The notes beneath the pieces were generated by a model. That model worked only from the letters and a program-made list of their open reading frames with translations, did no database searches and was not told where the DNA came from. A program made the position numbers and the translations under genes. 35,212 nucleotides of DNA from Thermoleophilia bacterium (GTDB lineage Bacteria; Actinomycetota; Thermoleophilia; Miltoncostaeales; Miltoncostaeaceae), in the NCBI GenBank assembly GCA_016780995.1, contig JADHKZ010000006.1:1-35212 (forward strand), read 5' to 3'. Below are positions 1 to 35,212 of this stretch, one piece after another. Position 1 is the first letter of the stretch. Every line of letters begins with the position of its first letter.

Positions 1-117
1 CGGCACCACCGTGACGGCCGTGAGCAGGAGGAACAGCCAGGGCTCGCGCCGGTACATCTGCCAGGCGCGCGCCAGCAGTTCGCCGAAGGTGAACGGGCCG
101 GGCTCTGCGTCAGTCAA
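1..117 (-). CDS. membrane protein, N-terminal fragment (runs off window)
   Basis: Only the first 39 codons are present; the gene continues beyond position 1. The N-terminus reads as a short hydrophilic lead containing FTFGELLARAW, then a basic stretch (YRREPW), then a hydrophobic helix (LFLLLTAVTVVP). That pattern resembles actinobacterial multi-helix membrane proteins annotated as glycerophosphodiester phosphodiesterase membrane domain-like, but the fragment is too short to be sure. The chosen start is TTG at 117-115, overlapping the stop of the upstream Cys-rich gene by 8 nt, which implies translational coupling. An in-frame ATG lies at 57-55, but using it would remove the conserved-looking lead. 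Confidence 0.5.
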   Translation of the reverse strand, partial: MTDAEPGPFTFGELLARAWQMYRREPWLFLLLTAVTVVP

Positions 118-541
118 TGGGCTCGTAGGGGACGGCGTCACGCACCAGGTCGCCGGCGTCCAGGCCTGCGCTCTGCATGAAGAAGGGCGTGAGCAGGTTC
201 AGGGTGTGGCGGCAGGCCGGACAGATGGGCAGCGGCGGCGGAGCCGGGATGCCCGGGGTCTCGCCGCGCAGGGAGTACGGGGATCCCGAGTACCGGGCGC
301 ATGCGCCGCACTCCTGCCCGCGGGTGTCCAGGCGCACCAGGTCCCAGCCCGACGCGCCGATCTGGGCCAGCCAGCCCTCGTGGCGCGCGGAGTACTCCGC
401 GGCCTCGCGCGCCAGCGCGGCGCGGTCGTCCGCCGTCCAGCCATCGCGGATGGCCCGCGCGAACACCGGGGGAGGGTCGGGGATGTGCCGGAACCGCTCG
501 GTCCAGGCATCGATCTCGGCGTCCCAGTCGCGGTCGGCCAC
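110..541 (-). CDS. hypothetical Cys-rich protein, possible metal-binding
   Basis: A 143-residue soluble protein of unknown function. The N-terminal two thirds are acidic and Trp/Asp-rich (WDAEIDAWTERF near the start). The C-terminus holds two Cys pairs: CGAC, then about 27 residues later CPAC followed by RHTL. Spacing and a Pro-rich linker suggest a zinc-binding treble. The start is GTG at 541-539, preceded by GGAGGA lying inside the end of mqnD, whose stop codon is 4 nt upstream, so the two genes form an operon. A longer reading into mqnD exists but would ignore this ribosome site. The CxxC...PPP...CxxCRH layout loosely recalls the C-termini of phage minor head proteins; that is a resemblance, not an assignment. 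Confidence 0.7.
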   Translation of the reverse strand: MADRDWDAEIDAWTERFRHIPDPPPVFARAIRDGWTADDRAALAREAAEYSARHEGWLAQIGASGWDLVRLDTRGQECGACARYSGSPYSLRGETPGIPAPPPLPICPACRHTLNLLTPFFMQSAGLDAGDLVRDAVPYEPID

Positions 542-545
542 CGGG

Positions 546-1385
546 TCAGTCCTCCACGAAGTCCACGGGGACCTCGTGGTCGATGAGGCCCGCCTCCACG
601 CCGCGGCGAAGCAGCTGGCGCACGGCCTCACGGCCATCCTCGCCGTAGTCGAGGGTGCGCTCGTTCACGTACATCCCCACGAACCGGTCGTTCAGGTCGT
701 CGTCCAGTCCGCGGCCGTACTCGGCGGCGTACGCCAGCGCGCCCTCGCGGTGGTCGAGGCTGTACTGGATGCTCTCGCGCAGGATGTGCGACAGCTCCAC
801 CATGGTCTCCTCGCCCAGGTCGCGCCGCACCACGTTCCCCCCCAGCGGCAGGGGCAGGCCGCCCGTGAGCTCATGCCACCAGGTGCCGAGGTCCAGCACG
901 TTCACCAGTCCCTGGTCCTGGTAGGTGAGCTGGCCCTCGTGAATGACCAGCCCGGCGTCGGCGGTGCCGTCGGCCACCACGTCGAGGATCTGGTCGAAGG
1001 GCACGATGAGCGGGTCGTCGACACGCCCGGCCGCCAGCTGCAGCTCCAGGAAGGCGCTGGTGAGGGTGCCGGGGATGGCCACCTTCATGCGCGGGAGGTC
1101 GGCGGGGTCCACGGGCTCGCGGGCCACCACCATGGGGCCGTACTGCTCGCCCATGGAGGCACCGTGCGGAAGCAGGCGGTACTTGTCGGACACCGTGGCG
1201 TAGGCGTGGATGGAAATGGCCGACACTTCGAGGCGCCCCTCCATGGCCCAGCGGTTGAGCGTCTCGATGTCGCGCAGGAGGTGCTCGAATTCGAACTCCC
1301 CGGTGGGGATGAGGTCCTTCGCGAGCGCGTAGAACATGAACGCGTCGTCGGGGTCGGGACTATGACCCAGGCGGATCAGCGTCAT
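546..1385 (-). CDS. mqnD: 1,4-dihydroxy-6-naphthoate synthase, MqnD family
   Basis: A 279-residue cytoplasmic enzyme of the futalosine menaquinone pathway, which converts cyclic de-hypoxanthine futalosine to 1,4-dihydroxy-6-naphthoate. It starts with the family signature GHSPDPDDAFMFYAL and continues with DIETLNRWAMEGRLEV, GASMGEQYGPMVVA, the ligand-pocket block LVIHEGQLTY (whose His corresponds to the catalytic His of characterised MqnD) and DLGTWWHELTGGLPLPLG. Length matches the family. The sister enzyme MqnA begins differently, so MqnD is preferred. The ATG is preceded by GGAGGA about 9 nt upstream, and TAGGCT (1412-1417, complement) could be its -10. It heads a unit with the Cys-rich protein and the membrane protein at the window edge. 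No other mqn gene lies in the window. Confidence 0.9.
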   Translation of the reverse strand: MTLIRLGHSPDPDDAFMFYALAKDLIPTGEFEFEHLLRDIETLNRWAMEGRLEVSAISIHAYATVSDKYRLLPHGASMGEQYGPMVVAREPVDPADLPRMKVAIPGTLTSAFLELQLAAGRVDDPLIVPFDQILDVVADGTADAGLVIHEGQLTYQDQGLVNVLDLGTWWHELTGGLPLPLGGNVVRRDLGEETMVELSHILRESIQYSLDHREGALAYAAEYGRGLDDDLNDRFVGMYVNERTLDYGEDGREAVRQLLRRGVEAGLIDHEVPVDFVED

Positions 1386-1437
1386 GCGGTGGTTCCTCCG
1401 GTCGGGATACGAGCCTAGGAACCCTATCGCCGCCCGG

Positions 1438-1872
1438 CTACTCGGGGCGGGGTGAATCGTCCCTGAGCACGCACATGCCCTCGCCCTCGGCCACCAGCAC
1501 GTCGCCCGCGTGGATGCTCACCACCGCGCGGAACCCGCGGTCGCTCTTCTGGATGAGGCGGCCGCGAAGCGTGAGCTCCACGCCCTCCAGCGGTACTGGC
1601 TTGCGCAACCAGTAGCGCACCTTGGCGGTCATGCCCCACAGGTCGTGCGGCGCGCCGGCGTACACCAGCATCTCGTCCACCAGCAGGCCGATGATGCCCC
1701 CGTGCAGGCGGTCGGCCCAGCCCTGGAACCGCGCGTCGGGGGTCCATGTGGCCACCGCGTCGGTGCCGTCGCGGTACACGTGGAGGCCCAGGCCCGACTC
1801 GTTCTCCGATCCGCACACGAAGCAGTGCGTGATGTCGGGCGGGTTCAGCAGATCACGGGCGTCGGTGCTCAT
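1438..1872 (-). CDS. PaaI-type hotdog-fold thioesterase
   Basis: A 144-residue single hotdog domain, the usual size for small acyl-CoA thioesterases of the PaaI/4HBT type. The N-terminus carries HCFVCGSENESGLGL, typical of this subgroup. The core has FQGWADRLHGGIIGLLVDEML, the conserved substrate-pocket helix with the HGG turn, then strands ending in VLVAEGEGMCVL. The likely role is hydrolysis of an acyl-CoA thioester; the substrate cannot be read from sequence. The start is ATG at 1872-1870. There is no Shine-Dalgarno site; instead CACCAT lies 6 nt upstream as part of a palindrome shared with ogt, consistent with a leaderless transcript. Confidence 0.85.
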   Translation of the reverse strand: MSTDARDLLNPPDITHCFVCGSENESGLGLHVYRDGTDAVATWTPDARFQGWADRLHGGIIGLLVDEMLVYAGAPHDLWGMTAKVRYWLRKPVPLEGVELTLRGRLIQKSDRGFRAVVSIHAGDVLVAEGEGMCVLRDDSPRPE

Positions 1873-1889
1873 GCCACCATGGTGGCATG
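1870..1889. promoter_or_regulatory. 20-bp perfect palindrome holding both divergent start codons
   Basis: CATGCCACCATGGTGGCATG is a perfect inverted repeat. Its outermost triplets are the start codons of the thioesterase (minus, 1872-1870) and ogt (plus, 1887-1889). Each strand offers the same -10-like CACCAT six nt before its ATG (1875-1880 plus, 1879-1884 minus), so the two candidate -10 boxes overlap by two bases. It may be a regulator site or simply a symmetrical back-to-back leaderless promoter. Confidence 0.6.
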
Positions 1890-2354
1890 GCCGGATGGGT
1901 GGCGCAGGTGGCGCGCGTGCCGACCGAGCACGGCGCCCGGTGGATGGCCTGGGGCGATGGCGGCCTGGTGGCGGCCGCGCGCTCGCGCGGCGATGCCGAG
2001 CGGCGCGCGCGTGCCGCCGGGGCCGTCCGGGTGGAGGATGGCGAGGCGGGCCCGGTGCCCGCGCACCCGGACTGGTCGCGACTGCCCGGGGGGTTCGCGG
2101 GTCGCGCGCTGCGCGCCTGCCACGGCATCCCACGGGGGCAGGTGATCACCTATGCGCAGTTGGCCGCCCGGGCCGGGAGCCCGGGTGCCGCGCGCGCGGC
2201 GGGAACGGCCATGGCCCGCAACCCGCTGCCCGTGGTGATCCCCTGCCACCGCGTGGTGCGCGCCGACGGGGGCGTGGGGGCGTACTCGGCGGGCGGCAGC
2301 GGGGCCAAGCGGCGCATGCTGCGGGCGGAGGGGGCGCTGCCGAAAGGCGCCTGA
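1887..2354 (+). CDS. ogt: methylated-DNA-[protein]-cysteine S-methyltransferase
   Basis: A 155-residue suicide DNA repair protein that removes the alkyl group from O6-alkylguanine. The C-terminal domain holds the recognition helix region (GFAGRALRACHGIPRGQVITYAQLA, Arg-finger and minor-groove contacts) and the active-site motif IPCHRVV with the acceptor Cys at residue 120, then GGVGAYSAG and a C-terminal KRRMLRAEG. The N-terminal domain is short and poorly conserved, as is common in this family. The start is ATG at the edge of the palindrome shared with the divergent thioesterase. No ribosome site is visible, suggesting a leaderless message. secG follows 21 nt downstream with its own promoter-like hexamer. 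Confidence 0.92.
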   Translation: MAGWVAQVARVPTEHGARWMAWGDGGLVAAARSRGDAERRARAAGAVRVEDGEAGPVPAHPDWSRLPGGFAGRALRACHGIPRGQVITYAQLAARAGSPGAARAAGTAMARNPLPVVIPCHRVVRADGGVGAYSAGGSGAKRRMLRAEGALPKGA

Positions 2355-2375
2355 TCGCTGCTACTGTGCCGCGCC

Positions 2376-2609
2376 GTGATCGCGTTACTGGTCGTCATCC
2401 ACGTGCTGCTGTGCGTGCTGCTCATCGCACTGGTGCTCATGCACAGCGGCAAGGACTCCGGTCTGTCCGGCGCCTTCGGCGTGGGCGGCGGCGCCAGTGC
2501 GTACGGCGGGTCGTCCGCCATCGTGGAGCGCAACCTCACCCGCATCACCATCGTGGTGGCCGTGCTGTTCTTCCTGATGACGTATGTGCTGGGCACGGTG
2601 CTGACCTAG
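2376..2609 (+). CDS. secG: preprotein translocase subunit SecG
   Basis: A 77-residue inner-membrane protein, the auxiliary subunit of the SecYEG channel. It has two hydrophobic helices (residues about 2-22 and 54-74) separated by a Gly/Ser-rich cytoplasmic loop (GLSGAFGVGGGASAYGG), the standard SecG plan and length. The GTG start lies 8 nt after TACTGT (2362-2367), a -10-like hexamer, with no ribosome site between, so it is probably leaderless. A second small membrane protein gene follows at 2671. Confidence 0.93.
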   Translation: MIALLVVIHVLLCVLLIALVLMHSGKDSGLSGAFGVGGGASAYGGSSAIVERNLTRITIVVAVLFFLMTYVLGTVLT

Positions 2610-2670
2610 GGACAGTCAGCCCACCCGCCGGGAACGGCCCGCCCCCCGGCCGCTCGGTAGAGTCCTCCGC

Positions 2671-2823
2671 GTGGAGACCTCAATCATTCGCTCGCTGCCG
2701 GTCAAGTTCGTGGGCGCCTTCATCGCGCTCGTAATCGCCGGCATCGTCCTCTACCTCGTCGGCGTGCTGTCGATGTACATGATCGCGTGGGCCGTGTGGC
2801 TCATCCAGGCGATCTTCGGGTAG
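2671..2823 (+). CDS. small single-helix membrane protein, 50 aa
   Basis: A short gene: GTG start, 50 residues, TAG stop. After a short polar lead (VETSIIRSLPVK) it is almost entirely hydrophobic, one long or two short helices (FVGAFIALVIAGIVLYLVGV, then WAVWLIQAIF). No family is recognised. Support for it being real: TAGAGT (2658-2663) lies exactly 7 nt before the GTG, matching the leaderless pattern of neighbouring genes; codon third positions are GC-rich; and a strong hairpin follows the stop. Being next to secG, a membrane-insertion link is possible but unproven. Confidence 0.7.
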   Translation: METSIIRSLPVKFVGAFIALVIAGIVLYLVGVLSMYMIAWAVWLIQAIFG

Positions 2824-2846
2824 GGGAAGCACACACCAGCTGATGC

Positions 2847-2878
2847 ACGACGGGCCGCCCCTCGGGGCGGCCCGTCGT
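2847..2878. terminator. strong bidirectional hairpin terminator
   Basis: A 15-bp perfect GC-rich stem (2847-2861 with 2864-2878) and a very tight loop. It sits between the plus-strand small membrane gene and the minus-strand tRNA-Leu, so it can end transcription from both sides. There is no clear T-run, as is usual in very GC-rich actinobacteria. Confidence 0.75.
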
Positions 2879-2899
2879 CGTTGCGGTACTTCATCCTGA

Positions 2900-2984
<85 letters not shown>

Positions 2985-3042
2985 ATTGGTGGCCGCCCAT
3001 CCCGTGAGCAGCGCGGGGCAATGTAGCAGCAGGAGCCAGTGC

Positions 3043-3064
3043 TAGGGTGGCGAACACCAGTTCG
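3043..3064 (+). promoter_or_regulatory. lexA promoter with SOS (LexA) box
   Basis: TAGGGT (3043-3048) is a -10-like hexamer. Two bases downstream, CGAACACCAGTTCG (3051-3064) is an exact match to the actinobacterial LexA box CGAAC-N4-GTTCG. Placement over the transcription start region implies repression by LexA, i.e. autoregulation. About 26 nt of leader remain before the lexA ATG. Confidence 0.88.
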
Positions 3065-3090
3065 ACATTCCCGACCCGAGGGCACCCACC

Positions 3091-3696
3091 ATGGCGAGCG
3101 CACCCACCGGCAGGCAGGCCGAGATCCTGGCCTTCATCGAGGACCACGTCGACCGGCATGGCTACCCGCCCACCGTCCGCGAGATCGGCCAGGGCGTGGG
3201 GCTGGCGTCGCCGTCCACGGTGCACCGGCACCTGGAGAAGCTGGAGCAGGGCGGGCACCTGCGCCGCGACGCCTCCAAGCCGCGCGCCATGTTGGTGGGC
3301 CTGCAGGGCGGGCGCTCCGCGGAGCGGTCCGGTCCGCCGCCCATGACCCTGCCGCTGGTGGGCGCGGTGGCCGCGGGCGCGCCCATCCTGGCCGAGGAGC
3401 ACGTGCAGGACCACGTGGCGGCGCCGTTCGCCGCCGACTACCTGCTGCGGGTCAAGGGCGACTCCATGATCAACGCGGGCATCCTCGACGGCGACCTGGT
3501 GGCGGTGAAGCAGCAGGACACGGCGCGCGATGGCGAGATCGTGGTGGCGCTCATGGGCGAGGAGGCCACGGTGAAGCGGGTGTACCGCGAGCCGGGCGGC
3601 GTGCGGCTGGAGGCCGAGAACGACGCCTACGACCCCATCCGCGGCACCGACATCAGCGTGATCGGCCGCGTGGTGGGCGTGATGCGCGACCTCTAG
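3091..3696 (+). CDS. lexA: SOS repressor LexA
   Basis: A 201-residue autocleaving repressor of DNA-damage genes. The N-terminal winged helix (about 5-68) includes GYPPTVREIGQGVGLASPSTVHRHL. The linker reaches the cleavage site Ala95-Gly96 in VAAGAPI. The C-terminal peptidase domain has the catalytic Ser125 (VKGDSM) and Lys162 (ATVKRV), 37 residues apart as in E. coli LexA. All catalytic elements are intact. Its own LexA box lies just upstream. The ATG at 3091 gives the normal family N-terminus. rnpB begins about 30 nt after the stop. Confidence 0.97.
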   Translation: MASAPTGRQAEILAFIEDHVDRHGYPPTVREIGQGVGLASPSTVHRHLEKLEQGGHLRRDASKPRAMLVGLQGGRSAERSGPPPMTLPLVGAVAAGAPILAEEHVQDHVAAPFAADYLLRVKGDSMINAGILDGDLVAVKQQDTARDGEIVVALMGEEATVKRVYREPGGVRLEAENDAYDPIRGTDISVIGRVVGVMRDL

Positions 3697-3716
3697 GGCG
3701 GCGGCCCCGGGGGCGA

Positions 3717-3722
3717 TACCCT
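3717..3722 (+). promoter_or_regulatory. candidate rnpB -10 element
   Basis: TACCCT lies about 6 nt before the inferred 5' end of RNase P RNA, the spacing expected for a sigma-70-type -10. It sits in the short gap after lexA, so rnpB probably does not depend on the SOS promoter. Confidence 0.5.
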
Positions 3723-3727
3723 GCAGG

Positions 3728-4055
3728 AGCCGGCTAGGCAGTCGCGGGGCCCCGTGCCTCGAGGAAAGTCCGGACACCGAAGAGCAGGGTGCTGGCTAAC
3801 GGCCAGCCGGGGAAACCCGAGGGAAAGTGCCACAGAAACGAAACCGCCCCTCCGGGGGTAAGGGTGAAAAGGTGCGGTAAGAGCGCACCAGCGGTCCGGT
3901 GACGGGCCGGCTGGGTAAACCCCACCCGGTGCAAGGCCAAATCGGGACGTTCGCAGGTTGCTCGCCGAGTCCCAGGTAGGCCGCATGAGGCGCCCGGCAA
4001 CGGGCGTCCCAGATGGATGACTGCCCACGACAGAATCCGGCTTACGGTCGGCTAA
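3728..4055 (+). ncRNA. rnpB: RNase P RNA, bacterial class A
   Basis: The catalytic RNA that removes tRNA 5' leaders. Diagnostic conserved blocks are present: GAGGAAAGTCCGGAC at 3761-3775, then GGGAAACCCGAGGGAAAGTGCCACAG-type sequence after 3810, GGTAAGAGCGCACC near 3876, GTAAACCCC near 3914, and the closing ACAGAATCCGGCTTAC near 4029-4044. The 5' AGCCGG (about 3729) pairs with 3' TCGGCT (about 4048-4053) to form P1, which sets the ends to within a few bases. The 3' end overlaps by a few bases the stop codon of the convergent HTH gene. Confidence 0.95.
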
Positions 4056-4765
4056 CCCGGGGGCCCCGCAAGGGGCCCCCGGTACGTCATGCCCCGCACC
4101 AGCCCGGCGGTGATGTGCTCCACGGCGGCGCGCAGGGCATCCACGGCGCCTGGCTCCACCTGCACGCCCGCGGCGGTGGCCGCACGGGCCTCGTCCATGA
4201 CGGCCTCCGACAGGCGGCGGTCGCGCAGTATCACCTCCACCTCCTGGCCCCGCGCCGTGCCGCGCAGGCCCATGGCCTGCGCGCGCTCGTCCAGCTGGCC
4301 CAGGCGCCCGGTCTGCAGGGCCCGGGCCAGCGGCCGCACGTAGCGCTGGGCCTCGGTCATGGCCGCAGTGGCGCCCGGCACGGCCACGGGCAGGGACGGG
4401 GCCTGCCCGGGGTGCTCGCGCAGCCGTCGGGCGATGGCCTCGGTGCGACGCACCAGGTGACGCGCGAGCAGCGGGCAGGGCGCGAACTCCAGCGCCGCGG
4501 GCGCGGGGGTGACCGCCCGCGGCGGCGGCGCGTCGGCTCCGCGCAGCCAGTCGGCCAGCTCCTCCACCTCGAACCGGCGGTGCCCGCCGGCGGTGCGGTG
4601 GCATGGCACGCGGCCCGAGTCGGCCCATGCGCGGATGGTGGGCACGCTCACGCCCAGCAGGGCAGCGGCCTCGCTGGTGGTGAGGGTGCGGCGGCCCGGG
4701 GCCAGTTGCCGCTCGCGCACGCCCAGCCACCTGCGGGCTGAGCGCGCAGGGGGATCAGTCGTCAT
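4052..4765 (-). CDS. MerR/BldC-like helix-turn-helix regulator
   Basis: A 237-residue protein. Residues about 27-75 form an excisionase/MerR-type winged helix: [38 protein letters not shown], with the typical GGHRRF wing. This is followed by EEVADWL-like sequence, a Pro-rich linker and an Ala/Arg-rich all-helical C-terminal region (about 95-230) of unknown ligand. Likely a DNA-binding transcription factor; its target is not evident. The ATG overlaps the end of the upstream small membrane gene by 11 nt, so the pair is cotranslated. The last residues and stop lie inside the rnpB terminator and 3' end. Confidence 0.85.
4057..4082. terminator. rnpB terminator, also coding on the opposite strand
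   Basis: An 11-bp perfect stem CCGGGGGCCCC / GGGGCCCCCGG closed by a GCAA tetraloop, just after rnpB. On the minus strand the same bases encode the last residues of the HTH protein (4052-4765), so the hairpin serves both transcripts. Confidence 0.8.
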
Positions 4766-4958
4766 CGGGGAACGCGCGGCCCCGGGCGTCGATGAGCATC
4801 GCGGTCACCACCACGACCACCATCAGCACCACGCCCAGGGTGAGCGCCGCCCCCAGGCGTGCGCCGCCCGCCCAGGCAAGCCAGGTGGACACCACGCCCA
4901 CCACCACGGCGATGACCCACGCGATGGCGTCGGAGCGGTTGAATCCCAGCGGCCACAT
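4755..4958 (-). CDS. small two-helix membrane protein, 67 aa
   Basis: Two hydrophobic helices (about residues 11-30 and 36-56) linked by a short Gly/Ala turn, then an acidic C-terminal tail ending DDD. No family is recognised. It overlaps the downstream HTH gene by 11 nt and could anchor or sense for it, but this is inference from position only. The start ATG at 4958 follows a 21-nt gap after the alpha-E-like gene. Confidence 0.7.
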
Positions 4959-4979
4959 GCCGTGAGGATAGCCCGCGGG

Positions 4980-5816
4980 TCAGGCCGCCACGGGGCGCCC
5001 GGTCATCGGCCGCGCGGCCACGGCCGCGGCGATGGCGCCGATGCCATCGAGGGCGGACCCGATGGCGCCCACCGGGTCGTGATGGAGATCCTCCTCCAGC
5101 GCCGGGTCGCCCAGCCGTGCCGCGGTGGCGCGCGCCATGGCCAGCGCGCCGGGCTCGGCCGCCCCCGTGCGCGATAGCGCGAACAGCGACGCCACCACCT
5201 CGTCCACCGATCGCGCCACCGACATGGGCAGGCGGGCATCGCGCACCAGTTCCGCCGGCCCCCCGGCACCGGCCACCAGCCCGGCCGCGTGCCAGATGGC
5301 CTCCGAGGCGGACGGGTCGTCGCGCACTGCGGTGGCGCAGGCCAGCAGGAGGGCGCTCATCCACGCTGCCCGCGGCAGGTACGTGCCGAGGCGCATCACG
5401 TGCCACGCCTCGTCGCGCGGCAGGGCGTCGTCCGCCAGCCCCCGCACGGCTGCCACCTCGCGTCGCACCACCGCCGATGCGCCGCGGGGGTCGAGGGCGT
5501 TGGCTCCCCCGGACTGCGCGTGCGCGGCGCCCACCGCGTGCGCCAGTGCCTCGGTGACGTCGGCGGGCAGGACGTCGCCGGCCGCGGCCGCTGCCAGGGC
5601 GGCCTGCTCCAGATGCCGCGCCGCCAGCGCGCCGCCCGTGCCCATCTTGGGCACCAGGCCCTCGGGCCCTGCGGCGGCGAGTGCCGAGAACGCCGCCGCG
5701 GGGCCCGCGCCGTGGCGCGCCGCCAGGGCGCGGGCCCCCAGTACCCGCGCCGACGCGTCGGCGCGCTCCAGCGCGGCCGCGAACTCGTGGATGGACGTGC
5801 ACGATCCCCCCGACAT
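4980..5816 (-). CDS. alpha-E (DUF403)-like helical protein, divergent
   Basis: A 278-residue, Ala-rich, all-helical protein. Two segments echo the two halves of the alpha-E domain: FAAALERADASARVLG near the N-terminus (family: GRYLERAENTARLL) and LPRDEAWHVMRLGTYLPRAAWMSALLL in the middle (family: DEGWRFLRLGRYLERADQTARLL). The Glu-Arg pair is kept in the first and altered to Pro-Arg in the second. Alpha-E proteins usually accompany an ATP-grasp ligase and a transglutaminase-like protease; none is present here. The start is ATG at 5816, exactly 7 nt after TAGCCT (5824-5829, complement), a leaderless arrangement that excludes the longer in-frame reading to 5900. The family call is moderate. Confidence 0.6.
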   Translation of the reverse strand: MSGGSCTSIHEFAAALERADASARVLGARALAARHGAGPAAAFSALAAAGPEGLVPKMGTGGALAARHLEQAALAAAAAGDVLPADVTEALAHAVGAAHAQSGGANALDPRGASAVVRREVAAVRGLADDALPRDEAWHVMRLGTYLPRAAWMSALLLACATAVRDDPSASEAIWHAAGLVAGAGGPAELVRDARLPMSVARSVDEVVASLFALSRTGAAEPGALAMARATAARLGDPALEEDLHHDPVGAIGSALDGIGAIAAAVAARPMTGRPVAA

Positions 5817-5945
5817 GCCCCGCAGGCTAGGCCCGGGCCCGCGGCGGGTCGTCATACCTGCGTCCAATCCTCGGCCCGATCGCTTGTGCATGGGTCGCAC
5901 CCGTCGCGTAGCGTCGCGCCGTCACGCGTCACCGAGGAGGAACAC

Positions 5946-6407
5946 ATGGCCAAGCTCGCACCCGGGGACACCGCACCCGACTTCACGCTGCCGTCCGACG
6001 GCGGGGACGACGTGACCCTGTCCGCCCTGCGGGGCGCGCCGGTGGTGCTGGTGTTCTATCCCAAGGCCATGACCTCGGGCTGCACGCAGCAGGCCTGCGG
6101 GTTCCGCGACGTGCTGGCCCGGTTCGGCGAGGTGGGGGCCACCGTGCTGGCCATCAGCCCGGATCCGGTGAAGCAGCTGGTGAAGTTCCGCGAGAAGGAG
6201 GGGCTCACGTTCCCCCTGCTCTCGGACGAATCGCACGAGGTGCTGGAGGCCTACGGGGTGTGGGTGGAGAAGTCGATGTACGGGAAGAAGTACATGGGCG
6301 TGGAGCGCAGCACGTTCGTGGTGGGCCCGGATGGCCTTCTGCAGCACGCTGACTACAAGGTGAAGCCCGCTGGCGACGCCGCGAGGGTGCTCGGCCTGCT
6401 GGGCTGA
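5946..6407 (+). CDS. bcp: thiol peroxidase, Bcp/PrxQ-type peroxiredoxin
   Basis: A 153-residue cytosolic peroxiredoxin that reduces hydroperoxides with electrons from thioredoxin. The N-terminus (LAPGDTAPDFTLPSDGG) and the catalytic loop FYPKAMTSGCTQQACGFRD are typical. The peroxidatic Cys is residue 46 and the resolving Cys residue 51, the one-helix spacing of the BCP class. Later blocks (AISPDPVKQLVKFREKEGLTFPLLSD, STFVVGPDG) are intact. The Asp usual before the TxGCT motif is replaced by Met, a minor oddity. The ATG has a good ribosome site (GAGGAGGAACAC). A nitroreductase and rhodanese follow on the same strand, suggesting a redox-stress group. Confidence 0.93.
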   Translation: MAKLAPGDTAPDFTLPSDGGDDVTLSALRGAPVVLVFYPKAMTSGCTQQACGFRDVLARFGEVGATVLAISPDPVKQLVKFREKEGLTFPLLSDESHEVLEAYGVWVEKSMYGKKYMGVERSTFVVGPDGLLQHADYKVKPAGDAARVLGLLG

Positions 6408-6447
6408 CCGGTACGCTCCCGCGCGTACGAAATGTCGGAGGTTCCCC

Positions 6448-7104
6448 ATGGACGTTTTCGAGGCAATCCGCAAGCGCAAGGCCGTGCGCACCTACACCGA
6501 CCGGCCGGTGCCGGAGGAGGTGCTGGACAAGGTGCTGCGCGCCGCGCTGCAGGCCCCCACGGGCAGCGGGTCGCAGGCCTGGGGCCTGCTGGTGGTGCGT
6601 GACGAGGCCACCCGGCGCCAGGTGGCCGACCTGGTGATCGCGGGCGGGGCGCAGTACTTCGCCGCCATGCGCCCGCGGCGCGACGCCACGCCCGAGGAGC
6701 ACGAGGCCGCGTGCGTGGCCTACGCCGAGCAGATCCTGCCCACCTACCGCATCGCGCCCGTGTGGGTGATGGGCCTGCTGGTTCCCCGCGACAACTACCC
6801 CGAGAGCATGCGCGAGGGCGGGTACGTGGATGACCTGCTGTCGGTGGCCTTCGCCATGGAGAACCTGTTCGTGGCCGCGCGCGCCGAGGGACTGGGCACC
6901 GTGCCCACGTCGGCGTTCCAGCGGTTCGAGAAGGACCGGCTGCGGGAGATCGTGGGGCTGCCGCCCGAGGTGGACCCGGTGCTGGTGACCCCGCTGGGCT
7001 ATCCCGAGTCGTTCCCCGAGGGCCTTCCGCCGGCCCTCAAGCGCACCTACCGCGGCTGGAAGTCGCTGGTGCACGATGACCGGTGGGGCAACACCCGCGA
7101 CTAG
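6448..7104 (+). CDS. nitroreductase-family FMN oxidoreductase
   Basis: A 218-residue single-domain flavoenzyme. The N-terminus MDVFEAIRKRKAVRTYTDRPVP and the next block VLRAALQAPTGSGSQAWGLLVV supply the FMN phosphate-binding Arg and Ser/Gln residues. FAMENLFVAARAEGLGTVPTS and VLVTPLGYPESFPE complete the nitroreductase fold. It probably uses NAD(P)H to reduce a quinone, nitro or enone substrate; the natural substrate is unknown. Ribosome site GGAGGT lies 5 nt before ATG. It sits 40 nt after bcp and 17 nt before the rhodanese gene. Confidence 0.9.
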   Translation: MDVFEAIRKRKAVRTYTDRPVPEEVLDKVLRAALQAPTGSGSQAWGLLVVRDEATRRQVADLVIAGGAQYFAAMRPRRDATPEEHEAACVAYAEQILPTYRIAPVWVMGLLVPRDNYPESMREGGYVDDLLSVAFAMENLFVAARAEGLGTVPTSAFQRFEKDRLREIVGLPPEVDPVLVTPLGYPESFPEGLPPALKRTYRGWKSLVHDDRWGNTRD

Positions 7105-7121
7105 CGACCTGGAGGACCTCC

Positions 7122-7463
7122 GTGGCATGGGATGACATCGCGCAGTGGCAGCCGCCCGACCTGTTCGCATCGCTGCGGATGGGCGACAACGTGCTGCCCG
7201 TGGACTGCCGCGAGCTCACGTGGCGCGAGGCCGATACCAAGGTGAAGGGGGCCATCCGCATGGACCCGATGTCGTTCACCTCGGAGATCGACTCGCTGCC
7301 CACCGAGAAGGAGATCGTGTTCTACTGCGATCGCCCCGGCGAGGCCACCAGCATGAAGATCGCCCTCACCGCGTTCGACAAGGGCTACACGCGCGTGGGC
7401 GTGCTGGTGGGGGGGTTCGATGCGTGGCAGGCGGCCGACTACCCCGTGGAGCCCAAGGAGTAG
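7122..7463 (+). CDS. rhodanese-domain sulfurtransferase
   Basis: A 113-residue single rhodanese domain. Features: VLPVDCRELTWREADTKVKGAIRM (the DxR...H/GAI motif), then the active-site strand and loop EIVFYCDRPGEATS, with the presumed persulfide-carrying Cys at residue 69, and the closing GYTRVGVLVGGFDAWQAADYPVE, which is the canonical GG-x-x-AW ending. It probably transfers sulfane sulfur to a thiol acceptor. The start is GTG at 7122, 6 nt after GGAGG; a longer reading from 7083 would run through the end of the nitroreductase gene. Likely cotranscribed with bcp and the nitroreductase. Confidence 0.9.
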   Translation: MAWDDIAQWQPPDLFASLRMGDNVLPVDCRELTWREADTKVKGAIRMDPMSFTSEIDSLPTEKEIVFYCDRPGEATSMKIALTAFDKGYTRVGVLVGGFDAWQAADYPVEPKE

Positions 7464-7487
7464 CCCGCCGCCGGCCGCCGCGGCTGC

Positions 7488-7802
7488 CTACTTGGGGGTG
7501 AGGCCGTAGCGCTGCTCCAGCCACTCCGGCAGGATCGCGGCGATGCCGCGGATGAGCAGCTCCCGCTCCGAGATGGCCACGCGGGCGGCCACCTGCATCA
7601 CCAGCTGCCCCTCGTCGCTGCGCACGCCCTGCACGCCCGACACCATCTGGTCGCCCTCGGACTTGTTGTAGACCATCGCGCGGGCCGCCATGGGCCAGTG
7701 CTCGCGGGTCCACTCGATGAGCGACTCCTCGAGGTCGGTGGGCGAGTACTCCAGCAGTGCCCGCTGGAGCTCGTTGGGCGTTCCGTCACTGTCGCGCTGC
7801 AT
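7488..7802 (-). CDS. hypothetical protein, 104 aa
   Basis: An unrecognised soluble, acidic protein. N-terminus MQRDSDGTPNELQRALLEY, then a predicted helical/strand mix including LIEWTREHWPMAARAMVYNKSEGDQMVSGVQGVRS, ending with LPEWLEQRYGLTPK. No cysteines, signal peptide or membrane segment. AGGACC lies a few bases before the ATG as a weak ribosome site. It is convergent with the rhodanese gene and diverges from the membrane protein at 7853 over a 50-nt gap. Composition and codon use fit a real gene. Confidence 0.7.
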   Translation of the reverse strand: MQRDSDGTPNELQRALLEYSPTDLEESLIEWTREHWPMAARAMVYNKSEGDQMVSGVQGVRSDEGQLVMQVAARVAISERELLIRGIAAILPEWLEQRYGLTPK

Positions 7803-7852
7803 GTGAGGTCCTTTGAGGGGCCGGTTGCGGGAATCATGGGCAGGATAGCCGC

Positions 7853-8377
7853 GTGAGCGATGCGACGGGCTCGGGGCGCGGCGGGGCGCGCGGACGGCTG
7901 CTGCTGTTGTCGGCGGGGGTGGTGCTGTTCGTGCTGGCCATCGTGGGGTCGGGCATCGAATGGGGACGCCTGCTGGTGAAGGGCCGCCTGGTGGTGGTGG
8001 AGGACGGCCTGTCGCTGTGGCAGGGGGTGGTGGTGCTGGTGGCCGCCGCCGTGGGGGCGGTGCTCATGGGCACCGCAGTGGCCGCCGGGCGGGGCCGCCT
8101 GGCCGCCGCTGCCGCCCTGGTGGCGGGTGCGGTGATCGCCGCGGCATCGCTGGCGGCCATCAGATGGCTGGTCACGCGCCCCTCCGAGATCGCCGACCAG
8201 GTGCGCGCCGGCGCCGAGGCCATCCCGCTGAAGGGCTACGTGGTGCCGCCCATCGAGAGCCTCATCGGTGCGGGCGCGTGGGTATCGCTGGTGGCCGGGT
8301 CCCTGTTGCTGCTGCTGGGGCTGGTGGGCCTGGTGGTGCCCGCGTGGCGCGGGCGCCGTGGCGCCGGGGCCGCGTGA
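7853..8377 (+). CDS. four-helix integral membrane protein
   Basis: A 174-residue protein with four predicted membrane helices (about 15-35, 61-83, 86-107, 139-160), a basic N-terminus and a basic tail (RGRRGAGAA). Between helices 3 and 4 is an outward-type segment PSEIADQVRAGAEAIPLKGY. No family is recognised. The GTG start follows CAGGAT (7841-7846) by 6 nt. The stop overlaps the ATG of the BtuF-like gene (TGATG), so the two are coupled; a membrane partner for that binding protein is a reasonable guess only. Confidence 0.75.
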   Translation: MSDATGSGRGGARGRLLLLSAGVVLFVLAIVGSGIEWGRLLVKGRLVVVEDGLSLWQGVVVLVAAAVGAVLMGTAVAAGRGRLAAAAALVAGAVIAAASLAAIRWLVTRPSEIADQVRAGAEAIPLKGYVVPPIESLIGAGAWVSLVAGSLLLLLGLVGLVVPAWRGRRGAGAA

Positions 8378-9291
8378 TGGCGCAGCGCATCGCATCGCTG
8401 CTGCCGTCGGTCACCGAGATCGCCTGCGCGCTGGGGCTGGGCGATCGGCTGGTGGCCCGCAGCCACGAGTGCGACTACCCACCCCAGGTGGAGAACCTGC
8501 CGGCGGTCACGGCCGGGCGCCTGCCGCCCGACGCGGTGACCCAGGCCCAGGTCGACCAGGCCGTCACCGAGGCCGCGGCATCCGGCGAGGCCCTCTACGA
8601 GGTGGACGGTGCGCTGCTAGCGTCGCTGGCCCCGGACCTGGTGCTCACCCAGTCGCTGTGCGACGTGTGCGCGGTGGACGAGGACCTGGTGCGGCGCGCG
8701 GTGCGCCACATGGATCCGCCGCCCCCGCTGGTGTCGCTGGCACCCGGTCGCCTTGACGAGGTGATCGCATCGGTGGGCGACGTGGCCCACGCCGCCGGGG
8801 TGCCGGAGGCGGGCGACCGGCTCATCGCCCAGCTGGCCGCGCGGCTGGATGCCGTGCGCGCGCGGGTGGCCGGGCGCACCCCGGTGCGGGTGGCCGCCGT
8901 GGAGTGGCTGGACCCCCCGTGGTCGGCGGGGCACTGGGTGCCCGACCAGGTGGCGGCCGCCGGCGGCGAGGAGGTGCTCATCGCACCGGGCGCCAGGTCG
9001 GCGCGCATGACCTGGGACCAGGTGGCGGCCGCCCGCCCCGACGTGGTGGTGCTCATGCCCTGCGGCCTGTCGCTGGCGCAGGTGATGGACCTGGCCGGCG
9101 AGGTGCCGCCGTTGCCGGCCCGCGTGGCGGCGGTGGACGCATCGGGGCTGTTCAGCAGGCCGGGCCCGCGCCTGGTGGATGGCGTGGAGGTGCTGGAGGC
9201 CATCCTGCATCCCCAGCCCGGCGACGCGCCCCCGGGGGATGCCTGGGCCTGGGTTGACCAGCCGTCCGGCTACACTCGGAAGGGCCGATGA
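8377..9291 (+). CDS. BtuF-like cobalamin-binding protein without signal peptide
   Basis: A 304-residue protein of the helical-backbone metal receptor fold (periplasmic binding protein, PF01497-type). It opens directly with RIASLLPSVTEIACALGLGDRLVARSHECDYP, the standard first lobe of BtuF-like proteins, followed by TQSLCDVCAVDEDLV, a long connecting helix (GDRLIAQLAARLDAVRARVAG) and the second lobe VAAVEWLDPPWSAGHWVPDQVAAAGGEEV and PDVVVLMPCGLSL. No signal peptide or lipobox precedes it, so it is predicted to be cytoplasmic, as in a widespread but uncharacterised subgroup. Start ATG at 8377 overlaps the upstream stop, and its own stop overlaps the GYD gene's ATG, giving a three-gene coupled unit. 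Confidence 0.85.
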   Translation: MAQRIASLLPSVTEIACALGLGDRLVARSHECDYPPQVENLPAVTAGRLPPDAVTQAQVDQAVTEAAASGEALYEVDGALLASLAPDLVLTQSLCDVCAVDEDLVRRAVRHMDPPPPLVSLAPGRLDEVIASVGDVAHAAGVPEAGDRLIAQLAARLDAVRARVAGRTPVRVAAVEWLDPPWSAGHWVPDQVAAAGGEEVLIAPGARSARMTWDQVAAARPDVVVLMPCGLSLAQVMDLAGEVPPLPARVAAVDASGLFSRPGPRLVDGVEVLEAILHPQPGDAPPGDAWAWVDQPSGYTRKGR

Positions 9292-9563
9292 AGACCTTCA
9301 TCCTCCTCGCCACGCTCAGCCCCCAGGGGCTCCAGACCCTCCGGCTCACGCCCGAGCGGCTGCTGGAGGTGAACCGCGAGATCGAGGATCTTGGTGGAAC
9401 GGTGCTGGACCAGTGGGCCGTGCTGGGCTACTACGACTTCCTGAGCGTCATCCAGGCCCCCGACGAGCAGGCCGCGGCGCGGATGGTGGGCGAGCTCTCG
9501 GCGCGGGGCAGCGCCACGTTTGAGACGCTCACCGTGATGGACCCGGACGACCTGCTGGGCTAG
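9288..9563 (+). CDS. GYD-domain protein
   Basis: A 91-residue protein with the GYD family plan, a ferredoxin-like alpha/beta fold: FILLATLSPQGLQTLRLTPERL, then IEDLGGTVLDQWAVLGYYDFLSVIQAPDEQAAARMV (the family's LG-x-YD motif, here LGYYDF) and ATFETLTVMDPDDL. Its function is unknown across the family. The ATG overlaps the previous stop by 4 nt (ATGA). Its TAG stop shares the tetranucleotide CTAG with the stop codon of the convergent zinc-ribbon gene. Confidence 0.85.
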   Translation: MKTFILLATLSPQGLQTLRLTPERLLEVNREIEDLGGTVLDQWAVLGYYDFLSVIQAPDEQAAARMVGELSARGSATFETLTVMDPDDLLG

Positions 9564-9736
9564 GCGCCCACGCGCCGCCAGGACTCGCTGTGGCACAGCG
9601 GGCAGGCGGGCAGCACCAGCACCCCGTCGTTCTCGGTGGGGGAGGTGACCAGCAGGTCGCACTCGGCGCAGCGGAACGACCCGGTCACCTCGTCACCGAC
9701 GGTGAAGGTCTCGACCTGTGCGGGATCCTGCGGCAT
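9560..9736 (-). CDS. small zinc-ribbon protein, 58 aa
   Basis: A 58-residue protein dominated by one zinc ribbon: FRCAECDLLVTSPT, then LPACPLCHSESWRRV, giving Cys23, Cys26, Cys45 and Cys48. The acidic lead (QVETFTVGDEVTG) resembles small zinc-ribbon proteins found across actinobacteria; the function is unknown. The ATG at 9736 is chosen because the protein then has normal ribbon proportions and a G-rich stretch precedes it. The stop overlaps the GYD stop at CTAG. Confidence 0.75.
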   Translation of the reverse strand: MPQDPAQVETFTVGDEVTGSFRCAECDLLVTSPTENDGVLVLPACPLCHSESWRRVGA

Positions 9737-9791
9737 GTGGGTACCCCCCGCGCCGGGCGCGTGGATCGTGAGGCGTGGCGGCCCCGGGTTG

Positions 9792-10064
9792 CTAGATGGC
9801 GAGCGCGGCGACCAGCGCCGCCGCCGCGATGACGGCGAACAGCACGAATCCCACGGCCAGGAACCGGGTCTCGGTGAGCAGGGGCTGCTGCGGCTCGGCG
9901 TCACGGGCCGGGCGCCAGTGCAGGATGCGCGCGATGCGCCCCTCGTGCACGGACCGCTCGCAGTACGGGCAGAAGGTGGCCGACGCGAGCAGCGGCAGGC
10001 CACACCGGTGGCACCCCGGGGCGTCTGAGTGGTGGTGATGTTGGAGGTTCGACTCCGTGCGCAT
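9792..10064 (-). CDS. zinc-ribbon protein with C-terminal membrane helix
   Basis: A 90-residue tail-anchored-type protein. A His-rich lead (LQHHHH) is followed by a zinc ribbon CHRCGLPLLASATFCPYC (two CxxC knuckles), a basic linker, and a C-terminal hydrophobic helix (FLAVGFVLFAVIAAAALVAALAI). Zinc-ribbon plus single-helix proteins are common in actinobacteria, with no assigned role. The ATG lies 6 nt after TATGCT (10071-10076, complement), so it is probably leaderless. The His cluster could add metal binding. Confidence 0.75.
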   Translation of the reverse strand: MRTESNLQHHHHSDAPGCHRCGLPLLASATFCPYCERSVHEGRIARILHWRPARDAEPQQPLLTETRFLAVGFVLFAVIAAAALVAALAI

Positions 10065-10144
10065 GAGGGCAGCATACCGCCGCGGGAAGGAATTCGCGCC
10101 CGGGTGTCGACGGACGCGCGTCGTACCCGCGTGGTTCGGGCGGA

Positions 10145-10465
10145 TCAGCCGGGGGCGTCGTCGGCCAGCATGGGGAATGCCGCCGTGGCGTCGTGCTGCG
10201 GGTGGGCCTGGTCCTGCGCGGGCCGCGTGGCCGCCATGTCGGCCTGCCGGTCGTCTACCTCGGCAATCTCATCGGCCAGGGCGTCGGCGGGGATGCGGCC
10301 CTCCTTGGCCAGGGCGTACGCCCGCGCGCCGAGCGCGACCAATGCCGCGCGGTGGCGGCGCTCCATCACGCGCTTCTCGCCCTCCACCCGGGCGCGGTGC
10401 ACGGACTGGCGCATGCCCCCCGCCATGCGCCACGCGGTGGATGTGCCGGAGCGGATGAGTGACAT
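10145..10465 (-). CDS. hypothetical basic helical protein, 106 aa
   Basis: Unrecognised. The first half is basic and helical (SVHRARVEGEKRVMERRHRAALVALGARAYALAKEGRIP), the middle acidic (ADALADEIAEVDDRQADM) and the tail Gln/His/Ala-rich and probably disordered. No membrane segment. The ATG at 10465 is chosen because TACGCT (10472-10477, complement) lies exactly 6 nt upstream; a longer in-frame start at 10516 would put that promoter inside the gene. Confidence 0.65.
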   Translation of the reverse strand: MSLIRSGTSTAWRMAGGMRQSVHRARVEGEKRVMERRHRAALVALGARAYALAKEGRIPADALADEIAEVDDRQADMAATRPAQDQAHPQHDATAAFPMLADDAPG

Positions 10466-10560
10466 GGCGCCAGCGTAGCCGCGCGCGGCGTTCGCGGGCC
10501 GGGGGAGAGGCGGCACGTCCGGTCACACACCCGCGCGGAATGCCGCCATAGCGTGGCCCC

Positions 10561-11184
10561 ATGGACGTAGCGGCACGCATGCGGGGCCAGTCGGGCCAGG
10601 CGACGATCGAGCACGTGGGGCTGGTGCTGGTGATCGCCCTCATGCTGGGCGCGCTGGCCGCGTGGGCCGCCACCGAGCGGTGGGCGCCCGACGGCCCCCC
10701 GGATGTCATCGCGCAGGTGGCGGCCCCCCTGGCCTCGGCGGGCCGCGGCACCACGGCGGCGGTGGCCACGGGCCAGATGGCCATGGAGCGCGTGGCGCGG
10801 GCCATGGAGTCGGGTGGCGACGAGTCGGGGGCGCTCCGGCGTGCCTGGGATGCCGTGCTGTGGTGGGGCGCGCTCAACGTGGACGGGCAGATCGAGGCGG
10901 GCAGGGGGTTCCTGGAACAGGTGGGCATCCGTGCCGAGGACCTGGTGAAGGACCCGGTCAAGACCATCGAGGGCGCCGTGGAGCGGCTGGGCAAGCCGCC
11001 GGTCACCGGCACGGCCGAGCGCGTGGGTCGCATCGCGCGCACTGTCGCCACCGCCGGTGAGCGCCCGTTCCGCGACACGTTCATGGGCGTGTCGCGCGAC
11101 CTGGGCGGGTTGGGCGCGGACTGGCTCATCACCAAGTTCGCGCGGGGAGTGGGCGGGTTGCTCAAGGGGCTCCTGCCTGGATGA
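10561..11184 (+). CDS. class III prepilin-like (Flp/TadE-type) exported protein, large
   Basis: A 207-residue protein with a class III prepilin signal: a basic lead MDVAARMRGQSG, then the Gly|QATIE cleavage motif with Glu at +5, then a hydrophobic helix (HVGLVLVIALMLGALAAWAA). The rest is a soluble, mostly helical domain without cysteines, ending in an amphipathic GLGADWLITKFARGVGGLLKGLLPG. Flp pilins are normally 50-80 residues, so this is either a pseudopilin or a protein using the Tad processing route. TAGCGT (10549-10554) is 6 nt before the ATG, a leaderless start. The next gene carries the same motif and overlaps by 4 nt. No Tad machinery is in the window. Confidence 0.75.
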   Translation: MDVAARMRGQSGQATIEHVGLVLVIALMLGALAAWAATERWAPDGPPDVIAQVAAPLASAGRGTTAAVATGQMAMERVARAMESGGDESGALRRAWDAVLWWGALNVDGQIEAGRGFLEQVGIRAEDLVKDPVKTIEGAVERLGKPPVTGTAERVGRIARTVATAGERPFRDTFMGVSRDLGGLGADWLITKFARGVGGLLKGLLPG

Positions 11185-11441
11185 GGGCTACCACGAACAG
11201 GGGGATGGACATGCTGGACAGGACGGCGGCGCGCGTGCACGCATGGGCCGCGCATGCATGGTGGCGGGCCCGCGATTCGCGCGGCCAGGGCACCGTGGAG
11301 TACGTGGGCATGGTGGTGATGGTCACCCTGCTGGTGGCCGCAGTGGCCGTGGCGGCCAAGGGGTGGGCGCCCGACATCGGCAACGCCCTCAAGAAGGCCC
11401 TCACCGGGGCGGTCAAGCACCTCACCGACGGCTTCGGATGA
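11181..11441 (+). CDS. Flp-type prepilin-like protein
   Basis: An 86-residue (or 76-residue, from ATG 11211) protein: a basic, Trp/Ala-rich lead, then RGQGTVEYVGM, matching the class III prepilin signal Gly|QGTVE with Glu at +5 and Tyr at +6, then a hydrophobic helix (VVMVTLLVAAVAVAAKG) and a short amphipathic tail with LKKALTGAVKHLTDGFG. This is the normal pilin size. The ATG at 11181 overlaps the previous stop (ATGA), favouring coupling; the alternative ATG at 11211 has GGGGG upstream. The shared signal suggests the pair is processed and assembled together. Confidence 0.8.
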   Translation: MRATTNRGMDMLDRTAARVHAWAAHAWWRARDSRGQGTVEYVGMVVMVTLLVAAVAVAAKGWAPDIGNALKKALTGAVKHLTDGFG

Positions 11442-11471
11442 TCGCGGTGGCGCCGCGGTGGTGGTCCCCGG

Positions 11472-12467
11472 CTAGGGGATGATCACCGCGGCGCCGTCCA
11501 CCTGGCCCGTGGCGATGCGCTGCAGGGCGCGGTTGGCATCGGCCAGGGGGTGCTCCTCCACCGAGGTGGTGACAGGGATCTCCGCGGCGAGCGCCAGGTA
11601 GTCACGGGCATCCGCGCGGGTGACGTTGGCCACCGACCGGATGGACCGCTCCCACCACAGGTCGGCGTAGTCGATGGGCGGGATGCCGTCGAGGTGGATG
11701 GCATTGATGGCCACGGTGCCCCCGCGGTCGAGGGCCGTGAGCGCGTGCACCACCACTTCCCCCGCGGGCGCGAACGTGACCGCCAGGTCGAGGGGGAACG
11801 GCGGTGCATCGCCGTATCCGCCAGCCCACTCGGCACCGAGCTCCAGGGCGCGGCCCTGCTCGGCCATCGACCGGGTGGCGACGGCCACGCGGCAGCCCAT
11901 GTGGCGCGCCACCTGGATGGCCTGCAGCGCGGACGCCCCGAAGCCGTACAGGCCCACGCGCGCACCGGGGAAGATGCCGGCCACCCTCAGTGCCCGGAAC
12001 CCGATGATGCCCCCGCACAGCAGGGGGGCGAGGTGGCGGTCGTCCGGGCCCTCGGGCAACGGCACCACCACGTCCGCCCGAGCGGCTACCAACTCGGCAA
12101 ATCCGCCGTGGCGATCCCAGCCGGTGAACGTGGCCGACGCGCACAGGTTCTCGCGCCCCGTGGTGCAGAAGCCGCACTCCCCGCAGGTTCCGGCCAGCCA
12201 GGTGAGGCCCGCCCGGTCGCCCGGGGCCCATCCCTGCACGCCAGGCCCCACCTGCGCGATGCGCCCCACCACCTGGTGCCCGGGGATCACCGGCAGCACG
12301 CGCGCGGCCAGGTCGCCCTCGCAGATCTGCAGGTCCGTCCGGCACGCGGCGCAGGCGGCCACGCGGATGACCACCTCGCCCGGGCCGGCCGTGGGGTCGG
12401 GGAACGTGGCCAGCCGCAGGGGCTTGGCGTGGATGCTTCCCGGCGCTGTCAGCACCATCGCGCGCAT
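11472..12467 (-). CDS. zinc-dependent alcohol dehydrogenase (AdhA-type MDR)
   Basis: A 331-residue medium-chain dehydrogenase/reductase. Catalytic zinc ligands are Cys42 (ACRTD) and His64 (GHQVVG). The structural zinc site is Cys95, Cys98, Cys101 and Cys109 (CGECGFCTTGRENLC). The nucleotide-binding turn is VGLYGFGASALQAIQVA, the variant typical of the AdhA 'propanol-preferring' subgroup, followed by VAVATRS, which suggests NADP(H) or relaxed cofactor use. It likely oxidises short-chain alcohols or reduces aldehydes. The start is ATG at 12467 (a second in-frame ATG is at 12458). CACGCT (12476-12481, complement) lies 8 nt upstream and covers the divergent gene's start codon. Confidence 0.92.
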   Translation of the reverse strand: MRAMVLTAPGSIHAKPLRLATFPDPTAGPGEVVIRVAACAACRTDLQICEGDLAARVLPVIPGHQVVGRIAQVGPGVQGWAPGDRAGLTWLAGTCGECGFCTTGRENLCASATFTGWDRHGGFAELVAARADVVVPLPEGPDDRHLAPLLCGGIIGFRALRVAGIFPGARVGLYGFGASALQAIQVARHMGCRVAVATRSMAEQGRALELGAEWAGGYGDAPPFPLDLAVTFAPAGEVVVHALTALDRGGTVAINAIHLDGIPPIDYADLWWERSIRSVANVTRADARDYLALAAEIPVTTSVEEHPLADANRALQRIATGQVDGAAVIIP

Positions 12468-12481
12468 ATGCTGGGAGCGTG
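12465..12481. promoter_or_regulatory. interlocked divergent leaderless promoters
   Basis: Start codons of the alcohol dehydrogenase (minus, 12467-12465) and the hypothetical gene (plus, 12479-12481) are only 11 nt apart. TATGCT (12467-12472) is 6 nt before the plus GTG and touches the minus ATG; CACGCT on the minus strand (12476-12481) is 8 nt before the minus ATG and covers the plus GTG. The two -10 candidates therefore occupy each other's start codons. Confidence 0.5.
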
Positions 12482-12979
12482 GCAGGAATCGAGGTCATCC
12501 GCGTGCCCGACGCGCCCATGGCGGCGGGCGACCCCACCCGGGTGCACGCCGTGCAGGCGGACGGCCGCGCGCTGATGCCCGGGCTCACCCGCCCCGAGGC
12601 CCAGGCCGCATGCGGATGGCTGGGGGAGGTGCCGGCGGCCGACCGGTGGCTGGCGCTGGCCGAGGTGGCCCTGCCGGTGGTGCTCACCGACGGCGCCGGG
12701 CCGCACCTGCTGGATGCGGACGGGAGCCTGGTGCTGGTGCTGGCGCCCCACCCGTGCATCGCGCACGCGCACGTGGCGATGGGGGCGCCGTCGCCCCTGC
12801 ACGCCGTGGGCGCGGTGCGGCGCGTGGGCGAGGGCGGCTGGATGTGGCTGGCGCGTGCGCAGGTGGACGATGCGGGACGGGTGGCGGCGCTTGACGCACT
12901 GGATGCCGTGACGGGCCCCGAGGGCCTGCCGGGCTGGGCCGCGATGCGGGCCGGGGCCGTCCCTAGTCTTGGCGCGTGA
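12479..12979 (+). CDS. hypothetical protein, 166 aa
   Basis: An unrecognised soluble protein, Ala/Gly/Val-rich, with a strand-rich middle (LALAEVALPVVLTDG, LLDADGSLVLVLAPHPCIAHAHVAM) and a C-terminal helical segment (RVAALDALDAVTG). One HPCIAHAH stretch contains Cys and His residues that could bind metal, but no motif is complete. No signal peptide or membrane helix. The GTG start follows TATGCT by 6 nt. Its stop overlaps the next gene's GTG (GTGA). Confidence 0.65.
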   Translation: MAGIEVIRVPDAPMAAGDPTRVHAVQADGRALMPGLTRPEAQAACGWLGEVPAADRWLALAEVALPVVLTDGAGPHLLDADGSLVLVLAPHPCIAHAHVAMGAPSPLHAVGAVRRVGEGGWMWLARAQVDDAGRVAALDALDAVTGPEGLPGWAAMRAGAVPSLGA

Positions 12980-13278
12980 GCGAGTACGTCATCCGCTTTA
13001 CCGCGATCAACCCCGATGACCTCGACGACTCCGCCACCGTGAGGCTGGCGGGGGCGGCGCGCGCCATCCCGGGCACGCGGCCCCACGGCAAGGTGCGGGT
13101 GGATCCCGTGCGCCGGTCCATCGAGGCCGGGTTCGCCATCGACGTGGAGCAGGCCATGGCCGAGGCCGCGCGCGACGGCGGGCGGCTTGCCAAGGAGATG
13201 CTGCTGGCGGCCCGCATGCCGGATGCACGCCTGGTGGAGATGAGCGTGCGGATGGGGGATACGCGCAGTTCGGACTGA
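12976..13278 (+). CDS. hypothetical protein, 100 aa
   Basis: Unrecognised, soluble. It begins with a strand (SEYVIRFTAINPDDLDDSATVRLAG), continues with a basic VRVDPVRRSIEAGFAIDVEQAMAEAARDGGRLAKEMLLAA helix region, and ends RMGDTRSSD. The GTG start overlaps the previous stop by 4 nt and also has its own TAGTCT (12964-12969) 6 nt upstream, so it may be made both by coupling and from a separate leaderless message. A weak hairpin with a 6-bp stem (13300-13317) follows in the 225-nt gap before phr; nothing else was recognised there. Confidence 0.65.
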   Translation: MSEYVIRFTAINPDDLDDSATVRLAGAARAIPGTRPHGKVRVDPVRRSIEAGFAIDVEQAMAEAARDGGRLAKEMLLAARMPDARLVEMSVRMGDTRSSD

Positions 13279-13503
13279 CCCCGGGGGCGGCGCCCTGCCG
13301 CGGGACGTGAATCCCGCCTGCGGCCGTTCCCCCGAATCAGCGCCGTGGTCGCCGCGTCGCCCGGGGTCGTGGTCCGAACTGCACCTGTAAGGCTACGAAC
13401 TTCCCGGTAGCTGCCCATCGGTGCCGCCCCGGCTCCCCCTTGCGGGTTTGCCGCAGTCCCGTACGCGCCGGTATCCGGGCCGAAAGACGCCACAATCCGC
13501 CGT

Positions 13504-14931
13504 GTGAGCCCTCGTCCCGTCACGGTCATGTGGTTTCGCCGCGACCTGCGCGTGGATGACCACCCGGCCCTTGCCGCTGCCGCGTCACGCGGGGACGCGG
13601 TGGCGCTGTGGGTGGCCGACCCGGCGTTGCTGGGGTCCCCGCATCACCGTGCGCCCATGCGGCTGCGGTTCCTGCGCCAATGCCTGGAGGCCCTGGACGG
13701 CGCGCTGGCCGAGCGCGGCGTGCGCCTGGTGGTGCGCGAGGGAGATCCCGCGCGGGTGGTGCGGGAGGTGGCCGCCGAGGCCGGGGCCGACCTGGTGCAC
13801 GTGACCGATGACGTCACGCCCTATTCGCGGCGGCGCGACGAGCAGGTGGCAGGGGCCCTGGCGGGGGCCGGCGTGGCCATGCGTGCCGTGGGCGGCCCCT
13901 GGCGGGTGGAGCCGGATGCCGTGGCGGGGTCGAAGGGCGAGGGCTACCTGGTGTTCACCCCATTCTTCCGGGCCTGGGACCAGGTGCCGCTGGCCGAGCG
14001 CATCCCGCCGCCCGCGTCGCTGTCCGGACCCGACCTGCCCTCGGATGGGCTGGACGTGCTCCCGCATGGTGACCCGCCCATCCCCGCGGGGCCGGACGCC
14101 GCGCGGGCGCGGCTGGAGGAGTTCATCCGCAGCGGCGCGGTGGACCGCTATGCCGAGGGCCGCGACCTGATGGCCGAGGACGGCACATCGCATCTCTCGG
14201 CCGACCTGCGCATGGGCGTGCTGTCGCCCGCGCAGGTGGGGCGGGCCATCGGCGGATCGCACGGCAACGCGCCGTCGCGCGCGGCGTTCTGGCGCCAGCT
14301 GGCCTGGCGCGACTTCTATGCCCACCACATGGCGCGCCATCCCCACGTGGCCGCCGCCGCGCTCAAGCCATCGTTCCGCGAGATCGCCTGGGACGACGAC
14401 CCCACGCTGCTTGCCGCCTGGCGCGAGGGCCGCACCGGGTTCCCGCTGTGCGACGCCGGCATGCGCCAGATGCGGGCCACCGGGTGGATGCACAACAGGG
14501 CGCGCATGGTGGCCGCCAGCGTGCTGGTGAAGGACCTGCTCATCGACTGGCGCCGCGGCGAGTCGGAGTTCATGCGCGGCCTGGTGGATGGCGACCCCGC
14601 CAACAACAACGGTGGCTGGCAGTGGACCGCCGGCACCGGCACCGATGCCGCACCGTACTTCCGCGTGTTCAACCCCATCCTGCAGGCCAAGCGGTTCGAC
14701 CCCACGGGCGCCTACGTGCGCCGGTGGGTGCCCGAGCTGGCCCAGGTGCCCGACCGCTTCATCCACGAGCCGTGGAAGATGGATGACGAGACCCAGCGCG
14801 CCGCAGGTTGCGTGATTGGCCGTGACTACCCGGCCCCGGTGGTGGAGCACGCGCTTCGCCGCAACGAGGCCATTGCCAGGTACAAGGACGCCGATGCGCG
14901 CTTCGCCGCGCGAATGGAGGCCGCTGCATGA
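13504..14931 (+). CDS. phr: deoxyribodipyrimidine photo-lyase (class I)
   Basis: A 475-residue flavoprotein that repairs UV-induced pyrimidine dimers using light. The N-terminal antenna domain begins VTVMWFRRDLRVDDHPAL. The C-terminal FAD domain has FWRQLAWRDFYAH, FPLCDAGMRQMRATGWMHNRARMVAASVLVKDLL (the signature helix) and GDPANNNGGWQWTAGTGTDAAPYFRVFNP, the FAD-binding loop with the electron-transfer Trp region. Length is normal. The antenna pigment (MTHF or 8-HDF) cannot be set from sequence alone. The GTG start lies 7 nt after CACAAT. The stop overlaps the next ATG (ATGA): a three-gene coupled operon with an SDR and a renalase-like flavoprotein. Confidence 0.95.
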   Translation: MSPRPVTVMWFRRDLRVDDHPALAAAASRGDAVALWVADPALLGSPHHRAPMRLRFLRQCLEALDGALAERGVRLVVREGDPARVVREVAAEAGADLVHVTDDVTPYSRRRDEQVAGALAGAGVAMRAVGGPWRVEPDAVAGSKGEGYLVFTPFFRAWDQVPLAERIPPPASLSGPDLPSDGLDVLPHGDPPIPAGPDAARARLEEFIRSGAVDRYAEGRDLMAEDGTSHLSADLRMGVLSPAQVGRAIGGSHGNAPSRAAFWRQLAWRDFYAHHMARHPHVAAAALKPSFREIAWDDDPTLLAAWREGRTGFPLCDAGMRQMRATGWMHNRARMVAASVLVKDLLIDWRRGESEFMRGLVDGDPANNNGGWQWTAGTGTDAAPYFRVFNPILQAKRFDPTGAYVRRWVPELAQVPDRFIHEPWKMDDETQRAAGCVIGRDYPAPVVEHALRRNEAIARYKDADARFAARMEAAA

Positions 14932-16397
14932 GCCGTTCCGTGCTGGTCACGGGTGCCACCGGATACGTGGGTGGACGCCTGCTCCACCGACTGGAGGAGC
15001 GCGGCGACGACATCACCTGCCTGGCGCGCACCCCCGACAACCTGGAGCCGCGGTGCCTGCCCACCACGCGCATCGTGAAGGGCGACGTGAACACGGGCGA
15101 GGGGCTGGATGAGGCCATGCAGGGCGTGGACGTGGCCTACTTCCTGGTGCACTCCATGGGCGCGAAGGGCAACTACCACCGCGCCGAGCGCGAGGCCGCG
15201 CGCAACTTCGCCGAGGCCGCCGGGCGCGCGGGCATCAAGCGCATCGTGTACCTGGGGGCGCTCGGGCGCGGCCCGCACATGTCCACGCACCTGGAGAGCC
15301 GCCAGGAGGTGGGTCGCATCCTGCGCGAGGGCCCGGTGCCCACCATCGAGTTCCGCTCGTCGGTGATCATCGGCTCGGGCAGCCTGTCGTTCGAGATGGT
15401 GCGCGCCCTGGTGGACCGCCTGCCCGTGATGGTGTGGCCCAAGTGGGTGGACACCCCCACGCAGCCCATCGGCATCGAGGACGTGATCGAGTACCTGGTG
15501 GAGGCGTCCGAGGTGCCGCTGGAGCGCAGCGAGGTCGTGGAGATCGGCGGCACCGACCGGGTGTCGTATGGCCAGTTGCTCATCGAGTACGGCAAGGCAC
15601 GGGGCCTGCGCCGATTCTTCATTCGCGTGCCGGTGCTCACGCCGCGGCTGTCCAGCCTGTGGCTGGGCCTGGTGACGCCGGTGTACGCCCGGGTGGGGCG
15701 TGAACTGGTGGACGGCCTGAAGGCCGAGACCGTGGTGACCAACGACCTGGCGCAGCGCATGTTCGCGGTGCGCCCGCGCGGCATGCGCGAGCAGATCGAC
15801 CGCGCGCTGGCCAACGAGGACCGTGAGTTCGCCGAGACCAAGTGGTCGGACGCCGTGTCCTCGCGCGGCCAGGAGCGCATGCGCTGGGGCGGCGCCCGCA
15901 AGGGCACGCGCCTGGTGGATTCGCGCTCGGCGTTCGTGCCCGTGCCGCCCGAGGTGGCCTTCGCGCCCATCCAGCGCATCGGCGGTGACGCCGGCTGGTA
16001 CCACGCCGACTGGATGTGGGACGTGCGCGGCGCGCTGGACCTGCCGTTCGGCGGCGCCGGTGCCCGCCGCGGCCGCCGCGACCCGGAGCACCTGGTGGTG
16101 GGTGACACCGTGGACTTCTGGCGGGTGGAGGAGATCGATTCGGGCTACCTGCTGCGCATGAAGGCCGAGATGGCGCTGCCGGGGCGGGCATGGCTGCAGT
16201 ACGAGGTGCGCGAGGTTCCGTCGGGCTCGATGATCCACCAGACGGCGCTGTTCGACCCGGTGGGCGTGTTCGGGCGGGCGTACTGGTACGCCATGTGGCC
16301 GTTCCACCAGTACGTGTTCGGCGGCACGCTGCGCAGCATCTGCAGGCTTGCCCGGGCCGAGGCGGCCCAGCGCGGGGAACTGGCCGTCACCCGATGA
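14928..16397 (+). CDS. SDR epimerase-like protein with C-terminal DUF2867
   Basis: A 489-residue fusion. Residues about 1-300 form an extended/atypical SDR Rossmann domain: VLVTGATGYVGGRLLHRL (GxxGxxG), LARTP, DVAYFLVHSMG and RIVYLGALG. The usual YxxxK is not obvious, as in NmrA-like proteins. Residues about 330-480 match DUF2867: GDTVDFWRVEEIDSGYLLRMKAEMALPGRAWLQYEV, then FDPVGVFGRAYWYAMWPFHQYVFGG. It overlaps phr and the next gene by 4 nt on each side, so all three are translated together. This fusion is widespread; its substrate is unknown, and association with photolyase suggests a light or oxidative stress role (inference). Confidence 0.9.
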   Translation: MSRSVLVTGATGYVGGRLLHRLEERGDDITCLARTPDNLEPRCLPTTRIVKGDVNTGEGLDEAMQGVDVAYFLVHSMGAKGNYHRAEREAARNFAEAAGRAGIKRIVYLGALGRGPHMSTHLESRQEVGRILREGPVPTIEFRSSVIIGSGSLSFEMVRALVDRLPVMVWPKWVDTPTQPIGIEDVIEYLVEASEVPLERSEVVEIGGTDRVSYGQLLIEYGKARGLRRFFIRVPVLTPRLSSLWLGLVTPVYARVGRELVDGLKAETVVTNDLAQRMFAVRPRGMREQIDRALANEDREFAETKWSDAVSSRGQERMRWGGARKGTRLVDSRSAFVPVPPEVAFAPIQRIGGDAGWYHADWMWDVRGALDLPFGGAGARRGRRDPEHLVVGDTVDFWRVEEIDSGYLLRMKAEMALPGRAWLQYEVREVPSGSMIHQTALFDPVGVFGRAYWYAMWPFHQYVFGGTLRSICRLARAEAAQRGELAVTR

Positions 16398-17371
16398 GGA
16401 TCGCCGTCATCGGCGCGGGCATCGCCGGCCTGGTGGCCGCCCGCGACCTGGTGGATGCCGGCCACGAGGTGGTGGTGCTGGAGAAGAGCCGGGGCCTTGG
16501 CGGCCGCATGGCGGCGCGTCGCGCCGAGGGCGACGCCGTGGTGGACCATGGGCTCCCGGTGCTGGACGTGCCGCCGGGCGGGGTGCTGGCGGGCTACGTG
16601 GTGGACCTGGCGGCTGACGACGTGCTGGAGGTGGAGGCCCCGGGCGATCCGGTGCCCGGCCGGGCCATGCCCGACGCCCCCCGCCTGGCGTGGCCCCAGG
16701 GGATGACCCGCCTGCCCAAGGCGATGGCCGAGGGCCTGCAGGTGGTCACCGACGTCCGCGTGGCCGTCGTCCGCGGCGATGGCGACATGCTGGAGCTGGG
16801 GCAGGATCAGGGCAACACGCTGGGGGCCTTCGACTGGGTGGTGGTGACCGCGCCGGGTGCCCAGGCCGCCGACTTGCTCGACACCAGCCCGCGCGGCGCG
16901 GTGCGGGCATCGGACATGCGCGCCGTGGGCTACGACACCGCGGTGATGGTGCTGGCGGGCGTGGCCATGGACATGCCCGAGTGGTTCGCCCACCGCCCGC
17001 TGACCGGCCCCATCCAGTACATCACCAACGAGTGCGCCAAGGGGCGTCCGCCCGAGGGCGGCGTGGTGCCGGTGGTGGCGCGCCTGGACCCCGACGTGAG
17101 CGAGCGACTCATGGAGGAGTCGGACCGCGCCGTGCTGGGCGAGGCGCTGCCCGCGCTGGCCAAGGTGCTGGGCAAGGCCGCCGCGCGCCCGGCCTGGGCG
17201 CAGGTGAAGCGCTGGCGCTACTCCACCACGCGCGACCGTCTGGACCAGGAGGCCATGAACCCCGAGTGGACCCGGGTGCTGGTGGCCGGCGACGCCGTGG
17301 CCGCCGGCCCCTTCATGGAGGACGTGGCGGCCACCGGTCGGTGGGCCGCCCGCCGCATCATCGGCGCCTAG
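16394..17371 (+). CDS. renalase-like FAD-dependent oxidoreductase
   Basis: A 325-residue flavoprotein. The dinucleotide-binding motif is RIAVIGAGIAGLVAARDL, followed by VVVLEKSRGLGGRMAARR, the characteristic renalase/amine-oxidase GGRMA(T/A)RR block. The C-terminal FAD motif is RVLVAGDAVAAGPFMEDVAATGRWAARR. A middle WVVVTAPGAQAADLL closes the FAD fold. The segment after the GG motif (DHGLPVLDVPPGG) replaces the usual DxGAQYFT of bacterial renalases and is shorter. It probably oxidises an aberrant reduced nicotinamide or similar small molecule; this is a family inference. ATG overlaps the SDR stop; the TAG stop shares CTAG with the convergent J-like gene. Confidence 0.85.
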   Translation: MRIAVIGAGIAGLVAARDLVDAGHEVVVLEKSRGLGGRMAARRAEGDAVVDHGLPVLDVPPGGVLAGYVVDLAADDVLEVEAPGDPVPGRAMPDAPRLAWPQGMTRLPKAMAEGLQVVTDVRVAVVRGDGDMLELGQDQGNTLGAFDWVVVTAPGAQAADLLDTSPRGAVRASDMRAVGYDTAVMVLAGVAMDMPEWFAHRPLTGPIQYITNECAKGRPPEGGVVPVVARLDPDVSERLMEESDRAVLGEALPALAKVLGKAAARPAWAQVKRWRYSTTRDRLDQEAMNPEWTRVLVAGDAVAAGPFMEDVAATGRWAARRIIGA

Positions 17372-17997
17372 GCCTGCTCCCCGGCGTCGGCCGGGATGAC
17401 GGCCTCCGTTACTTCGATGGTGTCGGTCACCTCCACCGCGCCGTCGTCCGTGGTGACGGCCACGACGGTCTCGGTGACGTCGGTGAACACCGTGCCGGCG
17501 TCGGTCTGGGCCACTTCCACCACCTCGGTGACCTCCACGTCGACCTCCACCACCGCGGGGCCGGCGCCGGCGGGCGCCTCGACATCCTTCTTCTTGCGAG
17601 GCGAGGCGGCCTTCTTCGTGGGCTCCTCCGTCACCAGCACGGCGCGCCCTGCCTCGCGCTTGGCCAGCTCGTCACGGGCCTGGCGCAACTTGCGCACGCG
17701 CTGGCGCGACTCGACGGCCCGGGCCTCGGCGGCAGCCTTGCGGTCGAGCGCGGCGTCGTACTCGGCGCGGATCTCGGGCTCGTCCACCAGCGCGCGCTCG
17801 GCCCATGCCAGCCAGTGCATCTCGGCCTCGCGGTCGGCGTGGCGCATGGGGGTCTCCTCTACCCACTCGGTGCGCCGCGCGATGGCGGCCAGGATCTCCT
17901 GGTCGCCCGCGTCGCGCGGCACGCCCAGCATCTCGTATAGGTCGCGCTCCATGAGCGCCCTCACGAGGGCTGCGCGCTTGGGGTCTGTCGTGGCCAT
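17368..17997 (-). CDS. J-domain-like protein lacking the HPD motif
   Basis: A 209-residue protein. The N-terminal 70 residues read as a J-domain: DLYEMLGVPRDAGDQEILAAI (helices I and II) and LAWAERALVDEPEIRAEYDAAL (helices III and IV, cf. LxDxxxRxxYD). The HPD tripeptide that stimulates Hsp70 should follow helix II, but the aligned position is EET. After a charged coiled-coil-like stretch (AEARAVESRQRVRKLRQARDEL) and a basic KKAASPRKKK patch, the last 80 residues are a Val/Thr/Glu/Asp-rich low-complexity tail. It probably acts as a protein-binding adaptor rather than a DnaK activator (inference). The ATG at 17997 has GGAG upstream, 8 nt after the stop of the secreted FN3-like gene. Confidence 0.75.
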   Translation of the reverse strand: MATTDPKRAALVRALMERDLYEMLGVPRDAGDQEILAAIARRTEWVEETPMRHADREAEMHWLAWAERALVDEPEIRAEYDAALDRKAAAEARAVESRQRVRKLRQARDELAKREAGRAVLVTEEPTKKAASPRKKKDVEAPAGAGPAVVEVDVEVTEVVEVAQTDAGTVFTDVTETVVAVTTDDGAVEVTDTIEVTEAVIPADAGEQA

Positions 17998-18005
17998 GAT
18001 CGCTC

Positions 18006-18431
18006 CTACGCCTTGGTGCGGAACGTGACGGTACCGGCTGGGCGGTTCTTCACGGTGAACTTCCTCTTGCAGGGCTTGGCACGCGTGCCCTTGCACAGCA
18101 CGTACGCCTGTACCCGCGCACGGACCACGTAGCGGGTGCCGGGCCTCAGCTTGGTCATGCGCACCGACACCCTGCGCGGCATGCGGCTGGTGCTCCAGCG
18201 GCTTGCCACCACCCGCCGACCCACCGTGAACGCCAGGCGTGACCTCTGCCCCGTGGGGTTCTGGACGAATCCGTTGAGCACGGCACTGGTGCGCGTGATC
18301 TTGGTGGGCTTGGCCACCTTGCCCTCGGCGCGAACGTTGTAGCTGTTCTGCGCGAGCGCGGGAGAGGCGATTGCGGCCCCCGCCAGGCAGGCGACGATCG
18401 CAGCGCGTGCGGTGGTGGCGGTTCGTCTCAC
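18006..18431 (-). CDS. secreted fibronectin type III-like protein
   Basis: A 141-residue exported protein. The signal peptide is residues 1-27 (RRTATTARAAIVACLAGAAIASPALA, with AxA cleavage). The mature part is one FN3-like domain: AKPTKITRTSAVLNGFVQNP (cf. the actinobacterial VTATSATLNGxVNP strand) and MTKLRPGTRYVVRARVQAYV. A Cys pair (YVLCKGTRAKPCKRKF) could form a disulfide. It is strongly basic, pI-high. No enzymatic motif; an extracellular or surface role is inferred. The start is GTG with GGAGGG about 9 nt upstream and TAGCAT as a possible -10 (18465-18470, complement). It heads the unit with the J-like gene. Confidence 0.8.
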   Translation of the reverse strand: MRRTATTARAAIVACLAGAAIASPALAQNSYNVRAEGKVAKPTKITRTSAVLNGFVQNPTGQRSRLAFTVGRRVVASRWSTSRMPRRVSVRMTKLRPGTRYVVRARVQAYVLCKGTRAKPCKRKFTVKNRPAGTVTFRTKA

Positions 18432-18525
18432 GTTTGGGTGCCCTCCGGTCGATTCCGGGGCGGGATGCTAGGTGAGGGCCCGGGTCCCGCGTCCGATGGC
18501 GGTCATCGCACGGTGCGGGGGCACC

Positions 18526-19710
18526 TCAGCGCCCGCGCGCGGGCAGCATCAGCGCGATTACGGCGGTTCCGGCGGCCACCAGCGCGGCCACGGCGATGGT
18601 GACGCCCTGGAACGACAGCACCAGGTGCAGCCCGCCGCCGATCAGCGGCCCCAGGGTGTACCCCGCCGAGTACACCACCACCATCGCCGCCGCGCTCAGG
18701 CCGTAGGAGCCAGCGTGTCCCATGTCGTCGACGGCCTCGGTGAACAGCGGACCCGCAGGGGCGGCCAGTATGGCGGCACCGGCCAGGCACACGGCGAAGG
18801 CCAGGGTCACCCACCAGGCCGGGCCCATGGCCACGAACGGCAGGGCCGCCGCGGTGATGACGCCGCCCACGATGAGCGGTGGCCTGCGTCCCAGGCGGTC
18901 GGACCACCAGCCGCCGAGCGGCGACCCCAGGAACAGCGTGGCGGTGCCCAGCGCCAGCACCAGGCCGATCCCGGCGGACGACAGCCCCAGGCGGTCGGCC
19001 AGGTCCAGGGGCAACAGGGGCTCCAGCATGGCCTCCACCAGCGCCAGCAGCACGAGGGCCAGGCCACCGGCGCGGGCCCCGGGCGAGCGGGCCACGCTGC
19101 GCAGGCCCGCCAGCACCGACGGCACGGTGGACGACGGCCGGGCGGTCTCGGGCACCAGCAGCACGCATGCGGCCAGCGCCAGCGGCACCACCGACAGGAT
19201 GAGGAAGGTCTCGCGCACGCCCACGGCATCGATGAGCACGCCCGACGCCAGGGGGCCCAGCAGGCCCACGCCGCCGCCGGCGGTCTCGGCCAGGCCCAGG
19301 CGGAACCCGAGTTGGTTGGATGGGTAGACGTCGCTCACCGCCGCCAGCGCGCCGGTCCACGTGAGCGCCGCGGCGCCGCCCTGCACCGCGCGCGCCACGG
19401 CCAGGGTGATGGGCTCCGTGGTGAAGGCAAAGGCCACGCCCGAGAGCGCCAGGAGCACGGCCCCTGCCGCGATCGCCGTGCGCCGGCCCGCGCGGTCGAC
19501 CCAGCGCGGCAGCAGCAGCGCCACCACGAGCTGGGCGATGGGGAATGCCGCGAACAGCAGGGCCACCTGGGTGTCGGTGAGGCCCATCTCGCGCTGGTAC
19601 ACCGGCAGCGCGGGCACGATGGCGCTGAACATGAGCGTGTCCACGGCGATGGCCGCCGTGGCCAGCGCGAACACCCGGTTGCGGGCGGGATGGGGGGTGG
19701 CGGAGCCCAT
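18526..19710 (-). CDS. MFS transporter (drug-efflux type)
   Basis: A 394-residue major facilitator with about 12 predicted membrane helices. Helix 1 (VFALATAAIAVDTLMFSAIVPALPVY) starts as in multidrug efflux members of the DHA1 type; motif A is in loop 2-3 (LPRWVDRAGRRTAI), with a repeat of the motif in loop 8-9 (GGWWSDRLGRRPPL). TM4-5 hold VARAVQGGAAALTWTGALA and GPLASGVLIDAVG. The substrate is unknown. The ATG at 19710 is chosen because TACCTT (19718-19723, complement) lies 7 nt upstream; a longer in-frame start at 19767 has no such support. It diverges from the PAC2 gene. Confidence 0.88.
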   Translation of the reverse strand: MGSATPHPARNRVFALATAAIAVDTLMFSAIVPALPVYQREMGLTDTQVALLFAAFPIAQLVVALLLPRWVDRAGRRTAIAAGAVLLALSGVAFAFTTEPITLAVARAVQGGAAALTWTGALAAVSDVYPSNQLGFRLGLAETAGGGVGLLGPLASGVLIDAVGVRETFLILSVVPLALAACVLLVPETARPSSTVPSVLAGLRSVARSPGARAGGLALVLLALVEAMLEPLLPLDLADRLGLSSAGIGLVLALGTATLFLGSPLGGWWSDRLGRRPPLIVGGVITAAALPFVAMGPAWWVTLAFAVCLAGAAILAAPAGPLFTEAVDDMGHAGSYGLSAAAMVVVYSAGYTLGPLIGGGLHLVLSFQGVTIAVAALVAAGTAVIALMLPARGR

Positions 19711-19783
19711 GGCCGCCAAGGTACCGGCCATGGAGCATGCCGAAGGATCGGCTCTGGCGCCCGGCACCTGTCACTATGCAGGA

Positions 19784-20665
19784 ATGCCAGGAGCCCTCGA
19801 CATCACCCCGCCCACCCCGCCGCTGCGCGACCCCGTGGTGGTGGTGGCCTTCCGCGGGTGGAACGACGCTGCCAGCGCGGCGTCGTCGGCCATCGCCACC
19901 ATCGGCGACCAGCGCGGGGCCACGCGCATCGGATCGGTGGACCCCGAGGAGTTCTACGACTTCCAGGTGACCCGCCCGATCATCGACCTCACCGCCGATG
20001 AGCACACGCTCATCTGGCCCGAGGTGGAGATCCTGGCCGCCAGGTGCCCCGACGCCGACCGCGACCTCGTGTTGGTGCTGGGGGGCGAGCCCTCCATGCG
20101 CTGGCCCACCTTCTGCCGCCTGCTGCTGGACGCCGTGCAGGCGCTCGGCGCCCGGCGGTTCGTCACCCTTGGCGCGTTGCTGGCCGACGTGCCCCACACG
20201 CGCGACGTGACCCTCACGGTCATGGCCACCAAGGACGGCCTGGTGGATGGCATGGACACCCGTCCGCCCGGCTACCGCGGCCCCACGGGCATCGTGGGCG
20301 TGCTGCACCTGCTGGCCGCGGAGCGGGGCCTTGATGCCGTGTCGCTGTGGGCGCCCACCTCGCACTACGCCGCCGGCGTGGTGAACCACAAGGCCGAGCT
20401 GGCCCTGGTGGAGGGCGTGGGCCGGGTGACGGGCATCGGGTTCGACACCACCGACATCCGGGCCAACGCACGCGAGTTCGAGGAGCAGGTGGACCAGGTG
20501 GTGGCCGGCGACCCCCGGCTGCAGCAGCTGGTGGAGCAGCTGGAGCAGGCGGCCGAGGAGGAGGGCATGGACGACCAGGACCTCCCGTCCGGCGACGAGC
20601 TGGTGGCCGAGCTCGAGCGCTTCCTGCGCGAGCGGCAGGACCCGCCGCCCCCGCAGGGCATGTAG
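19784..20665 (+). CDS. PAC2-family protein
   Basis: A 293-residue member of the PAC2 (proteasome assembly chaperone 2-related) family, common in actinobacteria and archaea. It starts with VVVAFRGWNDAASAASSAIATIG, then DPEEFYDFQVTRP, and later ARRFVTLGALLADVPHTR, GYRGPTGIVGVLHLLAAE and SLWAPTSHYAAGVVNHKAEL, all hallmark blocks. The C-terminus is a Gln/Glu-rich coiled-coil-like segment. In eukaryotes relatives help assemble the proteasome; the bacterial role is uncertain, and no proteasome gene is in this window. ATG lies 6 nt after CACTAT. Its stop is directly adjacent to the convergent nth stop (TAG then CTA). Confidence 0.9.
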   Translation: MPGALDITPPTPPLRDPVVVVAFRGWNDAASAASSAIATIGDQRGATRIGSVDPEEFYDFQVTRPIIDLTADEHTLIWPEVEILAARCPDADRDLVLVLGGEPSMRWPTFCRLLLDAVQALGARRFVTLGALLADVPHTRDVTLTVMATKDGLVDGMDTRPPGYRGPTGIVGVLHLLAAERGLDAVSLWAPTSHYAAGVVNHKAELALVEGVGRVTGIGFDTTDIRANAREFEEQVDQVVAGDPRLQQLVEQLEQAAEEEGMDDQDLPSGDELVAELERFLRERQDPPPPQGM

Positions 20666-21340
20666 CTAGAACGTCCCCCGGCTCACGCAGGCGTTCCACA
20701 ACGGGCAGCCATCGCACTTCGGGCGGCGCGCGGTGCATACCTGGCGCCCGTGCATGATGAGCCTCAGGCCGGTGTCAGCCCACATGTCGCGCGGCCACAC
20801 CTTCTTGAGGTCGGCCTCCACCTGCACGGGGTCGTCCGAGTCGGTGAGCCCCAGGCGCTTCGACAGCCGCAGCACATGGGTGTCCACGGCGATGGCGGGC
20901 GTGTCGAACCAGTGCCCCAGCAGCACGCTGGCGGTCTTGCGTCCCACCCCCGGCAGGGTGACCAGGTCCTCCATCGTTGAGGGAACCTGCCCGCCGAACC
21001 GCTGCTCCACGGCGGTGGCCATGCCGATGAGCGAGCGGGCCTTGGATCGGAAGAAGCCCGTGGGCCGGATGATGGCCTCGAGCTCATCGGGATCAGCCGC
21101 CGCCAGGGCCGCGGGCGTGGGGTAGCGGTCGAACAGCGCGGGCGTGACGCTGTTCACCATCACGTCGGTGCACTGCGCCGACAGGATGGTGGCGGCCAGC
21201 AGCTCGAACTCGTTGCGGTGGTCCAGCGGCACGGGCACCACCGGCCGTTCCTCGGCCAGCACCTCTGCCACCACCCGCCCGCGCCCCCGGGGCGACCTGG
21301 GCCTGCGCTCGCGCGCGGGCGTGTCGCCCGTCAGTGCCAT
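20666..21340 (-). CDS. nth: endonuclease III (DNA glycosylase/AP lyase)
   Basis: A 224-residue base-excision repair enzyme that removes oxidised pyrimidines and cuts the abasic site. Features: FELLAATILSAQCTDVMVN, the helix-hairpin-helix LPGVGRKTASVLLG with the catalytic Lys, then AVDTHVLRLSKRLGL with the catalytic Asp, and the C-terminal [4Fe-4S] loop C-x6-C-x2-C-x5-C (VCTARRPKCDGCPLWNAC). All catalytic residues are intact. The first 20 residues are a basic, probably disordered lead. The ATG at 21340 overlaps the stop of the upstream membrane gene by 10 nt, so it is cotranslated with it and DUF2252. Confidence 0.96.
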   Translation of the reverse strand: MALTGDTPARERRPRSPRGRGRVVAEVLAEERPVVPVPLDHRNEFELLAATILSAQCTDVMVNSVTPALFDRYPTPAALAAADPDELEAIIRPTGFFRSKARSLIGMATAVEQRFGGQVPSTMEDLVTLPGVGRKTASVLLGHWFDTPAIAVDTHVLRLSKRLGLTDSDDPVQVEADLKKVWPRDMWADTGLRLIMHGRQVCTARRPKCDGCPLWNACVSRGTF

Positions 21341-21810
21341 GCCTTGAGGATGATGATGACCACGCCCACCAGCGCGCTCACCACGCCGGCCACGATGGCC
21401 TGATACCAGGGCCGCCCGCGCAGGCGGGCCGTGGCGCCGCCGCCGAACCCCAGGAATGCCACGGCCACGATGAGCGTGGTCCACACGGCGGCCTCGTCGG
21501 AGATGACGCCCAGCCCGCCCAGCAGCAGGGGGATGCCCATGGGCACCGCGGGGTCCATGACGGGCCAGCGGTGGCCGAGGGCCCGGCGCACGCGCACGCG
21601 CAGCCTGTCGGGGCTGGGGTCGCCCAGCACGTCGGAGTAGGCCTCGGCGAACAGCAGCACCACCAGAGTGCCCACCAGGGTGACGAGCAGCTGCCAGGAG
21701 GTCCAGCCCGGCTCCAGGTCGTCGGTACCGGCGATGACCGCCGCGGCCACGATGGTGGCGTAGACCGCGAGGGATGTATTGGAGGTGAACCGCCGCCGCG
21801 CGGTGGACAC
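21331..21810 (-). CDS. five-helix integral membrane protein
   Basis: A 159-residue protein with about five predicted helices (16-30, 40-64, 89-105, 108-127, 137-157) and a basic loop PDRLRVRVRRALGHRW between helices 2 and 3. Helix 2 carries acidic FAEAYSDVLG, unusual inside a membrane protein and possibly functional. No family is recognised with confidence. The start is GTG, placed immediately after the DUF2252 stop (TAGGTG), and its end overlaps nth by 10 nt: a tight three-gene unit. Confidence 0.75.
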   Translation of the reverse strand: MSTARRRFTSNTSLAVYATIVAAAVIAGTDDLEPGWTSWQLLVTLVGTLVVLLFAEAYSDVLGDPSPDRLRVRVRRALGHRWPVMDPAVPMGIPLLLGGLGVISDEAAVWTTLIVAVAFLGFGGGATARLRGRPWYQAIVAGVVSALVGVVIIILKAWH

Positions 21811-23172
21811 CTACACGCCCCCCTCGGCCGTGATGCAGCCATCGGCGATGGCCGCCGCCATCGCCGCGTGGTCGGCGGCGTTCACCGCGGCGTAGTCGCG
21901 CGCGAAGTCGGCCATGGCGTCGTCGAACTGCGTGCCGGTCCCCAGGTAGCCGGCGATCACGCAGGGGTCGCCGCTTCGGGCGTGGGCCCGGGCCAGGGTG
22001 CCGCCGCACAGCGTGGCGTAGGCCGTGAACGCGGTGGCATCGAGCACCGTCAGGTCGACCGAGGCCTTCATGTCGCGCAGCTGGCGCACGTAGTACTGGC
22101 GCCGGTTGGCCGCGGTCATCCACCCCAGGAACATGTCGGATGCCGCCTGCATGAGCCGTTGGCCCTCCACCACGCGCTGTCCCTGATGGCGGTAGGGGCT
22201 GGCCCCGGCGTAGGGCGCCAGCACCGACGCACGCGCCTCCTTCATCTGCAGGAAGAGGGGATCGTCGTCGTCGCGGCCCACCAGCAGGGCGATGCGGGCA
22301 TCGGTGCCCACCGACCCCACGCCCACCACCTTGCGGGCGGTGTCGACGAACCGGTAGCGGTCGAGGATGTGCTTGCGGTCGTCCTGCAGCGAGTCGCGGT
22401 AGCGCGCCATCACGGTCTCCACCGTGAGTTCGGGGTCGCCCGTCAGGGCCACGTGCACCACCAGCGGCGGCTGGTCGGCGATGCGCAGCCGGCCGTCCTT
22501 CGACACCGTGCCCAGCTTTCCCAGGGCCTGAAGGTTGCCGCGGCGCTCGGCCTTGGCCACGTTCTTCTGGAAGCGCTTGCGGTGGGCGGGGTCATCGATG
22601 AACCCCTCGATCTGCGCCACGTCCACCCGGGCGTACCAGATGTCCAGGTCGCCCATGTCGGCAAGGCGCCCCATGGCGTCGCGGTAGGTGGCCATGCAGG
22701 CCAGCACGGCGGCACGTGCCTGCGTGGGGGACAGTCCCCGGTCGAGCGCCGCCACGTGGATGCTGGCGCCAATGCGCATGAGGTCCCACTCGAACGGTGC
22801 CTCGAGGGTCTCGTCGAAGTCGTTGACGTCGAACACCAGGTTGCGCTCGGGCGTGCCGTAGGCGCCGAAGTTGAGCAGGTGGCAATCGCCGCAGCACTGC
22901 ACGCGGATGCCGGTGGAGGGCATGCCCGCGATGTCGCGGGCCATCACGGCCGCGGCCCCGCGCAGGAACGTGAACGGCGACACCGCCATGCGGCCGTAGC
23001 GGATGGGCACCAGGTCGGCGATGCGCACGCGATCCTGGGCGGCCAGAACCTTGAGGGGGTCGAAGCGGCGCGGGGACGGGGTGAAGCCCGCCAGCGACGA
23101 CCGGGGAGTGACCTTGCGCAGCGCGCGTCCGGCGGCGCGGCGCTCGTCGGGGGTGGGTGCATGCGCGCTCAT
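21811..23172 (-). CDS. DUF2252 family protein
   Basis: A 453-residue protein matching DUF2252 over its full length: RMAVSPFTFLRGAAAVMARDI, GDCHLLNFGAYGTPERNLVFDVNDFDETLEAPFEWDLMR, then LFLQMKEARASVL, GQRVVEGQRLMQAASDMFLGW and YYVRQLRDMKASVDL. The HxxNFG and DxNDFDE motifs resemble the catalytic and Mg-binding loops of aminoglycoside-phosphotransferase-type kinases, so a kinase-like fold is likely; no substrate is known. ATG lies 8 nt after TACGTT (23181-23186, complement). It leads a unit with a membrane protein and nth. Confidence 0.9.
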   Translation of the reverse strand: MSAHAPTPDERRAAGRALRKVTPRSSLAGFTPSPRRFDPLKVLAAQDRVRIADLVPIRYGRMAVSPFTFLRGAAAVMARDIAGMPSTGIRVQCCGDCHLLNFGAYGTPERNLVFDVNDFDETLEAPFEWDLMRIGASIHVAALDRGLSPTQARAAVLACMATYRDAMGRLADMGDLDIWYARVDVAQIEGFIDDPAHRKRFQKNVAKAERRGNLQALGKLGTVSKDGRLRIADQPPLVVHVALTGDPELTVETVMARYRDSLQDDRKHILDRYRFVDTARKVVGVGSVGTDARIALLVGRDDDDPLFLQMKEARASVLAPYAGASPYRHQGQRVVEGQRLMQAASDMFLGWMTAANRRQYYVRQLRDMKASVDLTVLDATAFTAYATLCGGTLARAHARSGDPCVIAGYLGTGTQFDDAMADFARDYAAVNAADHAAMAAAIADGCITAEGGV

Positions 23173-23186
23173 GGCCCGGAAACGTA

Positions 23187-23221
23187 GCGACCCCGCCCCG
23201 GCGGAGCCGGGGCGGGGTCGC
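23187..23221. terminator. hairpin terminator between aceA and the DUF2252 gene
   Basis: A 16-bp perfect stem (23187-23202 with 23206-23221) around a GGA loop, 25 nt after the aceA stop on the minus strand. It abuts the -10-like TACGTT of the DUF2252 gene, so that promoter's -35 region lies within the hairpin. Confidence 0.8.
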
Positions 23222-23245
23222 GGGTACTGCGCATGCCGTGTGGCG

Positions 23246-25510
23246 TTACTTGCTGCCGCCGCCCTCGATCAGCGCCTGGCGACCGGACGAGTCGGGCTTG
23301 ACCCACTCGGCGACGGTGCCGCCGTTGATGTCGGCCACGATGATGTCGCCCACCTCATCGTGCGCCGAGGAGAACAGGCCACGGCGCACCATGGCGTCGG
23401 CGGCGTTCTTGTTGTCCTCAGTGGGCGTGAGGTAGTGGATCGACTCGGCCTTGTACCGGTGGATCAGGAACAGGTGCATGAGCGTCATGAGGCGCTTGCG
23501 GCGCAGCTCCAGGTCGAACGTGTTCTGGTCACGCACCGACAGGAACACGCGGCCTGCGCGGTCCTCCATGACGTTGAAGACGATATTGGCCGCCTTCTCG
23601 CCGGCACCGTTGGTGATCGACAGCTCCAGGATCTGCGAGCCGGGGGTGTGCGGGCGCAGCGACACCTTGAGGTCGTCGCTGATGCCGTTGTGCTCCTTCC
23701 AGGGACCGATCCACTCGGCCAGGGTCTTCGGTGGCACCTCGGTCTGCACCAGGTGCTGGTGCTGGGTGCTGCCCGCGCCCATGGCCTTGGTGGTGGCCGT
23801 CTGGCCGGTGATGGCCGCCAGTGCGGCATCGCCGCGCGGGCCACCCACCAGGGTCTGCGGAGTGCGATAGGGCGACTCCAGAAGGCGGAAGCGCCGCTGC
23901 AGGCGCGCCAGCGCCAGCATGCCGTCCTCCTTCAGCGACTGCGAGAACTCCTCGGCAGCCAGGCCGTCGATCTGGTGACCGCCGTAGGTGATGAAGTTGA
24001 ACACGAAGCCCATCTTCCCGATCTCCGCCGGGAAGGCGCGCATCTCGTCGTCGTTCATCCCCGTGGTGTCCCAGTTGAACGACGGCGACAGGTTGTAGGC
24101 CATCATCTGGTTGGGGTACACGGCGTGGATGGCGTCGGCGAACTCCTTGGCGTCCGCCAGGTCGGCCGTCTTGGTCTCCATCCAGAGGATGTCGGCGTAC
24201 GGCGCCACGGCCAGCGACTTGGCCACGGCGTACGGGATGCCGCCGCGGATCTGGAAGTAGCCCTCCGGGGTCTTTGCGCGGTCGGCGCTCCAGTCCACCT
24301 CGATGCCCATCTCGCGGGCCTTCTGGCGGATCTGGTACCAGCCGGCGCGGTGGGAGAGCTCGTTCCACTGATCCACGGTCATCCCCACGTCGACGCCCTC
24401 GTCGATGCGGAACTGGATGGCGTCGGCCACGGCCTCGGCCAGGGTGGACAGCTTGGCGCCGGCCTCCCACTCGGCCAGGAAGGCGTCGGCGGCGGTGTCG
24501 AGGGTGTCCTCGGGGAGCGCCTCCGGGTCGGCCAGGTGGGCCTTGGCGATCTCGGCCACCTTGGCGGCCACGCCCGAGCTGGCCAGCCACGTGTCGGCCT
24601 CGGCCTGCTCCTCGTCGCTCACGGCGTACAGCAGGTGGCCGTTCAGCTCGCTGATGCCGGCCTCGTGCAGCTGATTGATGACGCCCAGGAACGCGGCGCG
24701 GTAGGCGGGGACGGTCATGCCGTTGACGCCCAGGATGAACGGCTGGTCGCGCTCGTCGCCGCAGCCGTCCAGCAGGTTGGCGGCCTCGGCGTCGGTGCGG
24801 CACACGATGATGCCCGGCACGCCCATCACGTCCAGCTGGAACCGGGCCGACGACGCGCGCTTGATCTGCTCGTCGCTGGGCACCAGCACCTTGCCGCCCT
24901 GGTGGCCGCACTTCTTGGCCCCGGGCTTCTGGTCCTCGATGTGGTAGCCGGGCACGCCGACCTCCACGAAGCGACGCACCAGATTGCGCACGTGGGCGTC
25001 ACCGCCGTGGCCGGTGTCGGCGTCGGCGATGATGAACGGGCGGAAGTCCACCTCGGGGGTGGCCTCGCGCTCGGCGGCGCTCATGTGGGCGCGCATGTAG
25101 GTCTGGTTCTTGTCGGCCGTGAGGAGGGCGCGCACGATGGCCGCGGCCTCATCCGGCACCTGCGAGAGCGGGTACGAGGCAAGGTCGGGACCCGGGTCCT
25201 CGTTGATGGAGCCCTTGGCGCTGGTGGCCCAGCCGCCCAGGTAGATGCCCTCGATGCCGGCGCGCTTCTGGGCTACGGCCTGTCCCGGCGAGTAGGGCCC
25301 GTAGGTGGTGATGGACTTGCCCTCGGCGAAGAGCTCGCGCAGGCGCGCGTAGAAGCCCTCGGCGGCCTCGCGGGCCACGGTGTAGTCCTGGTCGATGGTG
25401 CCCTTCTGCTCGGCCACCATGCGCGCGGAGTAGATGCGGTTGATTTCCGCGAACCGCGGCGACTCCATGTACTCCTTGGTCCTCTGGACCTCGGCGTCAA
25501 ATGCCGACAT
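23246..25510 (-). CDS. aceA: isocitrate lyase, long ICL2 type
   Basis: A 754-residue glyoxylate-shunt enzyme that splits isocitrate into glyoxylate and succinate. The N-terminus ([63 protein letters not shown]) and the active-site loop [13 protein letters not shown] match mycobacterial ICL2 rather than the 430-residue E. coli enzyme. [13 protein letters not shown] supplies the Mg site. A helical insertion at about 310-400 and a large C-terminal domain (after about 590), regulatory in ICL2, account for the length. The ATG at 25510 has GGGAAGG just upstream. TACAAT (25548-25553, complement) is a good -10 about 38 nt before it. Malate synthase is not in the window. Confidence 0.96.
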
Positions 25511-25547
25511 GAACCTTCCCTTGTCTGTGGACTGCAGGGGACCGCGC

Positions 25548-25553
25548 ATTGTA
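25548..25553 (-). promoter_or_regulatory. candidate aceA -10 element
   Basis: On the minus strand this reads TACAAT, the best -10 match in the window. A transcript starting about 7 nt downstream would have a roughly 30-nt leader containing GGGAAGG before the aceA ATG. The divergent gene at 25645 has a separate TAGGGT (25631-25636). Confidence 0.55.
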
Positions 25554-25644
25554 AGCAGGGGCCGGGGTCCGCGTGCCGCCAGATTTCCCGCGGAGCGGTT
25601 CCGGGTGCCGGGATAGGGTCCTTTGTCCCGTAGGGTGCCCGGCC

Positions 25645-26499
25645 GTGATCGAGATCGAACTGCACGCACTGGCGGCCGCGGCGGGCCTGGGCGTGGCGGG
25701 CAACTTCGCCGGCCACCTGGAGCAGGCGGGCGAGGCCGCGGACTTCGCCAACGTGGTGCCCACGTCGGCCCAGGCGCCCAAGGGCATCTTCCCGTGGTTC
25801 GTGCCGGGGCGCGATGGGCAGCTGGGGGTGTTTCCGGTCACCCACGACCTCCTGGTGCTGCCCCACCAGCCCGGCGTGGACCTGCAGATCGAGCCCGAGG
25901 TGGGCCTGGTCGCCCGGCTGGACTACGACGCCCACGGCCGGGTGGTCGCCATCACCCCGCAGGCCGTGGCGGCCTGGAACGACTGCAGTATCCGCCGCGA
26001 GGGCGCGCGCAAGATCAGCGACAAGAAGAACTGGGGGCCGGCGTCCAAGGGCGTGGCGGCCCGGGGCTTCGAGGTGGATGACATCGCGCCCGACGGCGGC
26101 CTGGCCCCGCTGCGCATCGCCAGCTTCATGCGCCGTGATGGCCGGGCGCACGAGTACGGCGTGGACAGCCCGGCGGCGGGGTACTCGTACGCGGGTGCCA
26201 CGCTCATCGACTGGTTGATCGACCGCCTGGCCAACCAACAGGGATCCGACGATACCCCGCTCGAGCCGGTGGGCGAGTACCTGCGCCAGGCCGGCTGCCC
26301 CGAGCAGGCGCTCATCGGCATCGGCGCCACCCGCTATACGCCGTTCGGCGAGAGCACCTACCTGGTGGCGGGCGACGAGAGCATCGTGATCGTGTACGAC
26401 CAGCGGCAGTCATCGCCGCAGGACGTGGCGGCCGCCGTGGCCGATGGCCGCGAGCAGGCGCTGCCCGGCGCGTCGGTCCTCACCCAGCGGGTGGAGTAG
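25645..26499 (+). CDS. DUF5718 family protein
   Basis: A 284-residue protein matching, from memory, the conserved DUF5718 family: [19 protein letters not shown] near the start, [72 protein letters not shown] and [17 protein letters not shown]. The LQIEPEVGL and NDCSIR blocks recall fumarylacetoacetate hydrolase-type folds, so a hydrolase/lyase-like role is possible, but none has been shown that I know of. GTG at 25645 follows TAGGGT by 8 nt (leaderless). It diverges from aceA. The truncated zinc-ribbon gene begins at its stop codon. Confidence 0.8.
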
Positions 26500-26504
26500 G
26501 GGAC

Positions 26505-26749
26505 AGTCCCACCGCGAGGGGATCGAGATCGACTACTGCCCCGAGTGCCGCGGTGTGTGGCTGGACCGCGGGGAGCTCGACAAGCTCATCGAGCGTTCGG
26601 AGTCGTGGAGCGGGGGAGGGCAGGCCGCGCCGGGGCGCGATGAGTACCGCGAGCGCGACGACCGCCGATCAGGTGCCCCGCAGAAGAAAAAGAAGAAGAG
26701 CAGCTTCGTGGGCGACCTCTTCGAGAACTTCGGGGACTTCGGCGGCTAG
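26505..26749 (+). pseudogene. TFIIB-type zinc-ribbon protein missing its first CxxC half
   Basis: The readable part gives EGIEIDYCPECRGVWLDRGEL then DKLIERSE, a charged linker, KKKKKSSFVGDLFENFGDFGG and stop. This equals the second half and tail of zf-TFIIB proteins, which normally begin with MKCPVC-type sequence supplying the first two Cys ligands. Here the frame upstream runs back into the end of the DUF5718 gene without a suitable start or CxxC. Only ATG 26444, inside that gene, is in frame. The simplest reading is a deletion that removed about 15 N-terminal codons, promoter and ribosome site; an assembly error is possible. Its stop shares CTAG with the convergent haem-binding gene. Confidence 0.7.
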
Positions 26750-27396
26750 TCGCCCCCGCTCATCCCGGGGGTCTTCTCGAGTCCGGCGATGAGCGTGGCC
26801 CTCTCCTCGTCGGTGAGCGCCGCCTCGGGGTTGAGTCCGAAGCGCGTGAAGTAGGCCGGCGGCATGGAGCCGTCGCGGATTACCCGGATGGTCTCGTCGG
26901 CGTTGCCGGGGTTCGTGGCGAACTGCTGGTAGTTCACGTGGCTGCGCCCGCCCGCGATGTGGCTCTGCACGGCCCACGACGACGGCGCGATGCTGGCGTA
27001 GGCCGGGTACTCCACCTCGCTGGCGTGGCAGTGGTAGCAGGCACGCACCATGAGGGTGCGCGTCTCGGCCGACGCCCACTGGGGCTCCCCGGTTATGGGT
27101 GGCTGCGTGCGGTCGCGGCCATAGGGCACCAGCTGGATGAGCCCCACCACCACCAGGCCGCTCACCACCAGGCTGCCGATGGCGAAGCCCGGGCCCGCGC
27201 CCGTGCGGCCCCACGTGGCCAGAAGCGCGGCCACGATGACCACGAGGGTCACGCCCACCACGGGCAGCGGAAGGCCCATGATGATGCCCATGGCGATGCC
27301 GAACAGCAGCACCAGCGCGTAGAGCGCCGACACCACGGGGTGCCTGCGCATTACCCCCCAGGCGGAGGAAAACGTGCTTTTGAGTCGGGAGATCAT
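26746..27396 (-). CDS. haem-binding-domain membrane protein
   Basis: A 216-residue protein. Three hydrophobic segments in the first 95 residues (about 22-40, 43-62, 72-92) anchor it. The C-terminal 110 residues are a haem-binding domain of the DUF/PF14376 type: CYHCHASEVEYPAYASIAPSSWAVQSHIAGGRSHVNYQQF, with CxxCH as the c-type haem attachment site and a distal GSMPPAYFTRF Met-containing loop as in other members. It is probably exported and takes part in electron transfer. ATG lies 6 nt after TAGGGT (27403-27408, complement). Its stop overlaps that of the truncated zinc-ribbon gene at CTAG. Confidence 0.85.
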   Translation of the reverse strand: MISRLKSTFSSAWGVMRRHPVVSALYALVLLFGIAMGIIMGLPLPVVGVTLVVIVAALLATWGRTGAGPGFAIGSLVVSGLVVVGLIQLVPYGRDRTQPPITGEPQWASAETRTLMVRACYHCHASEVEYPAYASIAPSSWAVQSHIAGGRSHVNYQQFATNPGNADETIRVIRDGSMPPAYFTRFGLNPEAALTDEERATLIAGLEKTPGMSGGD

Positions 27397-27443
27397 GCCG
27401 CCACCCTAGGATCCGGGATCGGGGAGCGCCCGGCAACGCTCAT

Positions 27444-27495
27444 GCATAAGAGATCGTTTTCAGACGCATAAGCAATGTGTGCAGTGCGCTATCCT
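27444..27495 (+). promoter_or_regulatory. cysHDN promoter with paired direct repeats
   Basis: TATCCT (27490-27495) lies 8 nt before the cysH GTG. Upstream, in a locally AT-rich patch, GCATAAG occurs twice (27444-27450 and 27466-27472), 22 bp apart, i.e. about two helical turns on the same face. The second copy covers the expected -35 position. This is a good candidate site for a sulfur-status regulator, which cannot be named from sequence. Confidence 0.5.
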
Positions 27496-27503
27496 CCCGT
27501 CCC

Positions 27504-28193
27504 GTGCCGAACCCCAGCCCGCTGCCGTTCTCGCCCGCCGAGGCCGAAGACCTCACCGCCGACCAGGTCGTGGCCGCCGCCGTCCAGGCGTTCGGTTCCC
27601 GCCTGGCCATCGCCTGCTCGTTCCAGCAGGAGGAGGCAGTCATCCTGGACATGGCGTTCTCCGTGGCTCCCGACGTGCGGGTGTTCGCGCTGGACACCGG
27701 CTTCCTCTTCCCCGAGACCTACGACACCTGGGCGGCGTATGAGGACCGCTACGGCATCCGGATCGAGGCCTTCCGCGGACCCAGTCCGGAGGAGCAGGCC
27801 GCCGAGTACGGCGACCGCCTGTGGGAGCGCGACCCCAACCAGTGCTGCGCCCTCCGCAAGGTGGAGCCGCTCGGCCGCGCGCTGGCCGACCTGGACGCCT
27901 GGGTGACCGGCCTTCGCCGCGACCAGGCGCCCACGCGCGCGGGCACGCCCAAGGTGGAGTTCGACCAGGCGCGCGGCAACTGGAAGATCAGCCCGCTGGC
28001 CGACTGGACCCCGGAGCAGGTGTGGGCGCGCATCCGCGAGCGCGACCTGATCGTGAACCCGCTGCACGCCCAGGGCTACGCCAGCATCGGCTGCACGTAC
28101 TGCACGAAGCCCGGCACCGGCCGCGAGGGCCGCTGGGCCAGCCTCGACAAGACCGAGTGCGGGCTGCATCCCGCCGGGGGCCCCACCGCATGA
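27504..28193 (+). CDS. cysH: adenylylsulfate (APS) reductase, iron-sulfur type
   Basis: A 229-residue assimilatory reductase that turns adenylylsulfate into sulfite with thioredoxin. Core blocks: LAIACSFQQEEAVILDMAF and VFALDTGFLFPETY (PP-loop nucleotide fold). The four [4Fe-4S] cysteines are present: Cys114-Cys115 (NQCCALRKVEPL) and Cys197/Cys200 (GCTYC). The catalytic Cys219 sits in KTECGLH. The cluster marks it as an APS rather than PAPS reductase, consistent with no cysC in the operon. GTG at 27504 is 8 nt after TATCCT. Stop overlaps cysD ATG (ATGA). Confidence 0.95.
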   Translation: MPNPSPLPFSPAEAEDLTADQVVAAAVQAFGSRLAIACSFQQEEAVILDMAFSVAPDVRVFALDTGFLFPETYDTWAAYEDRYGIRIEAFRGPSPEEQAAEYGDRLWERDPNQCCALRKVEPLGRALADLDAWVTGLRRDQAPTRAGTPKVEFDQARGNWKISPLADWTPEQVWARIRERDLIVNPLHAQGYASIGCTYCTKPGTGREGRWASLDKTECGLHPAGGPTA

Positions 28194-29101
28194 GCACCCT
28201 CACCGAGCTCGGCACGCTGGACGTGCTGGAGGCCGAGGCCGTGCACATCATCCGCGAGTGCGCGGCGGAGTGCGAGCGCCCCGTGCTGCTGTTCAGCGGC
28301 GGCAAGGACAGCATCGTGCTGGCCCACCTGGCCACCAAGGCCTTCGCGCCGGCCGGCCTGCCGTTCCCGCTCATGCACGTGGACACCGGGCACAACTTCC
28401 CCGAGGTCATCGAGTACCGCGACTGGTACGTGCAGGAGATCGACGAGCGCTTGATCGTCGCCAGCGTGGAGGAGTCGATCGCGCAGGGGCGCGTGCAGGA
28501 CGAGACCGGCCCGCGTGCCAGCCGCAACCGCTTGCAGACCACCACGCTGCTCGACGCCATCGCCGAGCACCAGTTCGACGCCTGCTTCGGCGGCGCCCGC
28601 CGCGACGAGGAGCGCGCCCGCGCCAAGGAGCGCGTGTTCAGCCACCGCGACATGTTCGGCCAGTGGGATCCGCGCAACCAGCGCCCCGAGCCCTGGGGCA
28701 TCTACAACACCAAGCTGCGCAAGGGCGAGCACTTCCGGGTGTTCCCCTTGAGCAACTGGACCGAGGTGGACATCTGGGCCTACATCCAGCGCGAGGGCCT
28801 GAAGCTGCCGAGCATCTACTTCTCGCACCAGCGGGAGGTGTTCGTGCGCGACGGCATGCTTATGGCCGCCGCCGACTTCGTGGAGCGCCTGCCCGGCGAG
28901 GAGGTGTTCACCGAGACGGTGCGCTTCCGCACCGTGGGCGACGCCACCTGCACGGCCTGCACGCGCAGCACCGCCGGCACGGTGGAGCAGGTGCTGGCCG
29001 AGACCCGCGAGAGCGACGTGAGCGAGCGCGGCGCCAGCCGGGCGGATGACAAGACCAGCGAGGCCGCCATGGAAGACCGCAAGCGCGCGGGCTACTTCTA
29101 G
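28190..29101 (+). CDS. cysD: sulfate adenylyltransferase subunit 2
   Basis: A 303-residue PP-loop ATP pyrophosphatase that, with CysN, makes APS from sulfate and ATP. The P-loop is LLFSGGKDSIVLAHLA; HVDTGHNFPEVIEYRD, QTTTLLDAIAEHQFDACFGGARRDEERARAKE and WDPRNQRPEPWGIYN are the family signatures, ending in the usual KRAGYF. It is intact and of normal length. ATG overlaps cysH, and its TAG overlaps the cysN GTG by one base (TAGTG), so the three subunits are translated together. Confidence 0.97.
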   Translation: MSTLTELGTLDVLEAEAVHIIRECAAECERPVLLFSGGKDSIVLAHLATKAFAPAGLPFPLMHVDTGHNFPEVIEYRDWYVQEIDERLIVASVEESIAQGRVQDETGPRASRNRLQTTTLLDAIAEHQFDACFGGARRDEERARAKERVFSHRDMFGQWDPRNQRPEPWGIYNTKLRKGEHFRVFPLSNWTEVDIWAYIQREGLKLPSIYFSHQREVFVRDGMLMAAADFVERLPGEEVFTETVRFRTVGDATCTACTRSTAGTVEQVLAETRESDVSERGASRADDKTSEAAMEDRKRAGYF

Positions 29102-30357
29102 TGCCGGTGGAGAGCCCCATGCTGCACGCCGTGGCCGTGGGGTCGGTGGACGACGGCAAGAGCACGCTCATCGGCCGGCTGCTCTATGAGACCGGCCACC
29201 TGAACGCCGACGAGATCGCCCACGTGGAGGAGGCCTCGCGAAAGCGCGGCCGCAAGTTCCTGGACCTGGCGCTGCTCACCGACGGCCTTCGCGCCGAGCG
29301 CGAGCAGGGCATCACCATCGACGTGGCCTACCGGTCGTTCGACGCCCAGGGCCGGCGCATCCTGCTGGGCGACGCCCCCGGGCACGAGCAGTACACCCGC
29401 AACATGGTCACCGCCGCCGCGGGCGCCGATGTGGCCATCCTGCTGGTGGATGCAGCCAACGGGCTCACCTCCCAGACCCGCCGGCACCTGGCCATCTGCG
29501 CCATGCTGGGCGTGGAGGACGTGATCGCCTGCGTCAACAAGATCGACCTGGTGGATTACGACGAGGGGCGCTTCACGGAACTGGCCGATGAGCTTCGCGC
29601 CGCGTCGAAGGCAGTGGACGGCCCGCGCATCACGGCCATCCCGCTGTCGGCGCTGGAGGGCATCAACATCACCCAGCGCTCCGACAAGCTGCCGTGGTAC
29701 CCAGGCCCCACGGTGCTGGAGGTGCTGCACGACCTCGACCGGCTCATCGCCGAGGAGGCCTTCCGCATGCCAGTGCAGTGGGTGACCCGCTACGACGAGG
29801 GGGGCGCCGACGTGCGCGCCCTGGCCGGGCGCATCACCAGCGGCACGGTGCGGGTAGGGGATGAGGTGGTGGCGCTGCCGGGAGGCAAGAGCGCCACGGT
29901 GAGCGCCATCGACGTGCTGGGCGAGCCCCGCGACATGGCCAGCGCCCCACTGAGCGTGGCGCTGCACCTGGCCACCGACATCGACGTGAGCCGCGGCGAC
30001 GTGATGGCCCCCGTTGCCGATCCGCCGCAGGTGGCCACGCGCGTGAAGGTGACCATCGCATGGCTGGACGAGGCGCCCCTCACCGCCCCGGCCCGCCTGG
30101 AGGTGCGCCAGAGCGCCCGCCTGGTGCCGGCCATCGTGGAGCAGCTCCACGAGCGCCTCGACCTCGATGCCATGAAGCACGAGCAGGCCGACGCCCTGGA
30201 GGCCAACGACCTCGGCATCGCCACCCTGCTGCTTGCCCAGCCGCTGGTGGTGCAGCCCTACGCCGCCAACCGCGAGATGGGGTCGATGGTGCTGGTGGAC
30301 CCGGGTAGCAACCGCACCGTGGGCGCGGTGATGGTGACCGAGGTGCTGGACTCCTAG
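29101..30357 (+). CDS. cysN: sulfate adenylyltransferase subunit 1 (GTPase)
   Basis: A 418-residue EF-Tu-like GTPase that drives the CysD reaction. G1 is GSVDDGKST (14-22), switch regions include LTDGLRAEREQGITIDVAYRSF, G3 is DAPGHEQYTRNM and G4 is VNKIDL. Two beta-barrel domains follow (from about residue 220), ending GSMVLVDPGSNRTVGAVMV. Length fits stand-alone CysN with no fused APS kinase, which agrees with the iron-sulfur CysH using APS directly. GTG at 29101 overlaps the cysD stop; an in-frame ATG at 29119 is a less likely start. Confidence 0.97.
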   Translation: MPVESPMLHAVAVGSVDDGKSTLIGRLLYETGHLNADEIAHVEEASRKRGRKFLDLALLTDGLRAEREQGITIDVAYRSFDAQGRRILLGDAPGHEQYTRNMVTAAAGADVAILLVDAANGLTSQTRRHLAICAMLGVEDVIACVNKIDLVDYDEGRFTELADELRAASKAVDGPRITAIPLSALEGINITQRSDKLPWYPGPTVLEVLHDLDRLIAEEAFRMPVQWVTRYDEGGADVRALAGRITSGTVRVGDEVVALPGGKSATVSAIDVLGEPRDMASAPLSVALHLATDIDVSRGDVMAPVADPPQVATRVKVTIAWLDEAPLTAPARLEVRQSARLVPAIVEQLHERLDLDAMKHEQADALEANDLGIATLLLAQPLVVQPYAANREMGSMVLVDPGSNRTVGAVMVTEVLDS

Positions 30358-30376
30358 CGCATCCGCGCGCCGGCCG

Positions 30377-30751
30377 TCACCACCGGCGCCTCACCCCGTA
30401 GGCATCCAGCCGCTCATCGGCCGAGATGAGCACGGCATCCTCCACGAGGGCCTGGGCCACCAACAGGCGGTCGAAGGGGTCGCGGTGGTGAAGGGGCAGC
30501 TCGCGGGTGGCCTCGGCGTGCTGGGCGGTGATGGGCAGCGCCTCGGCGCCACCGCGCACCAGGCTGGCGCTGATTCCCCGCGGGGCGTCCCACTTGCCGG
30601 CAGCGGCCTTGGTGGCGGCCTCGAGGTCGACGATCGGACTCGCGAGCACCAGGTGCTTGTCGGATGCGAGCAGGCGGTCTGCCCGGCGCCCCAGCCGAGC
30701 GTCGTCGGTGAGCCACCACACGGCGGCGTGGGTGTCGAGCAGCAGCCTCAT
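30377..30751 (-). CDS. PIN-domain toxin, VapC-like
   Basis: A 124-residue single PIN domain, expected to be a Mg-dependent ribonuclease. Acidic residues appear at the usual places: LLLDTHAAVWWL (Asp6), PIVDLEAATKAAAGKW (Glu), HHRDPFDRLLVAQA (Asp) and LISADERLDAYG (Asp). The LDTHAxxWW and HRDPFDRLL motifs define the subgroup paired with Phd/YefM-type antitoxins. ATG at 30751 overlaps the antitoxin stop by 4 nt; a longer in-frame start would lie inside the antitoxin gene. It is convergent with cysN across about 20 nt. Confidence 0.92.
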   Translation of the reverse strand: MRLLLDTHAAVWWLTDDARLGRRADRLLASDKHLVLASPIVDLEAATKAAAGKWDAPRGISASLVRGGAEALPITAQHAEATRELPLHHRDPFDRLLVAQALVEDAVLISADERLDAYGVRRRW

Positions 30752-31008
30752 CGGGACGGGTCGTCCTCGGCGGTGCCGTCGAAGAGGTCTTGGAGCCAAT
30801 CCGGGAGCGGCTCGAAGGGATCGTCCATGCGCACCTTCCCCCTCCAGATGCCGCGGACATCGTTGAGGCTCGGCTTGCGCTGTTCCAGCGGCACGATCCT
30901 CGCCACCGGCGTGCCGTTGCGCGTGATGGTGACCTCCTCGCCGTCGAGCGCGCGGTCGACGAGCTTGGAGAGGTTGGTCTTGGCCTCGTGCATTCCCACC
31001 TGGATCAT
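30748..31008 (-). CDS. Phd/YefM-type antitoxin
   Basis: An 86-residue antitoxin. The N-terminal DNA-binding half reads VGMHEAKTNLSKLVDRALDGEEVTITRNGTPVARIVP, the classic Phd/YefM fold; the C-terminal half (LPDWLQDLFDG, acidic) should wrap and neutralise the PIN toxin that overlaps its end. The ATG at 31008 is 6 nt after TACGCT (31015-31020, complement), a leaderless start. Two direct TAGTCC repeats (31031-31036, 31040-31045) lie at the -35 region and may be the operator for autoregulation. Confidence 0.92.
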   Translation of the reverse strand: MIQVGMHEAKTNLSKLVDRALDGEEVTITRNGTPVARIVPLEQRKPSLNDVRGIWRGKVRMDDPFEPLPDWLQDLFDGTAEDDPSR

Positions 31009-31014
31009 GCGCGA

Positions 31015-31045
31015 AGCGTAGTCACAAACCTAGTCCGCTTAGTCC
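31015..31045 (-). promoter_or_regulatory. toxin-antitoxin promoter with 9-bp spaced repeats
   Basis: On the minus strand, TACGCT (31015-31020) is 6 nt before the antitoxin ATG. On the plus strand TAGTCC occurs at 31031-31036 and 31040-31045, a 9-bp period, in an AT-richer patch that overlaps the presumed -35. It is a candidate operator for the Phd-type antitoxin. Confidence 0.4.
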
Positions 31046-31054
31046 TAATAGCTG

Positions 31055-31930
31055 CTACGCAGCGTTGCGCCTCTCGACCATCAGCGTGATGCCCACCACC
31101 ACGGCGGCAGCCAGCAGGCCCAGCAGAACGGGGATTAGCCACGTGCCGGACGGCGCGCCCAGCTCCGTGCTCTCCACGCCGCCCGGCCACGGCCACAGCA
31201 CCCGGAACGATCCGATGAGCAGCCCCACCATGGCGGCCACCACGATGTCGTGGTAGCGGGCCAGCGCCCAGTCGAGCACCTGCGAGAAGAGTGCGATCCC
31301 GATGAGGCAACCCAGGGCGAACACGCCGAGCACGGGGAAGTCGCGCCCGTCCACGGCGTTGATGACGAAGTCGTACATGCCCAGCATGAGCAGCAGGAAC
31401 GACCCGGATATGCCAGGCAGGATCATGGCGCAGATGGCGATGGCGCCCGCGCCGAAGATGACCAGCCATGACGGGTCGGCCACCGCTCCGCCCTTCAGGC
31501 CGAGGATGAAGAAGAACGCCACGGCCACCACGACGGCGATGGCAAGCGACGCGCCATCCGGCCGGCGGATCATCCGCCAGGCCACCCACGCCGATGCCGC
31601 CACCAGTCCGGTGAACACGCCGGCCATGGCCTCGGGGTAGTCCTCGAGCAGGGTGCTGATGACGCCGGCCAGGGTGAAGATGGCCACGCCGATGCCGATG
31701 ACCAGGGGAAGGATGAGCCCCCAGTCGATCTCGCGCAGCCGCTGCCCGGCCTCGCGGAAGCGCAGGCGCAGCAGGTTGCCCAGCGCCTTGGACGCCATGC
31801 TGATGGCGTGCACCAGGCGCTCGTAGATGCCCACCAGCACGGCGATGGTGCCGCCCGACACGCCGGGCACCACGTCCGCCGACCCCATGAGGAAACCGCG
31901 CAGGAAGTTGAGGACGGGGTCGATGCGCAC
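31055..31930 (-). CDS. DUF368 membrane protein (PopT-type polyprenyl-phosphate carrier)
   Basis: A 291-residue polytopic membrane protein of the DUF368 family. The signature is the N-terminal re-entrant motif FLRGFLMGSADVVPGVSGGTIAVLVGIYERLV and its repeat ICAMILPGISGSFLLLMLGMYDFVI. About 8-9 helices are visible. DUF368 members (PopT) have been linked to returning undecaprenyl phosphate to the cytoplasmic face of the membrane for envelope synthesis; I apply that by family. GTG at 31930 lies 8 nt after TACCAT (31939-31944, complement). It stands alone, downstream of a divergent 45-aa gene. Confidence 0.9.
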   Translation of the reverse strand: MRIDPVLNFLRGFLMGSADVVPGVSGGTIAVLVGIYERLVHAISMASKALGNLLRLRFREAGQRLREIDWGLILPLVIGIGVAIFTLAGVISTLLEDYPEAMAGVFTGLVAASAWVAWRMIRRPDGASLAIAVVVAVAFFFILGLKGGAVADPSWLVIFGAGAIAICAMILPGISGSFLLLMLGMYDFVINAVDGRDFPVLGVFALGCLIGIALFSQVLDWALARYHDIVVAAMVGLLIGSFRVLWPWPGGVESTELGAPSGTWLIPVLLGLLAAAVVVGITLMVERRNAA

Positions 31931-31988
31931 CGCGGGTCATGGTAGTCATGGGCACGGCGAATCCGGCCGGGCGAGTAGAGGATCCGAG

Positions 31989-32126
31989 ATGGGCAACGGT
32001 GAGCAGGCCAAGACATGCACCGAGTGCGGCAAGGAGGCCGTGCTGGAGAGCGAGCAGGAGGCCAACCAGGAGGTGACCCACTGCGAGTGGTGCGGCGCCG
32101 AGTACCCGGTGCCCGAGGACGGCTAG
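31989..32126 (+). CDS. mini zinc-ribbon protein, 45 aa
   Basis: A 45-residue acidic protein with one zinc ribbon: CTECGKEAVLESEQEA, then CEWCGAEYPVPEDG (Cys10, Cys13, Cys31, Cys34). Function unknown. The ATG follows TAGAGG by 7 nt and also GAGGATC, so either a leaderless or a weak ribosome-site start is possible. The coding sequence ends 4 nt before the convergent lipoprotein gene's stop. The Cys pairs with even spacing and the high Glu content favour a real gene. Confidence 0.75.
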   Translation: MGNGEQAKTCTECGKEAVLESEQEANQEVTHCEWCGAEYPVPEDG

Positions 32127-32130
32127 GGGG

Positions 32131-33309
32131 TCAGTCCACCGAGCTGTAGCCGCCGTTGGGCTCCACCCGGTACATGTGGAACCGGCCGCCCTTCAGGTCG
32201 TGGTCGTTCGTGAAGGCCACGCGCTGCCCGAGGAGCGAGTCATCCAGCTCGATGCCGGGCATGGCCTTCCACACGCCCTCGCGCGTGGCCCGGCCAGCGC
32301 GGCAGCTGCGTTGCGCCGCAGTGGCCACCACCTGCATCGCGGTGTATGCCGGGCCTCCGAACGTGGAGAAGTCGCCGAAGATGGCCTCGTACAGGCGGAT
32401 GATGCTGGCGCCGTAGGGCGTCTTGCGCAGGTCGGGGGAGTATGAGCTCACGTAGGCGCCCACCTTGGTGAACTCCGTCGGCACGAACAGGGCGTCGCCG
32501 CCCACCAGGTGGGGATCGCGGCCGGCCTCCTCCATCTGGCGGGCGAACCGCTGGGCGTCCTGGGTGAGGAGGAAGGGCATGACCACGGCGTCTGCGCCCT
32601 TGGGAATGCGCGTGATGGTGGCGGAGTAGTCCCGCTGGCGGAGCGGCACCGTGATCCGCGTGACCCGCATGCCCTCGCGCTTCAGCTCGGCATCCACGGC
32701 ATCTGCCAGGCCGCGCGAGTACGGCTCGGGGTTGCCGACGATGGCCACCGTGCGTGCGCCGAGGGTGTCGGCGGTGAACCGCGCGATGGTGGGTCCCTGC
32801 ACTGAGTCATTCGCCACCACGCGGTAGAACCCGGCCAGCCGCCCATCCGTGAGGTCGGTGCGCGTGGCCGACGGCGACACGTAGGCCATCCTCGCGCGGT
32901 CGAACAGAGGTCCCACGGCGGCGGTGACCACCGAGGTCTGGGGACCCACCACGCCCACCACGCCCGGATCGGCGATCACCCGCCTGGCCCCGCGAACGCC
33001 GGATGCCACGTCATCGAGCACGTCCACCGGTTCCACCTGGAAGCCCGTGCCGTTCTCCACGTTGAAGGTGTCCAGGGCAACCCGCGCCCAGTTCATCTGC
33101 ACCGAGTCGGTGGACCCCCCTTCGGTGTAGGGGGCCATCACGGCGATCCTGCCCGAGCAGGTGGCGGCTACCGGGTCGCGCGCCGCTGCCGGATCGGCGC
33201 CCGACGTCCTCACCGACGCGGTGGGGGATGCCGACGACCCGCACCCGGCCACGAACAGGGCGCTGGCCATCACGGCCACTGCCGCGCCTGCCAGCGCCCG
33301 GCCCCTCAC
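32131..33309 (-). CDS. lipoprotein substrate-binding protein, Leu/Ile/Val-binding (LivJ) type
   Basis: A 392-residue exported lipoprotein. N-terminal signal RGRALAGAAVAVMASALFVAGC has a lipobox (FVAGC). The mature protein is a type I periplasmic binding fold: RIAVMAPYTEGGSTDSVQMNWARVALDTFN, VVGVVGPQTSVVTAAVGPLFDRARMAYVSPSATR, ARTVAIVGNPEPYSRGLADA and GGPAYTAMQVVATAAQ. Such proteins feed branched-chain amino acid or related ABC importers, but no permease or ATPase gene is nearby. The start is GTG at 33309, overlapping the upstream stop (GTGA); a start 27 nt earlier would lie inside the neighbour. Confidence 0.85.
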   Translation of the reverse strand: MRGRALAGAAVAVMASALFVAGCGSSASPTASVRTSGADPAAARDPVAATCSGRIAVMAPYTEGGSTDSVQMNWARVALDTFNVENGTGFQVEPVDVLDDVASGVRGARRVIADPGVVGVVGPQTSVVTAAVGPLFDRARMAYVSPSATRTDLTDGRLAGFYRVVANDSVQGPTIARFTADTLGARTVAIVGNPEPYSRGLADAVDAELKREGMRVTRITVPLRQRDYSATITRIPKGADAVVMPFLLTQDAQRFARQMEEAGRDPHLVGGDALFVPTEFTKVGAYVSSYSPDLRKTPYGASIIRLYEAIFGDFSTFGGPAYTAMQVVATAAQRSCRAGRATREGVWKAMPGIELDDSLLGQRVAFTNDHDLKGGRFHMYRVEPNGGYSSVD

Positions 33310-33965
33310 CACAGCACCACCATGGCGATGAGGCACACCCCGAGGGCGGTGCCGCTGGCGGTGACCAGCGTGGCCTTGGCGCGCGGGGACTGGAACACGC
33401 CGCTCAGGCCACCGAGCAGGAAGGTGACGGTGAGAAGGGCGGCGATGAACTCGAGGGAGTGCGACTTGTTGAGGTCATCGTTCGCCTGAACGAGCAGGGC
33501 CGAGGCCCGCTCCAGTGACGCCCGCGCGTCGATGATGGTGGCCGGAGCCGCCCACTCGGGGTTGGCCGACTTGAAGGGCGTGAGCGGGCGCTCTGCGGGC
33601 GGCTGCTCGCGCCACCACTCGATGGCCCGGCGCGTGCTGCCGTCCATCATCGAGTAGATGGCGCTCGCGCGCGCGGGCTCACCGTTGGCCACCGCCGCCT
33701 GGTAGTTCACGTAGAGCGCCCGTTCGCTGGTGCTGGCGCGCTCGGCCTCCTGCGCGAGGCTGTTGGCGTCGTTCACCGACTGCGTGGACAGCGTGAAGTT
33801 TCCCACGGCGTGCCCGTTCAGCACGGTCCCCCGCCACGCCGTGACCCCGGCGACGATCGCGGCGACGCCGAGGATGACCGCCAGGCTCAGGTTGAGCCAG
33901 CGGGGGGCATGCTCGTCATGGGAGTGGGGGCCGTGATGGCCACCGTGATGCGCGGCGGCACTCAT
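33306..33965 (-). CDS. three-helix membrane protein, DUF4337-like
   Basis: A 219-residue membrane protein. A His-rich N-terminal tail (HHGGHHGPHSHDEH) precedes helix 1 (LSLAVILGVAAIVAGVTAW). A long outside or cytosolic helical domain (VNDANSLAQEAERASTSERALYVNY..., about 60-170) is followed by helices 2 and 3 (FIAALLTVTFLLGGLSGVF, TLVTASGTALGVCLIAMVVLW). The layout, helix - coiled region - two helices, recalls DUF4337 proteins; function unknown. It overlaps the lipoprotein gene by 4 nt. The ATG follows CATGAT by 8 nt (complement). The His cluster may bind metal. Confidence 0.75.
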   Translation of the reverse strand: MSAAAHHGGHHGPHSHDEHAPRWLNLSLAVILGVAAIVAGVTAWRGTVLNGHAVGNFTLSTQSVNDANSLAQEAERASTSERALYVNYQAAVANGEPARASAIYSMMDGSTRRAIEWWREQPPAERPLTPFKSANPEWAAPATIIDARASLERASALLVQANDDLNKSHSLEFIAALLTVTFLLGGLSGVFQSPRAKATLVTASGTALGVCLIAMVVLW

Positions 33966-34084
33966 GACGAAGAATCATGCCCGATTTGTTGCAGTGCGCG
34001 CGTGCCCCCGCATACGCCGGATCCTGCCCGGGCCTGCATGCACGCGTTGCGCGCCGAGTGGGTGGGGTTGAGCATCGAACAAGA

Positions 34085-34167
34085 CCGGTCAGGGACCGGC
34101 TGCCCGGAGGGCGGGGCACCCCGCCGCCGGCAATGTTCCGGCGGGGCGGCGGCACGGGCCGCCGCCC
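34085..34167. other. cluster of four hairpins in the 33966-34197 gap
   Basis: The 232-nt gap between two divergent genes has no credible coding frame. It contains four consecutive perfect stems: CCGGTC/GACCGG (34085-34099), GGCGGGG/CCCCGCC (34110-34125), CGCCGG/CCGGCG (34125-34143), and a 10-bp stem with ACGG loop (34144-34167). Terminators are not expected between divergent genes, so this may be a relic of a lost gene or a structured RNA. Confidence 0.5.
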
Positions 34168-34197
34168 TGTTGGGCAGCGCTCCTAGACTCATCGGTC

Positions 34198-34380
34198 ATG
34201 AACGCGATCGCTGCCCACACGGCCCTGGACCCCCGGCTGGAGGAGATCACGGTGGGCATCCACGACCGCTGCGCCGCCACCGCCGAGGAATTCGCATGTC
34301 CCGGCGACTACGCGGCGGGGGCCAACATCGCGGGGTTCATCGCGGTGGCCGACGCCATGCTGGCCCAGGGGCTGGTCTAG
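34198..34380 (+). pseudogene. stand-alone glutamate dehydrogenase C-terminus (60 aa)
   Basis: A 60-residue reading frame whose residues about 12-60 match only the C-terminal end of NADP-type glutamate dehydrogenase: LEEITVGIHDRCAA (cf. the KLKSIMVNIHDAC helix), then the ending GANIAGFIAVADAMLAQGLV, nearly identical to the last residues of GdhA (GANIAGFVKVADAMLAQGV). The roughly 390 upstream residues with the active site are absent. It nevertheless has its own ATG 8 nt after TAGACT (34184-34189), as in intact leaderless genes here. Most likely an internal deletion fused the gdhA start region to its tail; a retained small protein is possible. Its stop shares CTAG with hicB. Confidence 0.7.
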
Positions 34381-34589
34381 GCGGCGACGTAGCCCGCGAG
34401 GTTCCGCGGTGCCGGTGCCGGCTCGCCTCGCGCCTCGAGTTCCTCGATGAACATCGCGATGCCCACGCGCATGGCCTCCTCGGCCTCCTCGCGCGTGTCC
34501 ATCGAGACCACCACCCCGTCGATGTCGGGGCTATAGGCGCCCCAGCTCCCATCGTCGCCGGGCTCGTAGATAACCAAGTACTTCCTCAT
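34377..34589 (-). CDS. hicB: HicB-type antitoxin
   Basis: A 70-residue HicB-fold antitoxin: RKYLVIYEPGDDGSWGAYSPDIDGVVVSM, then the helix DTREEAEEAMRVGIAMFIEELEARGEPAP, the defining pattern of the family. It has no separate C-terminal DNA-binding domain, so the HicA-HicB complex or the partial fold would bind the operator. The ATG overlaps the hicA stop by 4 nt, in the standard hicA-hicB order. Its stop overlaps the gdh remnant's stop at CTAG. Confidence 0.92.
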   Translation of the reverse strand: MRKYLVIYEPGDDGSWGAYSPDIDGVVVSMDTREEAEEAMRVGIAMFIEELEARGEPAPAPRNLAGYVAA

Positions 34590-34786
34590 CGCAGGTGATC
34601 CAGTCCTGTTCGTCGTCGCATCGACGCCAGCATCCCGGCATGCACGGTACGGGAGTTCCTGCCGGCCACGACGACGTGCGTGGCGCCATCGGGGCTCCGC
34701 CACTTCTCGTGGGACCCCCGCTGTGGCACCTTGGTCCATCCGGCCAGCACGAGGGCTGCACGAACCTGTCGGTACGTCATCGGCAT
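34586..34786 (-). CDS. hicA: HicA-type mRNA interferase toxin
   Basis: A 66-residue double-stranded RNA-binding-like toxin: YRQVRAALVLAGWTKVPQRGSHEKWRSPDGATHVVVAGRNSRTVHAGMLASMRRRTGL. His26 in the GSH motif is the catalytic residue of the family. Expected to cleave mRNA when HicB is lost. The ATG at 34786 is chosen because TACCGT (34793-34798, complement) lies 6 nt upstream; a start at 34837 would place that hexamer inside the gene. GTGATTTCAC (34803-34812), with GTGA/TCAC arms, between -10 and -35 is a possible operator. Confidence 0.92.
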   Translation of the reverse strand: MPMTYRQVRAALVLAGWTKVPQRGSHEKWRSPDGATHVVVAGRNSRTVHAGMLASMRRRTGLDHLR

Positions 34787-34847
34787 GGAGCCACGGTATG
34801 TCGTGATTTCACACGTCAGGCGCATGGGCTGTGCCATGTGTGTTGAG

Positions 34848-34921
34848 TGGGCGCGGCAGGACTCGAACCTGCGACCCAGGGATTATGAGTCCCCTGCTCT
34901 AACCAGCTGAGCTACGCGCCC
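34848..34921 (-). tRNA. tRNA with CAT anticodon (elongator Met, or Ile2)
   Basis: A 74-nt tRNA: acceptor GGGCGCG/CGCGCCC with discriminator A, D-arm TAGCTCAGCTGGTTAGAGC, anticodon stem-loop with CTCATAA (anticodon CAT), T-arm CAGGTTCGAGTCCTG. The G1-C72 pair and the A-U pair at the bottom of the anticodon stem rule out the initiator. Whether it is Met or lysidine-modified Ile2 cannot be decided by eye. CCA is not encoded. Confidence 0.93.
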
Positions 34922-34988
34922 GTACCGGCATTGTGGCATCGCTACGGGAATGAAGAGGCGCCGCCGCGGCCCTCGCTAGCGTGGCATC

Positions 34989-35212
34989 GTGCTCTTCGAC
35001 GGCCTCCGCGACATCGTGCACACCTACCGCGGGCGACCGGGTCCGCAGGCGCTGCTCGGGGCCGTGCTGGTGCTGGCGCTCTTCGTGGTGATCGGCATCT
35101 TCGCGCTGTGGCCCAGCGGTACCGCACCGTCCAACGGCGGGCAGGCCGCCACGCTGGGGGCCGAGGTGGTGGCAGTGGAGGCCCGACCGTGCCCCGCGGC
35201 GCCCGGGGTGGA
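34989..35212 (+). CDS. membrane protein start, possibly YibE/F-like (runs off window)
   Basis: The first 74 codons are present. After a short polar lead (LFDGLRDIVHTYRGRPGPQ) comes one hydrophobic helix (ALLGAVLVLALFVVIGIFALW), then an external-looking segment PSGTAPSNGGQAATLGAEVVAVEARPCPA. A helix followed by a beta-type 'G-x-EVVxVEARPCP' region resembles the N-terminus of YibE/F membrane proteins; the fragment is too short to be certain. GTG lies 6 nt after TAGCGT (34977-34982), a clear leaderless start. Confidence 0.6.
   Translation, partial: MLFDGLRDIVHTYRGRPGPQALLGAVLVLALFVVIGIFALWPSGTAPSNGGQAATLGAEVVAVEARPCPAAPGV

Follow-up and report, generated by a model that had tools for sequence, protein, structure and literature searches.

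The two genes and the junction between them

The window analysed here, a stretch of 35,212 nucleotides from a genome of the class Thermoleophilia, carries near its beginning two genes that lie head to head. One of them, ogt, is recognised by its active-site motif and by its profile matches (Pfam PF01035, E = 8.5e-28; TIGR00589, E = 2.4e-24). The other appears to encode a thioesterase, a label based on weak matches, namely those of phmmer to the PDB at E values of about 1e-6 (2prx, "Thioesterase superfamily protein", E = 3e-6; 2ov9, E = 8e-7) and the weak, sub-threshold 4HBT_2 matches of its homologues.

1438–1872, minus strand: hotdog-type thioesterase-like gene, 144 aa, ATG at 1872 (open reading frame and phmmer to the PDB)
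1887–2354, plus strand: ogt, methylated-DNA–protein-cysteine methyltransferase, 155 aa, ATG at 1887 (PCHR active-site motif)
1870–1889, both strands: junction, a palindrome with both start codons and both predicted promoters (14-bp gap between the ATGs in 13 of 13 copies)

The junction, CATGCCACCATGGTGGCATG, is a perfect 20-bp palindrome that occurs exactly once in the genome, at 1870–1889, and its outer triplets are the ATG of the thioesterase gene (1872, minus strand) and the ATG of ogt (1887, plus strand). The hexamer CACCAT stands 6 nt ahead of each ATG, at 1875–1880 on the plus strand and at 1884–1879 on the minus strand, and the two hexamers overlap by 2 bp, the central AT at 1879–1880. 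The original prediction had described a palindrome of this length holding both divergent starts, with CACCAT 6 nt before each of them, and the sequence is exactly as described. A search of the whole window with Rfam returned RNase P and two tRNAs only, with no known RNA element at the junction.

Because head-to-head ATGs read CAT...ATG, 6 of the 20 positions (3 of the 10 base pairs) are symmetric by construction, and Markov models of order 1 to 4 lead one to expect 0.25–0.5 perfect palindromes of 20 bp in the window, which contains two. The symmetry alone is therefore weak evidence, and the idea that the palindrome is in itself a chance rarity was rejected. Its placement exactly on the two start codons, together with the conserved spacing and the conserved −10 determinants (see below), are not chance.

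Conservation among relatives

The relatives compared are Thermoleophilia according to their named records, some of which are labelled Miltoncostaeales; the names on a few other records are implausible. Public records of metagenome-assembled genomes labelled "Bifidobacterium breve" carry the Thermoleophilia gene pair or the thioesterase gene, and these names look wrong.

The ogt/thioesterase junction was found in 12 of the 20 genomes of the genus, as 13 copies (12 Miltoncostaeales-type species). The gap between the two ATGs is exactly 14 bp in every copy, despite a pairwise identity at four-fold sites of the thioesterase gene that goes down to 0.40, and the N-terminus of the thioesterase, MS-DA, aligns across all of them. 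The bases that are invariant across the 13 copies, CATG..A..AT.GT..CATG, spell TGn-xAnnAT-N6-ATG with C at −1 on both strands. The perfect palindrome itself is present in only three copies; the remaining ten have 6–8 symmetric pairs out of 10, and in these ten the four free base pairs, which are tied neither to the codons nor to the −10 determinants, are symmetric at 0–2 of the 4. Since the symmetry of the free pairs has been lost in 10 of the 13 copies, no constraint is visible on the palindrome as such or on an operator, and the mirror symmetry at 1870–1889 is mostly incidental. The alignment of related junctions, which had been proposed as a check on symmetry beyond the codons, thus answers against the symmetry and in favour of the spacing and the −10 determinants, which are kept in all 13 copies. 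Together with the leaderless register described below, this gives good support to the claim of two overlapping −10 elements, one on each strand.

How strongly the determinants are held can be judged from columns that were chosen from the literature (A-11, T-7, and C-1) and not from these alignments. With start sites at the adenines of the ATGs, the predicted columns are 7, 11, and 17 for the plus strand and 14, 10, and 4 for the minus strand, and all six are invariant, with zero changes on the gene tree. The other eight columns of the spacer show 2, 2, 4, 1, 1, 0, 1, and 1 changes, and the four-fold sites in both genes show a mean of 3.1 changes, with 6 of 80 invariant. The difference is marked both against the four-fold sites (Fisher p = 2e-6) and within the spacer, where one of the eight other columns is invariant (p = 0.002), these p-values being indicative only because the changes are few and the copies related. 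The constraint on the columns that adjoin each start codon may in part reflect how leaderless mRNA is translated, and not transcription.

In one relative within the genus (G010), the ATG of the thioesterase gene is replaced by ACG and the minus-strand A-11 is lost, as judged by eye in this single case, and the ogt half is intact (TGC-GACCAT-GCGTGC-ATG). This one natural experiment suggests decay of one half in the direction that a promoter model predicts.

Predicted leaderless starts in the genome

A survey of 1.47 of the 1.67 Mb of the genome (about 1455 predicted genes) found TANNNT before ATG or GTG at spacings of 6, 7, 8, and 9 nt in 105, 105, 74, and 35 cases, respectively, versus about 6 at most other spacings; about 310 of the 1455 genes have the hexamer 6–9 nt before the start codon. 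On this evidence from the sequence, leaderless starts are common in this genome. No −35 signal was found in this genome-wide survey upstream of the leaderless genes.

At the spacing of 6 nt, 81% of the TANNNT starts have C at −1. In M. tuberculosis, leaderless promoters are reported to have a pyrimidine, usually C, at −1, and a TGN extended −10 is reported to be associated with stronger promoters (PMC3898074). Hexamers of the form xAnnAT, without T-12, behave in a similarly register-dependent way: at spacing 6, 8 of 25 have both TGn and C-1, versus 0–2 at other spacings, where TGn is nearly absent. The starts of ogt and of the thioesterase gene are two of those eight.

Predicted promoter elements

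Taken alone, CACCAT is a poor match to TATAAT, and at −12 all copies of the junction have C or G and none has the usual T. An extended −10 can in general stand in for missing promoter elements. What makes CACCAT plausible as a −10 hexamer is the TGn ahead of it together with A-11, A-8, T-7, and C-1. The bases A-11 and T-7 are those that flip out for contact with sigma (PMC10268837). The elements proposed are as follows.

1872–1880, plus strand: predicted extended −10 of ogt, T-15 G-14 (1872–1873), n, CACCAT (1875–1880; A-11, A-8, and T-7); invariant columns, genome-wide spacing 6
1879–1887, minus strand: predicted extended −10 of the thioesterase gene, T-15 G-14 (complement of 1887–1886), n, CACCAT (1884–1879); columns invariant in 13 copies
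1879–1880, both strands: shared AT core, the putative A-8/T-7 of both promoters; invariant in 13 copies
1887, plus strand: predicted transcription start of ogt (A of ATG, C at −1), from the −10 register
1872, minus strand: predicted transcription start of the thioesterase gene (A of ATG, C at −1), from the −10 register

The junction is very probably a minimal promoter that works in both directions and yields two leaderless mRNAs, with a spacing other than the common ones. On each strand, an extended −10 (TGn-xAnnAT) would lie 6 nt ahead of the ATG, so that RNA polymerase carrying the housekeeping sigma factor would initiate at the A of the start codon and leave no 5′ leader. The self-complementary AT in the overlap of the hexamers would serve both promoters as A-8/T-7. 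A distance of 15 bp between the predicted start sites sets −14 of either promoter opposite −1 of its partner and −15 opposite +1, so that C-1 A+1 of one gene would write T-15 G-14 of the other gene's extended −10 onto the opposite strand. Each CATG end would then be a start codon, an initiator, and a part of the neighbour's promoter. The perfect palindrome found here would follow from these symmetric constraints, the four free pairs having matched by chance.

What the sequences themselves show is the 14-bp spacing, the columns without change, and a leaderless signal across the genome. From these we infer the exact start sites, the use of the sigma factor, the level of expression, and mutual exclusion, and the same holds for every claim about transcription made here. 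Two constitutive and probably weak leaderless promoters would share the 20 bp, and both genes are most likely expressed at low constitutive levels from a junction that does not act as a switch.

Comparison with known promoters

Prokaryotic bidirectional promoters, as defined by Warman, Grainger, and Wade, have start sites 7–25 bp apart on opposite strands; distances of 18, 10, and 23 bp are common, and 18 bp is a preference rather than a requirement (PMC12825309; PMC10268837). The junction resembles them in its overlapping, near-symmetric −10 elements, with A-11 and T-7 on both strands in all 13 copies; its predicted start distance is 15 bp. It differs from the common 18-bp geometry, in which −7T pairs with −11A (PMC10268837), since here the hexamers overlap at their 3′ ends and T-7 lies opposite A-8. 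Two further differences are that the initiator CA of one side forms the TG of the other side's extended −10 and that both products are predicted to be leaderless, with the promoter filling the whole gap.

As in the leaderless promoters reported for Actinobacteria (M. tuberculosis, PMC3898074; a survey, PMC3160421), the predicted −10 lies directly upstream of the start codon, at a spacing of 6 on both strands within the range of about 6–9 nt, there is no −35 motif, and C at −1 and a purine at +1 are the preferred bases, TGN being linked there to higher activity. Unlike the TANNNT hexamer of those promoters, the junction hexamer has no T-12, being xANNAT with TGn instead, and one 14-bp gap is common to both genes. 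A further parallel is prpD/Rv1129c of M. tuberculosis, also divergent neighbours, for which both transcripts are reported to be leaderless (PMC3898074), as is predicted here; the accessible part of that source does not describe an overlap of the two −10 elements.

Other compact divergent pairs

Overlapping −10 elements of two leaderless divergent genes are predicted at five further places in the genome, with gene names assigned by reading the proteins rather than by search. These other bidirectional leaderless promoters have the known TAnnnTA overlap. Three of the five are kept across the genus, where the gap and only the −10 core are conserved:

RlmH-like/phosphoesterase-like: CTACAGTA; gap of 19 in 14 of 17
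RNase D-like/ABC-F-like: CCTAATnTTAGG; gap of 19–21 in 17 of 18
HisC-like/Lon-N-like: GAGTGTAGCCTCC; gap of 25 in 17 of 18

The ogt junction is thus one of several predicted bidirectional leaderless promoters. The other two places, between a heliorhodopsin-like gene (identified by eye) and an rRNA-methyltransferase-like gene, which are divergent, and between pgl and gnd, have overlapping −10 elements in this genome and are not used as support because their gaps are not conserved.

The RNase D-like/ABC-F-like junction, CCTAATnTTAGG, is a near-perfect palindrome in almost all members of the genus and might be a second symmetric bidirectional leaderless promoter. Within the window, there is another very tight divergent pair at 12465–12481, CATATGCTGGGAGCGTG, where an ADH-like minus-strand gene and a plus-strand gene are separated by 11 bp, with candidate −10 elements on both strands.

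Recurrence of the layout in Thermoleophilia

A pattern search across 399 Thermoleophilia genomes found 41 sites for CATGNNANNATNNTNNCATG in 40 genomes, versus 2 for the reversed pattern, 9 (in 8 genomes) for a register-scrambled control in which A and T had changed places at columns 7 and 14, and 11 for an equally specific 18-bp pattern. The ogt junctions of the genus itself account for about a third of the 41. Of 22 sites read outside the genus, at least 14 lie exactly between head-to-head open reading frames of other families, whereas about one of the control sites lies at such starts. The pairs concerned are HisA/TrpR-like (7), QueG/zinc oxidoreductase (3), and, as single cases, amidohydrolase/Ca exchanger, luciferase-like/SDR, RsmD/hydrolase, and PfkB-like/small protein. 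The 15-bp geometry recurs at no fewer than six unrelated gene pairs in the class. A second 15-bp site in the present genome was rejected, its plus-strand open reading frame being only 23 aa long.

The HisA/TrpR-like junctions have full TAnnAT hexamers on both strands. In several Thermoleophilia, 14 bp, CATGTTAnnATnnTAACATG, separate the head-to-head genes for HisA and a TrpR-like repressor, and the symmetric promoter may double as the repressor's site, which would make for an autoregulated histidine gene. These sites are not clean evidence for a promoter because the extra symmetry could serve the TrpR-like protein.

The balance of the evidence tips slightly towards a distinct and recurrent class of bidirectional promoter, with a start distance of 15 bp, where a pair of leaderless start codons and a pair of extended −10 elements encode one another, each CATG being one gene's start and the other's TG, and which would have arisen repeatedly at unrelated divergent pairs of Thermoleophilia.

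Alternative explanations

If polymerase occupied the junction in one direction at a time, as would follow from the overlap, the overlapping −10 elements could be a built-in either/or switch, that is, a regulatory device that makes alkyl repair and the thioesterase mutually exclusive. Overlap of this kind sterically bars simultaneous occupancy, as is established for bidirectional promoters (PMC12825309), and the arrangement is conserved. However, none of the five bidirectional promoters tested in E. coli had enough basal activity for its two directions to compete, and interference was seen there only under strong activation of one direction (PMC12825309), so a built-in switch should not be assumed by default. 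The junction shows no activator site, −35 element, or conserved flank, and the same layout joins unrelated genes without evident reason for mutual exclusion. A switch is a very unlikely reading.

Another explanation would be an operator, in which a dimeric regulator on the palindrome covers both starts and controls the two genes together. The perfect 20-bp dyad does lie over both promoters in three species, and the symmetric GTTAnnATnnTAAC at the TrpR-like/HisA pairs, which has the same geometry, could double as the site of the TrpR-like protein. However, the free pairs are fully symmetric in 3 of the 13 copies and lose their symmetry in the other 10, no further copy at two mismatches or fewer stands elsewhere in the genome, upstream of other genes included, sites at three mismatches occur about as often as they do for some palindromes made by shuffling, and no regulator gene directly adjoins the pair. 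The palindrome as operator was rejected on the grounds that its symmetry is not conserved and its site not repeated; the original prediction's suggestion of a regulator site over both starts is not supported, given the lost symmetry and the absence of near copies in the genome beyond what shuffled palindromes give, and we give it a marginally smaller chance than the switch.

It is more improbable still that there is no promoter here and that the starts lie close by chance or genome compaction, with a palindrome made by the coincidence of start codons and GC-rich codons: the expected number of palindromes in the window, the six positions symmetric by construction, and the two compact pairs of the genome that are recent and not conserved are in line with this, but it is at odds with the strict 14-bp gap, the six invariant columns compared to fast four-fold sites, the genome-wide leaderless register, and the recurrence at unrelated pairs.

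Implications and neighbouring observations

A bidirectional leaderless promoter at this junction would illustrate a limit to the shrinkage of intergenic DNA, with two promoters housed in 14 bp and two start codons doubling as promoter parts. The 15-bp geometry, in which an extended −10 is paired with an initiator, would be added to the 18-, 10-, and 23-bp geometries of E. coli. The rule CATGnnAnnATnnTnnCATG between head-to-head genes might allow bidirectional leaderless promoters to be predicted from DNA alone in unculturable organisms, and recognising the layout would correct the annotation of start codons and promoters in compact actinobacterial genomes.

Downstream of ogt, the promoter region of lexA (3043–3091) has TAGGGT at 3043–3048, followed by an SOS box, GAACaccaGTTC, at 3052–3063 and the lexA ATG at 3091. 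The box is a perfect one of the actinobacterial type, and its position suggests that LexA is autoregulated; no such box was seen for ogt. Between the two genes, at 2658–2823, lies a small open reading frame of 50 codons that begins at a GTG at 2671, with TAGAGT 7 nt ahead of it. It is predicted to encode a membrane peptide with a single span, VETSIIRSLPVKFVG..., and looks like an unannotated leaderless small gene.
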